64,000 bases of DNA from Caulobacter segnis (GTDB taxonomy: Bacteria > Pseudomonadota > Alphaproteobacteria > Caulobacterales > Caulobacteraceae): contig NZ_JARQWW010000002.1 in assembly GCF_029543125.1 (NCBI RefSeq), forward strand, positions 186,001 to 250,000. Reading direction: 5' to 3'. The first letter of the stretch is position 1. Each line of letters starts with the position of its first letter. The notes under the pieces were generated by a model. That model saw only the letters and a list, made by a program, of their open reading frames with translations. It had not been told where the DNA came from and did no database searches. Positions 1 through 64,000 of the stretch are shown one piece after another. The position numbers and the translations under genes are program-made.

Positions 1-823
1 CCTTGTCGCCCATGGTCGCGGCGACGGACTTGAACATCACGTCGACCGAGGGACGGTGGCCGCTGACGGGATCGCCGTCGGTCAGGCGGCAGCGCAGGCC
101 GGCGGAGCGGCTGATCTCCAGGTGGGTCGCCCCGCCCGGAGCCACATAGACCTTGCCCGGCTCCAGAACGTCGCCGTCGCGGGCTTCATAGACCTTGGCG
201 TTGCAGGCTCGGCCCAAGCGCGCCGCGAAGCTGGCGGTGAACGCCGCCGGCATGTGCTGGGTGATCACGGTGGGCGGGCAATTGGCCGGGTAGTTGTTCA
301 GCACGGTCAGCAGGGCTTCCACCCCGCCCGTAGACGAGCCAATGGCGACCAGATCGCCCGACGGCGTGAATTCCTTAGCGCGGACCGGCTTCGCCGGAGC
401 CTTTGCGGCCACGCTCATCGTCGCGCGGACCGTGGCGCGCGCGGCGTTCTTCACCTTGGTGGCGATCTCACCGAGGCCCTCGCCGGTGGTCATGTTGCCG
501 GTGGGCTTGCCCACGCAGTCGACAGCGCCGATCTCGAGCGCGCGCAGGGTCACGTCGGCGCCCTGCTGGGTCAGGCTGGAGACCATGACCACCGGCATCG
601 GCCGCAGGCGCATGATCTTTTCGAGGAACTCCAGGCCGTTCATGTTCGGCATCTCGATGTCGAGGGTCACGACATCGGGATTGAGCGCCTTGATCGCGCC
701 ACGCGCCTCGAACGGGTCGCCGGCGGAGCCGACCACCTCGATCTCGGGATCGCGGCGCAGGGCGGCGGTGATCAGGCCCCGCATGGTGGCGGAGTCGTCA
801 ACGACGAGAACCTTGATGGTCAT
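1..823 (-). CDS. cheB: CheB, chemotaxis protein-glutamate methylesterase (3' part missing at window edge)
   Basis: Response-regulator methylesterase that removes methyl groups from (and deamidates) chemoreceptors when phosphorylated by CheA, giving adaptation. About 274 residues are present. The N-terminal receiver domain shows the acidic pair VVDDS (D9, D10) and the phospho-acceptor in LDIEMPN (D55). After an Ala-rich linker the esterase domain begins with IGSSTGG, which holds the catalytic Ser, then TQHMP with the catalytic His. The catalytic Asp lies beyond base 1, so completeness cannot be judged. The ATG overlaps the cheR stop as ATGA (820-823), which points to translational coupling. 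It is the last visible gene of the chemotaxis operon. Identity is very secure. Confidence 0.97.
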
Positions 824-1698
824 CGACGGCCTCCCACCTTGCGGTACGAGGTCAGACCGTTGCTCTCGAACGAAGTGTTGCTGGCGGGCACGCGCTCGGA
901 ATGCCCGATATAGAGCCGGCCGCCATCAGCGATCAGGGGCGCGAAGCGCGTCCAGATCCGCTCCTGGGTCGGTTCGTCGAAATAGATGACGACGTTGCGG
1001 CAAAACACGGCGTGAAACGGTCCTTTCATCGGCCATTCGCCGATCAGATTGAGCTCCTTGAAGCTGACCATGCTGCGGGCCGCGGCGCCCACGCGCCACA
1101 TGCCCTTGTTGCTGGGATCACGCTCGAAGAATTGGTTGCGGACGGGCCCGGGGACCGGCTCGATCTGCGCCTCGTCGTAAACAGCGGCCTTGCCGGTCGC
1201 GACGACGTTCGAGTCGATGTCGGTAGCCAGGATCTTGATGTCGAGATTGGCCGCGTCCGGGAAGACCGACAGCACGGTCAAAGCCATGGAATACGGCTCC
1301 TGCCCCGTGGAGCAGGCGGCCGACCACAGACGCAGACGTCCGCCCCGACGGACCTCGTCCGCCATAGGCAGCAGCACCGTCTCGCGCAGGTCATCGAAAT
1401 GATGCGGCTCGCGGAAGAAGCGGGTGACGTTCGTGGTCAGCGCGCGCAGCATGTTCTGCGCTTCTTCCCGGTCCTGAAGAACCATGGCGCAGTAGGCGCT
1501 GAAGCTGTCCATGCCGAGGATGCGCAGACGCTTGGCCAGCCGCGAATAGACGAGCGTGGCCTTGCTGTCGGCCAGGCTGATGCCAGCCTGGTCGTACATG
1601 ATCGCTGCGATCTGTTTGAAGTCTTCCGCCGTGAAGAGGAACTCGCCCTCGACGAGGGCGGTCTTGCGGTCGACTCGCGCGGCCGGGGCCAGGGTCAT
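820..1698 (-). CDS. cheR: CheR, chemoreceptor glutamate methyltransferase
   Basis: S-adenosylmethionine-dependent methyltransferase that methylates receptor glutamates and opposes CheB. The 292 residues have the usual length. An N-terminal helical domain is followed by the SAM domain, with RFFREPHHF, the SAM-binding stretch [30 protein letters not shown] and YIGHSE, all CheR hallmarks. The start chosen is the ATG that overlaps the cheW stop as ATGA (1695-1698). The gene also overlaps cheB by four bases. Receptor docking is relevant here because the receptor at 5148-7121 ends in a possible CheR-binding pentapeptide. Confidence 0.97.
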
Positions 1699-2159
1699 GC
1701 GGCGAGCGCCTCCCGCTCGGGCAGCAGGCGGTCGAGGGAGATTTCGCTGATCATCCGGCCTTCCAGCGAGATGATGCCCCGAACGAAGCTGCGCACGCGG
1801 TCGCAGGCCACATCCGGCGTCGGCTGAACCAGGTCGTCGGTGATCGACAGGATGTCGGACACGGCGTCGACCAGTAGGCCCATCATCCGCTCCTGCACCT
1901 TCACCACGATGATCACGTGGCGGACGGTAGGTTCGGCCGAGCCGAGGCCGAGGCGCGAGGAGAGGTCCATGATCGGCAGGACGGCGCCGCGAAGGTTGAT
2001 GACGCCGCGCATGTAGTTCGGCGACTGCGGCAGCGACGTCGCGGGGCTCCAGCCCCGGATTTCGCGGACGGCCATGATGTCCACGCAGTATTCTTGCTGG
2101 CCGACCCGGAAGGAGATCAGTTCGCGACGCTCGCCGACGGCGGTGGTTTGGTCGATCAT
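1695..2159 (-). CDS. cheW: CheW, receptor-kinase coupling protein
   Basis: Scaffold protein that links chemoreceptor tips to CheA in the signalling array at the inner membrane. The 154 residues form a single CheW domain: [20 protein letters not shown] at the start, then [10 protein letters not shown] and the VDAVSDI stretch, as in canonical CheW. It starts five bases after cheA and overlaps cheR, consistent with a single transcript. Nothing in the sequence suggests an unusual role. Confidence 0.97.
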
Positions 2160-2164
2160 GATGT

Positions 2165-4468
2165 CTATTCCGCTGCGATCATGGGTTCAGTGGGCTTGGG
2201 TGCGGGAGCCTCGCGACGGCGCAGGTTGATGACTGCGTCCACATCGAGGATCAGAGCGACGCGGCCGTCGCCGAGAATGGTGGCCGCCGCGACGCCTTCG
2301 ACCTGCTGGTAGTTGGCCTCCAGCGACTTGATGACGACCTGGCGCTGGCCCTGGATGTTGTCGGCGACGAGCGCGGCCTTGCCGCCATCTTCGCCTTCGA
2401 CCAGCAGGACGACACCGTCGGTCGGATCCGGCGCATTGGCGCGGTAGCCCATGGTGCTGCCGATATCGACCAGCGGCACGAAGCTGTCGCGCACGGCCAG
2501 GACGGCGCCCGTCGGGCCCAGGGCGCGGACTTCCTCCGGCTTGGGCCGCAGGCTTTCGACAATGGCGGCCAGCGGCACGACCAGGGTCTGGCCAGCGACC
2601 TCGACCACCATGCCGTCGAGGACGGCCAGGGTCAGAGGCAGGCTGAGGGTGAAGGTCGAACCATGACCCGGACGCGAGCTGATCGAGATGCGGCCGCCCA
2701 GGGCCTGCACCGACCGGCGCACCACGTCCATGCCCACCCCGCGGCCCGACACGTCCGACACCTTGTCGGCGGTGGAGAAGCCGGGAAGGAAGATCAGGTT
2801 GTCGATCTCTTCGTCGGTGAGCTGCAGATCGGGGGCGATCAGGCCCTTGTCGACGGCGATCTTCTGCACGCGCGGGCGGTTGATGCCGCGACCGTCGTCG
2901 GTGACTTCGATCACGATGCGGCCGCCGCGATGCAGCGCCTGCAGCTTGATGACGCCTTCAACCGGCTTGCCGACTTCGCGACGTTCGTCCGGGTTCTCAA
3001 GCCCGTGGTCGATGGCGTTGCGCAGCATGTGCGTGATCGGGTCGGACAGACGCTCGATCACGGTCTTGTCGACCTCGGTGCCCTCGCCCTCCATGACGAG
3101 GCGGACCTGCTTGCCCACCATCGAGGCGACTTCGCGGACCAGACGCGGCATGCGCTGGAACACCGACTTCACCGGCTGGGCGCGGATGGCCATGACGCTG
3201 TCCTGAATCTCGCGGGTCAGCTGCTCGAGCTCGTCGAGGCCGATGGCGAGGTTGGAGGACTGCGGAATGCCATGCTCGGCCACGCGCTGGGCGATCATGG
3301 CCTGGTTGATGACCAGCTCGGACACCAGGTCGATCAGACGGTCGATCCGCTCGGGATCGACGCGGATCACCGACTGGCCGGGACCGGGGGCTTCCAGCGG
3401 CGCCTTGGCGGGCGCGGCGGCGGTGGTCGGTTTGGCGGCGACAGCGGCGGCGGCGGCCGGCGTCATGGCGACCGGAGCGGGCGGCGGCGCGACCGGAGCA
3501 GCGGCTGCGGGTTGCGGCGCGGGCGCAGCGGTGGCGGCGCTGATCAGAGCAGCCACATCCACCTCGGGCGCGGCCACGGCCGCGGCGACGGGCTCCGGCG
3601 CGGCCTCGAGGGCCGGCGCTTCGAACGCCGGGGCGGGGGGCGCATCGCCGGCCATGAGGGGGGTGATGGTCAGGTCGCAGTCGCCATCGACGAATTCGAA
3701 GACCTCACGGACGTCGGCTTCGCTCTTGTCGGTGGTCAGCTTGACCTTGAAGGTCAGGTAGGAGGCCTCGGGATCCATATCGGCGAGGTCCGGCAGAGCG
3801 GAGTCGTCGACGGTCGTCTCGATCGGGCCCAGGCGCTCCAGCTCGCGAAGCAGAAGCAGGCTCTCATTGGCCTTCCGGTAGAGATCGGACTTCGGCTGGA
3901 TCACGACCATCCAGCCCGCGGCGGCTTGCTCGTCGGCGCCGGCCTGCTCCTCGACGGAGATCGTCATCGGCGTGAAGCCGAAATCCATGTCGTCCAGCTC
4001 GGCGGCGACGCCGGCGCTCAGATCGAAATCGTCATCGCTGGCTGAGGCCGTGGCCGAAGCGGCGGCCGGCGCAGGAGCGCCGCCGTCACCGTCCCAGGCC
4101 TCCAGTTCAGCGGCCATGGCGTGCGACAGGGCTTCGTCCACGTCGCCCATGCCGCGCGCGGCGCTGACGTGGTCGGCCAGAACGTCCGAGGCGCGCAGCA
4201 GCAGCGCCACCAGATCGGGAGAAGCATCGACCTTGCCGCTGCGGACGCTGTCCAGCAGGGTTTCGAAGACGTGAGCGAAGCGGACAAGCGGATCCAGGCC
4301 GAACGCGCCGGCGCCGCCCTTGATCGAATGCACGGCCCGGAACACGGCGTTGACGGTCTCGCCGTCGCTCGTGCCGTCCTGCATGGCCAGCAGCCCGCCC
4401 TCCAGATCAGCGAGCAGCTCCTCGCATTCCTGGAAGAAGGTGACCTTGATGGCCTCTAGTTCGTCCAT
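2165..4468 (-). CDS. cheA: CheA, chemotaxis histidine kinase
   Basis: Sensor kinase that autophosphorylates and passes phosphate to CheY and CheB. The 767 residues show the full domain order: HPt with phosphorylated His47 in [13 protein letters not shown]; a region near residues 185-275 that resembles the response-regulator-binding P2 domain; a long Ala/Pro linker at about 280-365; the dimerisation helix with [14 protein letters not shown]; the ATPase with [12 protein letters not shown] (N box), DDGRG (G1) and GRGVGMD (G2); and a C-terminal CheW-like regulatory domain. It lies 26 bases after cheY and five before cheW. The Ala/Pro linker is long but typical of GC-rich alphaproteobacteria. Confidence 0.97.
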
Positions 4469-4494
4469 CCCCTACGCCCCCGAACTTTCGTTGC

Positions 4495-4863
4495 TTAAGC
4501 CGCGACCCGGCGGATGGCTTCGACCAGTTTGTCGGGATTGAAAGGCTTCACGATCCAGCCCGTGGCGCCGGCCGCACGGGCGCGCTCCTTCTTGGCGGGG
4601 TCGCTTTCGGTGGTCAGGACCAGGATCGGGGTGGCGCGGTGGCTGTCATCCACCCGCACGGCCTCGATGAAGCCGAAGCCGTCCAGCTTCGGCATGTTGA
4701 TGTCCGTGATGATCACGTCGGGCTTGTGGGCCGACAAGACTTCGAGACCATGCTCGCCGTCGACGGCCTCGACCACGTTGAAGCCCGCGCTGGCGAGCGC
4801 CATCCGCAGCATGTCCCGCATGGTGCGGGAGTCATCGACCGTCAGGATCGTACGCGTGGTCAC
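4495..4863 (-). CDS. cheY: CheY-type single-domain response regulator
   Basis: Stand-alone receiver domain of 122 residues that carries phosphate from CheA to the flagellar switch or to another target. Visible signature residues are LTVDDSRTM with the acidic pair, the phospho-acceptor Asp in IITDINMPKLDG, the Thr in VLTTES, and the Lys in IVKPFNPDKL. Its place directly upstream of cheA corresponds to the first cheY of the C. crescentus cluster. Caulobacter has several CheY-like proteins that bind different targets, so switch binding is inferred rather than shown. Only three bases separate it from the STAS gene upstream. Confidence 0.95.
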   Translation of the reverse strand: MTTRTILTVDDSRTMRDMLRMALASAGFNVVEAVDGEHGLEVLSAHKPDVIITDINMPKLDGFGFIEAVRVDDSHRATPILVLTTESDPAKKERARAAGATGWIVKPFNPDKLVEAIRRVAA

Positions 4864-4866
4864 GTC

Positions 4867-5142
4867 TTAGGCTCCATGAATTGCCGTTCCGAGCGCCGCA
4901 TCGGCGCCGAACAGGCGAATAGCTTCAGCGAAAGATTCAGAGGGGTTGGTTAACGAAAAGCTCTGTCCGTCGGTGCGCCAGGTTGACGCAGCCGCCATGA
5001 GCACCTGCAGGCAGAGCCCGCCCAGACGCCGGACGCCCGAGGCGTCCAGCTCCAGAGGCGAGCCCCGCTGGGCCAGGATCGAAGCCTTCAATCCAGCCGC
5101 AGCCTTGAGATCCATGGTCTCGGGAAGGGTCATCTGGGCCAT
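4867..5142 (-). CDS. STAS-domain protein of the chemotaxis operon
   Basis: Small soluble protein of 91 residues that fits a single STAS domain (sulfate transporter/anti-sigma antagonist fold): an N-terminal strand MTLPETMDLKAAAGL, a core segment PLELDASGVRRLGGLCLQV, then an amphipathic C-terminal helix SFAEAIRLFG. The Ser in LDASGV is near the position phosphorylated in SpoIIAA-like proteins. It sits between the receptor and cheY, with gaps of five and three bases, as does the gene called cheX in the C. crescentus cluster. Its biochemical role is unknown. It is not related to the CheX phosphatase of other bacteria by anything I can see. Confidence 0.85.
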   Translation of the reverse strand: MAQMTLPETMDLKAAAGLKASILAQRGSPLELDASGVRRLGGLCLQVLMAAASTWRTDGQSFSLTNPSESFAEAIRLFGADAALGTAIHGA

Positions 5143-5147
5143 AGGGC

Positions 5148-7121
5148 TCAGAACTCTTCCCAGCCGTCCTCAGCCGGCGCGGCGGCCAGGGCGTTGGCCC
5201 CGGACACGCCCGGGCGGGCGAAGGAGTTGAGCTTGGCGCGTTGCTCGGCGACCGGGTTGCGGGCCGGGGCATGCGTGGCCGGGTCGGCCATGGTCGGACG
5301 CGACGAGATGGCGGGAGCCCCCTCGCCGACGCGGAAGCGGCTCATCAGGCGCACCAGCTCGCCCGTCTCGCCCTTCAGCGAGTGGGTGGCGGCGGTGGAT
5401 TCCTCCACCATGGCGGCGTTCTGCTGGGTGACCTGGTCCATCTGATTGACGGCGGTGTTCACCTCTTGGAGGCCGGTCGCCTGTTCGTCGGCCGAGGCCG
5501 CGATTTCGGTGACCAGGGCGTCGATCTCGCCGACCTTGGAGACGATGCGCTGCAGGGCCTCACCGGTCTGGCCGACCAGGCTCACGCCCGAACCGACCTG
5601 CTGCGACGAGGACGAGATCAGCGCCTTGATCTCCTTGGCCGCTTCGGCGGAGCGCTGGGCCAGGGCCCGCACTTCCGAGGCGACGACCGCGAAGCCCTTG
5701 CCGGCTTCACCGGCCCGGGCGGCTTCCACGCCGGCGTTCAGAGCCAGCAGGTTGGTCTGGAAGGCGATCTCGTCGATCACACCGATGATGTTGCCGATCT
5801 GGCGCGAGGAGTTCTCGATCTCGCCCATGGCCGACACCGCCTGGCGGACGACCTCGCCCGAGTGCTGGGCTTCACCGCGGGCCGTAGAGACCACGTCCGA
5901 GGCTTGCTTGGCGCCCGAGGCGGTGCGCTTGACGGTGGCGGTCAGCTCGTCGAGGGCGGCGGCGGTCTGCTCCAGAGAGGCAGCCTGCTGCTCGGTGCGG
6001 CGCGACAGGTCGTCGGAGGCGTGGGCGATTTCGTCGGCGCCGGTGCGCAGGCCGTCCGTGGAGGCCGCGATGACCTTCATGGTTTCCTGCATCTGGGTGA
6101 TGGCGCCGTTGAAGTCGTCCTTCAGCTTGCGGTAGTCGCCCGGGAAGTCGGCGGTGACGCGGTAGGTCAGGTCGCCCGAAGCCAGCTTCTCCAGGCCCGA
6201 GGCCAGTTCCGACACCACGGTGGCGGCGACCTTGGCGGCTTCCGCGGCCGAGCGTTCGTTGGCGGCGCGCTCTTCGTCGGTCAGGGCGCGGGCCGCTTCC
6301 TGCTCACTGCGCATCTGCTCCAGGTTCAGCTGGTTCTGCTTGAAGACGCCCAGCGAGCCGACGATGGCGCCCAGCTCGTCCTTACGGGCGAGACGGTCGA
6401 TGTCGATGCTGTTGTCACCCTTGGCCAGGGTTTCGGTGGCGCGGGCGATGTCATTGATAGCGCGTCGGGTGGCGAGCACCGAGACCAGGGCCAGACCGGC
6501 CACGGCGAGCACGGTGATGATGCTGCCGATGATGCTGATCAGCTGAGCCTGGGCCGCTTCCTTCTGCGCGGCTTCAGCGCGGGCGGCGGTCTGGGCGTTC
6601 TCCTGCTGGACGACCTTGTCCAGCATGCCGGTCATCTTCTTGTACTCTTCCTCGAAGGGAGCCACGAAGCCGACGGCCGTGCCGAAGTCCACGCCAATCA
6701 TGCCGCTCACCACGTCGATGGCGCTGCGGCATTCGTCGATCGCCTTGATCAGCTTGGCGTAGTCGCCCTTCTGCGCGGGATCGGCGTTCTTCTGGAGCTC
6801 AGTGAGATCCTTCTTGATCGCGTCCATCTCGGCGAGGATGTGGTTCATGCGGTTCGCCACCTGATCGACTTCGATCTGGCCGGCCGCGTGCGTCAGGGCG
6901 AGATAGAGTTCGCCGTGGACCGCCTCGATCCGCTTGGTCAGTTGCTGGATGCGCAGGTTGTCGCGCATGTCCACGGCGACCACCTGCTGCAGCGCCGCCG
7001 ATTGTTGGCGCTGAACCACGATGGAGCCAGTCGCCAGAACGGCCAGCATAAGAAGAGCGAAAGCGGGCGCGAAGCCCATCTTGACGATCAAAGGCAAGTC
7101 GACGAGCCGGAAACGCTTCAT
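5148..7121 (-). CDS. mcpA: Transmembrane methyl-accepting chemotaxis protein, first gene of the che operon
   Basis: Chemoreceptor of 657 residues. A first membrane segment lies at about 15-37, a periplasmic helical domain at about 40-190, and a second membrane segment at about 194-217. A HAMP region follows, and then the long cytoplasmic coiled coil with the conserved hairpin tip [20 protein letters not shown]. The protein ends in GWEEF, which fits the xWxxF pentapeptide that binds CheR or CheB in other receptors. The start is preceded by TTGAGGGGATC about nine bases away. It is the promoter-proximal gene of the operon; the 274 bases upstream to 7395 hold no other gene. The ligand cannot be told from sequence. 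Confidence 0.95.
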
Positions 7122-7395
7122 CGGTAGATCCCCTCAACGACGCGACAGTTCTTTCGCGCCCTACAGCATGGTGAGGGATAATCGGGAGATATCGTTAACA
7201 GATGCTCACTTGCCGCACCTGTTTTTTTCAAGGCTTTCGCGCCTGTATAAAGTCATCAAAAGTTATCCGGGCGACCTCCCGGCAAAAAATGCAGGAACAG
7301 GCGATTATTGCCGACCCGACTCAGGAACTTTTAACCCACGCCTCCTAGAACGGCCTCCTGGTTTAGTTCTTTCCCCCACATCAGGAGCAAGCGGG

Positions 7396-7707
7396 ATGAA
7401 GTATCCGATCGCTATCGCCGCCGGACTGGTTGCGAGCCTCTTTGTCGCTCAGTCGACCCTCGCCGCCGGCGGCTTTGAAGAAGCCATGGGCGCATGCCTG
7501 GCCAAGCACGCCAACACGCGTGACGCCGCCCAGGTCATGCTGGAATGCAACGCTGACGGCGGCAAGCTGTCGGCCTGCAAGGTCGTCTCGGACAGCGCTG
7601 CTGGCAAGGGCTTCGACAAGGCCGCCGTCTGCATCGCCGAAAAGCTGCCGATGGCCGGCAAGACCGGCGCCGTGAAGGTTCCGTTCCGCTTCCCGGGCGG
7701 CGCGTAA
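7396..7707 (+). CDS. Small secreted TonB C-terminal-like protein
   Basis: Predicted 103-residue exported protein. A signal peptide covers about residues 1-23 (hydrophobic core AIAAGLVASLFVA, likely cut after STLA). The mature part resembles the second half of the TonB C-terminal domain: CNADGGKLSACKVVSD, then GKGFDKAAVCIAEKLPM, ending VKVPFRF. Four Cys (34, 51, 61, 79) could form two disulfides. Unlike true TonB it has no membrane anchor that would remain and no Pro-rich spacer, so it would be a free periplasmic domain. Start is the ATG after AGGAGCAAGCGGG. It stands alone between two chemoreceptor genes read in the opposite direction. Function unknown. Confidence 0.75.
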   Translation: MKYPIAIAAGLVASLFVAQSTLAAGGFEEAMGACLAKHANTRDAAQVMLECNADGGKLSACKVVSDSAAGKGFDKAAVCIAEKLPMAGKTGAVKVPFRFPGGA

Positions 7708-7746
7708 GCCTGACCGCGTAAGCGTAAGCACCTGATTTGGTGACGC

Positions 7747-7797
7747 CGTTCTCCCGGAGAACGGCCAGCAGCCGCCCACACACCGTGGGCGGCTGTT
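7747..7797. terminator. Two tandem hairpins between convergent genes
   Basis: The first hairpin has a perfect 7-bp stem (7747-7753 with 7757-7763) and a three-base loop. The second has a perfect 11-bp stem (7769-7779 with 7785-7795), which two more pairs extend to 7767-7797. They lie between the small secreted gene (stop 7707) and the globin receptor gene (stop 7835) and probably end transcription from both sides. A T-run follows only some 12 bases later on the plus strand, so the terminator is not textbook. Confidence 0.6.
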
Positions 7798-7834
7798 CGC
7801 GTTAACCGCTCTTTTTAAGCTTACTCGACGCCCC

Positions 7835-9400
7835 TCAGCGCCCTGGACGGGCGAACGCCGCCAAGCGGGCCCGCTGTTCGGCCACGCTGTTGCGGGCCGG
7901 CGCATGCAACGCCGGATCGGCCACCATCGGACGATGGGCGACACCGGAAAGGCTGAACTTCCCGATCAAGGCCGTCAGGTCGGCCGCCTCGCTGCGCAGC
8001 GTGCGGCTGGAGGTGCTGGAGCGCTCCACCATGGCCGCGTTCTGCTGCGTCACCTGATCCATCTGGCCCACGGCCATGTTGACCTGGTTGAGGCCTGAGG
8101 CCTGTTCCTGGGCGGAGGCGGCGATCTCCCCCACCAGGCCGTCGATCTCATCCACGCGGCCGACGATGCGCTGAAGGGCTTCGCCGGTCTGGCCGACAAG
8201 GTCCACGCCCGCCTCGACCTGCTGGCTGCTGGAGGAGATCAGGGTTTTGATCTCCTTGGCGGCGTCCGCCGACCGCTGGGCCAGGGCCCGCACTTCCGAG
8301 GCGACCACCGCGAAGCCCTTGCCCGCTTCACCCGCCCGCGCGGCTTCCACCCCGGCGTTCAGCGCCAACAGGTTTGTCTGGAAGGCAATCTCATCGATGA
8401 CGCCGATGATGCTGCCGATCTGGCGGGAGGAGGCCTCGATCTCGCCCATAGCGGAGACGGCCTGCTGCACGACCTCGCCCGAGCGCTCGGCCTCGCCCTT
8501 GGTGGCGCCGACGACGGCCGCGGCTTCGTTGGCGGCAGCGGCGCTGCGCTTCACCGTAGCGGTCACCTGCTCGAGGGCGGCGGCTGTTTCTTCCAGGCTG
8601 GCGGCCTGGCTTTCCGTGCGGCGGGACAGATCCTCGAGGGCCTGGGCGATCTGGTCGACGCCGGAGCGGATGCCCTGGGCCGAGCGGCCGACACCGCCCA
8701 TGGCTTCACCCAAAGAGCCGACGGCGTTGTTGTAATCGTCCTTCAGCTTCTGGAATTCCGGCGAGAAGTCGGTGGACAGCCGGCCGACCAGATCGCCGGC
8801 GGCCAACATGGCCAAGGCCTCGCCCAAGGCCTCCACCACCACGGCCTGCTGCTGCTCGGCCTTCTGACGGGCCTCTTCGTGTTGGCGACGTTCTTCGTTG
8901 ATGGCCGCCATATAGGTGGAGATGCCCAGCTCCATGTCGAGCATCACCGCCTTGACCAGAGCGCCCATGGCGTCTGCCGTGGCGTCCGCCTGGGCGGGTT
9001 TCGAGCCGAACAGGCCCTTGGGCCAGCGGCTCTTGATGGCCCTGCGCAGCAGTTGCTCGGCGATCAGCGAGTAGCCGCCGATGTACCAGCGCGGCTCCAG
9101 CCCGATGCGGGCGTGGGTCTGGCCGACCCGGGTGGCGTCCTTGACGTAGTGCTCATCGAAATCGGCGGCGGCGATCTTCGACCAGTGGGCCGCCTGCAGC
9201 CGCTTGGCGCCGTCGATATGGGCGTCGTCGCGGAAGAACGACTTGGTGTGCGGCTCCTGCCGCAAGCGATCATAGAACTGGTCCAGAGCGTTGCCGATTT
9301 CGGCTTGGATGACCGGCGCCAGGGAGCGCAGAGCGGAACGCGCCTTCGGGTCCAGACCGATGAAACGAGTGCGTTCGGCGATGGCTTGGGCGTCGGCCAC
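7835..9400 (-). CDS. Soluble globin-coupled chemoreceptor (HemAT-like)
   Basis: 521-residue cytoplasmic receptor without membrane segments. Residues 1 to about 160 are a protoglobin sensor domain, with the proximal haem ligand expected to be His96 in VGQTHARIGL, followed by the typical RWYIGGYSL. After a short helical link and a HAMP-like stretch comes an MCP signalling domain whose tip [20 protein letters not shown] is identical to that of the receptor at 5148-7121. Globin-coupled receptors of this family sense oxygen. The C-terminal tail HAPARNSVAEQRARL closely matches the tail of the other receptor but stops at FARPGR, without a pentapeptide. Probably oxygen taxis using the neighbouring Che proteins. 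Confidence 0.92.
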   Translation of the reverse strand: MADAQAIAERTRFIGLDPKARSALRSLAPVIQAEIGNALDQFYDRLRQEPHTKSFFRDDAHIDGAKRLQAAHWSKIAAADFDEHYVKDATRVGQTHARIGLEPRWYIGGYSLIAEQLLRRAIKSRWPKGLFGSKPAQADATADAMGALVKAVMLDMELGISTYMAAINEERRQHEEARQKAEQQQAVVVEALGEALAMLAAGDLVGRLSTDFSPEFQKLKDDYNNAVGSLGEAMGGVGRSAQGIRSGVDQIAQALEDLSRRTESQAASLEETAAALEQVTATVKRSAAAANEAAAVVGATKGEAERSGEVVQQAVSAMGEIEASSRQIGSIIGVIDEIAFQTNLLALNAGVEAARAGEAGKGFAVVASEVRALAQRSADAAKEIKTLISSSSQQVEAGVDLVGQTGEALQRIVGRVDEIDGLVGEIAASAQEQASGLNQVNMAVGQMDQVTQQNAAMVERSSTSSRTLRSEAADLTALIGKFSLSGVAHRPMVADPALHAPARNSVAEQRARLAAFARPGR

Positions 9401-9497
9401 GTCAGGTCCTTGGAAGGCTTGATTTGAGTCATCCGAAACTCAAATGAAATCCTTACTCAGGCCTTAACCATGTTCCCAAACCCCTGATTTGCTACGG

Positions 9498-9532
9498 GGT
9501 CGGCCCTCCTCAACGCGAGAGGAGGGCCGACC
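9498..9532 (-). terminator. Strong hairpin just after the permease gene
   Basis: Perfect 14-bp stem (9498-9511 with 9519-9532) around a seven-base loop, starting three bases after the stop codon of the minus-strand permease gene. No T-run follows, so it may stabilise the mRNA 3' end or act as an atypical terminator. Confidence 0.65.
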
Positions 9533-9535
9533 AGA

Positions 9536-10939
9536 TCAGGCCTTGGCGAGCAAGCTCGCGCGGCGGCTGTAGAGCAGATAGACGACAACCCCGATCGCGT
9601 TCCAGATCAGGAAGCGGACTTGCGTCGAGGCCGGCAGGCTCCAGAACAGGTAGAGGCAGCCAAGGATCGCGGCCGGGGCCACGATGAACCACAGCGGGGT
9701 CTTGAACACCCGCGGGCGGTTCGGCTCACGACGGCGCAGGATGATCACCGACAGGGCCACCGCGATGAAGGCCGCCAGCGTGCCGGCGTTGGCCAGTTCA
9801 GCGATCTCCTTCAGCGGGAAGAAGCCGGCGATGGCCGCGGCGATGGCGCCGGTCAGCATGGTCATGACGACCGGGGTGCCGGTCTTCTTGTTCACGCTGG
9901 CCAGGGCGCGCGGCAGCAGGCCGTCACGCGCCATGACAAAGAAGATGCGGCTCTGGCCGTACATGAAGGCCATGATCACGGTGGGCAGGGCGATGACAGC
10001 GGCGGCGGCCACGACCTTGGCGACGCTGGGCTGGCCCAGGGTCTCCAGGATGAAGACCAGCGGGGCCTCGCTCTGGGAGAACACCTCGGCCCGGCTGGCG
10101 CCGATGGCGACGGCGGCGACCAGCATGTAGATCGCCGTGCAGGCCAGCATCGAGCCGACGATGCCGATGGTCAGGTCACGCTTCGGGTTCTTGGTCTCTT
10201 CCGCCGCGGTCGACACCGCGTCGAAGCCGTAGAAGGCGAAGAAGATCAGGGCCGCGGCGGCCATGACGCCGATCTTCTCGGTCCCGTTGGTCTGGCCCGA
10301 GAAGCCGTTCGGCATGAACGGCGTGAAGTGGCTGGCGTCAAACGTCGGCAAGGTGATCGCCACGAACGCGGCCAGGGCGACGATCTTGATCGCCACCAGC
10401 ACCATGTTGATCACGGCGCTTTCCTTGGTGCCGGCCGACAGCAGGCCCGCCACCACGAAGCAGATGAACACCGCCGGCAGGTTGATGACGCCGCCCGCAT
10501 GAGGGCCAGCCATCAGCTGGGCCGGGAAACCGACGCCCGACAGGAAGGGCTGCACATGCGCCGACCAGCCCACGGCCACGGCCGAGCAGACGACAGTGTA
10601 TTCCAGGATCAGGCTCCACCCCACGACCCAGGCCACCAGCTCGCCCATGACGGAGTAGCTGTAGGTGTAGGCGCTGCCGGAAGCGGGGATCAGGGTCGCC
10701 ATCTCGGCGTAGCAGAGCGCCGCGCAGGCGCAGATCGCGCCGGCGATGGCGAAGGACAGGATGACGGCGGGACCGGCCAGGCCCGCGCCGATGCCGGTCA
10801 GGGTGTAGATGCCCGTGCCGACGATGGCGCCGACGCCCAGGGCCACCAGGTGCGGCCAGCTCAGGGTCGGGGTCAGACGATGTTGCGCATCCACCGCGGC
10901 GAGCGCGTCGATGGATTTGCGGCGTGTGATGAAGCTCAT
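9536..10939 (-). CDS. APC-superfamily amino-acid permease
   Basis: Inner-membrane amino-acid transporter of 467 residues with about twelve hydrophobic segments. The first carries the substrate-binding loop GVGAIVGTGIYTLTG, the APC-family signature. ALCYAEMATLIPASGSAYTY follows, also typical of the cationic amino-acid transporter (YfnA-like) branch. The protein ends soon after the last segment, with a short basic tail. I chose the ATG at 10939 (MSFITRRKS), preceded by GAGGGG at about 12 bases; an ATG 20 codons earlier is possible but adds residues without similarity to the family. Monocistronic, with a strong hairpin after the stop. Substrate not determinable. Confidence 0.9.
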   Translation of the reverse strand: MSFITRRKSIDALAAVDAQHRLTPTLSWPHLVALGVGAIVGTGIYTLTGIGAGLAGPAVILSFAIAGAICACAALCYAEMATLIPASGSAYTYSYSVMGELVAWVVGWSLILEYTVVCSAVAVGWSAHVQPFLSGVGFPAQLMAGPHAGGVINLPAVFICFVVAGLLSAGTKESAVINMVLVAIKIVALAAFVAITLPTFDASHFTPFMPNGFSGQTNGTEKIGVMAAAALIFFAFYGFDAVSTAAEETKNPKRDLTIGIVGSMLACTAIYMLVAAVAIGASRAEVFSQSEAPLVFILETLGQPSVAKVVAAAAVIALPTVIMAFMYGQSRIFFVMARDGLLPRALASVNKKTGTPVVMTMLTGAIAAAIAGFFPLKEIAELANAGTLAAFIAVALSVIILRRREPNRPRVFKTPLWFIVAPAAILGCLYLFWSLPASTQVRFLIWNAIGVVVYLLYSRRASLLAKA

Positions 10940-11033
10940 TTCTGGGGGCGCCCCTCTTAATTTGGCGCGGACCATGGCGTGCTCGGGCCGAAATGGCAAA
11001 GCCTCCTTGCGCGGAGGCGGTGTGCAATTTTAG

Positions 11034-12053
11034 TCAGGCCACGAGGAAGGCGGCGGCGAGCAACGCGGCCAGACCGACGAGCGCCGTCGTGCCAACCAGG
11101 GCCGCCGCCAGACGCGGCTGCACACCGAGCAAGGCCTTGGGCCCGATCTGAGCGGAGATGGCGGCCACCCCGCCCAGCAGCAGGATCTTGGACACCGCCG
11201 CCATGGCTTCGACCAGCGGTTGCGGCAACAGGTGAAGCCCCCGCGCCAGCACAAGGGCGGCGAAACCCCAGACGAACAGCGGCGGGGCCTTCAAGGCCGG
11301 CCGCTCACCCACGGGCGCGGCGGCGAAGCGGGCCAGGAACAGGCCAACCAACACCACCGCCGGCCCCAGCCAGAGCACCCGCGCCAGCTTCGACAGGGCG
11401 GCGGCGTCCGCCGCTTCCTGCGAGACCGACTGCCCCGCCCCGGCCACCTGGGCCACGTCATGGATGGAGAGGCCGAAGAACACGCCCGCCTGGTGCGCGC
11501 TGAACCCCAACCCATGGGCTAGCAGCGGGTAGAGCAGCATAGCCACGGTCGACAGGATGTTCACCCCGACCACGACGAAGGCCGTGGTCCGCTGGATCTG
11601 CGGCGTGGAGGGCGCGGCCTGAGCCGCCGCCAAGGCCGCGGAGGCGCCGCAGATGGACACCGCGCAGGCGGCGATGGCGGCTTCCGCCAGGGGCAGGCCT
11701 AGCAGCACGCCCAGGCCGCTGCCCGCCGCCACGCCGGCCAGCACGATGGCTCCCCCCGCGATCAGGGCGGGGGCGCCCAGGGCGGCCATTTCCGCGAAGG
11801 TGATCTGGGCGCCCATCAGGGCGACGCCCAGGCGCAGGCCGGGCTTGGACCACAGGCTAAGGCCGGGAGCGAGCATGGAGCCGAGATTGGCCGCGCCCAG
11901 CGACAGGCCCAGCGCCACGGCCAGCAGCGGAGCCGGCATGTGGGTCAGGGGCGCGGCGGCTTGGGCGATGAAGGCGATGAGGCCGGCGGCGATCAGGCCG
12001 GGACCGAACCAGGCGGCCGGTGAGGACCTGTCCGCCAGGCTGGGCAGGCTCAC
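11034..12053 (-). CDS. YeiH/UPF0324 family putative sulfate exporter
   Basis: Integral membrane protein of 339 residues with about ten hydrophobic segments. Family features include KPGLRLGVALMGAQITF, AVSICGASAALAA and SIHDVAQVAGAG. The E. coli relative YeiH is of unproven function, although the family is often named putative sulfate exporter. Its ATG overlaps the stop of the small DUF6356 gene as ATGA (12050-12053), so the two are co-translated. An Lrp/AsnC regulator gene is divergent from the pair and shares its promoter region. In many bacteria yeiH relatives also sit beside a regulator gene. Substrate unproven. Confidence 0.88.
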   Translation of the reverse strand: MSLPSLADRSSPAAWFGPGLIAAGLIAFIAQAAAPLTHMPAPLLAVALGLSLGAANLGSMLAPGLSLWSKPGLRLGVALMGAQITFAEMAALGAPALIAGGAIVLAGVAAGSGLGVLLGLPLAEAAIAACAVSICGASAALAAAQAAPSTPQIQRTTAFVVVGVNILSTVAMLLYPLLAHGLGFSAHQAGVFFGLSIHDVAQVAGAGQSVSQEAADAAALSKLARVLWLGPAVVLVGLFLARFAAAPVGERPALKAPPLFVWGFAALVLARGLHLLPQPLVEAMAAVSKILLLGGVAAISAQIGPKALLGVQPRLAAALVGTTALVGLAALLAAAFLVA

Positions 12054-12307
12054 CTTTCGGCGTCCGCGACGGCCTTTAGCGGCGCGGCGCCGTGAGAATG
12101 GGCGACGGCGTTGCGGCGGCTCATCCGGTCGTGAAGCCGCTGGACGCAGCGGCTGCCCGTGGTGGTGAACATGAACGGGAAGAGGCCGTGCAGGACGCAG
12201 GCGAGACCGGCGCCGATCATGGCGAAGCCGAAGCCGAAGGCGGTCCTCATGTGGCCGCCGTAGGTCTCGCCCACCTGGGCGGGATGACGGGTGAAGGACT
12301 CGATCAT
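12050..12307 (-). CDS. DUF6356-like small membrane protein
   Basis: 85-residue protein beginning MIESFTRHPAQVGETYGGHM, with one clear hydrophobic segment (about residues 22-46: TAFGFGFAMIGAGLACVLHG and following FPFMF) and a basic, His-containing tail. The N-terminal motif and length match the DUF6356 family found in alphaproteobacteria. The start chosen at 12307 has AGGGAG eight bases upstream; a longer reading frame upstream runs through the operator region and is unlikely. It is cotranscribed with the yeiH-like gene. Role unknown; it could be an accessory subunit of that exporter (inference from coupling only). Confidence 0.75.
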   Translation of the reverse strand: MIESFTRHPAQVGETYGGHMRTAFGFGFAMIGAGLACVLHGLFPFMFTTTGSRCVQRLHDRMSRRNAVAHSHGAAPLKAVADAER

Positions 12308-12390
12308 CGCTGCGGCTCCCTGAAGTTCAGGGAATCGTCGCGCGGATCCGGAGAAAACGCATTGCCGATAAGCTTTCCATCCGGTTAATC

Positions 12391-12409
12391 TGGAGAACAT
12401 CATTCTCCA
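12391..12409. promoter_or_regulatory. Perfect inverted repeat, candidate Lrp/AsnC operator
   Basis: TGGAGAA-CATCA-TTCTCCA: seven-base arms with a five-base spacer, inside the divergent promoter region between the DUF6356-yeiH pair and the Lrp/AsnC gene. The half-site GGAGAA recurs at 12350-12355 and 12423-12428, both within the longer match TCCGGAGAAAA. Three spaced sites are what a multimeric Lrp-type regulator would use. The last copy coincides with the ribosome site of the regulator gene. Confidence 0.6.
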
Positions 12410-12429
12410 TATGATCGAGTCCGGAGAAA

Positions 12430-12894
12430 ATGGACTTCGACACCATCGACCGCCGCCTGATGGCGATTCTCCAGGAAGACGCCACCACGCCCATCGCCGA
12501 GCTGGCGGAACGGGTGGGCCTGTCGCAGACGCCGTGCTGGAAGCGCGTAAAGCGGCTGCAGGACGCGGGGGTCATCACCAAGCGCGTGGCCCTGCTGGAC
12601 CGCGACGCCCTGGGCCTGGGCCTGACGGTGTTCGTAGCCATCCGCACCAACCGGCACGACGAGGAATGGCTGGAGGCCTTCGCCACCGGCGCGCGCGGCC
12701 TGCCGGAGGTGGTCGAGCTGTACCGGATGAGCGGCGAGGTCGACTATCTGATGAAGGTGATCGTCAAGGACATCGCCGCCTATGACCGCTTCTACAAACG
12801 GCTGATCGCCACCGCCCCGCTGTCGGACGTCTCATCGTCCTTCGCCATGGAGCAGATCAAGTTCACCACCGCCCTGCCGGTGCATACCGCCTAG
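12430..12894 (+). CDS. Lrp/AsnC-family transcriptional regulator
   Basis: 154-residue DNA-binding regulator: an N-terminal winged helix-turn-helix ([20 protein letters not shown], about residues 18-37) and a C-terminal RAM/ligand domain with [13 protein letters not shown]. Such proteins respond to amino acids and form octamers. It is divergent from DUF6356-yeiH with a perfect inverted repeat between them, so it probably controls that pair and itself. GGAG lies five bases before the ATG. Its stop overlaps the stop of the convergent monooxygenase gene in the tetranucleotide CTAG. Confidence 0.92.
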
Positions 12895-13892
12895 GCGAGT
12901 GCCTTCCGCACCTCGGCGGCGATCTCGTAGGAGCGCAGGCGGGCGGCGTGATCGAACATCTGGCAGGCGACGATGATCTCGTCGACGCCGGTGCGTTGCA
13001 GGAAGCCCGACAGCCCTTCCCTCACCGTCTCCTTCGAGCCGACGAAGGAGCAACTGGTGATCTGGCGCAGGGTCGCGCGCTCCATGTCGGTGAGGCTTTC
13101 CTCGTAGCCGTCGACGGGCGGTTGGAACTTGCCCGGCCGGCCGCGGCGCAGATTGACGAAGGCCTGCTGCATCGAGCTGCTCAGGAAACGCGCCTCGGCG
13201 TCTGTCTCGGCGGCGAAGATGTTCACCCCGGCCATGACATAGGGCGCGTCGAGCTGGGCCGAGGGGCGGAAATTGCGGCGATAGAGGTCGATCGCGGTCA
13301 TCAGCTCCGCCGGGGCGAAGTGCGAGGCGAAGGCGTAGGGCAGGCCCAGCATGGCCGCCAGCTGCGCGCCATAGGTGCTGGAGCCCAGCATCCAGACCGG
13401 GACGTCCAGCCCCTCGCCCGGCACGGCGATCACCGGCCGCCCTTCCTGGGCAGGCTGGAAGTAGTTCATCAGCTCGAGCACGTCGTTGGGGAACGAGTCG
13501 ACGTCGCCCATCAGGTTGCGGCGCAAGGCTCGCGCCGTGGCCTGGTCCGAGCCCGGCGCGCGGCCAAGGCCCAAGTCGATGCGGCCAGGAAACAGCGAAG
13601 CCAGGGTGCCGAACTGCTCGGCGATCACCAGGGGCGCGTGGTTGGGCAGCATGATGCCCCCCGCCCCGACACGAATGGTCTTGGTCCCCGCCGCCACATG
13701 GCCGATGACCACGGCAGTCGCCGCGCTGGCCACGCCGGGCATGGAATGGTGCTCCGCCAGCCAGAAACGCTCATAACCCCACGCCTCGGCGTGACGGGCC
13801 AGATCCAGGCTGTTGCGGAACGACTGGGCGGCGTCGCCGCCTTCGACGATGGGGGAGAGGTCGAGGACCGAGAACGGGATCATCCTCGGCAT
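12891..13892 (-). CDS. Luciferase-like (LLM class) flavin-dependent oxidoreductase
   Basis: 333-residue TIM-barrel flavin enzyme of the bacterial luciferase superfamily. Typical stretches are [11 protein letters not shown] at the N terminus, [32 protein letters not shown] and [12 protein letters not shown]. This pattern matches the MsnO8-type LLM subgroup, whose members usually have no known substrate. It would use reduced FMN or F420 and oxygen; in this organism FMN is more likely. Convergent with the Lrp gene, sharing CTAG. A TetR gene lies 22 bases upstream on the same strand and could be cotranscribed. Reaction unknown. Confidence 0.85.
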
Positions 13893-13914
13893 ATAGGAAG
13901 GGCTGGCGGAAGTT

Positions 13915-14556
13915 TCAGTCCACCCAGAGATCCTGAACGCCGCCCTTGCGGTTCAGCATGTGCGTGGCGCGCTTGATCACCTTGAGCAGCCGCTCGACCC
14001 GGGCGTCGCCGTCATAGGTCAGCTTGGCGCGGGCTAGCCCCTCCAGCATGAAGCGGGCGAGGTCGCGGCTGGCCTGGAAGCGCGGGCCGGCGCCGGCGTG
14101 CAGCATCTTCATGAAGTGGTCGCCGGCCTGGGCGCGGTCGAACTCCGCCTGGGCCTTGGCCACCAGCTCGGCAACGGCCGGTTCGGTGCGGCCGGCGGCC
14201 TCCATCTCCTGGAAGGCGATAAACGGCTTGGTGTGCAGCAGCTCCCAATAGGTGTCGATGGCGTGCTCGGTCACGTCCCCGCCAGCCGGCAGGGTGCGGC
14301 TGGCGGCCTCGAACAGGCGGGTGCGTTCGGTGTGGATATGCACGACCGCCGCCTCCACCAACGCCTCGCGGGTGGGGAAGTGATAGAGCATTGCGCCGCG
14401 CGTCAGACCGGACGCCTCGGCGATCGCGGCATTGGTTGCGGCATGATAGCCGATCTCGGCGATGAGGTTCATCGCACGGTCGAGAATGCGCGCCCGCGTC
14501 TTCAGCGACTTGGGCGTGTCCTTGGCGGGACGAAGCGCGACTTGATCAGCGTCCAT
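13915..14556 (-). CDS. TetR-family transcriptional regulator
   Basis: 213-residue repressor-type regulator. The N-terminal helix-turn-helix is clear: [20 protein letters not shown], then [20 protein letters not shown]. The remaining part is a helical ligand domain without recognisable specificity. I start at MDADQ (14556); a longer reading to 14610 would add a Cys-rich segment unlike the family. Just upstream, 14596-14614 form an 8-bp inverted repeat with a three-base loop that could be its operator or a simple hairpin. The divergent neighbour is the metallophosphoesterase gene and the downstream one the monooxygenase. Target genes unproven. Confidence 0.85.
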
Positions 14557-14704
14557 GATTCCCTGCCATAGAGCCCCGCCTTTCGCACTGCAACAGCCCT
14601 TGCGGCGCAAGGGCGCGCCTGCCTCCTCAACAGGCGGCTGTCACGGACGCGACATGCAATCAGCCTAATCGGCGTCCCATTTATCCGGATGGGGGCTTTG
14701 GGCC

Positions 14705-15526
14705 ATGAGTGTCGAGCAAGTCCGTCAGTACCGCAGCGTTTTTATTTCCGACATCCACCTGGGCACGCGCGGCTGCCAGGCGGAGCTGCTTCTCGATTTC
14801 ATCAAGAACATCGAGTGCGAGAAACTCTATCTGGTCGGCGACATCATCGACGGCTGGAAGCTGCGCAGCGGCTGGCACTGGCCGCAGTCCCACAACGACG
14901 TGGTGCAGAAAATCCTGCGCATGGCCCGCAAGGGCTGCGAGGTGATCTACGTGCCCGGCAATCACGACGAAGGGGTGCGCGACTTCTGCGGCGTCCACTT
15001 CGGCGGGGTGGTGGTCCAGCGCGAAGCCATCCACGAGGCGGCCGACGGCAAGCGCTTCCTGGTTGTCCACGGCGACGAGTTCGACGGGGTGGTGCAGCAC
15101 GCTAGGTGGCTCGCCTTTGTCGGCGATTGGTCATATAGGACCATTTTGATGCTGAACACCGTCGCAAATCGCCTCAGAAGGCGGATGGGGCTCGGCTATT
15201 GGAGCTTGTCGGCCTACCTGAAGGTCAAGGTGAAGAACGCGCTGCAGTTCATCGAGAACTTCGAAGCCGCCGTCGCCGAGGAAGCCCGGCGGCGCGGGGT
15301 CGATGGCGTGATCTGCGGCCACATCCACAAGGCCGAGATGCGCGACATCGACGGCATCCAATACATCAACGACGGCGACTGGGTCGAAAGCTGCACCGCG
15401 CTCGTGGAGCACGCGGACGGCCGCATGGAGATTCTTGAGTGGGCTAAAGAGCGTTCATGGTCGATGATCGACCGCAAGACGCCGCGCACGCCCCTGTCGC
15501 CGGTCCCGGAGACTATCGCGGCCTGA
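14705..15526 (+). CDS. LpxH-like metallophosphoesterase (UDP-2,3-diacylglucosamine diphosphatase family)
   Basis: 273-residue calcineurin-like phosphoesterase. Metal-binding motifs in order are FISDIHLGT (DxH), LVGDIIDGW (GDxxD), VPGNHDEG (GNHD), VVHGDEFD and ICGHIHKAE (GHxH). The overall shape follows LpxH-type proteins, with a central insertion that contains a Tyr- and Arg-rich helix. Alphaproteobacteria often use LpxI for the lipid A step, so this member may hydrolyse another phospholipid-like substrate. The next gene, a glycosyltransferase, starts within its stop codon (TGATG, 15524-15528), suggesting a joint role in envelope lipid or glycolipid metabolism. Confidence 0.85.
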   Translation: MSVEQVRQYRSVFISDIHLGTRGCQAELLLDFIKNIECEKLYLVGDIIDGWKLRSGWHWPQSHNDVVQKILRMARKGCEVIYVPGNHDEGVRDFCGVHFGGVVVQREAIHEAADGKRFLVVHGDEFDGVVQHARWLAFVGDWSYRTILMLNTVANRLRRRMGLGYWSLSAYLKVKVKNALQFIENFEAAVAEEARRRGVDGVICGHIHKAEMRDIDGIQYINDGDWVESCTALVEHADGRMEILEWAKERSWSMIDRKTPRTPLSPVPETIAA

Positions 15527-16641
15527 TGAGAATACTGCTCGCCACCGACGCCTGGGAGCCGCAGGTCAACGGCGTCGTTCGCACCCTGACCCGCGTCATG
15601 GCGGAGCTGAAGGCCATGGGTCACGAGGTCGAGGTGGTGAGCCCCGACCAGTTCCCCACCGTCCCCATGCCCACCTATCCAGAGATCAAGCTGGCTCTGG
15701 GGGCCTATGAGCCGGTGCAGGAGAAGTTCAAGTCGTTCGAGCCGGAGGCGATCCACATCGCCACCGAAGGGCCGATCGGCCTGGCGGCGCGTCGCATCTG
15801 CCTGGAATGGCGGCTGCCCTTCACCACCAGCTATCACACGCGGTTTCCGGAATACGTCTCGGCCCGCCTGCCCCTGCCCCAGCCCTTGGCCCTGGGCGCG
15901 GGCTACGCCTACATGCGCTGGTTCCACAAGCCGTCGGGCCGCCTGATGGTGGCGACGCCCACCATGCGCGACGAGCTGGTGACCCACGGTTTCCGCAACA
16001 TCTCGCCCTGGTCCCGCGGCGTGGACGTGGATGTCTTCCGCCCGCGCAAGAAGGGCGAGCCGGACGTGTTCGAGGGTCTGGCCCGACCGATCTTCCTGAA
16101 CGTCGGCCGCGTGGCGGTCGAGAAGAACATCGAGGCCTTCGCGGCTCTCGACCTGCCCGGCACCAAGGTGATCGTCGGCGACGGCCCCCTGCGTGAGGAG
16201 CTGGCCGAGCAATATCCCGACGTGGTGTTCACCGGCGCCAAGTTCGGCGACGAACTGGCCCAGGCCTTCGCCTGCGCCGACGTCTTCGTCTTCCCGTCCC
16301 TGACCGACACCTTCGGCCTGGTGATTCTGGAGGCCATGGCCGCCGGCGTGCCGGTGGCCGCCTTCTCCGCCCCCGGCCCCATCGACATCATTCCGGGCTC
16401 GGGCGCGGGCGTGCTGGCCGAAGGCTTCGACGGCGATCTGCGCCAAGCCTGCCTCGACTGCCTGGAGCTGGACCGCAAGGCGGTGCGGAAGTTCGCCGAG
16501 AAGTACTCTTGGCGCGCTTGCGCCGAGGAGTTCCTGCAGAATCTTCAGCCCTATCCGGAGCCGGAGAAGACCCGCTTCTGGCGGCGGCTGCGGCGGCTCG
16601 CGCGGCTGCGCCGCGGGACCGCCAGCAAGGCGGTGGCCTAG
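15526..16641 (+). CDS. GT4-family glycosyltransferase
   Basis: 371-residue GT-B fold glycosyltransferase. The N-terminal acceptor domain begins MRILLATDAWEPQVNGVVRT and contains FTTSYHTRFPEY. The C-terminal nucleotide-sugar domain has FLNVGRVAVEKNIEAF, VIVGDGP and the EX7E-type motif in FPSLTDTFGLVILEAMAAG. It resembles lipid-directed mannosyl- and sulfoquinovosyl-transferases, but the exact donor and acceptor cannot be assigned. Start at 15526 is chosen because the conserved N terminus begins there and it overlaps the preceding stop. Convergent with the CorC-like gene through CTAG (16638-16641). Confidence 0.88.
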   Translation: MRILLATDAWEPQVNGVVRTLTRVMAELKAMGHEVEVVSPDQFPTVPMPTYPEIKLALGAYEPVQEKFKSFEPEAIHIATEGPIGLAARRICLEWRLPFTTSYHTRFPEYVSARLPLPQPLALGAGYAYMRWFHKPSGRLMVATPTMRDELVTHGFRNISPWSRGVDVDVFRPRKKGEPDVFEGLARPIFLNVGRVAVEKNIEAFAALDLPGTKVIVGDGPLREELAEQYPDVVFTGAKFGDELAQAFACADVFVFPSLTDTFGLVILEAMAAGVPVAAFSAPGPIDIIPGSGAGVLAEGFDGDLRQACLDCLELDRKAVRKFAEKYSWRACAEEFLQNLQPYPEPEKTRFWRRLRRLARLRRGTASKAVA

Positions 16642-17933
16642 CTCTTCGGCTTGGCCGTCCGCAGGATCAGCTTGTCGATCCGCGAGCCGTCCATATCGAC
16701 GACCTCCACATCGAAGGCGCCGAGGCCCAGGACCTCGCCCTCCTGCGGAATCCGCCCCAGGCGGTCGAGCACCAGACCTGCCACGGTGTGGTAGTCGCCC
16801 TCGACCTCGAACTGCTCGCCCAGGGCTTCGTTGAGCTCCTCCAGGCCCAGACGGCCATCCACCAGCCATGAGCCGTCCTCGCGGCGGATCATGCGGCCGT
16901 CGTCGTCGTCGTGCGCTTCGGGGAAGTCGCCGGCGATCATCTCCAGCAGGTCCAGGGGCGTGATGACCCCTTGCAGGGAGCCGAACTCGTCCACCACCAA
17001 CGCTAGGTGCAGCGGCGTGCTCTTGAACAGGGCCAGGGCGCGCAGCAGGGACATGCTTTCCGGAATGGCCACCGGCTGCTGCACCAGCGAGCCGATGTCG
17101 AGCTTGCCGCCCGCCAGCAGGGCGTCGGCGAGGTCCTTCTTCAGAACCACGCCCACGTCGCCGTCCAGGTCGGAGCCATGGGCCACGACGATGCGCGAAT
17201 AGTTGCACTGACGGATCTCGGCCAGGGTCTCGGCCTGGGTGTCGGCCAGCGAGACCCAGAAGATGTCGCGGCGCGGCGTCATGGCCACCCGCACAGGACG
17301 GTCGCCCAGGCGCAGGACCTCCTGGATCATCGAGCGCTCTTCGGGCTCGATCAGGCCGGCGTCAGCGCCCTCGGCGAGGACGGTCTCCACCTCTTCGGAG
17401 GTGATGTTGTTGGTGCGCTCGTCCCGCACGCCCATCAGGCGCAGCACGCCCGCGGTCGACGAGGTCAGCAGGGTCACGAAGGGACGCAGGATCGAGGCCA
17501 TGATCGCCAGGGACGGCGCCATGCGGCGGGCGATGGGTTCGGGGTGAATCAGGGCCAGACGCTTGGGCACCAATTCGCCGAAGATCAGCGAGACATAGGT
17601 GATGGCCACGACCACCACCCCGGTGGCGATGATCTCGGAATAGGGGCGCAGCGGCGGGAACTGCTCCAGCCACACATCGAAGGCCCCGGCGATGGTCGCC
17701 TGGCCGTAGGCGCCGGCCAGGATGCCGATCAGGGTGATGCCCACCTGCACGGCCGAGAGGAACCGCGTCGGGTTCTCGGCCATGGCCAGGGCCAGCTTGG
17801 CCCCCTTGTCGCCGCGGTCGGCCAGTGTCTGGAGGCGGGCGCGGCGGGCGGAGACCACCGCGAGTTCAGACATGGCGAAAACCCCGTTCAACAGAACGAG
17901 GAAAAGGACGATCGCGATAGCGAGTAAGATCAT
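16638..17933 (-). CDS. CNNM/CorC (hemolysin C-like) family membrane protein
   Basis: 431 residues in the usual order for this family: a DUF21/CNNM membrane domain with about four segments (residues 1-150, beginning MILLAIAIVLFLVLLNGVFA), a pair of CBS domains at about 205-330, and a C-terminal CorC_HlyC domain with DGSWLVDGRLGLEEL. Family members are tied to magnesium or cobalt efflux and ion homeostasis. The older name hemolysin rests on weak evidence. A CorA-type channel is encoded separately at 29533-30492. Monocistronic, convergent with the glycosyltransferase gene. Confidence 0.88.
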   Translation of the reverse strand: MILLAIAIVLFLVLLNGVFAMSELAVVSARRARLQTLADRGDKGAKLALAMAENPTRFLSAVQVGITLIGILAGAYGQATIAGAFDVWLEQFPPLRPYSEIIATGVVVVAITYVSLIFGELVPKRLALIHPEPIARRMAPSLAIMASILRPFVTLLTSSTAGVLRLMGVRDERTNNITSEEVETVLAEGADAGLIEPEERSMIQEVLRLGDRPVRVAMTPRRDIFWVSLADTQAETLAEIRQCNYSRIVVAHGSDLDGDVGVVLKKDLADALLAGGKLDIGSLVQQPVAIPESMSLLRALALFKSTPLHLALVVDEFGSLQGVITPLDLLEMIAGDFPEAHDDDDGRMIRREDGSWLVDGRLGLEELNEALGEQFEVEGDYHTVAGLVLDRLGRIPQEGEVLGLGAFDVEVVDMDGSRIDKLILRTAKPKS

Positions 17934-18005
17934 GGCCTCTGAAGGCAGAGCGACATCCGGCCAGGAGCGGCGGACGGACCCGACTTGTTTTCAGGGCGCG
18001 GGCGA

Positions 18006-18031
18006 GCCTTGCGCCACTATAAACGCAAGGC
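18006..18031. terminator. Hairpin downstream of the phn operon
   Basis: Eight-base perfect arms (18006-18013 with 18024-18031) around a ten-base AT-rich loop, located 19 bases beyond the stop of phnE. No T-run follows on either strand, so this is a weak candidate for a transcript end. Confidence 0.35.
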
Positions 18032-18049
18032 CCGCAATTATTGAAGGCG

Positions 18050-18853
18050 TTACAGCAAACGGCCGCGGATCGCCTGCGACAGCAGGTCGATCAGGGACAC
18101 CGCGATGACGATCACCAGCGCGATGGCGGCGACGTTCGAGTAGGAGAAGCTGTTCAGATTGTCGAACAGCACCTGGCCGATGCCGCCGGCGCCGATCAGA
18201 CCCAGCACGGTGGCCGCGCGGCTGTTCGATTCGAAGCGGTAGAGCGCGTAGGAGGTCCACAGCGGCGCCACCTGCGGGATGACGCCCCAGACAATCTCCT
18301 GCAGGGGCGCGGCGCCGGTGGCGCGGACGCCCTCGACCGGGCCCTTGTCGATGGACTCGACCGCTTCCGAGAACAGTTTGCCGAGCACGCCGCCCGTGTT
18401 GAGCGCCAGGGCCATGACGCCGGCGAACGGGCCAAGGCCCACGGCCACGATAAACACCGTGCCGATAACGAGGTCCGGCACCGAGCGGAGCACGTCCATC
18501 AGGCGGCGGACCGGATGGCGGATCCACGGCGGCGAGATGTTGCGCGCGCCCGCCAGGCCCAGCGGCACGGCGACCAGGACCGCGATCCCGGTGCCCCACA
18601 GGGCGATCTGGATCGTCAGCCACATCTGGGCGACGTAAAGCTTCCACTGGGTGAAGTCGGGGTTCAGGAACTCCGCCCCGAACTGGCGCATGTTGTCCGA
18701 GTTGGAGAACAGCAGCGGCAGCTTCTTCATCTCGGCCGGGCCGAAACTGATGATCAGCAGGGCCAGAATCCCGCCCCAGACCAGATAGTCGAAGAGACGA
18801 TCCGAGAAGGCGCGGACGGGCGGCTTCAGGCTGGCGGTGTCGACGGCGCTCAT
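18050..18853 (-). CDS. phnE: PhnE-type ABC transporter permease
   Basis: Inner-membrane permease of 267 residues with about six hydrophobic segments. The cytoplasmic loop that contacts the ATPase is visible at VRATGAAPLQEIVWGVIPQV, followed by SRAATVLGLIGAGGIGQVLF, which is characteristic of phosphonate-type permeases. It pairs with the binding protein and ATPase immediately upstream (four-base gap to phnD). Only one permease gene is present. Substrate may be a phosphonate, phosphite or a related anion; no C-P lyase or phosphonatase gene is in the window to settle this. Confidence 0.92.
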   Translation of the reverse strand: MSAVDTASLKPPVRAFSDRLFDYLVWGGILALLIISFGPAEMKKLPLLFSNSDNMRQFGAEFLNPDFTQWKLYVAQMWLTIQIALWGTGIAVLVAVPLGLAGARNISPPWIRHPVRRLMDVLRSVPDLVIGTVFIVAVGLGPFAGVMALALNTGGVLGKLFSEAVESIDKGPVEGVRATGAAPLQEIVWGVIPQVAPLWTSYALYRFESNSRAATVLGLIGAGGIGQVLFDNLNSFSYSNVAAIALVIVIAVSLIDLLSQAIRGRLL

Positions 18854-18857
18854 CCGC

Positions 18858-19868
18858 TTATTCCGCCGGCTTGCCGGTCTTGGCTTCGAGCGCAGCGCGT
18901 TCGGCGCGCACGGCTTCCAGCGTCTTCCTGGCCTCGGCGATCTTGGCCGCGTCCTTGTCGTTCTCCGCCGCCGCTAGGGCGCCGGTGGCCTCCATTTCGC
19001 GGACCGGGATCAGGTGCGTGTTGTCGGCAGGCAGGAAGCCGCCGATGGACAGCTTGGCGAGGTTGGCGCGCTGGCGCTCGGCGTCCGGGCCCGTACCCTT
19101 GCCGTAGGTCAGCATGAACTGCCGCACCTTCTCCTTCACCGCCGGATCAAGATCCTTGCGCCAGACGATCGGGTCTTCCGGCAGGCGTGGCGACTCCCAG
19201 ATCACGCGGATCTGGTTGGCGGCGCTTTCACCGCGCTCGCGGTTCAGTCGGATCGAGGTGGAGTTGTTGGTGGCCACGTCCAGCACGCCCTTGCCGACGG
19301 CGAAGAGGTTGGCCTGGTGATTGGCGGCGCGCACGGTCTTGAAGCAGCGCTCCGGCTTGATGCCCTTGGGCGAGAACAGATAGGTCATCGGCGCCAGGGT
19401 CCCCGAGGTGGACTTGGCGTCGCCGATGCCGAAGTCGAGACTCTTGTCGCACTTCAGCACGTCTTCCAGCGTGGTCTTGCTGGAGGCCGGCACGATCAGC
19501 ACCGACTTGTAGCCGTCAGCGCCCGACGGATCGAAGGTGCGGGCGAAGACTTCGCCGTTGGAGCGGCGCACCGCCTCCAACCCCGACTGGTTGGAGAACC
19601 AGGCCACGTCGGTCTGCTTGAAGCGCATGGCCTCGATCAGCGAGGTGTAGTTCGACTGGAAGAACGGCTTGATCTTGTAGCCGGTGGCCTTCTCCATGTC
19701 GGCGAGGATGGGTCCCCACTCGGTCTGCAGGCCTTGGGCGTTCTCGACCGCCAGGATCGAGAAGTTGACCGTCGTCGGACCGCCAGCGCCCGGATCGGGC
19801 TTGCCGCAGCCGGCGAGGCCGAACAGGGCGAGGGCGGCGGCGCCAGCGAGGATGCTGCGGCGGATCAT
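18858..19868 (-). CDS. phnD: PhnD-type phosphonate-binding lipoprotein
   Basis: Periplasmic substrate-binding component of 336 residues. The N terminus is a lipoprotein signal, with the lipobox ending LAGC and Cys21 as the expected acylated residue. The body matches PhnD: YKIKPFFQSNYTSLIEAMRF, DVAWFSNQSGLEA, GTLAPMTYLFSPKGI, and ATNNSTSIRL near the binding cleft. A C-terminal charged, Ala/Glu-rich extension (about residues 290-336) is longer than in E. coli and likely helical. Its ATG overlaps the phnC stop as ATGA. Confidence 0.93.
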   Translation of the reverse strand: MIRRSILAGAAALALFGLAGCGKPDPGAGGPTTVNFSILAVENAQGLQTEWGPILADMEKATGYKIKPFFQSNYTSLIEAMRFKQTDVAWFSNQSGLEAVRRSNGEVFARTFDPSGADGYKSVLIVPASSKTTLEDVLKCDKSLDFGIGDAKSTSGTLAPMTYLFSPKGIKPERCFKTVRAANHQANLFAVGKGVLDVATNNSTSIRLNRERGESAANQIRVIWESPRLPEDPIVWRKDLDPAVKEKVRQFMLTYGKGTGPDAERQRANLAKLSIGGFLPADNTHLIPVREMEATGALAAAENDKDAAKIAEARKTLEAVRAERAALEAKTGKPAE

Positions 19869-20671
19869 TGCGGAGCTCCTTCCCAGAACACGTCTTCGAA
19901 TTCCGGGCCGTAGATGTCGATAAGGGTCTTGCGGTCGAGACCGGACGCCGGTCCGTCATAGACCTTCTGACCCGCTTTGAGAGCGACCACGCGGTCGCAG
20001 TAGCGCAGGGCGTAGTCGACCTGGTGCAGAGTGACGACGACGGTGAGGCCGTCCGTCTTGTTCAGGTCGCGGAGCAGCTCCATGACCTTGCGGGCGGAGA
20101 CGGGGTCGAGCGAGGCGACCGGCTCGTCGGCCAGAATGATCTTGGCCTTCTGAACCAGGGCGCGGGCGATGGCGCCGCGCTGCTGCTGGCCGCCGGACAG
20201 GGTGTTGGCGCGCTGGGCGGCGTAGTCCGCGACACCCACGCGGGCCAGGGCGGCCATGGCGGCGTTCTGCGTCTCGGCCGGCCAGCGGCCGAGCAGGCCG
20301 CGCCAGAAGTTGATGCGCCCGAGCGAGCCGAGCACCACATTGGTGAACAGGCTCAGCCGGCCCACCAGATTGAATTGCTGGAAGATGAACCCGATGCGGA
20401 TGCGCGTGTGGCGCACGTCGTCGGCGACCTTGCCCTTCGCCTGGATCTTCGCGCCGAACGCCTCGATGCGGCCTTCGCCGGCGTCGATGGTCTGCAGGCC
20501 GCTGATCGAGCGCAGCAGGGTCGACTTGCCTGAGCCCGAGGGCCCGATCAGGGCGATCATCTCGCCCTTGGCCACGTCGAGCGAAACCCCGCCGAGGGCT
20601 TTGCGCGCGCCGAAGGTCTTGGCGGCCTGGCGTATCGAAAGAACGGCGCCGGAGGGCTCTTTGGCGGTCAT
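19865..20671 (-). CDS. phnC: PhnC-type ABC transporter ATP-binding protein
   Basis: Cytoplasmic ATPase of 268 residues. Walker A is IGPSGSGKSTLL, the Q loop is IFQQFNLVGRL, the signature is LSGGQQQRGAIARAL, Walker B is IILADEPVASLDP, and the switch His follows in TLHQVDYAL. The LVGRLS stretch and the charged segment before it are typical of PhnC. I start at MTAKEPSG (20671), with AGGTG about 12 bases upstream; a GTG eight codons earlier is possible. First gene of phnCDE, divergent from the ornithine decarboxylase gene. Confidence 0.93.
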   Translation of the reverse strand: MTAKEPSGAVLSIRQAAKTFGARKALGGVSLDVAKGEMIALIGPSGSGKSTLLRSISGLQTIDAGEGRIEAFGAKIQAKGKVADDVRHTRIRIGFIFQQFNLVGRLSLFTNVVLGSLGRINFWRGLLGRWPAETQNAAMAALARVGVADYAAQRANTLSGGQQQRGAIARALVQKAKIILADEPVASLDPVSARKVMELLRDLNKTDGLTVVVTLHQVDYALRYCDRVVALKAGQKVYDGPASGLDRKTLIDIYGPEFEDVFWEGAPQ

Positions 20672-20729
20672 GGAAGGGTTTTCACCTGTCACGAAACGCC
20701 CCCTTTGATGAAGGAGGGACAAGACGCCT

Positions 20730-20758
20730 TTGTGACGTGGGGCGGCGTTCGTCAACAA
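20730..20758. promoter_or_regulatory. Imperfect inverted repeat in the phnC/decarboxylase divergent region
   Basis: TTGTGACG at 20730-20737 faces CGTCAACAA at 20750-20758, differing by one inserted base. On the minus strand the same stretch reads ACGTCAC-N4-GCGTCTT, which loosely resembles the tandem seven-base pattern of a Pho box. Either reading is tentative; its position suits control of phnCDE. Confidence 0.25.
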
Positions 20759-20772
20759 GGGTCTTTACACAG

Positions 20773-20811
20773 GGGTCCGATTTCCCTATTTCGCACGGCT
20801 CCGGCGGACCC
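20773..20811 (+). promoter_or_regulatory. Possible structured 5' leader of the ornithine decarboxylase gene
   Basis: Seven-base arms GGGTCCG (20773-20779) and CGGACCC (20805-20811) can pair across a 25-base loop, about 60 bases before the start codon. Alphaproteobacterial ornithine decarboxylase genes are known to carry a conserved RNA leader (the speF motif). I cannot confirm by eye that this is a member, but the place and a strong outer stem are compatible. Confidence 0.3.
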
Positions 20812-20873
20812 GAAGTCCTAACAAGCGCTGCTAACGCCGGCCTGGGTTCAACAATCAATGGGGGTTACGTGAA

Positions 20874-22130
20874 TTGCACACGTACCATAAGCCCCTGGAC
20901 CTGGTCCGTGAGCGGTCTCCGGAACGTCCTGTCGCCCTGGCGCGACCGGACGCGGTGGCTGTAGCGGCGCGCTGGTTCCAGACGAATTTTAAAGGCGACG
21001 TCTTTTATGCGGTGAAGGCCAATCCTTCGCCGTGGGTGATCCGTGAACTCGCGGCCGCCGGCGTGAAGTCGTTCGATGTGGCGTCGGTCCCCGAGATCGA
21101 GCTGGTGGCGGAGCACGCGCCGGGTTCGCGCATGGCGTTCATGCACCCGGTGAAGAGCCGTCGCGCCATCGCGGCGGCCTATCACGACCACGGCGTGCGG
21201 ACCTTCTCCCTCGACACCCATGAGGAGCTCGAGAAGATTCTCGAGGCCACGGGCGGCGCGAAGGACCTCAATCTGATCGTCCGCCTCGGCGTGGCGGCGG
21301 AAGGCGCGTCCTACTCGCTGTCGGGCAAGTTCGGCGTCGATCTGCATCAGGCTCCCGCCCTGCTCCTGGCCGCGCGCCAAGCGACGCAGGACCTGATGGG
21401 CGTGTCGTTCCACGTGGGCTCGCAGTGCATGCGCCCCACCGCCTATCAGGCTGCGATGGCCCAGGCCTCGCGCGCCCTTGTCCGCGCCGGCGTGTTCGCC
21501 GACGTGGTCGACGTGGGCGGCGGCTTCCCCTCGGTCTATCCGGGCATGGTTCCGCCGGACATGAGCGAGTACCTGGCCTCCATCGACCGCGGCTTCGCCG
21601 AGATGATGGTCCACGAGACCACCGAGCTGTGGTGCGAACCCGGTCGGGCCCTCGTGGCTGAAGCCTCGTCGCTGCTGGTCAAGGTCGAGCTGAAGAAGGG
21701 CGACGCGCTCTATCTGAACGACGGCTCGTACGGCTCGATGTTCGACGCGGCCCACTTCAAGTGGCCGTTCCCGGTCAAGTCGTACCAGGCTGACGGCTCC
21801 GGCGAGCCGGAAGGTGAGCTGAAGCCGTTCCGCTTCTATGGCCCGACCTGCGACTCCATCGACCACATGCCCGGGCCGTTCTACCTGCCCGAGAGCGTGA
21901 ACGAGGGCGACTACATCGAGATCGGCATGCTCGGCGCCTATGGCGTCGCCATGGCGACCCGGTTCAACGGCTACGGCGACAGCGACAGCGCCATTGTCGA
22001 GGACGCGCCGATGGCTTCGATGTTCGGTCTGGCCCGTCGGTCGATCCCGACCCCGGCCGCCAAGTCGGAGACCAACGTGGTCCGCCTGTCCCGCCCCAAG
22101 GGCGGCCGCAAGCAGCGCCGCAAGCGCTGA
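20874..22130 (+). CDS. Type III PLP ornithine (lysine/ornithine) decarboxylase
   Basis: 418-residue alanine-racemase-fold decarboxylase that makes putrescine (possibly cadaverine). The PLP lysine is in FYAVKANPSPW. Other landmarks are the HVGSQC stretch, DVGGGFPSVYPG (phosphate-binding glycines), WCEPGRALVAEA, and the second active-site segment YGPTCDSIDHM, whose Cys and Asp come from the dimer partner. The C terminus carries a basic tail rich in Arg/Lys. No in-frame ATG or GTG precedes the conserved start, so translation most likely begins at TTG (20874), with GGGGG about nine bases upstream. A terminator follows, then the deoxyhypusine-synthase-like gene; together they form a polyamine locus. 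Confidence 0.92.
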   Translation: MHTYHKPLDLVRERSPERPVALARPDAVAVAARWFQTNFKGDVFYAVKANPSPWVIRELAAAGVKSFDVASVPEIELVAEHAPGSRMAFMHPVKSRRAIAAAYHDHGVRTFSLDTHEELEKILEATGGAKDLNLIVRLGVAAEGASYSLSGKFGVDLHQAPALLLAARQATQDLMGVSFHVGSQCMRPTAYQAAMAQASRALVRAGVFADVVDVGGGFPSVYPGMVPPDMSEYLASIDRGFAEMMVHETTELWCEPGRALVAEASSLLVKVELKKGDALYLNDGSYGSMFDAAHFKWPFPVKSYQADGSGEPEGELKPFRFYGPTCDSIDHMPGPFYLPESVNEGDYIEIGMLGAYGVAMATRFNGYGDSDSAIVEDAPMASMFGLARRSIPTPAAKSETNVVRLSRPKGGRKQRRKR

Positions 22131-22154
22131 GACGCCTGATCTGACGAAGTGCGG

Positions 22155-22182
22155 AAGGGCGAAGTGAGAGCTTCGCCCTTTT
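22155..22182 (+). terminator. Rho-independent terminator after the decarboxylase gene
   Basis: Perfect 10-bp stem (22155-22164 with 22171-22180), six-base loop, then TTTT and a further T-rich stretch. It separates the decarboxylase transcript from the next gene, which therefore likely has its own promoter in the AT-rich segment 22205-22255 (with TATATAG at 22232). Confidence 0.8.
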
Positions 22183-22312
22183 CGCTTTTGGGGCGTTGGA
22201 CGGAAGCGCTTAAAAAATATCGCAAACCGTCTATATAGCCGCCCCTATAGAAACACCCCTCGCCGGTCGCTCCGTCCCGGCGTGTCAGCGGGTCACGACG
22301 GGCGCTCACTTT

Positions 22313-22326
22313 CAGAGGATCCTCTG
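22313..22326 (+). promoter_or_regulatory. 14-base palindrome covering the ribosome site of the next gene
   Basis: CAGAGGATCCTCTG is a perfect palindrome that ends three bases before the ATG at 22330 and contains the only good ribosome-binding sequence (AGAGGA). It could be a protein operator, or could limit translation through pairing between transcripts. Confidence 0.4.
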
Positions 22327-22329
22327 GCC

Positions 22330-23382
22330 ATGAACGCTCCCGTTCCGAACACCAAGGCTGAACTGCTTCAGAAGACCGTCGAGCACGTCGACATGACGTC
22401 CTTCGACGCCCGGCCGATCATCGACTCCATGCGCAAGATGTCGTTCTCGTCGCGCGACACCGCCCGCGCCGCCGACATCTTCAACATGGCGCTGGAAGAC
22501 AAGGACTGCTCGCCGTGGCTGATCCTGGCCGGCTCCACCTCGGCGGGCGGCTGCATGCACGTCTACCGTGACATGGTGAAGTTCGGCATGATCGACGCGA
22601 TTGTGGCGACCGGCGCCTCGATCGTCGACATGGACTTCTTCGAAGCCCTCGGCTTCAAGCACTACCAAGCGGCTGGTCCGGTGGACGACAACATCCTGCG
22701 CGACAACTACATCGACCGCATCTACGACACCTACATCGACGAAGAAGAGCTGCAGGCCTGCGATCACACGATTCTGGAGATCTGCAACCGCCTGGAGCCG
22801 CGCGGCTATTCCTCGCGCGAGTTCATCTGGGAGATGGGCAAGTGGCTGTCGGAAGGCAACGCCAAGAAGCCCGGCTCGCTGATCCAGACCGCCTATGAAG
22901 AAGGCGTGCCGATCTTCTGCCCGGCCTTCGTGGACAGCTCGGCCGGCTTCGGTCTGGTGAAGCACCAGAAGGAGCGGATCGCCGAGGGTAAGCCGTACCT
23001 GATGATCGACGCCGTGGCGGACTTCCGCGAACTGACCGACATCAAGATCGCGGCGGGCACCACAGGCCTGTTCATGGTCGGCGGCGGCGTGCCGAAGAAC
23101 TTCGCCCAGGACACCGTGGTCTGCGCCGAAATCCTCGGCGTGGAAGCCGACATGCACAAGTATGCGGTGCAGATCACCGTGGCCGACGTGCGCGACGGCG
23201 CCTGCTCGTCCTCGACGCTCAAGGAAGCCGCGTCCTGGGGCAAGGTCTCGACCACCTACGAACAGATGGTCTTCGCCGAAGCCACCACGGTCGTGCCGCT
23301 GATCGGTTCGGACGCCTATCACCGCGGCGCCTGGAAGGCCCGCACCAAGCCGCGCTGGGCCAAGCTGTTCGGCAAGGATTGA
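22330..23382 (+). CDS. Deoxyhypusine synthase-family protein (probable homospermidine synthase type)
   Basis: 350-residue NAD-dependent enzyme of the deoxyhypusine synthase fold. Family motifs include LAGSTSAGGCMHVYRDMVKF, TGASIVDMDFFEALG, CPAFVDSSAGFG, FMVGGGVPKNF, and ASWGK near the C terminus, where the Lys equals the catalytic lysine that carries the butylimine intermediate. Bacteria lack eIF5A, and bacterial homologues are thought to transfer the aminobutyl group to putrescine, giving homospermidine. Pairing with ornithine decarboxylase, the putrescine source, fits this. Start is taken at ATG 22330 (MNAPVPNTK); an upstream GTG at 22282 is in frame but has no ribosome site. Confidence 0.88.
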   Translation: MNAPVPNTKAELLQKTVEHVDMTSFDARPIIDSMRKMSFSSRDTARAADIFNMALEDKDCSPWLILAGSTSAGGCMHVYRDMVKFGMIDAIVATGASIVDMDFFEALGFKHYQAAGPVDDNILRDNYIDRIYDTYIDEEELQACDHTILEICNRLEPRGYSSREFIWEMGKWLSEGNAKKPGSLIQTAYEEGVPIFCPAFVDSSAGFGLVKHQKERIAEGKPYLMIDAVADFRELTDIKIAAGTTGLFMVGGGVPKNFAQDTVVCAEILGVEADMHKYAVQITVADVRDGACSSSTLKEAASWGKVSTTYEQMVFAEATTVVPLIGSDAYHRGAWKARTKPRWAKLFGKD

Positions 23383-23406
23383 TCCGCGAAGCTTTTGTGA
23401 CAATGG

Positions 23407-23437
23407 TCCCCCGGAACACCGTTCCGGGGGATTTTTT
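23407..23437 (+). terminator. Rho-independent terminator that contains the next gene's Shine-Dalgarno
   Basis: Perfect 10-bp stem (23407-23416 with 23422-23431), five-base loop, then six T (23432-23437). The 3' arm contains GGGGGA (23426-23431), which is the only ribosome-binding sequence for the ATG at 23441. Confidence 0.85.
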
Positions 23438-23440
23438 GTT

Positions 23441-24211
23441 ATGCGCTTCGTACTCGCCGCCGCCCTGCTTCTGACCGCCGGAACGGCTGTCGCGGCCCCG
23501 GCCAAGGAAGAGCCCAAGGGCTATCTGCCGACGCCGCTCGACACCACCATCATCGTGCCCCCCGCCCCGGTCGCCGGAACGACCCGCTATGAGGCCGACC
23601 GGACCATCTTCCTGTCGACCCGCTCGCTGAAGGACGGGCCGCGCTGGGCCCTGGCCCTGAAGGACGACCACTACGAGGGGCTGATGGGCGCCTTCGCCTG
23701 CGCCGTGGGCTTCACGCCGGACGAGAAGACCACGCCGACCCTGGTGAAGATCATGCACCGCATCGAGCCGGACCTGGACGCCGCCGTGCGCGCGGCCAAG
23801 ACGCTGTACCAGCGACAGCGGCCGTTCCTGATCGACGAAGGCGAGATCTGCCTGCCCAAGACAGACGCCCTCAAGAAGAGCCCGGACTATCCCTCCGGCC
23901 ACGGGACCCTCGGCTGGACCGCCAGCCTGATCCTGGCGGAGGCCGCGCCGGAGCGGGCCAGCCAGATCCTGCAGCGCGGCCGCGCCTTCGGCGAAAGCCG
24001 CATCGTCTGCGGCGTCCACAACGCCAGCGCCATCGAGGCGGCCCGCATCACCGGCAGCGCCCTGGTCGCCCGCCTGCACGGAGAGACGGCGTTCCGCAAG
24101 GACATGGACGCCGCCCGCGCCGAGGTCGCCAAGGCCCGCGCCACCACGCCCGCGCCGGATGCCGCAGCGTGCGAGACCGAGGCGGCCCTGATCGCAAAGC
24201 CGCCCTTCTGA
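23441..24211 (+). CDS. Exported class A acid phosphatase-like (PAP2 superfamily) protein
   Basis: 256-residue secreted phosphatase relative. The signal peptide is about residues 1-19 (AALLLTAGTAVAA). The PAP2 triad of motifs is mostly present: KX6RP as K120 to R127-P128, PSGH with His154 in DYPSGHGTLGW, and SRX5H with R187 and His193 in GESRIVCGVHNASAI. The Asp expected four residues after His193 is Ala197, so activity may be altered. Five Cys are conserved-looking (87, 137, 190 among them) and suit a periplasmic protein. The ATG lies four bases after the preceding terminator, inside whose stem its ribosome site falls. Confidence 0.85.
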   Translation: MRFVLAAALLLTAGTAVAAPAKEEPKGYLPTPLDTTIIVPPAPVAGTTRYEADRTIFLSTRSLKDGPRWALALKDDHYEGLMGAFACAVGFTPDEKTTPTLVKIMHRIEPDLDAAVRAAKTLYQRQRPFLIDEGEICLPKTDALKKSPDYPSGHGTLGWTASLILAEAAPERASQILQRGRAFGESRIVCGVHNASAIEAARITGSALVARLHGETAFRKDMDAARAEVAKARATTPAPDAAACETEAALIAKPPF

Positions 24212-24263
24212 CGGAACAACCAGGCGGCGCGGAGATTGTCCCTCCACACGAAGGAGGCTTCCC

Positions 24264-24476
24264 ATGTCCGAACAGCCGCAAAGCGAAGGCCGCAAGCAGA
24301 ACGCCGCCCAACCCCTAGGCGAACGTTCCGGCCTCGTCTCCGACAAGAAGACCGATCAGATCGGCAAGCACGAGCAGAAGACCGCCGGTCCCGACGGCGG
24401 CGACGCTACGGAAACCACGGAAAACCGCAGCTTCCGTGGCCCAGACAGCGATCCCGCCGAAGGCAAGCGCCGCTAG
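24264..24476 (+). CDS. Small hydrophilic hypothetical protein
   Basis: 70-residue, strongly charged and probably disordered protein, beginning MSEQPQSEGRKQNAAQPLGE and ending in a basic EGKRR. It contains no hydrophobic segment, Cys or recognisable domain. The case for a real gene is an excellent AAGGAGG site at 24250-24256, eight bases before the ATG. It lies 52 bases after the phosphatase gene and 35 before zur. The composition, rich in Glu, Lys, Gly and Gln, resembles small stress-related proteins, but this is not evidence of function. Confidence 0.7.
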   Translation: MSEQPQSEGRKQNAAQPLGERSGLVSDKKTDQIGKHEQKTAGPDGGDATETTENRSFRGPDSDPAEGKRR

Positions 24477-24511
24477 CGTCGCTTGCGCAGGAGCGGCCTG
24501 CGTTCTACCTG

Positions 24512-24991
24512 ATGGGCATGGGATGCGCTCACGAGCACGAACACCCCGGCCTATCGGGCCGATCACTGGCGGCGGAGCTGTCGGCCGCCGAAGCCCGCTG
24601 CGGCCGCGCCGACCAGCGCCTGACCCCGCCGCGCCGGCGCGTTCTGGAGCTGCTGCTGGAGGCCGGTCAGCCGGTGAAGGCCTATGATCTGATCGGCGCC
24701 TTCGGGACCGACGGCCAGGCCGCCAAGCCGCCCACCGTCTATCGCGCCCTGGAGTTCCTGGAGAAGCTGGGCTTCGCCCACCGCATCGAAAGCCTGAACG
24801 CCTACGTCGCCTGCAAGCATGGCGAGGCGGTGCATGCGGCGGCCTTCCTGATCTGCGACTGCTGCGGCGTAACCCAGGAGGTCGATCCCGCCGTGGGCAG
24901 CGCCATCGAGGCGGCGGGCGCCGCGGCCGGCTACAGCATCAGCACCGTGACCATTGAAGCGCACGGCATGTGCGCGGCCTGCCGCGCCTGA
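24512..24991 (+). CDS. zur: Zur, zinc-responsive Fur-family repressor
   Basis: 159-residue metalloregulator that represses zinc-uptake genes when zinc is bound. The winged helix includes RLTPPRRRVLELLLEAGQP and KPPTVYRALEFLEKLGFAH, closely following E. coli Zur. Metal sites: Cys101 in YVACKHGEAVH, structural Cys115/Cys118 in LICDCCG, and Cys154/Cys157 with His151 in IEAHGMCAAC. The N terminus MGMGCAHEHEH is His-rich and absent from E. coli Zur. Start could be 24512 or 24518; the nearest AGGAG is 18 bases upstream, so the start is uncertain. No zinc transporter gene is nearby. Confidence 0.9.
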   Translation: MGMGCAHEHEHPGLSGRSLAAELSAAEARCGRADQRLTPPRRRVLELLLEAGQPVKAYDLIGAFGTDGQAAKPPTVYRALEFLEKLGFAHRIESLNAYVACKHGEAVHAAAFLICDCCGVTQEVDPAVGSAIEAAGAAAGYSISTVTIEAHGMCAACRA

Positions 24992-25026
24992 GCGCAAGAC
25001 AACGAAAATAAATCGGGGGTGAAGCC

Positions 25027-25959
25027 GTGAGCGTGCAGACGGGGATCGAGGTCTGGCGCGGCGGCGTCAACACCTGGGAATGCGACGAGATGGGGCACAT
25101 GAACGTGCGCTTCTACGTCGCCAAGGCCATGGAGGGCGTCGCCGGTCTGGCCGCCGCCATGGGCATGCCCGGCGCCTTCACCGCCAACACCAACGCCACC
25201 CTGATCGTCCGCGACATCCACGTCCGCTTCCTGCGCGAGGCGCATGCCGGAACTCTGCTGTCCATCGAGGGCGGGGTCGTCGAACTGGGCGAGACCGAGG
25301 CGCGGCTGGTGCTGATCATGCGCCATGTGGACGGGACGCCCGCGGCCACCTTCCAGATCGGCGTCAGCCACACCACCCGACTGGGCGAGCCCTTCCCCTG
25401 GCCGGCGGCGGCCCTGGCCAAGGTCGACGCCCTGCGCGTGGAGGTCCCCGAGGCCGCCCGCCCCCGCAGCATCGATATCGCGCCCTTCGAAAGCCAAGCC
25501 AGCCTGGCGGCGGCGGACGAACTGGGCCTGGGCCGCATCGGCCTGGGCGTCATCGGCCCGCAGGATTGCGACGTGTTCGGCCGCATGCGGCCGGAGGTCT
25601 ATATCGGCCGCGTCTCCGACGGCGCCGCCTTCGTGGTCGGCGCGCCGCGGGCCGCGATCATCGAGCATGCGGAGCAGCAACCCGCCCGCGTCGGCGGGGC
25701 GGTGCTGGAGCTGCACCAGACCTTCGCCGCCTGGCCGCGCGCGGGTCAGAGGTTCGAGCTGCGTTCCGGCGTGCTGGGCGCGGAGACGCGGACTTTCCGC
25801 GTCATCCACTGGCTGCTGGATCCGGACACCGGCGCGCCGCTGGGCTCGGCCCTGGCCGTGGTCGCCGCCTTCGACCTGGACGCCCGCAAGCTGGTGGCCG
25901 TCACCGACGCCGCGCGCGACGCGGTCGCCAAGCTGTCGACGCCGGGTCTCGCCCGCTAG
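25027..25959 (+). CDS. Double-hotdog acyl-CoA thioesterase-like protein
   Basis: 310-residue protein that appears to hold two hotdog folds. The first (residues about 10-130) contains VNTWECDEMGHMNVRFYVAK, with the Asp and His typical of 4-hydroxybenzoyl-CoA thioesterase-like enzymes. The second (about 165-300) contains IGPQDCDVFGRMRPEVYIGR, a matching helix start with an acidic residue. Family members hydrolyse acyl-CoA esters; the acyl chain is unknown. GTG start at 25027 preceded by GGGGGTG. It follows zur by 35 bases and converges on the hydrolase gene with a two-base gap. Confidence 0.8.
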   Translation: MSVQTGIEVWRGGVNTWECDEMGHMNVRFYVAKAMEGVAGLAAAMGMPGAFTANTNATLIVRDIHVRFLREAHAGTLLSIEGGVVELGETEARLVLIMRHVDGTPAATFQIGVSHTTRLGEPFPWPAAALAKVDALRVEVPEAARPRSIDIAPFESQASLAAADELGLGRIGLGVIGPQDCDVFGRMRPEVYIGRVSDGAAFVVGAPRAAIIEHAEQQPARVGGAVLELHQTFAAWPRAGQRFELRSGVLGAETRTFRVIHWLLDPDTGAPLGSALAVVAAFDLDARKLVAVTDAARDAVAKLSTPGLAR

Positions 25960-25961
25960 CT

Positions 25962-26855
25962 CTACACCGCCGCCGTCAATGCCTCGCGCACCAGGTCGGG
26001 GCGCTCCATGGCGATGAAGTGCCCCGTGCCGGGGACCGTGCTGAGCGAGAAGTTCGGCTTGTGCGCCATCAGGGGAGAGGCCTCCGTCAGGCTGCAGGTG
26101 GAGTGACGCTCCGCCCGCAGGATGCGGGCCGGGACGTTGATCCTGCGCAATGCGCCCCAGCTGTCGTGGCCCTGGGCGGCATAGTTCGAGGCTTCCCATG
26201 CGGGCGGACAGGCCAGTCTCAGATCGCCTTCGCCCGTCGGGATCAGGCCGTCCTCCAGATAGTCGCGCAACATCTCGTCCGGCCAGGTCTTGAACGCGCC
26301 CCGGCCGTGATAGCCGGCGAAAGCCGTCTCCCGGTCCGGGAAGCGGTCACGGCGGCGCACGGCGGCCGTGGCCAAGGGAAAGCCCTTAAGCGCCGCTGAC
26401 GCCGCCCAGGGCAGTTGCGCCGCCCACCAGGCCGCGCGCGGCGTCACCACGGGGTCCAGAAGCACCAGGGCGCGCGCCGCGCCTGGACGCTTCGCCGCCG
26501 CCAGCAGACTGGCCGTGCCGCCCATGGAGTGACCCGCCAGCACAGGAGCCGGGCCGCCCAGAACATCCAGCAGCGCCAGCAGATCGTCGCGCAGGTCGTT
26601 CCACGAGGACCGAGGCTCGCGCTTCAGCGGCAGGTTCGTATGGCCGTGCCCCCGCTGATCGACGGCCAGGATCCGCAGATCCTTCAGCGGCGCCAGGATC
26701 GACCGGTAGGTCATGGCGTTGAAGCCGTTGGCGTTCAGGAACACCACGTCCACCGGACGGTCCGCCGGCCCGAACTCCAGACCCGCCATGGTCCCGCCGG
26801 GCACGGTGAAGGTTCGCCGCTGGAATCCGGTCTCGCTTGCGGCGGCTTGGCCCAT
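25962..26855 (-). CDS. Alpha/beta-fold hydrolase
   Basis: 297-residue alpha/beta hydrolase. The nucleophile elbow is LAGHSMGGTAS (Ser110), the oxyanion region VVFLNANGFNAMTY, and DQRGHGHTNLP follows the fold pattern. The catalytic His is His279 in VPGTGHFIAM; the acid is probably in ILRAERHS. The Asn-rich NANGF in place of the usual HGxP is a known variant in this class. Start chosen at MGQAAASETG (26855). No membrane or signal segment. Divergent from the DUF488 gene with 49 bases between. Substrate unknown. Confidence 0.85.
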   Translation of the reverse strand: MGQAAASETGFQRRTFTVPGGTMAGLEFGPADRPVDVVFLNANGFNAMTYRSILAPLKDLRILAVDQRGHGHTNLPLKREPRSSWNDLRDDLLALLDVLGGPAPVLAGHSMGGTASLLAAAKRPGAARALVLLDPVVTPRAAWWAAQLPWAASAALKGFPLATAAVRRRDRFPDRETAFAGYHGRGAFKTWPDEMLRDYLEDGLIPTGEGDLRLACPPAWEASNYAAQGHDSWGALRRINVPARILRAERHSTCSLTEASPLMAHKPNFSLSTVPGTGHFIAMERPDLVREALTAAV

Positions 26856-26904
26856 GGGTGCAGTCTCCAATCGAAACGCGCTCTTACACCGCCCGGGAGG
26901 GCCG

Positions 26905-27339
26905 ATGCACCCCATCTTCACCGTGGGCTACGAGACCGACACCCAGAGCGGCATGATCGACCGTCTGAAGGCCGGCGGCGTGAAACAGGTGATCGACGTG
27001 CGGGCGGTCGCCTCCTCCCGCAAGGCCGGCTTCTCCAAGAGCCTGCTGGCCGCCAGCCTGAACGAGGCGGGCATCGCCTATGTCCACCTGCGCCCGCTGG
27101 GTACGCCCAAGGCCGGCCGCGACGCCGCGCGGGCAGGCCGCACGGACGAGATGCGCGCCATCTTCGAGGGCCACATGCAGGAGCCGGAGGCTCAGCTGGC
27201 CCTGAAGCAGGCGGAGGAGCTGGCGGCCGAAACGCCCAGCGCCCTGCTCTGCTACGAGGATCGCGCCTGCGACTGTCATCGCGCCATTCTCGCCGACAAG
27301 CTGCGGGCCCGGCTGAAATGCGAGGTTGTCGATCTCTGA
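26905..27339 (+). CDS. DUF488 family protein
   Basis: 144-residue cytoplasmic protein of the DUF488 family. Visible features: FTVGYETDTQSGMIDRLKAGGV, the conserved IDVRAVASSRKAGFSK, YVHLRPLGTPK, and ALLCYEDRACDCHRAILADKL, where CYEDxxxxCHR is the hallmark near the C terminus. The Cys and His suggest metal or redox chemistry, but no member has a settled function. Start at ATG 26905 with GGGAGG seven bases upstream; the frame stays open further back but without a good start. Followed after 53 bases by the crotonase gene. Confidence 0.85.
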   Translation: MHPIFTVGYETDTQSGMIDRLKAGGVKQVIDVRAVASSRKAGFSKSLLAASLNEAGIAYVHLRPLGTPKAGRDAARAGRTDEMRAIFEGHMQEPEAQLALKQAEELAAETPSALLCYEDRACDCHRAILADKLRARLKCEVVDL

Positions 27340-27392
27340 CCCCGCCGGATAGGCTCGCCTCAAACAAACATATGTCGGGAGGCGTCAGTAAG

Positions 27393-28241
27393 ATGGGGGA
27401 ACACTTGTCCGAACCCAGTTGCTTCAAGGTCGAGATCGCCGACGGGGTGGCGCACGTCCAGATGGCCAGGCCCAAGGCCATGAACGCCATGAACAAGGCG
27501 TTCTGGCATCAGTTGCCGGCGATCATCGAGGACATCGACTGCAACGCCAAGGCGCGCTGCATCGTCATTTCCTCCACCGGCAAACACTTCTCGGCGGGCA
27601 TGGACCTGTCGGTGTTCGACGGCATAGGCGACAGCGGCGGGGCCGACCGCCACGTCTCCGGCGAGGCTTTCCGGCGCAAGGTCCATGCCTTGCAGGACAC
27701 CTTCAGCTGCCTGGACAAGGCGCGCATGCCGGTGATCGTCGCCATCCAGGGCGGCTGCATCGGCGGGGCGGTGGACATGACCAGCGCCTGCGACATCCGC
27801 TACGCCAGCGCCGACGCCTTCTTCGTGATCCAGGAGATCAACATCGGCATGACTGCCGACGTGGGCACCTTCCCGCGCCTGTGCAAGCTGATCCCCGAGG
27901 GCTGGGTTCGGGAGCTGGCCTATACCGGCCGCCGCCTGCCGGCCCAGAAGGCCAAGGAGATCGGCCTGGTCAACGAGGTGTTCGACACCCACGAAGAGCT
28001 GGTCGCACACGCCCTGGCCACGGCCAAGGAGATCGCCGCCAAGTCGCCCCTGGCCGTGGCCGGCTCGAAGGTGATGATCAACTACGCCCGCGACCATTCC
28101 ATCAACGACAGCCTGGACTACATCGCCACGTGGCAGACGGGCATGTTCGCCGGCGGACACATGGCGGAGTCCTTCAAGGCCAAGCAGGAGAACCGCGAGC
28201 CGGTCTATCCCGACCTGCTGCCTCTTTCGAAGGGTCTCTAG
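27393..28241 (+). CDS. Crotonase-family protein, dienoyl-CoA isomerase type
   Basis: 282-residue enoyl-CoA hydratase/isomerase fold. The oxyanion hole is formed by STGKHFSAGMDLSVF and AIQGGCIGGAVDM. The segment IQEINIGMTADVGTFPRL keeps the Glu and Asp that serve as acid and base in delta3,5-delta2,4-dienoyl-CoA isomerase (ECH1), so isomerisation during degradation of unsaturated fatty acids is more likely than hydration. I start at ATG 27393, because GGGAGG (27377-27382) is correctly spaced; an ATG at 27372 is in frame. Convergent with the pentapeptide-repeat gene through CTAG. Confidence 0.88.
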   Translation: MGEHLSEPSCFKVEIADGVAHVQMARPKAMNAMNKAFWHQLPAIIEDIDCNAKARCIVISSTGKHFSAGMDLSVFDGIGDSGGADRHVSGEAFRRKVHALQDTFSCLDKARMPVIVAIQGGCIGGAVDMTSACDIRYASADAFFVIQEINIGMTADVGTFPRLCKLIPEGWVRELAYTGRRLPAQKAKEIGLVNEVFDTHEELVAHALATAKEIAAKSPLAVAGSKVMINYARDHSINDSLDYIATWQTGMFAGGHMAESFKAKQENREPVYPDLLPLSKGL

Positions 28242-29461
28242 GGCCCGGCGGGGGCGTCGAACTCGGCGTCCCTCAGATCCGCCCCATCGAAACGGGCGTG
28301 GGTGGTGTCGGCCTCCAGGAAGCGGGCCCGATGAGCGACGGCCCCGCGCAGGTCGGCGTGACGCAGCACCGCACGGATCAGGTCGGCGCGGATGAACCGT
28401 CCCTCGGCGATGCGCAGAGGGCCCAGGTTCGCCCCGCGCAGGTCGGCCCGCGTCAGGCGTGCGCCGGTGAGCCGGGCGCCGCGCAGGTCGGCGTTTTTCA
28501 GCCGCGCGCCGCGCAGATCCGCGCCGGACAGGTCGCAGCCCTGCAGCTCCGCGCCTTCCAGATTGACGCCGAACATCACCGCCTCCGGCGCCACAAGAGC
28601 GGTCAGCTTGCGTCCCTGAAGGCAGCGCACCACGCGGAAGTCCACGGGCGGCAAGCGCGCCGGGCGGCCTTCGCGCCCGTCGGTCAGCCGCCAGCGCTCA
28701 TGTGCGGCCAGAACGTCCTCCAGCGGCTCGTCGTCCACATAGACGACGGTGGGCGGCTCGCGCAGGACATCGCTGAGATCGGCGTCGGTCAGGCGCGCGC
28801 CGGTCATCTCCGCCTCGGCCAGGTTCGCCCGCTTCAACGAAGCGCCGCTGAGGTCGGCCTGGGCGATGTCAGCCTTGGAAAGATCGGCGCCGTCCAGCAC
28901 CGCCTTGCCCAGCTTGGCGCCCCGCAGGGACGCTCCCGCCAGGCAGGCGTCCGTGAAGTCCGCCGCCCGGGCGGAGGTCCCGGCCATGCGCGCGCCCGAC
29001 AAGTCCGCGCCATGCAGGATCGCGTAGTCCAGCTCCCCAGGCCGTTTGCCGTGCTTCAACAGCTTCAAGCCCTGGCGCGCGTCGTGCAGGGCCGTGCGCC
29101 CCTCGCGCAGGTCGCAGCCCCGCAGATCAGCGCCCGACAGGTTCGCCCCGCGCAGGCAAGCGCCGCGCAGATCAGCCCGGCCCAGGTCGCTGTTGCGCAG
29201 GTCGGCGTCACGCAGATCGACGCCGTACAGGCTGGCCCGCTCCAGCGTGGCGTTGCTCAGGTCGGCGCCTTCCAGCACCGCCCCGGTCAGGTCGGCGTCG
29301 GTCAGGTTCGCGCCGCTCAGATCAAAGGCGGACAGGTCCACATAGGCGAGGCAGGCGCGGCGGCCGCCCTGTTTGCCGCATAGGTAGCGTTCATGCGCGT
29401 CGAGCGCGGCGCGCACGGCGCCGACGTCCATCCTGTGCAGAAGGCTGGGCGCGCCTCGCAT
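28238..29461 (-). CDS. Pentapeptide-repeat protein with two repeat blocks
   Basis: 407 residues, largely A(D/N)LxG-type pentapeptides expected to form right-handed quadrilateral beta-helices. Repeats run from about 41 to 120, 144 to 233 and 297 to 401. A non-repeat segment at about 234-296 contains AAHERWRLTDGREGRPARL, which echoes the N-terminal DAHERYLCGKQGGRRACL (residues 21-38), so the protein seems built from a duplicated unit (short HER head plus helix). No signal peptide or membrane segment. Such proteins vary from DNA-gyrase mimics to effectors; nothing here decides. Convergent with the crotonase gene (CTAG); 71 bases downstream of corA on the same strand. Confidence 0.85.
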   Translation of the reverse strand: MRGAPSLLHRMDVGAVRAALDAHERYLCGKQGGRRACLAYVDLSAFDLSGANLTDADLTGAVLEGADLSNATLERASLYGVDLRDADLRNSDLGRADLRGACLRGANLSGADLRGCDLREGRTALHDARQGLKLLKHGKRPGELDYAILHGADLSGARMAGTSARAADFTDACLAGASLRGAKLGKAVLDGADLSKADIAQADLSGASLKRANLAEAEMTGARLTDADLSDVLREPPTVVYVDDEPLEDVLAAHERWRLTDGREGRPARLPPVDFRVVRCLQGRKLTALVAPEAVMFGVNLEGAELQGCDLSGADLRGARLKNADLRGARLTGARLTRADLRGANLGPLRIAEGRFIRADLIRAVLRHADLRGAVAHRARFLEADTTHARFDGADLRDAEFDAPAGP

Positions 29462-29532
29462 CACAAACCGACCGATAGTTCCATGAACGACGGTCCGCCG
29501 ACCGTCGCCCCACCCATATTGCGCAGGCGGCC

Positions 29533-30492
29533 CTAAAACCAGCCTTTTCGCCGGAACCAGACCAGCGGCAGCACGGCGGAGATCAGCATCAACCCCAGCG
29601 CCATGGGATAGCCGCCCATCCAGCGCAGTTCGGGCATATGCTCGAAGTTCATGCCGTAGATCGCTCCGATCAGGGTCGGCGGCAGCAGGGCCACCGTGAA
29701 GATCGAGAACATCTTGATGATCGAGTTCTGCTCGATGTTGATCAGGCCCAGGGCCGCATCCAGCAGGAAGGTGACATTCCCCGCCAGATATCCGGCGTGG
29801 TCGGTCAGGGATTGGATGTCGCGCTGCAGGGTCTTCACCCGGTCCAGCAGGTCGGCGTCCATCTCCATCTGGCCGGTGATAGTGGCGTAGCTGACCAGGC
29901 GCGACAGGCTGACGAGACTTTCCCGGGCCTTGGCGCCGGTCATCTGCGCCTTGCCCAGACGGTTGATGATCGGCTGGAAGCCGGCGGTCTTGGGCGTGCG
30001 GAAAATGGCCACCGACACCGCCTCCACCTCGGCGGCGGTCCGCTCCAGAATATCGGCGACCCGGTCGACGACCGCGTCGAGAATGCCGACCATGATCGCC
30101 GCGCCGTCGGGATGGGGCGGCTTCTGCAGCTCCGCCTGGGCTGCGTAGACCGCAAAGGCCCTGGGCTCGCCGTAGCGGATGGTGATGAGCCGCTCGCCGG
30201 CCAGGACGAAGGTGATCGGAGCGATGCTCGGCAGGTCCGCGTCGCTGTTGACTAGGATCGAGGCGGTGAGGAAGGTCGCGCCGTCTTCCTGGTAAATGCG
30301 GGAGGAGGCCTCGATCTCGGCCATGTCCTCGCGCGTGGGCAACATGAAGCCCAGGGCCTTCTCGACCTTCAGCTCCTCCTCGCGCGTGGGTTCGATCAGA
30401 TCGATCCAGACCGCGTCGCTGGGCAGGACCCAATCGGTGCTCAACAGCGGGCATTCGAGCCCGGCGTCGCTGCGGCGAAGAAGTTTCAGCAT
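29533..30492 (-). CDS. corA: CorA-family divalent cation (magnesium) channel
   Basis: 319-residue CorA protein. A large N-terminal cytoplasmic domain with long helices is followed by two C-terminal membrane segments. The selectivity motif YGMNFEHMPEL lies in the loop between them, preceded by MFSIFTVALLPPTLIGAI. The C terminus ends in the usual basic cluster (WFRRKGWF). Length and layout match CorA/ZntB proteins; GMN with an MPE loop supports magnesium or cobalt. Separate from the CNNM-type protein at 16638-17933. Confidence 0.93.
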   Translation of the reverse strand: MLKLLRRSDAGLECPLLSTDWVLPSDAVWIDLIEPTREEELKVEKALGFMLPTREDMAEIEASSRIYQEDGATFLTASILVNSDADLPSIAPITFVLAGERLITIRYGEPRAFAVYAAQAELQKPPHPDGAAIMVGILDAVVDRVADILERTAAEVEAVSVAIFRTPKTAGFQPIINRLGKAQMTGAKARESLVSLSRLVSYATITGQMEMDADLLDRVKTLQRDIQSLTDHAGYLAGNVTFLLDAALGLINIEQNSIIKMFSIFTVALLPPTLIGAIYGMNFEHMPELRWMGGYPMALGLMLISAVLPLVWFRRKGWF

Positions 30493-30538
30493 GGGCAGCC
30501 TCCCAGGCTCCGGCTATCGCCCGAGCCCGGAGACAAGG

Positions 30539-31243
30539 TCAACGCGGGCCGTCGCGTTCGTCAGCCGACGGAGGCCCTTGGGTCGTCGCGGCCGCGATGA
30601 GGGCGGCGATGCGGTCGGTGGCGTCGGCGGCCTGGGTGATCAGCCCGAACGGCGAGGCGCCCGGACGGACGGCGGCGCTGACCGTGCCCACGGCCGACTG
30701 GGCCATGGCCATGGCGGCGGAGCCGGCCTTGCCGACTTTCTCGCTGGCCGACGCAACCGCGATGGCCTGGGCGTTCTGGTAGATGAAGCCGTGGGTCGGA
30801 TAGACGGTCGAGCCGAGGTCGCGGGCCGGGTCGTACCAGACCTTCACCTGGGACCAGTCGCCGTTCGGCGACACGTCGACCACGGTGACGTCCTTCTCCA
30901 CCTGGCCGCGCGTGCCTTCGATGACGGACCAGTTGGCGTGGGTGATCTGAATGACGCGGTCGGTCAACACCTGGCTGACGACGGCCACATGGCCCAGGCG
31001 CATGCGGCCGGTGGGCTGGAAGCAGAGAACCGAACCGGCCTTGGGCGTGTAGCCGACCTCGTAGCGGCCACGCGCCTGGCCCCACCAAGTGCGGGCGTCG
31101 CCGAAAATCTGAATGCCTGAAATGAGGCGTGCGAACGGAACGCACTGCCAGTAGCCGTCAGCCACGGCGCCGGAAAACGGCACGAGGCTCAAAAACAAAG
31201 CGGCGGCCAGGGAGCCGATGCCGGCTCTCGTCCGTTGACGCAT
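30539..31243 (-). CDS. Exported CHAP-domain (cysteine, histidine-dependent amidohydrolase/peptidase) protein
   Basis: 234-residue secreted protein. The signal peptide is about residues 1-28 (SLAAALFLSLVPFSGAVA). The CHAP core starts with YWQCVPFARL, where Cys34 is the expected nucleophile, and continues with GHVAVVSQV (His85) and ITHANW (Asn104), giving a Cys-His-Asn triad. CHAP enzymes cleave peptidoglycan amide bonds. Residues 160-234 form an Ala-rich tail. Start chosen at MRQRTRAGIG; a longer frame upstream lacks a signal-like N terminus. It lies 46 bases upstream of corA. Probably cell-wall remodelling; no phage genes are nearby. Confidence 0.85.
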   Translation of the reverse strand: MRQRTRAGIGSLAAALFLSLVPFSGAVADGYWQCVPFARLISGIQIFGDARTWWGQARGRYEVGYTPKAGSVLCFQPTGRMRLGHVAVVSQVLTDRVIQITHANWSVIEGTRGQVEKDVTVVDVSPNGDWSQVKVWYDPARDLGSTVYPTHGFIYQNAQAIAVASASEKVGKAGSAAMAMAQSAVGTVSAAVRPGASPFGLITQAADATDRIAALIAAATTQGPPSADERDGPR

Positions 31244-31456
31244 GTTCGGGTACTCCCCCGCGACACTCGGGATAAGGGGTAACTGTCTCACGCAGTTATG
31301 AAAAGAGGGTTTACGGTCGCAGCCGATTAACCCTGTGGAAACCTTGGGAACCTTCACCGCAAAAATGCGATTCTCGACGATCCTCTTGGGCAGTTCCCAT
31401 AGACAAGCTTAGATAGTCTTCACGTTCTCCACCACTTAGAACAGGCCGATCCACAG

Positions 31457-32203
31457 ATGACCGACCTCCTCGCTCTCGCCGCCGACCCGGCCGCCTGGGC
31501 CGCCCTCGTGACCCTCATCGTGATGGAGGTGGTCCTGGGCATCGACAACCTCATCTTCATCTCGATCCTATCGAACAAGCTGCCTGAGGCCAACCGCCAG
31601 AAGGTCCGCCGCCTTGGCATCGGGCTGGCCCTGGTGATGCGCCTGGGGCTCCTGACGACCATCGCCTGGATCGTCGGCCTGACCGCGCCGGCCTTCGCCA
31701 TCCTCGGCAACGAGTTCAGCTGGCGCGACATCATCCTGATCGCCGGCGGCCTGTTCCTGGTATGGAAGGCGACCAAGGAGATCCACCACACCGTCGACCC
31801 GGCTCCATCCGACGCGATCCTGGACAAGACCCCGGCCTCGGCGGCGGTGACCAACGTCGGCTCGGCGATCGTCCAGATCATCCTGCTGGACATCGTGTTC
31901 TCGATTGACTCGATCCTGACGGCCGTGGGCATGACCGAGCACCTGCCGGTGATGATGATCGCCGTGATCGTTGCGGTGGTGGTGATGCTGATCGCCGCGG
32001 ACCCGCTGGCGAACTTCATCAACAAGAACCCAACCGTGGTCATGCTGGCCCTCGGCTTCTTGCTGATGATCGGCATGGTGCTGATCGCCGACGGTTTCGG
32101 CTACCACGTGCCCAAGGGCTACATCTATGCGGCCATGGCCTTCTCGGCTGGGGTCGAGGCCCTGAACATGCTGGCCCGGCGAAAGCCGCCGCAGAAGCAC
32201 TGA
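31457..32203 (+). CDS. TerC-family integral membrane protein
   Basis: 248-residue membrane protein with about seven hydrophobic segments. The conserved acidic membrane motifs are [16 protein letters not shown] and [19 protein letters not shown], typical of the TerC/YgdQ group, linked with manganese or other metal export. The segment [14 protein letters not shown] is a cytoplasmic loop. The short C-terminal tail is basic. Monocistronic, followed by a good terminator. The 213-base gap upstream holds no other gene that I can see. Confidence 0.88.
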
Positions 32204-32211
32204 CGGACTTG

Positions 32212-32239
32212 AAGGGCGGGCCGCAAGGTCCGCCCTTTT
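32212..32239 (+). terminator. Rho-independent terminator after the TerC-family gene
   Basis: Eleven-base stem (32212-32222 with 32227-32237, one G-T pair), GCAA tetraloop, ending in TTTT. It lies between convergent genes and could also serve priA on the other strand. Confidence 0.8.
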
Positions 32240-32248
32240 CCGTTGCGC

Positions 32249-34411
32249 CTACAGGAAGCTGTAGGGATCCACGTCGATAGTCATCCGCACGGCGTTGGGC
32301 GGCTTGGCCCGCGCCTTCCAGGTCGACAGATAACCCTGAAGATCGATGTTTCGGTCGGCGCGGACCAGCAGGCGCTTGCGCCGGCGGCCGCGGATCAGGC
32401 TGAGCGGCGCGTCGGCCGGGCCGAACACCTCAACCCCTTCCGCATTGGGCGCGGCGGCGGCCAGGGCGCGGGCATAGGCCTCAAGCGCCGGGGCGTTCTC
32501 GCTGGACAGGACGATGGCCGCCAGACGGCCGTAGGGCGGCAGGCCGGCGATCTCCCGCGCCGCCATCTCGGCGTCGATGAAGGCTTCGCGGTCCTGGGCG
32601 GCCAGGGCCTGCATCACCGGATGCTCGGGGGCGTAGGTCTGCAGCATGGCGCGGCCCGGTTTGTCGTGCCGCCCGGCGCGGCCGGCGGCCTGGGCCAGAA
32701 GCTGGAAGGTCCGCTCCCCCGCCCGCAGGTCGCCGCCGCGCAGGCCGAGGTCGGCGTCCACCACCCCCACCAGAGTCAGGTTCGGGAAGTTGTGCCCCTT
32801 GGCCGCCGCCTGGGTGGCCACGAGGATGTCGATCTCCCCCTGGGCCATGCTCTCCACCAAGGCCCGGGCGCCGGCGGCGTCGAACACGGTGTCCGAGGAG
32901 AAGACCGCCACGCGGGCGTCAGGGAACAGGCTCTGCGCCTCCTCTTGCACCCGCTCCACCCCCGGGCCGATGGAGACCAGGCTGTCCTTGGCCCCACAGT
33001 GCGGACAGGTGTCCGGCTTCTTCATGGAGAAGCCGGTGAGGTGGCAGACGAGACGGCCAGTGTAGCGATGCTCCACCAGCCAGCTGTCAGTGTCCGGCGC
33101 GGTCATCCGCTCGCCGCAGGCGCGGCACAGGACGAGCGGCGCGTAACCCCGGCGGTTCAGGAACAGCAGGGATTGCTCGCCCCGCGCCAGGGTCTCGCCC
33201 ATGGCGCGGACCAGCGGCGGCGACAGCCAGCGGTCCCGCTCCGGCGGCGTCTGGCGCAGGTCGATCAGGGACACGTCCGGCAGGCGCGCCGCGCCGTGCC
33301 GCTCCGACAGGCGCAGCCAGCGGTAACGGCCGGCCTGAGCGTTCCACAGGGTCTCCATGGAGGGGGTGGCGGAGGCGAGCACCACCAGCGCGCCCTCCAA
33401 CTTGGCCCGGGCCACGGCCAGGTCGCGGGCCTGGTAGATGAAGCCCTCATCCTGCTTGTAGGAGCCGTCGTGCTCCTCATCGACCACGATCATCCGCAGC
33501 TTCTTGAACGGCAGGAACAGGGCCGAACGGGCGCCGATGGCGATGCGGGCGGAGCCGGCGGCCACCGCCTCCCAGGTCCGGCGGCGGCGCGGCGGGGTGA
33601 TGGCGCTGTGCCATTCGCAGGGCGGCGCGCCGAAGCGGGCCTCGAAGCGGGCTATCACCGCCTGGGTCAGGGCGATCTCCGGCAGCAGGATCAGAATTTG
33701 CGCATCAGGCTCCTCAGCCAGGGCGCGGGCCACGGCCTCAAGATAAACCTCGGTCTTGCCCGAGCCCGTCACGCCATCCAACAGGGCCGACTGGAAGCCG
33801 CCTGCGCTGAACAGGTCGCCCAGCGCCTTGGCTGAGGCGGCCTGGCTGGGATTGAGCTGGGCGGCCGGCAGGGTCAGGTCGGGCGGCGGCGGGTTCAGGT
33901 GCGTCTCGATCAGCCGCACCTCCAGAACACCCTCGTCCACCATCCCCTTCACCACGCCGGCGGACACGCCGGCTTCAACGGCCAGGGCCGCGCCCGGCAT
34001 CTGGCGCTCGCCGATGGTCTCCAGGACCTTGGTGCGGGCGGGGGTGGCGCGCGCCGGCGCCTTGCCGGTGGCGACGACCAGGCGCTCCGGCTTGGGCGCT
34101 GGCGCCCGCAGGCCGCGCAGGGCGATGGCGAGCGGCCAGCCCGGAGCGTCGACCGAGTAACGCGCGGCCCACTGCACGAAGGCTAAGGTGCCTGGCGGAA
34201 GGGGCGGCCCCTCCAACTTCTCGGCCACGCTTTTCAGAGGGCGATTCATCCCCGAACCGTCACGCAGGTCGGTGACGACACCATGCATCAGACGCGGTCC
34301 GAGCGGCGCGGCGACGTGATCGCCGACGGCCAGATCCATGCCTTCGGGCTCGAAATAATCGAACGCCTCGGGCAGCGGCATGGGCAGGAGAATGGAGGCG
34401 ACGCGCGGCAT
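32249..34411 (-). CDS. priA: PriA, primosomal helicase, with a degenerate second zinc site
   Basis: 720-residue superfamily 2 helicase that restarts stalled replication forks. The 3' DNA-binding domain begins MPRVASILLPMPLPEAFDYF. Walker A is LDGVTGSGKTEVYL, the DEAH-like box is VVDEEHD, and motif V/VI lie in VATQAAAKGHNFPN and AQAAGRAGR. The zinc-binding insert normally has eight Cys. Here the outer four are kept (Cys429, 432, 469, 472), but three of the inner four are replaced (Ala438, Thr441, Thr459; Cys456 remains). The frame is intact and the protein is otherwise normal. Divergent from the DUF484-xerC pair. Confidence 0.95.
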   Translation of the reverse strand: MPRVASILLPMPLPEAFDYFEPEGMDLAVGDHVAAPLGPRLMHGVVTDLRDGSGMNRPLKSVAEKLEGPPLPPGTLAFVQWAARYSVDAPGWPLAIALRGLRAPAPKPERLVVATGKAPARATPARTKVLETIGERQMPGAALAVEAGVSAGVVKGMVDEGVLEVRLIETHLNPPPPDLTLPAAQLNPSQAASAKALGDLFSAGGFQSALLDGVTGSGKTEVYLEAVARALAEEPDAQILILLPEIALTQAVIARFEARFGAPPCEWHSAITPPRRRRTWEAVAAGSARIAIGARSALFLPFKKLRMIVVDEEHDGSYKQDEGFIYQARDLAVARAKLEGALVVLASATPSMETLWNAQAGRYRWLRLSERHGAARLPDVSLIDLRQTPPERDRWLSPPLVRAMGETLARGEQSLLFLNRRGYAPLVLCRACGERMTAPDTDSWLVEHRYTGRLVCHLTGFSMKKPDTCPHCGAKDSLVSIGPGVERVQEEAQSLFPDARVAVFSSDTVFDAAGARALVESMAQGEIDILVATQAAAKGHNFPNLTLVGVVDADLGLRGGDLRAGERTFQLLAQAAGRAGRHDKPGRAMLQTYAPEHPVMQALAAQDREAFIDAEMAAREIAGLPPYGRLAAIVLSSENAPALEAYARALAAAAPNAEGVEVFGPADAPLSLIRGRRRKRLLVRADRNIDLQGYLSTWKARAKPPNAVRMTIDVDPYSFL

Positions 34412-34529
34412 GGTCGGCCTTCACATGGGGGATAAATCCCGCGCCGTCGAGGCCGTCTGTTTCATCGTCAAGCGCATGTTAACCGCGATGATCGATACAT
34501 GGTTGGGTTGTATTCCCAGTGAGGCGCAG

Positions 34530-35207
34530 ATGAGCGACGCGACGCGGGCCTATGCCCTTCCGGACCTCGAAGCAGAGATGGTGCGCGATTTCCTCCGCGC
34601 CGAACCCGGCTTCGTGCGCGACGACTTCGACCTTCTGAAGGATCTGGGTCTGCGCCTGGACGCCGCCAATCTGGTGGATTTCGGTCCCGCCGCCTTGGCC
34701 CGCGTCAGCGCCGCCCACAAGCGCGAAAGCACCGCCCGCCGCCAGCTGGAGGCCACGGCCCGCGCCAATTTCGCCGCCCAAGCCCAGACCCATGCGGCGG
34801 TGATCGACATCCTCGAAGCCCGCAATCATTCGGACCTCGCCGTCCGCATTGACGATCTGGCCATGAGCCGTTTCGGCCTGTCGGCCGGCGCCATCGCCCT
34901 GGAAGGTCCCGAGCGCGTGCCCGCCGGCTGGTTCCCGCTGGTGGAGAGCCAGGTGGACATGATCCTGGACGGCCGCGGCTGGCGCATGGGCTTCCATTTC
35001 CCGGCCCTGGCCCTGTTCGGCGACAAGGCCGAGCAGGTGCGCAGCATGGCCATGGTCCGCATGGGCCTGTGGGGCGACACCCGCCAAGCCATCCTCGCCT
35101 TCGGCTCGCCGGAGCACGACGGCTTCACCCCGGACATGGGCCCGGAGCTGGTCGCCTTCCTGGCCGAAGTGACCATGCGCACGGCGGAGCGATGGCCCGT
35201 TCTTTGA
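34530..35207 (+). CDS. DUF484 family protein
   Basis: 225-residue protein of the DUF484 family, a GAF-like cytoplasmic domain: a helical N terminus with VRDFLRAEPGFVRDDFDLL, an Arg-rich helix, then a domain ending in GDTRQAILAFGSPEHDGF and the FLAEVTMRTAERW tail typical of the family. DUF484 genes lie just upstream of xerC in many proteobacteria, as here (13-base gap). I use ATG 34530 (MSDATRAY) because GAGG is five bases before it; a frame open to 34380 is not needed. Function unknown; a link with XerC-dependent steps is inference from position. Confidence 0.85.
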   Translation: MSDATRAYALPDLEAEMVRDFLRAEPGFVRDDFDLLKDLGLRLDAANLVDFGPAALARVSAAHKRESTARRQLEATARANFAAQAQTHAAVIDILEARNHSDLAVRIDDLAMSRFGLSAGAIALEGPERVPAGWFPLVESQVDMILDGRGWRMGFHFPALALFGDKAEQVRSMAMVRMGLWGDTRQAILAFGSPEHDGFTPDMGPELVAFLAEVTMRTAERWPVL

Positions 35208-35220
35208 GCATAGGTGATCT

Positions 35221-36135
35221 GTGAATGCGCGGGAGGCCCTGGCCGCCTGGCTGGAGCACCTGACCCACGAGAAGCGCGCCTCGCCCCGCACCGTGCGGGC
35301 CTATGGCGACAACATCCTGGCCTATCTGAATTTCCTCGAGCGGCACCAAGGCGGCGCCCTGTCGCTGGCTGATCTGGGCAAGCTGAGCGCGGGGGACATC
35401 CGCGCCTATCTGGCCCACCGCCGGCAGGGGGAGCAGGCCCTGTCGCCGCGATCCCTGTCGCAGGTCCTGTCGTCCATCCGCACTTTTCACGGCTTCCTCG
35501 ACCGGCGCCTGGAGACGCCCAACGCCGCCATCGCCCTGGTGAAGGGGCCGAAAGTGGTTCCTGGCGCCCCGCGTCCCGTATCGGAAGACGCCGCGCGCGG
35601 CCTGATCACCGAGGTGTCCCTCGACCCGGATCGCGAGGACTGGGAGGTTCTGCGCGACGAGGCGGTGCTGACCCTGCTGTGGGGCTGCGGCCTGCGGATT
35701 TCAGAGGGACTGTCGCTGCTGCGCCGGGACGCGCCGCTGCCGTCCAGCCTGCGGATCACCGGCAAGGGCGGAAAGACGCGGCTGTCGCCGGTATTGCCCC
35801 AGGTGCGGGAGACGGTGGACGCCTATGTGGCCGCTCTGCCCTTCAACCTGTCGCCGGAAGAGCCGTTGTTCCGCGCCAAGCGCGGCGGGCCGTTGAGCCC
35901 GCGCCATGTGCAGGCGCTGATGCAGCGGCTGCGGGGCCGTCTGGGCCTGCCGGACAGCGCCACGCCACACGCCCTGCGCCACAGCTTCGCCACGCACCTG
36001 TTAGGCGCGGGCGCGGATCTTCGGGTCATTCAGGAACTGCTGGGCCACGCCTCGCTATCGACGACGCAGCGCTACACTCAGGTGGACGCCGCTGGCCTGC
36101 TGGCCGCCTACGGCAAGGCGCATCCGCGCGCCTAG
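35221..36135 (+). CDS. xerC: XerC, site-specific tyrosine recombinase
   Basis: 304-residue recombinase that, with XerD, resolves chromosome dimers at dif. The N-terminal SAM-like DNA-binding domain is followed by the catalytic domain. Catalytic residues appear as Arg in WGCGLRISEGL, Lys in TGKGGKTR, His and Arg in PHALRHSFATHLL, His in LLGHASL, and the nucleophile Tyr in TTQRYTQVD. Start is GTG 35221, as the nearby ATG is out of frame. The gene order DUF484-xerC supports XerC over XerD. Convergent with the small secreted-protein gene, sharing CTAG (36132-36135). Confidence 0.93.
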   Translation: MNAREALAAWLEHLTHEKRASPRTVRAYGDNILAYLNFLERHQGGALSLADLGKLSAGDIRAYLAHRRQGEQALSPRSLSQVLSSIRTFHGFLDRRLETPNAAIALVKGPKVVPGAPRPVSEDAARGLITEVSLDPDREDWEVLRDEAVLTLLWGCGLRISEGLSLLRRDAPLPSSLRITGKGGKTRLSPVLPQVRETVDAYVAALPFNLSPEEPLFRAKRGGPLSPRHVQALMQRLRGRLGLPDSATPHALRHSFATHLLGAGADLRVIQELLGHASLSTTQRYTQVDAAGLLAAYGKAHPRA

Positions 36136-36416
36136 CGGCGCGGGGACGGCAGCGTGCGCTCCACATCCTGACGGATGATGACTGGGACCGGGCAGCCATC
36201 CACGCGTCGACTGACCGCAAGCTCCATCCGAGCGGGCGGCTGCTTGCTTAGTGGTTCAGATTTCGGGGGCTGACCGCGCAAGACAGCATTGTTGTTTGCA
36301 TGGAAGAACTGCCGCTGGAAGCAGGACTTTTCACGAGCAACCTGAAACATCTTTGCGGTGGTCAGCGGCGGCGCAATAGTCGTCGCGGCGGCGGCGAGAA
36401 GAGCGGCGGTCAGCAT
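36132..36416 (-). CDS. Small predicted secreted protein, function unknown
   Basis: 94-residue protein with a short signal-like N terminus (MLTAALLAAAATTIA), then a basic body with two Cys (SCFQRQFF and DGCPVPVI) and a conserved-looking end RQDVERTLPSPRR. GAGGGAA is located eight bases before the ATG, which supports translation. No domain is recognisable. It overlaps the xerC stop by four bases (CTAG) and lies 57 bases downstream of the thioesterase gene on the same strand, so it might be the last gene of the suc transcript. Reading-frame reality is likely but not certain. Confidence 0.6.
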   Translation of the reverse strand: MLTAALLAAAATTIAPPLTTAKMFQVAREKSCFQRQFFHANNNAVLRGQPPKSEPLSKQPPARMELAVSRRVDGCPVPVIIRQDVERTLPSPRR

Positions 36417-36473
36417 GGCGGATTCCCTCGTTCGACGCCGAGAATACCACCATAACTAGAGCAGAAAAGCGGC

Positions 36474-36860
36474 CTAAGCCGCAGGCAGTTCGCGCGGCTT
36501 GCGGTCCGCGCCCAGGGCCACGAAGGTGAAGGTGGCCTCGGTGACCTTGTGGGTCTCCTCGCCCTCGCGATGACGGCGCCAGGCCTCCACGTGAATCTTC
36601 ATGGAGGTGCGGCCGCTGGCCACGAGATCGGCGTAGAAGCTGACCTCGTCGCCGACGATCACCGGCCGCAGGAAAGTCATGGAGTCGACGGCGATGGTCG
36701 CCGCGCGGCCTCGGGACCGGCGGGCCGCCACGGTGCCGGCCGCCAAGTCCATCCAGCTCATCAGCCAGCCGCCGAAGATGTCGCCCGCCGGGTTTGCGTC
36801 GGCGGGCATGGCGACCACCCGGATGACCGGGGCCTCCTCGGGCGGCCGCTCCTGGCTCAT
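36474..36860 (-). CDS. YciA-like hotdog acyl-CoA thioesterase
   Basis: 128-residue single hotdog domain. The active-site helix is in NPAGDIFGGWLMSWMDLAAG, where the Asp equals the catalytic residue of YciA/BFIT-type thioesterases, followed by VDSMTFLRPVIVGDEVSFYA. Hydrolyses acyl-CoAs, with substrate range unknown. Its ATG overlaps the lpdA stop by one base (TGATG), so it is translated with the 2-oxoglutarate dehydrogenase operon, perhaps to relieve CoA sequestration. Confidence 0.88.
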   Translation of the reverse strand: MSQERPPEEAPVIRVVAMPADANPAGDIFGGWLMSWMDLAAGTVAARRSRGRAATIAVDSMTFLRPVIVGDEVSFYADLVASGRTSMKIHVEAWRRHREGEETHKVTEATFTFVALGADRKPRELPAA

Positions 36861-38260
36861 CAGGCCTGCATCGTCCAGCCTTCGACGCCCATGGCCGCCT
36901 GGCGCAGGGCCTCGGAGCGGGTCGGGTGCGGGTGGCAGGTGCGGGCCACGTCTTCCGACGCGGCCGAGAACTCCATGGCCACGCAGTATTCGGCGATCAT
37001 GTCGCCGACGTTCGGGCCGACCATGTGGACGCCGAGGATTCGGTCGGTCTTGGCGTCGGCCAGAACCTTCACGAAGCCCTCGTTCTCATGGTTGATCTTG
37101 GCGCGGCTGTTGGCCGTGAACGGGAACTTGCCGACCTTGTAGGCGACGCCCGCGGCCTTCAGGTCCTCCTCGGTCTTGCCGACCGTGGCCACTTCCGGCT
37201 TCGTGTAGATCACGCCCGGAATGATGTCGTAGTTCATATGGCCGGCCTTGCCGGCGATCAGCTCGATGCAGGCCACGGCCTCGTCCTCGGCCTTGTGGGC
37301 GAGCATCGGGCCGGTGGTCACGTCGCCAACCACCCACACGTTCTGGGCGCCGGTCTTGTAATGGTCGTTGGCGATCACGCCGCGCTTGTCGGTCTGGATC
37401 CCCACGGTCTCCAGGCCCAGGCCCTGGGTGTAGGGACGACGGCCGATGGCGACCAGGACGTAATCGGCCTTGATGGTTTCGGCCGCGCCGCCGGCCACGG
37501 GCTCGACGGACAGTTCGACGCCCTTGCCGGTGTTCTTCGCGCCGGTGACCTTGGCGCCCAGCTTGAACTGGAAGCCCTGCTTCTGCAGCGAACGCTGGAA
37601 GGTCTTGGCGGTCTCTTCGTCCGTGCCCGGCAGGATGCGGTCGAGGAATTCGACCACGGTCACTTCCGCGCCGAGGCGACGCCACACCGAACCCAGCTCC
37701 AGGCCGATGACGCCGGCGCCGATGACGACCAGGCTCTTGGGCACTTCCGGCAGGCTCAGGGCGCCGGTGGAGTCGACGATGCGCTTCTGGTCGATCTCGA
37801 CGCCCGGCAGCGGGGTCGGCTCGGAGCCGGTGGCGATGACGATATGCTTGGTTTCAAGCGTGGTCTCGGCGCCGTCTTCGCCCTTCACGACCACCTTGCC
37901 GGGGCCGTCGATGCGGCCCCAGCCCTTGATCCACTCGACCTTGTTCTTCTTGAAGAGGAACTCGATGCCCTTGGTCAGGCCTTCGACGCTGTCGGCCTTT
38001 TGCTTCATCATCTGGTCGAGGTTCAGCTTCGGCTTCACCTCAATGCCCAGGGTGGCGAACTCGCCGCCCACGGCCGCTTCATAGAGCTCCGAGGCGTGCA
38101 GCAGGGCCTTGGACGGCATGCAGCCGACGTTCAGGCAGGTGCCGCCCAGCTTGCCGCGGCCTTCGATGACCGCGACCTTCAGGCCCAGTTGTCCGGCGCG
38201 GATACCGGCGTTGTAGCCGCCGGGACCACCCCCGATGATGACGACGTCGTACTGGGCCAT
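36860..38260 (-). CDS. lpdA: Dihydrolipoamide dehydrogenase (E3)
   Basis: 466-residue FAD disulfide oxidoreductase, the E3 of 2-oxoglutarate dehydrogenase (and perhaps of other complexes). FAD site: [20 protein letters not shown]. Redox-active Cys pair: [16 protein letters not shown] site: [15 protein letters not shown]. The His-Glu pair of the dimer interface is in [10 protein letters not shown]. Full length. Lies 25 bases downstream of the DUF3088 gene and overlaps the thioesterase gene by one base. Confidence 0.96.
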
Positions 38261-38285
38261 GGGATCTGCCTTGTCTTCTTGCGGG

Positions 38286-38621
38286 TCAGGGATGCGGCGG
38301 CGCCAGGTCGTGCTTGGCGGCCAGGTATCGGGTGATCGGTCGGGCGTCGGAGAGGAAGCTGGCGCCGTTCGCCTGCTGGATCTCGTCGCCCTCTTGCGGC
38401 TCGGCGAGGATCAGGACCGGACAGCCCTGGTTCGCCTCGCCGATGCGCTGGGCGATGTCGCCGCGCGGGCGCGGGTAGTCCACATAGACCACGTCCAGCG
38501 CCTCGCGCACTTGGGGGTAGTAGGCCAGGTAGCCCTCCATCATCGCGCAGTCCGGGCAGAACCAGGGTTTCCCCATGTCCTCGAAACCGGCCTTCAGCAG
38601 ATAGAGCGCATCCCTGGCCAT
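38286..38621 (-). CDS. DUF3088, thioredoxin-like small protein in the 2-oxoglutarate dehydrogenase operon
   Basis: 111-residue protein. Its N-terminal [20 protein letters not shown] places a CPDC pair at the start of a helix, as in thioredoxin-like folds. [19 protein letters not shown] and a C-terminal [16 protein letters not shown] helix follow, resembling a glutathione-transferase N-terminal domain. It matches the DUF3088 family. Located between sucB (six-base gap) and lpdA (25 bases), thus certainly cotranscribed. A redox or thiol role beside lipoyl enzymes is attractive but unproven. Confidence 0.8.
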
Positions 38622-38627
38622 AGAGCC

Positions 38628-40181
38628 TTAGAGCTCCAGCAGCAGACGCTGCGGGTCTTCGATGGCTTCCTTCACCTTGACCAGGAAGGTCACGGCGCCG
38701 GCGCCGTCGACGATGCGGTGATCGTAGGACAGGGCCAGGTACATCATCGGGCGGATCTCGATCTTGCCGTTGATGACCATCGCACGCTCCTTGATCGCGT
38801 GCATGCCGAGGATGCCCGACTGCGGCGCGTTGAGGATCGGCGTCGACATCAGCGAGCCGTAGATGCCGCCGTTGGTGATCGTGAAGGTGCCGCCCTGCAT
38901 GTCGTCGATGCCGAGCTGGCCCGAACGGGCGCGCTTGCCCAGATCGCCGATGGTCTTTTCGATCTCGGCCAGGTTCTTGGCGTCCGCGTCACGGACGACC
39001 GGAACCACCAGACCCTTGTCGGTGCCGACGGCGACGCCGATGTCGTAGTGGTTCTTGTAGATGACGTCCTGACCGTCGATCTCGGCATTGACGTCCGGGA
39101 TGTCCTTCAGGGCGGCGACGACGGCCTTGGTGAAGAAGCTCATGAAGCCGAGCTTCACGCCGTGACGCTTTTCGAAGACGTCCTTGTACTGGCTGCGCAG
39201 AGCCATGACCGCCGTCATGTCGACCTCGTTGAAGGTCGTCAGCATGGCGGCCGTGTTTTGGGCCTCCTTCAGGCGGCGGGCGATGGTCTGACGCAGGCGC
39301 GTCATCTTCACCCGCTCCTCGCGCTCGTGCAGGGCGCGCGGAGCCGACGGAGCGGCGGCCGGGGCGGGAGCGGCGGCGCGGGTTTCCAGGGCGGCGAGCG
39401 CGTCGCCCTTGGTGATGCGGCCGTCCTTGCCCGTGCCGGTCACCTTGGAGGTGTCCAGGCCGGTCTCGGCGGCGATGCGGGCCACCGACGGCGCCAGCGG
39501 CATGGCCGACGGAGCAGCGGCCGGGGCCGGAGCCGCGGCAGGCGCCGGAGCAGCCTTCGGCGCGGCGGCGGCGGCGCCAGCGGAGGCTCCACCGATGCGG
39601 GCCAAGACCTGACCCGGCGTCACGGCCGCGCCTTCGGCGGCGAGGATTTCGGAGAGCACGCCGTCAGCCGGAGCCGCGACCTCGACCGCGACCTTGTCGG
39701 TCTCGATCTCGACCAGGACTTCGTCCTTCTTCACGGCGTCGCCGGCCTTCTTGGTCCACTTGCCGACCACGCCTTCGGCGACGCTTTCGCCCATGGCGGG
39801 GGTGGTGACCTCCACGCCGCCGGCGGCCGGAGCCGAGGTGTCCGGCACCGGACCGGACGACGGGGGGGCCTTGCCCTTCTGCGGTTCGGGCTGGGCTTCG
39901 CCAGCCGGCGCGGCGGCCGATTGGGCCGGCTTGGCCGAAGCCTTGCCGCCTTCGGCGACGACGCCCAGGACCGTGCCCGGAACGACGGTGTCGCCTTCGC
40001 CGGCGGCGACGCTTTCCAGGACGCCGTCGGCCGGAGCCACGACTTCCAGGCTGACCTTGTCGGTCTCCAGCTCGACGAGAAGCTCGTCCTTCTTCACCGC
40101 CTCACCGGGCTTCTTGGTCCAGCGCGCCACGGTGGCTTCGCTAACGGATTCGCCCAGGGCGGGGGTCAGGATGTCGGCCAT
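38628..40181 (-). CDS. sucB: Dihydrolipoyl succinyltransferase (E2), with two lipoyl domains
   Basis: 517-residue core of 2-oxoglutarate dehydrogenase. Two lipoyl domains are visible, with target lysines K42 ([11 protein letters not shown]) and K163 ([11 protein letters not shown]), separated by a Pro/Ala/Gln linker. A peripheral-subunit-binding domain (about 230-262) and the catalytic domain follow, the latter with His488 and Asp492 in [10 protein letters not shown]. Most SucB proteins, such as that of E. coli, have one lipoyl domain and about 405 residues. The [10 protein letters not shown]-type start (here [15 protein letters not shown]) and the partner sucA confirm 2-oxoglutarate rather than pyruvate specificity. 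Confidence 0.94.
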
Positions 40182-40226
40182 TGGTCTTCCGATTTCTCGT
40201 TCTTGTCTGCGTACGGTGCGCGCCGA

Positions 40227-43187
40227 TTAGGCGAACGCCTCTTCGAGGAAAGCTTGTAGTTCCTTGACGTGACGGCTCATCAAACCCGCAGCCGTCGAAG
40301 CCGAGGCGGGACGGCCCACATAACGGGCGCGCTTGGCCTTGATCTTCATCTTGTCGAGGGTGAGCTCCAGCCACGGATCGACGAAGGTCCAGCCGCCCAT
40401 GTTCTTCGGCTCTTCCTGGCACCAGACCAGGTCGGCGTTCTTGAAGCGGGCCAGTTCGGTCATCATCGACTTCATGGGCCACGGATAGAACTGCTCGAGA
40501 CGCAGGATGTAGACGTCGTCCACGCCGCGCTTCTCACGCTCGTCCAGCAGGTCGTAGTAGACCTTGCCCGAGCAGACGACGACCTTGCGGATCTTGTCGT
40601 CGGACTTGAGCTTGATCGTGGTGTTGCGGCCCCACTGGGCGTCGTCCTGCAGAACGCGGTGGAAGGTCGAGCCTTCCGCCAGATCGGCCAGGGACGAGAT
40701 CGCCTTCTTGTGACGCAGAAGCGACTTCGGCGTCATCAGGATCAGCGGCTTGCGGAACTCCCGGTGCATCTGGCGACGCAGGATGTGGAAGTAGTTCGCC
40801 GGCGTGGTGCAGTTGGCGACCTGCATGTTGTCTTCGGCGCACTGCTGCAGGAAGCGCTCAAGGCGCGCCGAGCTGTGCTCGGGCCCCTGGCCCTCATAGC
40901 CGTGCGGCAGGAGCATCACGAGGCCGCTCATGCGCAGCCACTTGCGCTCGCCCGAGCTGATGAACTGGTCGATGACCACCTGGGCGCCGTTCACGAAGTC
41001 GCCGAACTGGCCTTCCCACAGGGTCAGGGTGTTCGGATCGGCCAGCGAGAAACCGTACTCGAAGCCGAGCACCGCCTCTTCGGACAGAGCCGAGTCGATG
41101 ACTTCGTAGTGGGCCTGACCCGGACGGATGTTGTTGAGCGGCGTGTAGTGCTCCTCGGTCGTCTGATCGATGACGTCCGAATGGCGCTGGGTGAAGGTGC
41201 CGCGGACCGAGTCCTGACCCGACAGACGGACCGGAACACCCTCGTCGAGCAGGCTGGCGAAGGCCAGGTGCTCGGCGGTGCCCCAATCGAGGCCTTCGCC
41301 CTTTTCGATCGCCTCGCGGCGGCCATCGATGACGCGCTTGACGGTCTTGTGGGCGTCGATGCTCGACGGGATGGTGGTGATCGCCTTGCCGAGATCCTTC
41401 AGCTTGGCGAGCGGCACCTGGGTCTTGCCGCGACGGTCTTCGTCGCCCGGACCGCTGAGGCCGGCCCACTTGCCGTCCAGCCAGTCGGCCTTGTTGGCCT
41501 TGTAGCTCTTGCCCGCGTCGAACTCGGCGTCGAGGAAGCCTTCGAACTCGCCCAGCCACTGGTCGACCTGCGCGTCGGTGACGACGCCCTCACCGACGAG
41601 GCGCTGGCTGTAGAGTTCGCGGGTCGACGGATGGTCCTTGATCTTCGCGTACATCAAGGGCGACGTCATGGTCGGATCGTCGCCTTCGTTGTGGCCGAAG
41701 CGACGGTAGCAGAACATGTCGATGACCACGTCCTTGCCGAACTGCTGGCGGTACTCCGTGGCCACCTTGGCGGCGAAGACGACCGCTTCCGGGTCATCGC
41801 CGTTCACGTGGAAGATCGGGGCCTCGACCATCAGGGCCACGTCGCTCGGATAAGGCGACGAGCGCGAGTAGCGCGGGCTGGTGGTGAAGCCGATCTGGTT
41901 GTTGACGATGAAGTGGATGGTGCCGCCCGTGCGGTAGCCCTTTAGGCCCGACAGGGTGAAGCACTCGGCCACCACGCCCTGGCCGGCGAAAGCCGCGTCG
42001 CCGTGCAGCAGCAGCGGCAGGACATGGCCGCGGCCCGAATCCGGCTGCTCACGCAGAGTGAACGCCTGCTTAGCGCGGGCCTTGCCGATGACGACCGGGT
42101 TGACGATCTCCAGGTGGGACGGGTTGGCGGTGAGCGACAGGTGGACCTTGTTGTCGTCGAACTCGCGGTCCGACGAGGCGCCCATGTGATACTTCACGTC
42201 GCCCGAACCCTCGATGTCCGAGGGGACCGACGAGCCGCCTTGGAACTCGTGGAAGATCACGTGGTACGGCTTGCCCATCACGGCGGCCAGCACGTTCAGG
42301 CGGCCGCGGTGCGGCATGCCGAGGACGATGTCCTTCACGCCCAGGGCGCCGCCGCGCTTGATGATCTGCTCCATGGCCGGGACCATGGCTTCACCGCCGT
42401 CCAGGCCGAAGCGCTTGGTGCCGGGGAAACGCTTGTGCAGGAAACGTTCGAAGCCCTCGGCCTCAATCAGCTTCTTGAGAATGGCGATCTTGCCTTCGTT
42501 GGTGAAGGTGATCTCCTTGTCGCGGCCCTCGATGCGCTCCTGCAGCCAGGCCTTCTCCTCGATGTTGGAGATGTGCATGTACTGCACACCGACATTGCCG
42601 CAGTAGGTGCGCTGCAGGATCTCGAGGATCTGGCGGACCGAGGCGGTCTCCAGGCCCAGCACGAAATCCAGGAAGATCGGACGATCGTAGTCGGACTCGG
42701 CGAAGCCGTAGGTCGCCGGATCCAGCTCGCTGGCGTCCTGCTTGGGATCCAGGCCCAGCGGATCGAGATTGGCCGCCAGATGGCCGCGCATGCGATAAGC
42801 GCGGATCATCATGATGGCGCGCAGGCTGTCGAGCGTGGCCGCGCGAACGGCTTCCGAAGACGCGCCGGGGGCCTTGGCTTCGATGGCCTTGCTGACCTTG
42901 GCCTCGACGGCCGGGGCGACGGTCGGCCACTGGCCGTCCAGAGCCGAAAGCCAGTCAGGACGCGCGGTCGGCACCTGGCGCGGGGTCCAGGACGGATCCT
43001 GCGCGGCGCGCTGGGCGTCGGCGGCCTGATCTTTCAAGGACGCGAAGAAGGCGGCCCAGGAGGCCTCCACCGATCCGGGATCGGCCGCCCAACGGGCGTA
43101 AAGGTCTTCCACAAAGGCCGCGTTGGCCCCGTAGAGGAAGGAGGTTTCAGTCAAAACCTGGTTGATCAGCCCTGCGTCGTCCGCCAT
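40227..43187 (-). CDS. sucA: 2-Oxoglutarate dehydrogenase E1 component
   Basis: 986-residue thiamine-diphosphate enzyme that decarboxylates 2-oxoglutarate in the TCA cycle. The N terminus SFLYGANAAFVEDLYARW is the E2-contacting segment of SucA. GMPHRGRLNVL, HGDAAFAGQGVVAE and the ThDP-binding region with FCYRRFGHNEGDDP are present, and the C-terminal half shows EEPKNMGGW. Length is normal. It lies 45 bases upstream of sucB and 187 bases downstream of sucD, with a hairpin and a palindromic repeat in that gap. Confidence 0.97.
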   Translation of the reverse strand: MADDAGLINQVLTETSFLYGANAAFVEDLYARWAADPGSVEASWAAFFASLKDQAADAQRAAQDPSWTPRQVPTARPDWLSALDGQWPTVAPAVEAKVSKAIEAKAPGASSEAVRAATLDSLRAIMMIRAYRMRGHLAANLDPLGLDPKQDASELDPATYGFAESDYDRPIFLDFVLGLETASVRQILEILQRTYCGNVGVQYMHISNIEEKAWLQERIEGRDKEITFTNEGKIAILKKLIEAEGFERFLHKRFPGTKRFGLDGGEAMVPAMEQIIKRGGALGVKDIVLGMPHRGRLNVLAAVMGKPYHVIFHEFQGGSSVPSDIEGSGDVKYHMGASSDREFDDNKVHLSLTANPSHLEIVNPVVIGKARAKQAFTLREQPDSGRGHVLPLLLHGDAAFAGQGVVAECFTLSGLKGYRTGGTIHFIVNNQIGFTTSPRYSRSSPYPSDVALMVEAPIFHVNGDDPEAVVFAAKVATEYRQQFGKDVVIDMFCYRRFGHNEGDDPTMTSPLMYAKIKDHPSTRELYSQRLVGEGVVTDAQVDQWLGEFEGFLDAEFDAGKSYKANKADWLDGKWAGLSGPGDEDRRGKTQVPLAKLKDLGKAITTIPSSIDAHKTVKRVIDGRREAIEKGEGLDWGTAEHLAFASLLDEGVPVRLSGQDSVRGTFTQRHSDVIDQTTEEHYTPLNNIRPGQAHYEVIDSALSEEAVLGFEYGFSLADPNTLTLWEGQFGDFVNGAQVVIDQFISSGERKWLRMSGLVMLLPHGYEGQGPEHSSARLERFLQQCAEDNMQVANCTTPANYFHILRRQMHREFRKPLILMTPKSLLRHKKAISSLADLAEGSTFHRVLQDDAQWGRNTTIKLKSDDKIRKVVVCSGKVYYDLLDEREKRGVDDVYILRLEQFYPWPMKSMMTELARFKNADLVWCQEEPKNMGGWTFVDPWLELTLDKMKIKAKRARYVGRPASASTAAGLMSRHVKELQAFLEEAFA

Positions 43188-43209
43188 CTGGCTCGCCTTC
43201 GATCCGCTA

Positions 43210-43238
43210 ACGGGGACAGGGCTTAACCCTGTCCCCGT
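43210..43238 (-). terminator. Perfect 12-bp hairpin between sucD and sucA
   Basis: Arms 43210-43221 and 43227-43238 pair perfectly around CTTAA, 22 bases before the sucA start. No T-run follows, so it may attenuate, protect an mRNA end or bind a protein rather than end transcription of the suc operon. Confidence 0.5.
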
Positions 43239-43262
43239 AAAGATAGTCTCTCAAATCACCGG

Positions 43263-43358
43263 CCTATCCCCGATTTTTGCGGGGAACCCAGGTGATTTTT
43301 TCGGATCGTCGGACCGGCGGTCGCAAAAAGCCTGGGTCCCCGCCGAAGCGGGGATAGG
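43263..43358. repeat. Intergenic palindromic repeat element (about 96 bp)
   Basis: The outer arms are CCTATCCCCG (43263-43272) and CGGGGATAGG (43349-43358), a perfect 10-base inverted repeat. The inner arms are CGGGGAACCCAGG (43280-43292) and CCTGGGTCCCCG (43331-43342), differing by one base deletion. Each end is also a small local hairpin (CCCCG...CGGGG). This nested design is typical of dispersed intergenic repeats (REP/BIME-like) seen in GC-rich alphaproteobacteria. Only one copy is recognised in the window. Confidence 0.7.
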
Positions 43359-43374
43359 TATTAAGTTAGATAGT

Positions 43375-44259
43375 TCAGCCCTTCAGGACTTCCAGAAGGG
43401 TCTCGCCAAGCTTCGCCGGCGACGGCGACACGCGGATGCCCGCGGACTCCATCGCAGCGATCTTGTCCTCGGCGCCGCCCTTGCCGCCCGAGATGATCGC
43501 GCCGGCGTGGCCCATGTGGCGTCCGGGAGGAGCCGTACGGCCGGCGATGAAGCCGACCATGGGCTTCTTGCGGCCGCGCTTGGCTTCGTCCTTCAGGAAC
43601 TGAGCGGCTTCTTCTTCGGCCGAACCGCCGATTTCACCGATCATGACGATCGACTGGGTCGCGTCGTCAGCCAGGAACATCTCCAGGACGTCAATGAACT
43701 CGGTGCCCTTGACCGGGTCGCCGCCGATGCCGACGGCCGTGGTCTGGCCGAGGCCGGCGTTCGTGGTCTGGAACACGGCTTCATAGGTCAGGGTGCCCGA
43801 GCGGGACACGACGCCCACCGAGCCCTTGGAGAAGATCGAGCCCGGCATGATGCCGATCTTGCACTCGCCCGGCGTCAGAACGCCCGGGCAGTTCGGGCCG
43901 AGCAGGCGCGACTTGGAGCCGGCCAGGGCCTTCTTCACCTTGACCATGTCCAGCACCGGGATGCCCTCGGTGATGCAGACGATCAGCGGGATTTCCGCGT
44001 CGATGGCTTCCAGGATCGAGTCGGCCGCGAACGGCGGCGGAACATAGATCACGGACGCGTCGGCGCCGGTGGCTTCCTTGGCTTCGGCCACGGTGTCGAA
44101 CACCGGCAAGCCGACGTGCGTCTGGCCGCCCTTGCCCGGCGTGACGCCGCCGACCATCTTGGTGCCGTAGGCGATGGCTTGTTCAGTGTGGAAGGTGCCC
44201 TGGGCGCCGGTGACGCCTTGGCAGATGACCTTCGTGGCGGAGGTGACGAGAACCGACAT
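43375..44259 (-). CDS. sucD: Succinyl-CoA synthetase alpha subunit
   Basis: 294-residue ADP/GDP-forming succinate-CoA ligase alpha subunit. The CoA-binding Rossmann domain has [19 protein letters not shown] and [14 protein letters not shown]. The phosphohistidine region is [14 protein letters not shown], with the active-site His in GHAGA. Length and motifs are normal. The start overlaps the sucC stop by one base (TAATG). Followed by a 187-base gap with repeats before sucA. Confidence 0.97.
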
Positions 44260-45458
44260 TATTTCGCACCCTTCACGGCCGCGACGATCTTCTCGGCGCC
44301 GTCGGACAGATCGTTGGCGGCGATGACGTTCAGGCCGCTTTCGGAGATGATTTTCTTGCCCAGCTCGACGTTCGTGCCTTCGAGACGGACGACCAGCGGA
44401 ACAGCCAGGCCGACTTCCTTCACCGCGGCGATGACGCCCTCGGCGATGATGTCGCAGCGCATGATGCCGCCGAAGATGTTGACCAGGATCCCCTTCACGG
44501 CGGGGTCGGCGGTGATGATCTTGAAGGCCGCGGTGACCTTCTCCTTGCTGGCGCCGCCGCCGACATCGAGGAAGTTGGCCGGCTCGGCGCCGTACAGCTT
44601 GATGATGTCCATGGTGGCCATGGCCAGGCCCGCGCCGTTGACCATGCAGCCGATTTCGCCGTCGAGGGCGATGTAGGCCAGGTCGAACTTCGAGGCTTCG
44701 ATCTCCTTCGGGTCTTCTTCCGAAGTGTCGCGCAGCTCGCGGATGTCCGGGTGACGGAACAGGGCGTTGCCGTCGAAGGACAGCTTGGCGTCCAGAACCC
44801 GCAAGTGGTCGTCAGCGGTGACGATCAGCGGGTTGATCTCCAGCATGGCCATGTCCTTGGCCAGGAACGCCGTATAGAGCTGCGTCAGCAGCGAGGCGGC
44901 TTCCTTGGCCAGGCCGCCGGTCAGACCGAGAGCCTTGGCCAGAGCGCGCTGGTGCGTCGGCCACACGCCGGTGGCGGGGTCGATCGAGAAGGTGTGGATC
45001 TTTTCCGGGGTGGCGTGGGCCACGTCCTCGATGTCCATGCCGCCTTCGGTGGAGCAGACCACCGACACGAAGCTGGTCTCACGATCGACCAGCAGCGACA
45101 GGTAGAATTCCTTGGCGATGGCCGCGCCTTCTTCGATGTAGAGGCGGTTGACCTGCTTGCCCTTCGGGCCGGTCTGATGGGTCACCAGCACGCGGCCGAG
45201 CATCTCCTCGGCGTTGGCCTTGACCTCTTCGACCGACTTGACGACGCGGACGCCGCCCTTGGCGTCGGGGGCGAGGCCCTCGAACTTGCCCTTGCCGCGG
45301 CCGCCGGCGTGGATCTGGCTCTTCACGACGAAGACCGGGCCGCCCAGCTTCTTTGCGGCGTCCTCGGCTTCAGCCGCGGTGAAGGCGGCGAAGCCGCGCG
45401 GAACAGGACAGCCGAACTCTGCGAGGACGGCTTTGGCTTGATGTTCGTGGATGTTCAT
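44259..45458 (-). CDS. sucC: Succinyl-CoA synthetase beta subunit
   Basis: 399-residue ATP-grasp subunit. The N terminus [20 protein letters not shown] is diagnostic. [15 protein letters not shown] belongs to the ATP-grasp fold, LEINPLIVT carries metal ligands, and the C-terminal domain has [17 protein letters not shown]. First gene of the sucCDAB-lpd block. The 156 bases upstream contain a perfect palindrome (45539-45552) and no other gene. AGGAGG-like sequence (ATAGGAGG in the reverse direction) is not clear before the ATG; GGAACC is nearest. Confidence 0.97.
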
Positions 45459-45538
45459 GAGGTTCCGGTCGCAAATGCGCTGCGGGAAGGTGCGGGCCTT
45501 ATAGGAGGCTCATTTCGCAGGCGCAACCGCAGTAGAGA

Positions 45539-45552
45539 TGACAGCGCTGTCA
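45539..45552. promoter_or_regulatory. Perfect 14-base palindrome upstream of sucC
   Basis: TGACAGCGCTGTCA, centred about 88 bases before the sucC start codon. It is a plausible operator for a dimeric regulator of the TCA operon. Confidence 0.4.
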
Positions 45553-45614
45553 GGGGCAAAACGGCGCAGTTTGGAAGAAAATGCCCCGAACGTCGGTCTT
45601 CGAAAGCGCTGCTT

Positions 45615-46898
45615 CTAATCCACCCAGTCCTTGCGCAGCCGGCGAGAGGCAAGGATCAGCAGCGTAGCGCTCAGGACGTAGAATCCGAGCCCGAAATAGA
45701 TCGCGTACCGCATCGATTCCGCTCCGAAACGGGGCGCCAGAAGATCGGAGACGAAGCCGAAGAACCACAGGCCCACCGCGATCCCCAGCAGGTTGTTGAT
45801 CAGCAGGAACAGCGCCGAGGCGGTTGACCGCATGTTGGCCGGCGCCATGTGTTGAGCCGCGGTGATGACCGGACCCGCCCAGGCCAGGTTCAGGCCGGTG
45901 GGGATCAGGAAGATCAGGAACGACAGGAGCATCGACTTCACGTTCATGGCCAGCAGGAAGCACGGCAGAGCGACCAGGAAGCAGATCGCCGGCACCAGGG
46001 CGTAGGCCCCCTTGTTCTTGCCGCCAAACCGGTCGCCCAGCCAGCCGCCGAGCCAGATGCCGGCCACGCCGCCGAAGAAGGCCACGCCGCTGTAGAACCA
46101 GGACGTCTCGACCAGTGTCAAACCCAGGCTGCGCATGAAGAAGGACGGCAGCCAGAAGGCCACGCCATAACCGCAGACCGACGAGCAGGCCGCGCCGAAC
46201 GACAGCAGCCAGAAGCTGGGCTTGGGCGCCACGGTGCGCACCACCTCGCCCAGGCTGGGCGACTTGGGCGCCGGCGCCTCGACGGCGGGAATGTCCTCGT
46301 AACCGCCGCGGCGGGGATCCTTCACGGTCAGGCGGAAGATCGGCGCGATCAGCACGCCGGCCAGGCCCACGACGATGAAGGCGGTGCGCCAGTCGATGGC
46401 CGCCGCGATCAGGCCGCCGAACAGAACTCCAAGAGCCGTGCCGATGGGGATGCCGAAGGAATAGACCGCCAGGGCCCGCGCGCGCTGCGCCTTGGGGAAA
46501 TAGTCGGCGATCATGGAATAGGCCGGGGCCACGCCGCCCGCCTCCCCCACCCCGACGCCCATGCGGGCCAGGAACAGGGACCAGAAGCCGCCGGCGAAGC
46601 CGCACAGGGCCGTGAACCCGCTCCACAGGGTCAGGGCACCGGTCATGATCCAGGTGCGGCTGAAGCGGTCGGCCATCCAGGCGATCGGCACCGCCAGGGT
46701 CGTGTAGAGCGCCGCGAAGGCCACTCCGCCCATCAGGCCCAGCTGGGTGTCGGTCAGGCCGAGGTCGGCCTTGATCGGCTCCTTCAGGATTCCGAGGATC
46801 TGCCGGTCGAGGAAGTTGAAGGTGTAGACCACCACCAGGATGAACAGGACATAGGCGCGGTAGCGCGGGCTCGGCGCCGGGGTCGTCGGGGTGGTCAT
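45615..46898 (-). CDS. MFS transporter, Spinster-like family
   Basis: 427-residue carrier with about twelve membrane segments. The N-terminal FNFLDRQILGILKEPIKADL with DTQLGLMGG is characteristic of Spinster-type MFS proteins, and the loop ARMGVGVGEAGGVAPAYSMI follows. In Caulobacterales and sphingomonads, such carriers are frequently encoded beside TonB-dependent receptors and act as the inner-membrane step. Here it lies 103 bases downstream of one, with a hairpin between, so it may be expressed at a lower level. Substrate unknown. Confidence 0.88.
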   Translation of the reverse strand: MTTPTTPAPSPRYRAYVLFILVVVYTFNFLDRQILGILKEPIKADLGLTDTQLGLMGGVAFAALYTTLAVPIAWMADRFSRTWIMTGALTLWSGFTALCGFAGGFWSLFLARMGVGVGEAGGVAPAYSMIADYFPKAQRARALAVYSFGIPIGTALGVLFGGLIAAAIDWRTAFIVVGLAGVLIAPIFRLTVKDPRRGGYEDIPAVEAPAPKSPSLGEVVRTVAPKPSFWLLSFGAACSSVCGYGVAFWLPSFFMRSLGLTLVETSWFYSGVAFFGGVAGIWLGGWLGDRFGGKNKGAYALVPAICFLVALPCFLLAMNVKSMLLSFLIFLIPTGLNLAWAGPVITAAQHMAPANMRSTASALFLLINNLLGIAVGLWFFGFVSDLLAPRFGAESMRYAIYFGLGFYVLSATLLILASRRLRKDWVD

Positions 46899-46958
46899 AA
46901 GCGGTCCATCATCATGAAGCTTGGCCGGCAGTCTTGCAGACTGTCAGCGAACAAGGAA

Positions 46959-46990
46959 AGGGCGGCGGCTCCTTCCGAAACCGCCGCCCT
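46959..46990 (-). terminator. Hairpin between the TonB-dependent receptor and MFS genes
   Basis: Perfect 10-bp GC stem (46959-46968 with 46981-46990), 12-base loop, followed on the minus strand by TTTCCTTG. It begins 11 bases after the receptor stop and could partly terminate or act as an mRNA-stability end between the two genes. Confidence 0.6.
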
Positions 46991-47001
46991 CGTAAGCTGT
47001 C

Positions 47002-49215
47002 TTAGAACTTGTACTGGATCGTCGCGGTCCAGGTCCGCGGCGGGCCGTAGAAGCCGATGATCGAGTTGTTGTAGGTCGCGCCCGGGAAGCTGTAGCCGCC
47101 GACGCGGTATTCCTCGTCAGTCAGGTTCTTGCCGTACACGCCGACCTGCCACTGATCGCCCGGCGCATCCCAGACCACGCCCAGATCGACCAGGGTGTAG
47201 GCCTTCTGGTCGAGGATCGGGTCCGCCACGTCGAACAGGTGGTAGTCGCCGCGATAGGACAGCGACGGGGTCACGCGCAGCGTGCCGCCCGCCAGGGCCG
47301 TCTTGTAGGTGACGCCCAGATAGCCCGACCATTCCGGCGAGTTCTGGAACTCGCGGGTGTTCGAGATGTCGACCGGCGTGCCGGTGATGTTGGTGATGAA
47401 TTCGTCGAACTCGGCGTTCAGGTAGCCGACCGCGAAGTTGGCGGTCAGGCTTTGGCTCAGATAGGCCGAACCTTCGAACTCCAGACCCCAGATGGTCGAG
47501 GCGCCGGCGTTGTCGACGATGGAGGCGATGCCCACCTGCGGCGGCGTCGCGACCTGCTGAGTCGTGATCTGCTGGTCCTTGTAGTCGGAATAGAACCAGG
47601 CCGAGCTGAACTGCAGGCGGCGGTCGAGGAGCGAACCCTTCAGGCCGATTTCATAGGCCTTCACCGTTTCCGGCTCGTAGCCGTTCACCGTCTGCGGGGT
47701 CAGGAAGGCGTCGCCGCGCATGTCCCAACCGCCCGACTTGAAGCCGTCGCTGTACGAGGCGTAGGCGGTCAGCTCGTCGCTCAGCTCGTAGGAGACGCTG
47801 ATGCGCGGGGTGAACTCCTCGAAGTCCTTCTCCGCCACGTAGTTGGTGCGGGTCTGCAGGATGGCGCGCGGGGCGCCGCCCAGAACCGGGCTGCGCGTGG
47901 CGCCCAGATAGAAGGCGCGGAACACGTTGGCGTTCTTGCTGTCCTGCGTCCAGCGGCCGCCCACCGAGGCCTTCAGACGGTCGGTGATGTCGAAGCTGAC
48001 GTCGGCGAAAGCGGCCAGCGAGGTTGTCGACACCTTGCCGGACGAGTTGATGGCCAGGCCCAGGTTGCCGGCGACAGTGTCGAAGGCGCCCTTGGCGTAG
48101 CCGTTCATGTAGTACACGCCCGCCACGCCCTGGACGCGGTCGGTGGCGAACTGGACCTGGAACTCCTGGCTGAACTGCTCGTCGGCGTAGAAGGCCGGGA
48201 TGTCGAGCGTCGGGGCCGGGGTGTTGTCGAAGTCGATGATGGTGTCGGTGTAGCTTTCACGGCCGGCGGTGATCGACTTCAGGGTGATGACGTCGTTGAC
48301 GTTCCACTGACCGGTCAGCGACCAGCCTTCGGTGTCGACCTTGTTCTTGCCGGTGATCCCGGCGCGGGTGTCGTAGACGTCGTCCAAGATCTGGGCGTCG
48401 GCGCCGACGCCGGCGGTCTCGCGGTGACCGTGACGCGGGTTCGAGTTGTCCTCGACCTTGTCGTAGGCGAAGCGGAAGAACAGGTCGTCGGTCGGCGCAT
48501 ACTCGGCGCTGGCGCGATAGGCGAAGACATCCTTGTCGTAGTGCTCTTCACCGGTGTTCAGGTTCTTGCCGAAGCCGTCGCGGTCATACGACGCGACCGA
48601 ACCGCCGATGGCCAGCTTGTCGGTCAGCGGCACCGAGCCGGTGACCACAACGTCGCGCTGGTCGTAGGAGCCGAGCGAGCCGCGCGCGGTGAACTGCGGA
48701 CGGGTCAGGTCGAGCTTCTTGGTGACGTACTTGATCGCGCCGCCGATGGTGTTGCGGCCGTACAGCGTGCCTTGCGGGCCACGCAGCACTTCGATGCGCT
48801 CGATGTCGAAGATGTCGAGCACCGCGCCCTGCGGACGGGCCACATAGACGTCGTCCACATAGAGACCGACGCCGGGCTCGAAGCCCCACAGCGGGTCCTG
48901 CTGGCCGACGCCGCGGATGAAGGAGATCAGGGTCGAGTTGGAGCCGCGGGCCACCTGAACGGTCGCGTTCGGGGTCTGCTGCTGCAGGGTGGTGATGTCG
49001 GAGGCGCCCATGGCTTCCAGGCGCTCGGCGCCCAGGGCCGAGACCGAGACCGGGACGTCCTTCAGCGACTCTTCACGGCGGCGGGCCGTGACGACGACTT
49101 CCTCGATGTTGAAGCTGGTTTCGGTGGCGGGCGCGGCGTCCTGCGCAACGGCGCCAGAGGCGAACGCGACTTGCGCCGCGCCGGCGAGCAGCGCGACTTT
49201 CAGAATGGATTTCAT
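47002..49215 (-). CDS. TonB-dependent outer-membrane receptor
   Basis: 737-residue receptor. The signal peptide is about residues 1-24 (SILKVALLAGAAQVAFASGAVA). The TonB box region is FNIEEVVVTARRREE, the plug has SVSALGAERLEAMGASDI and GFEPGVGLYVDDVYVARPQG, and DIERIEVLRGPQGTLYGRNT is diagnostic. The barrel ends in aromatic WTATIQYKF, with the terminal Phe needed for assembly. Start chosen at 49215 because AGGGAGG is nine bases upstream; the ATG at 49224 abuts that sequence. The plug type (with VYVARPQGA) is that of the large Caulobacter/sphingomonad family; substrate unknown. The TetR gene lies upstream. Confidence 0.93.
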   Translation of the reverse strand: MKSILKVALLAGAAQVAFASGAVAQDAAPATETSFNIEEVVVTARRREESLKDVPVSVSALGAERLEAMGASDITTLQQQTPNATVQVARGSNSTLISFIRGVGQQDPLWGFEPGVGLYVDDVYVARPQGAVLDIFDIERIEVLRGPQGTLYGRNTIGGAIKYVTKKLDLTRPQFTARGSLGSYDQRDVVVTGSVPLTDKLAIGGSVASYDRDGFGKNLNTGEEHYDKDVFAYRASAEYAPTDDLFFRFAYDKVEDNSNPRHGHRETAGVGADAQILDDVYDTRAGITGKNKVDTEGWSLTGQWNVNDVITLKSITAGRESYTDTIIDFDNTPAPTLDIPAFYADEQFSQEFQVQFATDRVQGVAGVYYMNGYAKGAFDTVAGNLGLAINSSGKVSTTSLAAFADVSFDITDRLKASVGGRWTQDSKNANVFRAFYLGATRSPVLGGAPRAILQTRTNYVAEKDFEEFTPRISVSYELSDELTAYASYSDGFKSGGWDMRGDAFLTPQTVNGYEPETVKAYEIGLKGSLLDRRLQFSSAWFYSDYKDQQITTQQVATPPQVGIASIVDNAGASTIWGLEFEGSAYLSQSLTANFAVGYLNAEFDEFITNITGTPVDISNTREFQNSPEWSGYLGVTYKTALAGGTLRVTPSLSYRGDYHLFDVADPILDQKAYTLVDLGVVWDAPGDQWQVGVYGKNLTDEEYRVGGYSFPGATYNNSIIGFYGPPRTWTATIQYKF

Positions 49216-49257
49216 AATCCTCATCCTCCCTAGCGCCGTTCGTCGGTCGCCTTGTTG

Positions 49258-49283
49258 ATTCGCAAATTCATCGAAGTGCGAAT
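49258..49283. promoter_or_regulatory. Inverted repeat upstream of the TonB-dependent receptor, candidate TetR operator
   Basis: ATTCGCA (49258-49264) and TGCGAAT (49277-49283) form perfect seven-base arms with a 12-base spacer, 43 bases before the receptor start. A related five-base repeat, GTCGC-N6-GCGAC, is at 49312-49327. Confidence 0.45.
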
Positions 49284-49391
49284 TAGGGGAAGTTCTTGCG
49301 GAAGATCGTTCGTCGCGAAAGTGCGACCGAACGCAGCATGATTATTTTTCACCAGTTGATGAATTGGCGCCACAGTGAGGTCGGCGCTGCG

Positions 49392-50090
49392 TCAGCCCTT
49401 GTTGCGGACAGCCACGGCCTCGAACCCGGCGGCGCAGTAGGCGAACAACCGGGCGCGGATGGCCGACAGGTCGCTGGACCGGCACAGGCCGTCGGACAGA
49501 GCGTCGATGCGCCCCGTCTCGGACAGGGCCAGCATCATCGAGCCGGTCAGGAATTCGTAGCACCAGAACAGATCCGCGCGGCTGGCCTTGGGCAGGGCCC
49601 GCCCCAACGCATCCACCAGGCGCCGCACCACCGGATCGAAGAAGCGGTGCATGGTGTCGCCGCCCCAGCCTGGGGTGTTGTTCACCTGGGCCACCAGGGC
49701 GAAGTAGCTCTTCCAGCCCGGCCCGCCGTTTTCCGAGATGCGCAGCAGGGGATCGATGAAGGCCTCGATCACCCCCTCGCTGGTCAGGACGCCGCCAGCC
49801 GCCTTTTCGTAAGCGTCCATGGAGGCGACCCGCTCGCGGTTCAGTATCTCCGCCCGGCGCAGGAACACCGCGTCGAACAGCTCGCGCTTGGCGCCGAAAT
49901 AGTAGTGGATCAGGGCGGTGTCGACGCCGGCCTCGGCCGCCACCTGGCGAGTGGTCACGCCGTAAAAGCCATGACGCGCGAACAGCTGCTCGGCCGAGTC
50001 GAGGATCGTCTCCTTCAGATCCAGCCCGGCGTGTTTCGACGGGCGGCCCCGGCCGCTTGCGCGGGGCTTTTTCGGCGTAGCAGCGTTCAT
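49392..50090 (-). CDS. TetR-family regulator upstream of the TonB-dependent receptor
   Basis: 232-residue regulator. The basic N terminus KKPRASGRGRPSKHAG is followed by the helix-turn-helix ILDSAEQLFARHGFYGVTTR and VAAEAGVDTALIHYYFGAK. The C-terminal domain is of the TetR_C type seen in fatty-acid and xenobiotic responsive regulators, with YFALVAQVNNTPGWGG. It is encoded in the same direction as the receptor, 176 bases upstream of it, with an inverted repeat between, suggesting control of the uptake module. Ligand unknown. Confidence 0.88.
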   Translation of the reverse strand: MNAATPKKPRASGRGRPSKHAGLDLKETILDSAEQLFARHGFYGVTTRQVAAEAGVDTALIHYYFGAKRELFDAVFLRRAEILNRERVASMDAYEKAAGGVLTSEGVIEAFIDPLLRISENGGPGWKSYFALVAQVNNTPGWGGDTMHRFFDPVVRRLVDALGRALPKASRADLFWCYEFLTGSMMLALSETGRIDALSDGLCRSSDLSAIRARLFAYCAAGFEAVAVRNKG

Positions 50091-50128
50091 GGCCCCGTTC
50101 GTAGGCCCGCAGCCTCACCATTGGCAAG

Positions 50129-50695
50129 TTAGCCGAACACCACCGCCCACATCAGCCGCCCAGGCAGGAAGGCCGTGATCCCGGCGATGACAAGGCCGCC
50201 GACGAACAGGCCGGTCATCATCCGCCCATGGATCCGCACCTTGTGCTTGCGGGCCATGGCGACCGCGAACGGCAGGGCGACCAGGGTCCAGCCGGCGAAC
50301 AGATGCAGGAAGCTGAAATGGCCGGGACGGATCGACGAGATGAACAGCGACGAGATCGCCGCCGCCGCCATGGCGACCACCCAGGTCCAGCCGAGGACGC
50401 GATGCTTCGTGTCGCCCTTGATCCCGGTCAGCACCGCGCCGCCGATCACCAGGGCGACCGTGACCGCCGCCACGTGAATCTGGATCGCCAGCGACGCCCG
50501 CGCCAGCAGCGAAAGATCGGGCAGGTGCGGCGCCCAGTTCAGTTCGCTGACGTGGCGCAAGAACATCGCGGCCCGATCGCCCATGGCCAGCCAGGTCACC
50601 GCCACGGTGACGCCGATGGCGATGACCGCAGTCCTGATCAGGTTGCGGACCCCGCCCAGGTTTGCGGTTCCGGTTTGCGGCGAATGCTGCGACAT
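50129..50695 (-). CDS. DUF2306 membrane protein
   Basis: 188-residue membrane protein with about five hydrophobic segments: LIRTAVIAIGVTVAVTWLAM, then SLAIQIHVAAVTVALVIGGA, VLGWTWVVAMAAAAISSLFI, LHLFAGWTLVALPFAVAMA and a last segment VGGLVIAGITAFLPG. His residues flank the segments (IQIHVAA, LHLFAG, VRIHGRMMTG), a pattern seen in DUF2306 and other small membrane haem or redox proteins. Start at ATG 50695 (MSQHSPQTG). Divergent from the LytTR regulator gene, with 129 bases between, which suggests control by it. Confidence 0.8.
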   Translation of the reverse strand: MSQHSPQTGTANLGGVRNLIRTAVIAIGVTVAVTWLAMGDRAAMFLRHVSELNWAPHLPDLSLLARASLAIQIHVAAVTVALVIGGAVLTGIKGDTKHRVLGWTWVVAMAAAAISSLFISSIRPGHFSFLHLFAGWTLVALPFAVAMARKHKVRIHGRMMTGLFVGGLVIAGITAFLPGRLMWAVVFG

Positions 50696-50824
50696 CTTCG
50701 ATCTCCGTTCGGCGGTGCTTGCCGGACGAGCGCTAGACGGGGCCTGGACGGGGTGCATTCCAAGGTGCGTGAAGGGGCGTCTGAAATTCGCGGTCGAACA
50801 GGCGCCGCCGTTCGCGAAGCGCGA

Positions 50825-51562
50825 ATGGACGGGCCGCACATCTGGCGCGGATTGGCCTTCGCCGCCGGCGCCGGTGTTTTTCTCGCCATCGTCGGAGCCT
50901 TCGGGACCGACGACACGCCGCTGGCGTCAAGGCTCGCCTTCTGGGTCGGCACCTCCGTGCTGGGAGGTCTGGCCGGAAATCTGACGGCCCGGCACGTGGC
51001 CATGCGAGGCCTGTTCGACGAGCGTCCATGGCTGGCGGGCGGCTTGATCGTCGCGATCCTGACCCCGCCCGGAACACTCATCGTCTGGTTGAGCTCGGCG
51101 CTGGCCTTTGGTCACGCGGTCCGGCTGAGGGACATCCCCGGCTTCTTCATCTCGGTGATTGTGGTGACCGTGGCGATGACCCTGCTCAGCTACTTCATCA
51201 CTCGCCCGCAGAACTCCCTCACCACCGCCGCTCCGGCCGAGGCTGAACCGCCCCGCTTCCTGGAACGCCTGCCCCTGAAACTGCGCGGCGCGACCCTCTA
51301 CGCGGTGGAGGCGGAGGATCACTATCTGCGCCTGCACACCGATCGGGGACAGGAGCTGATCCTGATGCGGCTGTCAGACGCCGTGACCGAGCTGGCGGGG
51401 ATCGAAGGCGCCCAGACGCACCGCTCCTGGTGGGTGGCGCGCGAGGCGCTTGCCGACGCACGGCGCGGTGACGGCCGGGCGACCTTGACCCTCAAGTCCG
51501 GCGTGAAGGTTCCGGTCAGCCGCGCCTACGCCAAGGCCCTGCGCGAGGCCGGCTGGTTCTAG
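50825..51562 (+). CDS. Membrane-anchored LytTR-domain transcriptional regulator
   Basis: 245 residues. Four membrane segments (about 9-26, 35-52, 70-92, 105-125) are followed by a C-terminal LytTR DNA-binding domain (about 145-243) with LRGATLYAVEAEDHYLRLHT, and THRSWWVAREAL, the family's conserved strand and loop. LytTR proteins bind paired direct repeats. With its DNA-binding domain tied to the membrane, it could respond to a membrane signal or to the divergent DUF2306 protein. Start at ATG 50825; the weak ribosome site leaves this uncertain. Convergent with the GNAT gene through CTAG (51559-51562). Confidence 0.87.
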   Translation: MDGPHIWRGLAFAAGAGVFLAIVGAFGTDDTPLASRLAFWVGTSVLGGLAGNLTARHVAMRGLFDERPWLAGGLIVAILTPPGTLIVWLSSALAFGHAVRLRDIPGFFISVIVVTVAMTLLSYFITRPQNSLTTAAPAEAEPPRFLERLPLKLRGATLYAVEAEDHYLRLHTDRGQELILMRLSDAVTELAGIEGAQTHRSWWVAREALADARRGDGRATLTLKSGVKVPVSRAYAKALREAGWF

Positions 51563-52110
51563 GCCGGCTTGCGCCGCGCCCGCCATTGGTCGGCGGTCTG
51601 GCCCCAGGCTTCCACATTGAAGCCATCCAGAGGCGGCGGCAGCCGTGTGGCGCCCCGGTTGGTCGACCCCAGACGCTGAGCCACCTTCTGCGAGCCGGCA
51701 TTCTCCGGGTCGATGGTGTGGATCACGTCATCCCAACCGAGCACGTCGACCGCGAAGTCCATGCAGGCGGCAGCCGCCTCGACCGCATAGCCCTTGCCCC
51801 ACGAATGGCGCGACAGGCCCCAGCCGATCTCCGTGCCGGGCCAGCCGTCCGGCCGCCAAGGGCCGATGCGGCCCACCCAGCGGCCGCTGGACTTCTCTAT
51901 CACCGAGAACATGGAGAAGCCCTGCAGCACCCATGAACCGGTCACCGCCGCCATCACGCGCCAGGTCTGCTCGCGCCCCATGGCGCCGCCGATAAAACGA
52001 GCGACTTCCTCATCGGCCATCATGGCCGACCAGGGATCCAGATCCTCCGCGCGCGGAATGCGCAGCAGCAGGCGTTCGGTCTCCAGCGTCAGGTTCGGAT
52101 CGAAGGTCAT
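51559..52110 (-). CDS. GNAT-family N-acetyltransferase
   Basis: 183-residue acetyltransferase of the RimJ/RimL-like type. LTLETERLLLRIPRAEDLDP opens the fold, and IGPWRPDGWPGTEIGWGLSR is followed by the acetyl-CoA loop HSWGKGYAVEAAAACMDFA. ENAGSQKVAQRLG is the conserved C-terminal helix. Acts on protein N termini or small molecules; substrate unknown. Its ATG overlaps the nitronate monooxygenase stop as ATGA (52107-52110). Confidence 0.9.
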   Translation of the reverse strand: MTFDPNLTLETERLLLRIPRAEDLDPWSAMMADEEVARFIGGAMGREQTWRVMAAVTGSWVLQGFSMFSVIEKSSGRWVGRIGPWRPDGWPGTEIGWGLSRHSWGKGYAVEAAAACMDFAVDVLGWDDVIHTIDPENAGSQKVAQRLGSTNRGATRLPPPLDGFNVEAWGQTADQWRARRKPA

Positions 52111-53099
52111 GCGATCTTGGTAGAAGCTTGGCCGTTCGCCCGCAAGGCGGCGACCCGGTCGATGGCGGCGACCGCCTCGTCCACCAGATTGCGGACGATC
52201 TCGCCCGCCGGCAGCACCTCCCGAACGCCCCCGGCGGACTGACCCATGGCGAGGCAGGAGCGGTCGATATCGAGCCCCTCGGTCTGGCCGCCGATGCCGC
52301 CCATGACACCGGTCTGGATCGAGTGAATGGCCTGCTGCGGAAAAGGTTGGATCTCGGCGGCGCGAGCCTCCCAGTCCTCTACATACGGGTTCTTCAGCAC
52401 GCGCATCGGCTTGCCCGAATAGCTGCGCGTGCGGACGGTATCCTCGTCGGCGGCGTCGAGGATCGCCTGACGATAGACCGCGCCGGAATGCGCCTCGTCG
52501 GAGGCGATGAACCGCGTGCCCATCCAAACGCCTTGCGCGCCGAGAGCCAGAGCCGCGGCCAATCCCCGGCCGTCATGCAGGCCGCCCGCCGCGATCACGG
52601 GAATGTCCACGGCCTCCACCGCCTGGGCGACCAGGGGCAAGGTGCCGACCAGACCGGTATGGCCGCCCCCCTCTCCGCCCTGGCAGATCACCGCGTCACA
52701 GCCGGCGGCCTGAGCCTTCACCGCGTGCTTCACCGCCCCACAGACCACCATGACCTTGAGCCCCGCGTCCTTGAGGCGGGCGATGATCGGCGCGGGCACG
52801 CCAAGCCCCGCCACGAAACTGGAGGCGCCGCCGGCGATGATCACCTCGACGCTGGCGGTCAGGGCGTCCGGCGTGGCGGCCAGCAGGTCGACGCCGAACG
52901 GCTTGTCGGTCAGCTCGCGCACCTTGCGCATCTGGCCGGCGATGAAGTCGGGCGACGTGCCGGCCATGCCCAGCACGCCATAGCCGCCGGCGTTGGAGAC
53001 CGCCGCCGCCAGCTCGGCGTAGGACACCCCGCACATGCCGGCGAGCAGGATCGGATGCTCGATCTGCAGAAGATCGCAAAGCGGCGTGCGCAGCCCCAT
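52107..53099 (-). CDS. Nitronate monooxygenase family flavoprotein
   Basis: 330-residue FMN-dependent TIM-barrel protein. LQIEHPILLAGMCGVSYAEL opens the barrel; AGGYGVLGMAG and the flavin-binding CDAVICQGGEGGGHTG are hallmarks, along with IPVIAAGGLHDGRGLAAALA and GAQGVWMGTRFIAS. Family members oxidise propionate-3-nitronate or related nitroalkanes, or act as enoyl reductases (FabK-like); the GGHTG motif supports the former. Cotranslated with the GNAT gene. Confidence 0.88.
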   Translation of the reverse strand: MGLRTPLCDLLQIEHPILLAGMCGVSYAELAAAVSNAGGYGVLGMAGTSPDFIAGQMRKVRELTDKPFGVDLLAATPDALTASVEVIIAGGASSFVAGLGVPAPIIARLKDAGLKVMVVCGAVKHAVKAQAAGCDAVICQGGEGGGHTGLVGTLPLVAQAVEAVDIPVIAAGGLHDGRGLAAALALGAQGVWMGTRFIASDEAHSGAVYRQAILDAADEDTVRTRSYSGKPMRVLKNPYVEDWEARAAEIQPFPQQAIHSIQTGVMGGIGGQTEGLDIDRSCLAMGQSAGGVREVLPAGEIVRNLVDEAVAAIDRVAALRANGQASTKIA

Positions 53100-53173
53100 C
53101 GGCCGTCCTCCCGTTGTTTTGCGGGAGCATGAGGCCGCCGACAGCGGCCCCGCAATGGTGACCCGACGTCAGC

Positions 53174-53284
53174 TCAGCGCTGTTCAGGCGTCCAGAAGCA
53201 GGCGGTGAGGGCCGTCAGCCCCATCAGTAGCGCGGCCCAGAAGCTGCGCGATCCTGCAACGCCCGCGATATCGTGCGGCTGCAT
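53174..53284 (-). CDS. Short membrane protein of 36 residues
   Basis: Small ORF that is easily missed: a start MQPHDIAGVAGSRSF, one hydrophobic segment WAALLMGLTALTACFW and a short tail TPEQR. GGAGGAA is eight bases before the ATG, an excellent ribosome site for a gene of this size. It lies in the 271-base gap between the SDR and monooxygenase genes, in the same direction as both. Expression must be shown, but length, hydrophobicity and the ribosome site all fit a small inner-membrane protein. Confidence 0.6.
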   Translation of the reverse strand: MQPHDIAGVAGSRSFWAALLMGLTALTACFWTPEQR

Positions 53285-53370
53285 TTCCGTCGTTCCTCCA
53301 GCGCCCCGCCTCTGACGGGCAGGGTCGCGTCAGAAAAACGTCTCATGAGAACGGCGTTCCAGCAAGCGCC

Positions 53371-54153
53371 TCAGAAGATCGAGTAGCCGCCGTCGATCAC
53401 CAGGGTGTCGCCCGAATGATAGGCGCTGGCGTCCGACGCCAGGTACACGGCCATGCCGCCGAAATCGGCCGGCTCGCCCCAGCGGCGGGCGGGAACGCGG
53501 GGAATGACCTTCTCGGCGAAGGCCGGAGCGGCCTGGGCGCCGGCGGTCATGTCGGTGGCGATCCATCCCGGCAAAATGGCGTTGGCGCGGACGCCCCAGC
53601 GGGCGTGCTCCACGGCCACGGACTTCATCATCGAGATCACCGCCCCCTTGGTGGCGGCGTAGGCCTCGTTGCGCGCCGCGCCCTCGATGGCCGCCAGGGA
53701 GGCGATGCCGACGATGGAGCCGCCGGGATCGCCGGCCTTGGCCCGCTCCACCATGTGGCGGCAGGCCTCGCGGAAAGTGAAGAACACCCCATCCAGATTG
53801 ACGGCCAGCACCTTGCGGTAGGTCTCGGTCGACATGTCCACGAAGGACGGCGCGCCATAGCCCACCCCGGCGTTGGCGAAGACGCTGTCGATGCGGCCCA
53901 TGCTGGCCGCCGCCTCGGCCATGGCCGCCACGACCTGCGCCTCGTCGGAGACGTCCACCTTCTGCGCCAGGACCCGCACGCCCAAGGTGTTCAACTTGCC
54001 CTCGGCCTCCAGGTTGCGCTCAGCGTTGGAGCCCCAGATGACGATGTCAGCGCCGGCCTGGGCCAGGGCCTCCGCCATGCCGAAGCCGATCCCGCGGTTG
54101 CCGCCGGTCACCAGCGCCACCTTGCCGCTCAGGTCGAAGGGTTTGTAGGCCAT
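53371..54153 (-). CDS. SDR-family oxidoreductase
   Basis: 260-residue short-chain dehydrogenase. The nucleotide site is VTGGNRGIGFGMAEALAQAG, NNAG is replaced by the related FANAGVGYG, the active site has Ser in GIASLAAIEG and YAATKGA (Tyr, Lys), and WIATDMT and YLASDASAYHSGD complete the fold. Residue W35 in VIWGSNAERN suggests NADP or NAD cannot be decided by eye. Substrate unknown. Lies 55 bases downstream of the Nudix gene, at the end of the bdhA-patatin-Nudix run. Confidence 0.9.
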   Translation of the reverse strand: MAYKPFDLSGKVALVTGGNRGIGFGMAEALAQAGADIVIWGSNAERNLEAEGKLNTLGVRVLAQKVDVSDEAQVVAAMAEAAASMGRIDSVFANAGVGYGAPSFVDMSTETYRKVLAVNLDGVFFTFREACRHMVERAKAGDPGGSIVGIASLAAIEGAARNEAYAATKGAVISMMKSVAVEHARWGVRANAILPGWIATDMTAGAQAAPAFAEKVIPRVPARRWGEPADFGGMAVYLASDASAYHSGDTLVIDGGYSIF

Positions 54154-54208
54154 GGGTCGCTCCTCGTTTTCTCGTTGAGGACAGCAGACCCGGTTGACGC
54201 GGAGGCGG

Positions 54209-54628
54209 TCAAGCGCCGCCGAAGCGGGCCCAGGCCTCGTGGATCACCCGGCGGGTCTCCTGCCACTCGACCACGGCGTCCACCTCGCTCATCGGCACGA
54301 AGCGCGCGTCGGCCGCGTCATCGCCCGCCACGGGCTCGCCGGAGGTCCAGCGGGCGGCGTAGTCGATCATCACGTAGTGCCGCTGCACCTCGCCGTCGTC
54401 GCCGACGAAGACGCCATCCACCACATCGACCAGGGCGAGGATCTCGGCCTCGACGCCGGTCTCCTCCATCAGTTCGCGGCGGGCGGCGGCGATGGCGGCC
54501 TCGCCCCACTCGATGCGGCCGCCGGGGATGCTCCACTGGCCCAGGCGGGGCGGCTTGCCGCGTTTGATCAGCAGCACATCGTCGCCCCGGAAACAGACGA
54601 CGCCGGCCGTGGAGACGGGCCCGCTCAC
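54209..54628 (-). CDS. Nudix hydrolase
   Basis: 139-residue Nudix protein. The Nudix box is GRIEWGEAAIAAARRELMEE followed by TGV, with all required Glu present; the preceding segment LGQWSIPGG is typical. GTG start at 54628 overlaps the patatin stop as GTGA. Members hydrolyse nucleoside diphosphate derivatives such as ADP-ribose, NADH or 8-oxo-dGTP; the substrate is undetermined. A longer frame upstream would read into the patatin gene and is not expected. Confidence 0.9.
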   Translation of the reverse strand: MSGPVSTAGVVCFRGDDVLLIKRGKPPRLGQWSIPGGRIEWGEAAIAAARRELMEETGVEAEILALVDVVDGVFVGDDGEVQRHYVMIDYAARWTSGEPVAGDDAADARFVPMSEVDAVVEWQETRRVIHEAWARFGGA

Positions 54629-55671
54629 GCCGCCACCGAGGCGATGTCCAGCGTCGCCCGTTCGCCCACATGGCTGAGGCAGGAACCCAGCCATTGCTCG
54701 GCGGCGTTGCGCCCCCGGTCCTTCAGATCGGTGAGGAAGCCCCACTCGGTGTTGAACTTGGTGGACAGGGACAGGTCGTCCAGATGGCCGTCGGCGGCGA
54801 TGGAGTGAAGCAGCATCCGCCTATAACGCCCCTTGGCGGCGTCCTTCAGCAAGCCCTCCTCCAGCAGCTTCTGCAGCAGGCCGATGGCGCGCAGCTCGGC
54901 GGCGAGGGAGGCGTTGAAGGTGATCTCGTTCAGGCGGTCGACGATGTCCCCCGGCGTTCTCGGCGCCTCCTTGCGGATGAAGGGGTTGAGGGTGACCACA
55001 AGCACGTCGTCCGGCGTCTTGTCATAGAACAGCGGCCACAGGCCCGGATTGGCGAGGTAGCCGCCGTCCCAATAGGGCTCGCCGTCGATCTCCACCGCGT
55101 GGAACAGGTGCGGCAGGCAGGCCGAGGCCATGACGTGCTTCACGGTCAGCTCATGCTCGCGGAAGATCTTGGCCTGGCTGGTGCGCACCTCTGTGGCGGA
55201 TATGTACAGCGCCAGGGGCGAGCGCTCGCGCAGGACGTCGAAATCCACCACCCGCTCCAGGGCGTCGTGCAGCGGGTTCAGGTTGAAGGGATTGAAGTCG
55301 TAGGGGCTCAGCGACATGGCGAAGGTCTCCGCCAACCGCCATCCCGGCGTGTTCTTGATCCAGTCGGAACTGAGCGCGGCGTTCCAGACGCTGGAGTCGC
55401 CGAAGATGTTGCGGCCGCCCGCCTGGTTCACCTTTTTCCAGAAGTCGGCCAGCTTGGCCTTGGCGCCCTCGCGGCCATTTTCGATCAGGCCGGCGGTCAT
55501 GGCCACCGCGTTCATGGCCCCGGCGGAGGCGGCCGTGACAGCCTGGATCTCCAGGCTTTCCTCCTCGAGCAGGCGGTCCAGCACGCCCCAGGCGAAGGCT
55601 CCATGCGAACCACCGCCCTGAAGGGCCACGCTGATGGGCTTGGGCCCCGACTTCTTGCCGATGCCCAACAT
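54625..55671 (-). CDS. Patatin-like phospholipase
   Basis: 348-residue patatin-family lipase. The oxyanion loop is LQGGGSHGAFAWG, the nucleophile Ser is in TAASAGAMNAVA, and the catalytic Asp is in YWDGGYLANPG, so the Ser-Asp dyad is complete. A long C-terminal region contains MLLHSIAADGHL, as in the DUF3734-type patatin subgroup. It lies 11 bases downstream of bdhA. In several alphaproteobacteria such patatins sit beside 3-hydroxybutyrate dehydrogenase, suggesting a link to polyhydroxybutyrate or membrane lipid turnover. Confidence 0.9.
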   Translation of the reverse strand: MLGIGKKSGPKPISVALQGGGSHGAFAWGVLDRLLEEESLEIQAVTAASAGAMNAVAMTAGLIENGREGAKAKLADFWKKVNQAGGRNIFGDSSVWNAALSSDWIKNTPGWRLAETFAMSLSPYDFNPFNLNPLHDALERVVDFDVLRERSPLALYISATEVRTSQAKIFREHELTVKHVMASACLPHLFHAVEIDGEPYWDGGYLANPGLWPLFYDKTPDDVLVVTLNPFIRKEAPRTPGDIVDRLNEITFNASLAAELRAIGLLQKLLEEGLLKDAAKGRYRRMLLHSIAADGHLDDLSLSTKFNTEWGFLTDLKDRGRNAAEQWLGSCLSHVGERATLDIASVAA

Positions 55672-55682
55672 GCCCTGCTCCC

Positions 55683-56480
55683 CTACTGCGCGGTCCAGCC
55701 GCCGTCCACCGATAGGGCCGTGCCGTTCACCGACGCCCCGGCGTCCGAGACGAGGTAGAGCAGCAGGCCCGAAATCTCCTCAACCGTTACGAACCGCTTG
55801 GTCGGCTGGGCGGCGAGGATGACGTTCTTCAGGACCTCGTCCTCGCTGATGCCGCGAGCCTTGGCCTGGTCCTTGATCTGCCCCTCGACGATGGGGGTCT
55901 TCACATAGCCGGGGCAGATGGCGTTGCAGGTGATGTTCTGCTGCGCGACTTCCAGCGCCACCGTCCTGGTGAGGCCCAGCACCCCGTGCTTGGCGGCGAC
56001 GTAGGCGGACTTGAAAGGCGAGGCGACCAGGGCGTGAGCGCTGGCCAGGTTGACGATCCGACCGCGCCCCTGCGCCTTCATGATGGGCAGGGCCGCACGC
56101 GTGCCGTGGAAGGCCGAGGACAGGTTGATGGCGATGATCTGGTCCCACTTCTCCGGCGGGAACTCGTCGACCGGGGCCACGTGCTGGATGCCGGCGTTGT
56201 TGACCAGGATGTCCAGGCGCCCGAATTCGGCCTTGGCGAAGGCGACCATCTCGGCGATCTCGCCGGGCTTGGTCATGTCGGCGCCGTGATAGACGACGCG
56301 GACGCCGTGGTCGGCTTCAAGCTTGGAGCGGGTGGTCTCGATGGCGACTGGATCGCCCAGACCATTCAGGACCACGTCCACGCCCTGGGCGGCGAGCGCC
56401 TCGGCCATGGCGTGGCCGATGCCGCTGGTCGAGCCCGTGACGATGGCCGCCTGGCCCTTCAGACCGAAATCCACGCTCAT
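55683..56480 (-). CDS. bdhA: 3-Hydroxybutyrate dehydrogenase
   Basis: 265-residue SDR that interconverts 3-hydroxybutyrate and acetoacetate with NAD. TGSTSGIGHAMAEALAAQG is the coenzyme site, NNAGIQHVAPVDEFP, SAHALVASPFKSAYVAAKHG (Ser, Tyr, Lys) and ICPGYVKTPIVEGQI are characteristic of bdhA-type enzymes, including the GIQHV and QIKDQAKARG segments. Located directly upstream of the patatin gene. PHB mobilisation is the likely pathway, but no PHB synthase or depolymerase of the classical type is in the window. Confidence 0.93.
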   Translation of the reverse strand: MSVDFGLKGQAAIVTGSTSGIGHAMAEALAAQGVDVVLNGLGDPVAIETTRSKLEADHGVRVVYHGADMTKPGEIAEMVAFAKAEFGRLDILVNNAGIQHVAPVDEFPPEKWDQIIAINLSSAFHGTRAALPIMKAQGRGRIVNLASAHALVASPFKSAYVAAKHGVLGLTRTVALEVAQQNITCNAICPGYVKTPIVEGQIKDQAKARGISEDEVLKNVILAAQPTKRFVTVEEISGLLLYLVSDAGASVNGTALSVDGGWTAQ

Positions 56481-56570
56481 CCCCTACGCTCCGCAATCTT
56501 TTTGTTGCAACGCAGCATAAGTCAGCCGCGCGCCAGCGGCGAGTCCGCTTTAATTCACCGCTAGATGAAT

Positions 56571-57338
56571 TTAAGGCTGCGGGCGAGCGAAAATCCAGTC
56601 GGCTTCGGTGGAGAGGTCGGCGCGGAAAGCATAGCCGTCGAGGTCGAACGCCTTCAGCCCCTCGGCCTTGTCGATGCGGTTGTCGATGGCGAAGCGCGCC
56701 ATGCGCCCCCGCGCCTTCTTGGCGTAGAAGCTGAGGATGCGCAGCGTCCCCTCCTTCTCCTCCTTGAAGTGGCAGGTGACCACCGGGGCCTTCAGCGCCT
56801 TGGCGTCCACGGCGCCGAAATATTCCTGGCTGGCCAGGTTCACCAGGGTCTTGTCCTTGTGACCTTCCAGCACGGCGTTCAGGGCGTTGGAGATGTGATC
56901 GCCCCAGAAGTCGTACAGGCTGGAGCCGCGCTTGGTCTTCAGCCGCGTCCCCATCTCCAGGCGATAGGGCTGGATGGCGTCCAGCGGACGCAGCACGCCG
57001 TACAGACCCGACAGGATGCGCAGGTGTTCCTGCGCCCAGGTCAGACCCGCCTTGTCCAGCTTGCGCGCCTCGAGCCCCGAATAGACGTCGCCGTTGAAGG
57101 CGAAGGCCGCCTGCAGACCGTCCTCGACCGCCGGATCGAAGGCCTGGAACCGCTCATGGTTCAGCTTGGCGAGGTTTTCGGAGATGTGCATCAGCCGGCG
57201 CAGATCCGCCGCCGTCAGCTTGGAGGTGGTCTTGGCCAGCTCGGCGATGTCGCCCTTCAGCTCCGGCGTGGTGAGCGGCAGGGTTTGCGCGGGCGGCGTG
57301 AAGTCCAGCGCCTTGGCGGGGGAGATGACCATCAGCAT
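56571..57338 (-). CDS. yaaA: YaaA, peroxide stress protein
   Basis: 255-residue UPF0246 protein. MLMVISPAKALDFTPP, LSGLYGVLRPLDAIQPYRLE, NLASQEYFGAV and SFYAKKARGRMARFAIDNR are all family hallmarks. E. coli YaaA lowers intracellular free iron during peroxide stress and belongs to a helix-hairpin-helix DNA-binding fold. Located between FAD oxidase (27-base gap upstream) and bdhA (90-base gap). Confidence 0.95.
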   Translation of the reverse strand: MLMVISPAKALDFTPPAQTLPLTTPELKGDIAELAKTTSKLTAADLRRLMHISENLAKLNHERFQAFDPAVEDGLQAAFAFNGDVYSGLEARKLDKAGLTWAQEHLRILSGLYGVLRPLDAIQPYRLEMGTRLKTKRGSSLYDFWGDHISNALNAVLEGHKDKTLVNLASQEYFGAVDAKALKAPVVTCHFKEEKEGTLRILSFYAKKARGRMARFAIDNRIDKAEGLKAFDLDGYAFRADLSTEADWIFARPQP

Positions 57339-57365
57339 GGGGCGGGACTTAAGCTCTAGCGGGGG

Positions 57366-58769
57366 TCAGAACAACACCCGAGGGTTCATGATCCTGTGGG
57401 GATCGAGCGCTGAGCGCACCGCGCGCTGGGCGGCGATCTCGGCGGGGGACTTGTAGCGCAGGGCCTCGCCCACCTTCATCACGCCGAGGCCATGCTCGGC
57501 GCTGATCGAGCCGTCGTAGCGGGCGACCATGTCGTGGACGGCCAGGGCGCCCGCCGCGCGCAGCCGGTCATGCTCGGCGTCGGTCCAGTCCACAGGCCGA
57601 AGGACGTTGTAGTGGACGTTGCCGTCGCCCACGTGGCCGAAGGCGACGACCCGTGCGCCCGGGGCGACCTGCTGAACCGCCGCGTCAGCCTGCGCCATGA
57701 AGGCGGCGATCTGCGAGACCGGGACGGAGACGTCGTGCTTCCAGCACGCCCCTTCCGGATTCTGGGCGGCGGACTGTCCCTCGCGCAGGCTCCAGAAGGC
57801 GGCTGCCTGCGCTTCGTTCTGGGCGAGGGCAGCGTCGGCGATCAGGCCGTCCTCCAGGGCGCGGGCCAGCAGGCGCTCCAGCGCCGCCTCCGCTGCGCCA
57901 GGCTCGCCGCTGGCGGCCTCGATCAGCACGTACCAGGGATGCGCCTCAGCCAGCGGCTCGCGCACGGCGGGCAGATGCTTCACCGCCAGGGCCACGCCCG
58001 TCCGCCCCATCAGTTCGAACGCCTCCAGCGCCCCGCCCGTCTCGTCCTTGGCGCGGGCCAGAAGGGCGATGGCGTCCGCCGGGCTGGCGAGGCCAACGAT
58101 GGCCACCGCCCGCGACGGCAGGATCGGGAACAGCTTCAGGCTGGCGGCGGTGACGACGCCCAGCGTCCCCTCCGCCCCGATCAGCAGGTGCTTGAGGTCG
58201 TAGCCGGAGTTGTCCTTGCGCAGGCGCTTCAGGCCGTTCCAGACCTCGCCATTGGGCAGCACCGCCTCGATGCCCAGAACCAGATCACGCATGGTCCCGT
58301 AGCGCAGGACCTGCACCCCGCCGGCGTTTGTGCTGATCAGCCCGCCGATGGTGGCCGAGCCTTCGGAGGCGAGGCTGAGCGGAAAGCGCCGGCCGACCTT
58401 CTCCGCCGCCGCATGGGCCTGTGCCAGGGTCAGGCCCGCCTCGACGATCAGGGCGTCGTCGAAAGCGTCCGCGTCGCGCAGGGCCCGCAGGCGGTCGGTG
58501 GACAGCAGAATCTCGCCCTGCGGAATCTGGCCGCCCACGAGACCGGTGTTGCCGCCCTGGGGCGTGATCGCCACCCCCGCCTCGGCGCAGATGCGCACCA
58601 CCGCCGCCACCTTCTCGGTCGTGTCCGGCAGGGCCAGCATAGGCGTAGTTCCCGACCAGCGTCGCCGCCATTCGGTCAGCTTCGGCGCCAGCCTGTCGGG
58701 GTCCTGGCTCCAGCCCCCCTCGCCCAGAGCCGCCTTCAGGCGCGCGATGACTTCGGCCGGCGCGGTCAT
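57366..58769 (-). CDS. FAD-linked oxidase (D-2-hydroxyacid dehydrogenase type)
   Basis: 467-residue flavoenzyme of the GlcD/D-2-hydroxyglutarate dehydrogenase type. The FAD-binding PCMH domain has TPQGGNTGLVGGQIPQGEI and GLISTNAGGVQVLRYGTMRD. The C-terminal domain has VVAFGHVGDGNVHYNVL (metal-binding His) and ISAEHGLGVMK with the conserved Glu-His, then LDPHRIMNP. Oxidises a D-2-hydroxyacid such as D-lactate or D-2-hydroxyglutarate, passing electrons to the quinone pool or ETF. Overlaps the Sua5 gene by four bases (ATGA). The exact substrate is not fixed. Confidence 0.9.
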   Translation of the reverse strand: MTAPAEVIARLKAALGEGGWSQDPDRLAPKLTEWRRRWSGTTPMLALPDTTEKVAAVVRICAEAGVAITPQGGNTGLVGGQIPQGEILLSTDRLRALRDADAFDDALIVEAGLTLAQAHAAAEKVGRRFPLSLASEGSATIGGLISTNAGGVQVLRYGTMRDLVLGIEAVLPNGEVWNGLKRLRKDNSGYDLKHLLIGAEGTLGVVTAASLKLFPILPSRAVAIVGLASPADAIALLARAKDETGGALEAFELMGRTGVALAVKHLPAVREPLAEAHPWYVLIEAASGEPGAAEAALERLLARALEDGLIADAALAQNEAQAAAFWSLREGQSAAQNPEGACWKHDVSVPVSQIAAFMAQADAAVQQVAPGARVVAFGHVGDGNVHYNVLRPVDWTDAEHDRLRAAGALAVHDMVARYDGSISAEHGLGVMKVGEALRYKSPAEIAAQRAVRSALDPHRIMNPRVLF

Positions 58770-59731
58770 CCGACGAACCCCGCCGCGCGACGCAGACGGT
58801 CGTTGATCGCCTCGCCCAGGCCTTCATCCGGGATCGCCGCGACTGCGATGGCTGATGGCTTGGTGCGGTCCGCCGCACGCAGGAAGGCGAACAGATTAGC
58901 CGCCGCCTCCGCCAGATCGCCGGACGGACTGAGGTTGAACACCCGCTCGCCGCCTGCATGGGGGCCGAAGGCGAGATAGGCCTCGCCCTCCCCCGCCGCC
59001 TCGGCGTTGATCCGCACCGGCGCATCTGGCGCGTAGTGGACGGCGAGCCGGCCGGGGGAGCGTTTGGCGTCATCCGCCGCCTCCGCCAGCGGACCGATCA
59101 GCGCCTCGATCTGGGCTCGCGTCACGGCGCCGGGACGCAGCAGGCGCGGCGCGCCGTCGAGCACAGAGACGACAGTGGATTCGAGGCCGACCTGGCAGGG
59201 ACCGCCATCGAGCGCTGCGCCGGCCGATGAGCCGGTCTCGCCGATGGCATCCTCGTAGGTGGTGGGGCTGGGGCGCCCAGAACGGTTGGCGCTAGGCGCC
59301 ACCACGGGACCGCCGAAGGCCGCGAGCATGTCCCGCGCGCCTTCGTGCCCGGGTACGCGGATCGCCACGGTCTCCAGCCCGGCCCGCGCCAGATCGCAGA
59401 CGGCGGAGGCGTCGCGGATCGGCAGAACCAGGGTCATCGGCCCCGGCCAGAAAGCCTCCGCCAGCTTGCGGGCGCGATCGTCGAAGACGGCGATCTTCTC
59501 CGCGGTCGCCAGGTCGGCGACGTGGGCGATCAGGGGATTGAAGCGCGGCCGGCCCTTGGCCTCGAAGATGGCGGCCACGGCCTTGGGGTCCGCCGCGTCG
59601 GCGGCGAGCCCATAGACCGTCTCGGTGGGCAGGATGACGAGCCCGCCCGCGCGCAGGGCTGCTACCGCTTGGTCGCGGTCAGATCGACCCTGACGCTCAC
59701 CTTGGCCGGAATCTCGTCCGTCGCCGTCCAT
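58766..59731 (-). CDS. sua5: L-threonylcarbamoyladenylate synthase, Sua5 type
   Basis: 321-residue enzyme that makes threonylcarbamoyl-AMP for the t6A modification of tRNA. The YrdC domain shows LPTETVYGLAADA, KGRPRFNPLIAHV, WPGPMTLVLP, PSANRSGRPSPTTYED and LESTVVSV. The extra C-terminal domain (about 215-321), beginning SPGRLAVHYAPDAPV, marks it as Sua5 rather than TsaC. The only ATG in frame is at 59731, so the gene overlaps the end of the b561-YceI gene by 70 bases in another frame. N-terminal residues 1-25 (MDGDGRDSGQGERQGRSDRD...) are unlike the family and probably a by-product of that overlap. Confidence 0.88.
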   Translation of the reverse strand: MDGDGRDSGQGERQGRSDRDQAVAALRAGGLVILPTETVYGLAADAADPKAVAAIFEAKGRPRFNPLIAHVADLATAEKIAVFDDRARKLAEAFWPGPMTLVLPIRDASAVCDLARAGLETVAIRVPGHEGARDMLAAFGGPVVAPSANRSGRPSPTTYEDAIGETGSSAGAALDGGPCQVGLESTVVSVLDGAPRLLRPGAVTRAQIEALIGPLAEAADDAKRSPGRLAVHYAPDAPVRINAEAAGEGEAYLAFGPHAGGERVFNLSPSGDLAEAAANLFAFLRAADRTKPSAIAVAAIPDEGLGEAINDRLRRAAGFVG

Positions 59732-60945
59732 TCGCCCTGTCCAACTCCGAAAGCCGTGCGGTCGAGGCTGGTTACACCGCGCATGCGGGCCGTGTCGCCG
59801 TCGATCTTCAGGCTGAAGGGCAGGCTGACCGGCCGTTTCACCCCGCGCAGGTCCAGGGTCCCGTCGGCGACGAAGCGGCCTTCGGCGGTCTTGCGGAACT
59901 TCGTGGCGGTGAAGGTGGCGGTCGGATGCGACCCGGTGTCGAAGAAGTCCGAGCCCACCAGGGACTCATCGCGCTGCCCGTCGCCGGTGGCCACCGAAGA
60001 CAGGTCGATCTTCACGCTGACCTTCGAGGTGTCCAGCGCATCAGGCGAAAACAGGATGTCGGCGGTCCAGCGCGAGAAGCGCCCCTCCACCGCCTCGCCG
60101 CCCCAGCTCGTTGAGAAGCCGAGGGTGGAGCTCTTGCTCACCGTCCAGGCGACGGGCGGCATGGGAGCGGGAAGGGCTTCCTCGGCGGCGGGCGTATCCG
60201 TCGCCACGGGAGCAGGAGCGGCCTGCTCCGGCGCGGGCGCTTCGGCCACCTCAACCGTTTCTTCCTGGACCGTCGGAGCCGGCGCGGGCTTGGCCTTGGG
60301 CGACCAGGCGTAGGCTCCGCCGACCACAGCCACGAAGCCGATGGCCGCGAGCCACGCACGCGGCTCCTTCCACCCGGCCTTCGCGCCGGGGGCCATGTGA
60401 CCGAAGGTCTGGTCGCGGTCGAGGATCTGGTGCTTGGCGACGGCGCCCAGGTGCAGCAGCAGCAGAACGTAGGTCAGCTTGACCAGCACGCCATGCCCGG
60501 TGTCCCCGACCGTCCGCCACACGGCCTTGGCGTCCGCCGGCAGCTCCGGCAGGAACGGCAGGTGCGGCCACGGGATGGTCCCGTAGAGCACGGTGGGAAT
60601 GTTCAGCCGGCTGGCCGACACCATGATCCAGCCCGTCAGCGGCAGGCCGATCATGATCGCATAGAAGCCCCAATGGACCGCGTGCGAGGCGATGGTCTGC
60701 CAGCGCGGCTGATCCGCCACGTGCGGCGGCGGCCGGTGCGTCAGTCGCCAGGCCAGGCGCGCCAGGCTGAGCAGCAGGATCGTGATCCCGATGGACTTGT
60801 GCAGCTGGATCATGGCGAAGGCCGACGGCCCCTTGGGCGCATCGCCGGCCCGCCAGCCCAGGATGATCTGGAAGATGATCGCCGCGGCGATCAGCCAGTG
60901 CAGGACGATGGCGACGGTCGTGTAGCGGTTTCGGCTCTCGGCCAT
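59662..60945 (-). CDS. Cytochrome b561-YceI fusion protein
   Basis: 427 residues. The N-terminal half is a di-haem b561-type cytochrome with four to five membrane segments; possible haem ligands are His16, His49, His91 and His151 or His165. A fifth segment is at about 198-214. A Pro/Ala/Glu-rich linker (about 215-265) leads to a periplasmic YceI domain (about 265-427) with WTVSKSSTLGFSTSWGGEAV, FFDTGSHPTATFTATKF and LRGVKRPVSLPFSL. YceI binds polyisoprenoids, and in other bacteria b561 and yceI are separate neighbours. The fusion suggests electron transfer between quinone and a lipid-like ligand. Overlaps the Sua5 gene. Confidence 0.9.
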   Translation of the reverse strand: MAESRNRYTTVAIVLHWLIAAAIIFQIILGWRAGDAPKGPSAFAMIQLHKSIGITILLLSLARLAWRLTHRPPPHVADQPRWQTIASHAVHWGFYAIMIGLPLTGWIMVSASRLNIPTVLYGTIPWPHLPFLPELPADAKAVWRTVGDTGHGVLVKLTYVLLLLHLGAVAKHQILDRDQTFGHMAPGAKAGWKEPRAWLAAIGFVAVVGGAYAWSPKAKPAPAPTVQEETVEVAEAPAPEQAAPAPVATDTPAAEEALPAPMPPVAWTVSKSSTLGFSTSWGGEAVEGRFSRWTADILFSPDALDTSKVSVKIDLSSVATGDGQRDESLVGSDFFDTGSHPTATFTATKFRKTAEGRFVADGTLDLRGVKRPVSLPFSLKIDGDTARMRGVTSLDRTAFGVGQGEWTATDEIPAKVSVRVDLTATKR

Positions 60946-61003
60946 GCCAGTCTCCTGATCAGTTCGCCCCGACGCGAGGGCCGGGGCGAAGCTTAGGCGC
61001 GGA

Positions 61004-61600
61004 TTATTGCTTGGTGAACTCGACGTCGATCATCAGCTTCACCTCGTCGCCCAGGGCCGGGGCGTACTTGGTGGAGCCGAACTCGCCGCGCTTGATCACG
61101 GTCGAGGCCGCGAAGCCCGAACGGATCGCGCCGAACATGTCCTTGCCTGCGTTGTTGAAGGTGACATCCAGGCTCACCGGCTTGGTGACGCCGGCCAGGG
61201 TCAGGTCGCCGGCGACCACGCCCTTGTTTCCGCCGCTGCGGGTGATCGACTTGGAGACGAAGGTGGCGGTGGGGTGCTTGTCGGCGGCCAGGAACTCGGC
61301 CGGGAAGGCGGCGTCCGCCTTGTCGTAGCCGGTGCTCAGCGAATTGACGTCAACGGTGACCTTGATCACCGAGGCTTCCGGCTTGGCCGGGTCATAGGTG
61401 TAGCTGGCGTCGAACTTTTCGAAGCGGAAGGTGTAGCCGCTGAAGCCGAAGTGATCGATCTGGGCGGTGATGCTGGCGTGGGTCTTGTCGAGGGCGTAGG
61501 TACCCGCCGGCATCTCGGCCGGGTTGTTGGAAGCCGCGAAAGCGACTGGAGACGCGGCCAGAGCGAAGGCGAAGGCGGCGTAGGCGAGAGAGCGACGCAT
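61004..61600 (-). CDS. YceI-family periplasmic isoprenoid-binding protein
   Basis: 198-residue secreted lipocalin-like protein. A signal peptide (about 1-25, YAAFAFALAASPVAFAA) precedes GTYALDKTHASITAQIDHFG, FPAEFLAADKHPTATFVSKS, the core motif LTLAGVTKPVSLDVTF, and FGAIRSGFAASTVIKRGEFG. It binds long-chain isoprenoids such as quinones in its family. GGAG is located six bases before the ATG chosen at 61600. Lies 58 bases upstream of the b561-YceI fusion, in the same direction, so two YceI domains are made from one locus. Confidence 0.92.
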   Translation of the reverse strand: MRRSLAYAAFAFALAASPVAFAASNNPAEMPAGTYALDKTHASITAQIDHFGFSGYTFRFEKFDASYTYDPAKPEASVIKVTVDVNSLSTGYDKADAAFPAEFLAADKHPTATFVSKSITRSGGNKGVVAGDLTLAGVTKPVSLDVTFNNAGKDMFGAIRSGFAASTVIKRGEFGSTKYAPALGDEVKLMIDVEFTKQ

Positions 61601-61734
61601 GGATAACTCCGATATCTGCATCAGTTGCGATTACAATTCAGCGCTCAGCTAAGCTCGAACCTTGATCTTGTAAGGGGCGGGATGTTCACGAACGCGTGAT
61701 AGACGGCGGCGAGGCTGAGCCTTAAAACGCCCGT

Positions 61735-63414
61735 ATGACCTACATCGCCCCCGTATCCGACCTCCTCGCCTCCTTGCGCGCAGCCGGTTTTGAAAGCCTG
61801 GCCGCGTTGTTCCCGGAGGTGGACGAAGAGACCGCCGCCGCCATTCTGGAGGCCGCCGGCGCCTTCGCGGGCGAGGTGATCGCGCCGCTGAACCGGCCGG
61901 GCGATCTGGCCGGCGCCACCTACGCCAACGGCAAGGTGAAGACGGCTCCGGGCTATGCGGACGCCTATCGCCGATTCTCGGCGGACGGCTGGAACAGCCT
62001 GTCGGCCGACCCGGAGTTCGGCGGCCAGGGCCTGCCCAAGGCGCTGGAGATCGCGGTCTTCGAAATGATCCAGGCCGCCAGCCTGGCCTTCGGCCTCTGC
62101 CCCATGCTGACCCAGGGCGCCATCGAGGCGCTGCACGCCCACGGCACCGAGCGCCAGCAGCAGCTCTACCTGCCCAAGCTGGTCAGCGGCGAATGGACCG
62201 GGACCATGAACCTGACCGAGCCGCAGGCCGGTTCAGACCTTGCCCAGGTCGCCACCCGCGCCGAGCCGGACGGCCAGGGCGGCTGGCTGCTGCACGGCCA
62301 GAAGATCTTCATCACCTGGGGCGACCACGACGCCGCCGACAACATCGTGCATCTGGTCCTGGCCCGCACCCCGAACGCACCGGAAGGCGTGAAGGGCATC
62401 AGCCTGTTTCTGGCGTCCAAGGTGCTGGTCGGCGACGACGGCGCCCTTGGCGGCCTCAACGACCTGCGCGCCGGCGGCATCGAGCACAAGCTGGGCATCC
62501 ATGCCTCGCCCACCTGCGTCATGCTGTTCGAGGGCGCCAAGGCCGAACTGGTCGGCGAGGAAGGCCAGGGCCTGGCGCACATGTTCACGATGATGAACGC
62601 CGCCCGCCTGCAGGTGGGGACCCAGGGCGTCGCCATCGCCGAGCGCGCCTATCAGCAGGCCCTCGCCTTCGCCCAGGAACGCCGCCAGGGCCGCAGCGCC
62701 TGGACCGGCGAGGCCAAGGCCCCGATCTTCGATCACCCGGACGTGCGCCGCACCCTGATGCTGATCAAGGCCAAGACCGTCGCCGCGCGCGGCGTCTGCC
62801 TGTCCACCGCCGTCGCCGCCGACCTGTCGCGCCTGGCCGACACGCCGGAAGCCCGCGACAAGGCCAAACGCCGCGAAGAGCTGCTGACCCCGATCGCCAA
62901 GGGCTGGTCCACGGATATCGGCGTCTGGGCGGCCTCAGAAGCGCTGCAGATCCACGGCGGCATGGGCTTCATCGAGGAGACCGGCGCGGCCCAGCACTAT
63001 CGCGACGCCCGCATTCTGCCGATCTACGAAGGCACCAACGGCATCCAGGCCATGGACCTGGCCGGCCGCAAGCTGTCCATGGCTGGCGGCCTGGCGCTGG
63101 AGGAGCTGCTGGCGGAGATCGAGGCGACGGCCAAGACCGCCCAAGGCCCGATCGGTCCGCGTCTGACGGCTGCCGTCCAGGCCGCCCGCGAAGCCGCCGC
63201 CTGGCTGGCGGCGCGCAAGGGCACGCCCGACGCCCTGGCTGGAGCGACCGCATTCCTGCAATTGATGGGGGAGACCACCGGCGGCTGGATGCTGGCCAAG
63301 GGCGGCGACGCCGCGCTGGCCCGGCTCTATGCCGATCAGGTCCTGGCCGGCGCGCCCGGCCTGGTGGCGGCGATCACGCAGGGCGCCGACCCGCTGGAGG
63401 CGTGGACGGGCTGA
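61735..63414 (+). CDS. Acyl-CoA dehydrogenase
   Basis: 559-residue flavoenzyme with a long C-terminal extension. MNLTEPQAGSDLAQVATRAE and GQKIFITWGDHD are FAD/substrate-binding motifs, LGIHASPTCVMLFEGAKAEL follows, and ALQIHGGMGFIEETGAAQHY and RILPIYEGTNGIQAMDL carry the conserved segment with the catalytic Glu (YEG). The size and the C-terminal domain (about 435-559) correspond to the FadE-like/DmdC subgroup rather than to short- or medium-chain enzymes of about 380 residues. Substrate unknown. Divergent from the YceI gene; convergent on the peroxiredoxin gene. Confidence 0.9.
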   Translation: MTYIAPVSDLLASLRAAGFESLAALFPEVDEETAAAILEAAGAFAGEVIAPLNRPGDLAGATYANGKVKTAPGYADAYRRFSADGWNSLSADPEFGGQGLPKALEIAVFEMIQAASLAFGLCPMLTQGAIEALHAHGTERQQQLYLPKLVSGEWTGTMNLTEPQAGSDLAQVATRAEPDGQGGWLLHGQKIFITWGDHDAADNIVHLVLARTPNAPEGVKGISLFLASKVLVGDDGALGGLNDLRAGGIEHKLGIHASPTCVMLFEGAKAELVGEEGQGLAHMFTMMNAARLQVGTQGVAIAERAYQQALAFAQERRQGRSAWTGEAKAPIFDHPDVRRTLMLIKAKTVAARGVCLSTAVAADLSRLADTPEARDKAKRREELLTPIAKGWSTDIGVWAASEALQIHGGMGFIEETGAAQHYRDARILPIYEGTNGIQAMDLAGRKLSMAGGLALEELLAEIEATAKTAQGPIGPRLTAAVQAAREAAAWLAARKGTPDALAGATAFLQLMGETTGGWMLAKGGDAALARLYADQVLAGAPGLVAAITQGADPLEAWTG

Positions 63415-63438
63415 GCCCATCCACGCAACCCGTAGACC

Positions 63439-63921
63439 TTAGAGCTGGCCGAGCATGTAGTCGGCGGAAGAGACGCGGAATTCACCGCCCTCTTCCACGT
63501 TCAGCTGCTGCACCACGCCGTCCTTGACGATCATGGAGTAGCGCTGCGAACGCGGGCCCATGCCGAACTTCGAACCGTCGAAGTCCAGGCCGATGGTGCG
63601 GGTGAAGTCGCCATTGCCGTCGGCCAGCATCAGGATGTCCTCGCCGACCTCCTGATCCTTGGCCCAGGCCTTCATCACGAAGACGTCGTTGACCGAGACG
63701 CAGGCGATGGCGTCGACGCCCTTGGCCTTCAGGTCGGCGGCCTTCTCCTTGAAGCCCGGCAGATGCTTGGCCGAGCAGGTCGGCGTGAAGGCGCCGGGCA
63801 CGGCGAACAGGGCCACAGTCTTGCCCTTGAACACCTCGTCGCCGGTGATCGGCTTGGGGCCCTCGGGCGAGGTGGTCATGAAGGTGGCGGCGGGCAGGCT
63901 GTCGCCGACTTTGATGGTCAT
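63439..63921 (-). CDS. Peroxiredoxin of the Prx5 type
   Basis: 160-residue thiol peroxidase that reduces hydroperoxides. The peroxidatic Cys49 is in VPGAFTPTCSAKHLPGF (PxxxTxxC). The other Cys is at about 74 (DAIACVSV), so there is no typical resolving Cys close to the C terminus; a glutaredoxin- or thioredoxin-dependent cycle is likely. FGMGPRSQRYSMIVKDGVV with the conserved Arg is present. Start at 63921 (MTIKVGDSLP). The 79 bases after it, to the window end, contain no recognisable gene. Confidence 0.93.
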   Translation of the reverse strand: MTIKVGDSLPAATFMTTSPEGPKPITGDEVFKGKTVALFAVPGAFTPTCSAKHLPGFKEKAADLKAKGVDAIACVSVNDVFVMKAWAKDQEVGEDILMLADGNGDFTRTIGLDFDGSKFGMGPRSQRYSMIVKDGVVQQLNVEEGGEFRVSSADYMLGQL

Positions 63922-64000
63922 GGCCGATCTCCGGTTTGGATAGGTTGGAAGCTGAGCACATAGAGACGCTGCATCGCGACGCAAGCTGCATCTGACCGTC

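Follow-up and report, generated by a model that had tools for sequence, protein, structure and literature searches.

Probable protein-based replacement of the inner zinc site in the PriA helicase of Caulobacter and its relatives

The DNA analysed here, a stretch of 64,000 nucleotides from Caulobacter segnis (hereafter the window, to which all coordinates refer), encodes a PriA helicase in which three of the four ligands of one zinc site have been replaced. The locus raises the question of whether we are looking at an error, a decaying site or a different solution to the same structural problem, and of how widely the change is shared. For E. coli, PMC10175261 describes a Cys-rich region that pivots by ~85 degrees on fork binding, contributes both a pore for the lagging-strand DNA and a docking site for PriB, and carries a hairpin proposed to act as the unwinding wedge.

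The window protein and its zinc ligands

32249..34411, minus strand: priA, 720 aa, replication-restart helicase PriA (primosomal protein N')

Profile searches identify the gene product as PriA: it scores 1077.1 bits with NF004070 (cut-off 921) and 564.2 bits with TIGR00595 (cut-off 230.35), and its 3′ DNA-binding and C-terminal domains are recognized by PF17764 (49.9 bits, cut-off 22.7) and PF18074 (66.5 bits, cut-off 26.9), respectively. The SF2 helicase motifs TGSGKTE, DEEH and QxxGRAGR are all present. The fold is also that of PriA: the top structural matches of the AlphaFold model (mean pLDDT 89.7) are solved PriA chains, the best being 8fak_H (Z 35.0, rmsd 2.6, 625 residues), and the best 50 matches listed for each search, in two libraries, comprise PriA, Mfd, RecG and other SF2-type helicases, none of them specific to the Cys-rich region. 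The gene is the sole match in the genome above the PriA family cut-off; the four further matches all lie below it, which rules out another PriA copy with a full set of zinc ligands. Within positions 31457-36135, priA is flanked by a gene for a TerC-family membrane protein and a divergent DUF484 gene, beyond which lies a gene for a tyrosine recombinase (Pfam assignments).

The zinc ligands were located from the codons and by alignment (phmmer) to chains of 4nl4, 6dgd and 8fak, representing E. coli or Klebsiella PriA with two zinc ions. In the following, proteins that have lost the inner site are termed site-less and those with the full complement eight-Cys.

33116..33127, minus strand: outer zinc knuckle 1, Cys429-x2-Cys432, intact by its codons; Cys at both positions in 107/107 site-less and 183/183 eight-Cys proteins compared
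33089..33100, minus strand: lost inner knuckle 1, Ala438-Pro-Asp-Thr441 replacing Cys-x2-Cys, from the ungapped alignment to solved PriA chains
33035..33046, minus strand: lost inner knuckle 2, Cys456-His-Leu-Thr459, Cys456 alone being kept (codons and alignment)
32996..33007, minus strand: outer zinc knuckle 2, Cys469-x2-Cys472, intact by its codons; all four outer Cys in 106/106 different site-less proteins
33125-33127, minus strand: codon of Cys429, TGC
33116-33118, minus strand: codon of Cys432, TGC
33098-33100, minus strand: codon of Ala438, GCG
33089-33091, minus strand: codon of Thr441, ACT
33044-33046, minus strand: codon of Cys456, TGC
33035-33037, minus strand: codon of Thr459, ACC
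33005-33007, minus strand: codon of Cys469, TGT
32996-32998, minus strand: codon of Cys472, TGT

The outer C4 site, formed by Cys429, Cys432, Cys469 and Cys472, is kept in its entirety; at the inner C4 site, Ala438, Thr441 and Thr459 occupy ligand positions and Cys456 is the sole remaining ligand, as an earlier note on this DNA had described. Across the whole stretch spanned by the eight Cys positions, the alignments to 4nl4, 6dgd and 8fak run without a gap and, therefore, the residue register of that note is right; its contention that no frameshift is involved likewise holds, the codons reading cleanly on the minus strand. A frameshift or read error is ruled out in practice, as like substitutions occur in 105 other PriA proteins with different core sequences. 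The Pfam PriA zinc-ribbon model, PF18319, matches the window protein with only 11.1 bits (E=0.41; cut-off 26).

Distribution and history of the inner-site loss

Were most PriA proteins to lack the three Cys, a possibility raised in the earlier note, the window protein would be nothing unusual; our sample does not bear this out. In this sample, which was drawn by relatedness and family with low-scoring and unrepresented families favoured, such that its counts are not prevalences, all eight Cys are present in 283 of 395 PriA entries, the inner site is lost in 109 and one inner Cys is missing in 3. Four entries duplicate the core sequence of another, and the 391 different core sequences divide into 282 eight-Cys proteins, 106 site-less proteins and 3 single-Cys losses. 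The eight-Cys label denotes a spacing-tolerant motif: judged by aligned columns, 277 of the 282 different proteins likewise have Cys at all eight, and the other 5 fall short. For the window's order, 149 of 150 genomes gave a match, and 70 of these were read in addition to the window's own genome (30 returned loci, plus 40 places that were chosen); in the class sample, 281 of 288 genomes matched, the part read consisting of the returned loci and chosen family representatives; and a further set of 100 genomes, 98 of them with a match, contributed its returned loci and 40 chosen places. In all, 405 of 411 loci were mapped, those left out being four below-cut-off matches, one truncated PriA and one DciA locus.

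Within the window's order, every one of the 71 sequences read is site-less. The same holds for 11/187 sequences from the remaining orders of the class and for 27/80 named relatives, these being the best 80 of 262; the phylum's other classes keep the inner site in 57/57 genomes from 24 families. Counted by coded family, the site-less state is found in 5/5 within the order, 3/149 elsewhere in the class and 0/24 in other classes of the phylum, and none of the 178 families is mixed in this respect. The named relatives, again among the best 80 of 262, assign the site-less lineage to Caulobacter, Phenylobacterium, Brevundimonas, Maricaulis, Oceanicaulis, Robiginitomaculum and the Parvularculaceae. 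The three site-less families of the same class that lie outside the order are uniform in the sequences read (f82, 4/4; f105, 4/4; f4, 3/3), the fifth genome of f82 having given no PriA match; the remaining 146 coded families of the class comprise 143 that keep the inner site and 3 without one inner Cys. Inner-site loss is not confined to the window's genome; all of the order's sequences that were read show it, as do three more families.

The single losses differ in kind. In L173 (genome G034) and L235 (G116), the first inner Cys alone is lost (Arg438 or Gly438) and the other seven are kept, whereas L252 (G078) combines a long insertion within the Cys-rich hairpin with an exchange of one inner Cys for Asp (Asp441). 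Separately, five genomes that are 96-100% complete (G369, G115, G129, G160 and G244) gave no PriA match at E 1e-20, which may reflect either gaps in the assemblies or true absence of the gene. One of them, G369, comes from the order of the window, and PriA is present in G218, a member of the same genus as G129.

The residues that took the place of the inner ligands are drawn from a narrow set. In 109/109 site-less entries, position 438 is Ser, Ala or Thr, position 441 is Thr, Ser, Ala or Val, and position 459 is Thr or Ser; the three replaced ligands are, therefore, always small in the proteins read, and only rarely Val. Position 456 is Cys in 106 entries and Asp in 3. The latter are the f4 proteins (L166, L269 and L273, from genomes G002, G213 and G124), the only site-less ones read without Cys456: they carry Ser438, Ser441, Asp456 and Thr459, such that all four inner ligands are gone and, with the last Cys having given way to Asp, even Cys456 is dispensable. 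These data are most naturally read as a one-zinc PriA, as suggested in the earlier note, and this reading gains strength from the fixed loss in 109/395 entries and from Asp456 of f4; the zinc count itself is deduced from sequence. An all-Ser inner form (Ser438, Ser441 and Ser459) occurs in four entries, from f82 and f105, and, since Ser, Thr and Ala predominate elsewhere, this suggests a likely path in which Cys would first have been exchanged for Ser, and Ser later for Thr or Ala.

As to the number of losses, a tree of 63 PriA proteins, calculated with the Cys-rich columns removed, groups the order's 18 rows in a single clade (97, starred), which is adjoined by the nine rows of f82, f105 and f4; together, the 27 site-less rows make up one side of a branch, equivalent to one change, although the support for this branch is only 21. 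An earlier tree of 82 rows requires four changes of the site-less label, of which its starred branches force only one, with three outside rows not firmly placed. One ancient loss of the inner site is the simplest reading of these trees, not proven, the single origin resting on the support-21 branch; presumably, the inner zinc was replaced once or a few times.

Conservation of the inner region and a candidate protein clip

One alternative is relaxed constraint, with the inner site and hairpin decaying because helicase activity is no longer needed. Single inner Cys losses do occur (3/395), and the PriA of Deinococcus radiodurans is a pseudohelicase without the residues on which ATP hydrolysis and unwinding critically depend (PMC4504706). 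However, the inner region is more conserved, not less, in the site-less lineage: the 107 site-less sequences have a mean column entropy of 0.88 over residues 433-468 and of 1.14 over the compared core as a whole, and the 183 eight-Cys alphaproteobacterial sequences one of 1.85 and 1.65, respectively. Both sets were de-duplicated by sequence, and the latter leaves out L173 and L235, in which Cys438 is missing. Likewise, when inner non-ligand identity (433-468 minus the four ligand positions) is set against identity elsewhere in PriA, the difference is +0.06 for the site-less sequences and −0.10 for the eight-Cys sequences, or about −0.07 for eight-Cys clusters of similar depth. The sub-clusters listed, which are nested and do not constitute independent tests, are all at or above zero for site-less proteins (two at zero) and all negative for eight-Cys proteins. 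Moreover, the ATP-binding and helicase motif residues are invariant or nearly so in a 42-row alignment that includes 23 site-less proteins. By these measures, the inner region is not decaying, its non-ligand residues being more constrained than the rest of PriA; decay was rejected on the identity values, and we consider relaxed constraint very unlikely.

Of the 30 most clade-specific core positions, 14 fall in the short Cys-rich inner region. The parts of a proposed replacement for the metal, together with the hairpin, are as follows:

33086..33094, minus strand: Asp440-Thr-Asp442, acidic part of a proposed staple (residue conservation)
33017..33025, minus strand: Met463-Lys-Lys465, hydrophobic and basic part of the proposed staple (residue conservation)
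33047..33049, minus strand: Val455, fixed hydrophobic residue at the hairpin foot (Val/Ile455 in 107/109 site-less versus 41/190 eight-Cys alphaproteobacterial entries)
33044..33082, minus strand: predicted β-hairpin Trp444-Cys456 (strands 446-448 and 453-455), between the lost inner knuckles (secondary structure of model mc58617c3b859)

An acidic residue at 440 or 442 is present in 108/109 site-less entries, as against 45/190 eight-Cys alphaproteobacterial and 28/93 other eight-Cys entries. The corresponding figures for the site-less and eight-Cys alphaproteobacterial entries are 108/109 versus 41/190 for Met/Ile463, 105/109 versus 18/190 for Lys/Arg465, 108/109 versus 73/190 for Ser/Thr462, and 102/109 versus 50/190 for Tyr/Phe450. 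The combination of the acid at 440/442 with Lys/Arg465 occurs in 104/109 site-less, 1/190 eight-Cys alphaproteobacterial and 0/93 eight-Cys entries from outside the class (101/106, 1/190 and 0/92 after de-duplication). The staple is not invariable, since four of the 109 site-less entries have Met465 and one lacks the acid at 440/442. The one eight-Cys alphaproteobacterial protein with both residues, L395 (G468), has FSMPRP after the second knuckle, an acid at 442 and an intact zinc site; the pair is, therefore, compatible with zinc. The replacement residues are shared by descent and their co-occurrence is close to a single event: it is strong evidence of a conserved set, but weak evidence of co-variation that has recurred.

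Modelling, as proposed in the earlier note, retains the hairpin, with strands at 446-448 and 453-455 and block means of pLDDT between 74 and 88 over 431-470. A control model of an eight-Cys protein (L031) has a hairpin in the matching place, and its block values of 81-92 place the confidence of the window model somewhat below that of the control in the Cys-rich region. The window model has one extra strand, at 462-464, for which the control offers no matching strand of at least three residues. Equated by position, the predicted Trp444-Cys456 hairpin would be the strand-separation wedge. We suppose that the inner zinc normally clips together two strands at the base of this wedge. In the site-less proteins, the clip would be provided instead by the acid at 440/442 in the first loop facing Lys/Arg465 in the second, with packing help from Val455, Met/Ile463 and the aromatic residue at 450, and Ser or Thr side-chains at the old ligand positions could add to it. 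The resulting PriA would bind one zinc ion per monomer and retain both the hairpin and the outer ribbon. The exchange of three inner Cys for tightly conserved residues suggests, at the level of sequence, a protein-only substitute for the metal clip.

The same residues could, alternatively, belong to an inner site that still binds metal through changed ligands, for example, Cys or Asp456, His448, His457 and the acid at 440/442. Asp can serve as a metal ligand, position 456 is always Cys (106) or Asp (3), His448 and His457 are present in 109/109 site-less entries, and the acid is missing from only one of them. However, the two histidines are already found in 187/190 and 188/190 eight-Cys alphaproteobacterial proteins, respectively, and were, therefore, not gained for a new site; moreover, the acid does not occupy one fixed position, and the replaced positions carry Ser, Thr or Ala, all poor zinc ligands. 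An altered metal site seems quite improbable to us. A further possibility is that the inner ribbon has become a docking surface for a lineage-specific partner, such as DciA, SSB or another restart factor, in which case the conserved residues would form an interface rather than a core. The fixed residues do include some of surface type (Lys465, Asp440/Asp442 and Tyr450), and conservation in the region is above the average for the protein, but Val455, Met463 and Ser462, which are small hydrophobic or polar residues, are fixed as well. Furthermore, the eight-Cys alphaproteobacteria, which to our knowledge also lack E. coli-type restart partners, show no such change. The Cys-rich region of E. coli PriA does serve as a docking platform (PMC10175261); nevertheless, we hold this explanation to be unlikely.

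Returning to the protein clip, we conclude that the window protein is probably a lineage-fixed, one-zinc variant of PriA with a protein-based replacement of the second zinc. Taken as a whole, the explanation that we prefer, in which the gene is the ordinary chromosomal priA of a lineage that would manage without the inner (second) structural zinc and use protein contacts instead, appears fairly likely.

Restart partners and comparison with known systems

The window's genome has no match to PriB (TIGR04418) or PriC (PF07445), and DciA was found in it; use of the E. coli primosome is, therefore, unlikely, and the one-zinc PriA would work in restart with a DnaB loader of the DciA type, without PriB or PriC. 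As the earlier note suggests, a one-zinc PriA may assemble differently. The docking residues for PriB on E. coli PriA are Asp438, Ser481, Thr482 and His483 (PMC10175261). Judged by residue numbers, these residues would adjoin the Cys of the outer site, which is intact in the window protein. The authors of a study on Caulobacter DciA suggest a possible joint action of DciA and PriA at forks (PMC9825169). A more far-reaching proposal is that exchange of the zinc clip has created a metal-free, tunable hinge: the acid-lysine staple would alter the swing of the Cys-rich region or the melting of DNA by the hairpin, such that DnaB could be handed to the fork by a DciA-dependent route closed to two-zinc PriA. 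We offer this tentatively and think it rather unlikely.

The window protein shares with the PriA of E. coli and Klebsiella the same domains and fold, the outer C4 site and the equivalents of Cys456 and His457, and it differs from them in the replacement of three of the four inner ligands and in the lack of a PriB or PriC match in its genome. The PriA of D. radiodurans likewise represents a lineage-wide departure from the E. coli blueprint, although there it is the catalytic residues that have been lost, whereas the window's lineage keeps its ATPase and helicase residues and has lost a zinc site instead. Replacement of a structural metal site in a small conserved domain is also seen in the zinc-free (C-minus) variants of ribosomal zinc-ribbon proteins. 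Such variants frequently exist as additional paralogues that serve when zinc is scarce, whereas the site-less PriA is the sole PriA in the window's genome. Many Caulobacterales are oligotrophs, and a general sparing of zinc, with PriA as one of many proteins to lose a structural zinc, would suit such a lineage; however, the outer site of the very same protein is kept throughout (106/106 different site-less proteins), and we regard this explanation as extremely improbable.

PriA itself is well known; as far as the titles and abstract openings returned by our literature search go, none deals with zinc-site loss in the PriA of the Caulobacter branch, and the form without the inner site is, to that extent, new. 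Its interest lies in the observation that every genome read from one bacterial order, Caulobacter species included, manages with one of the two zinc sites; this amounts to a natural experiment on the role of the inner zinc, and on which residues can stand in for a structural metal where a DNA helicase moves. Close counterparts for comparison are eight-Cys alphaproteobacterial proteins such as L031 (from a Rhodospirillaceae MAG) and L033 (from a Devosia MAG), which are 50% and 49% identical to the window protein, respectively. Their hairpin sequences are closely similar to its own (WLVEH...L.CH), and that of L031 is modelled in the matching place, whereas they keep all eight Cys and belong to a group in which the inner non-ligand positions vary more than the rest. 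With site-less and eight-Cys alphaproteobacterial PriA proteins ~50% identical, domain swaps between them, therefore, look practical.
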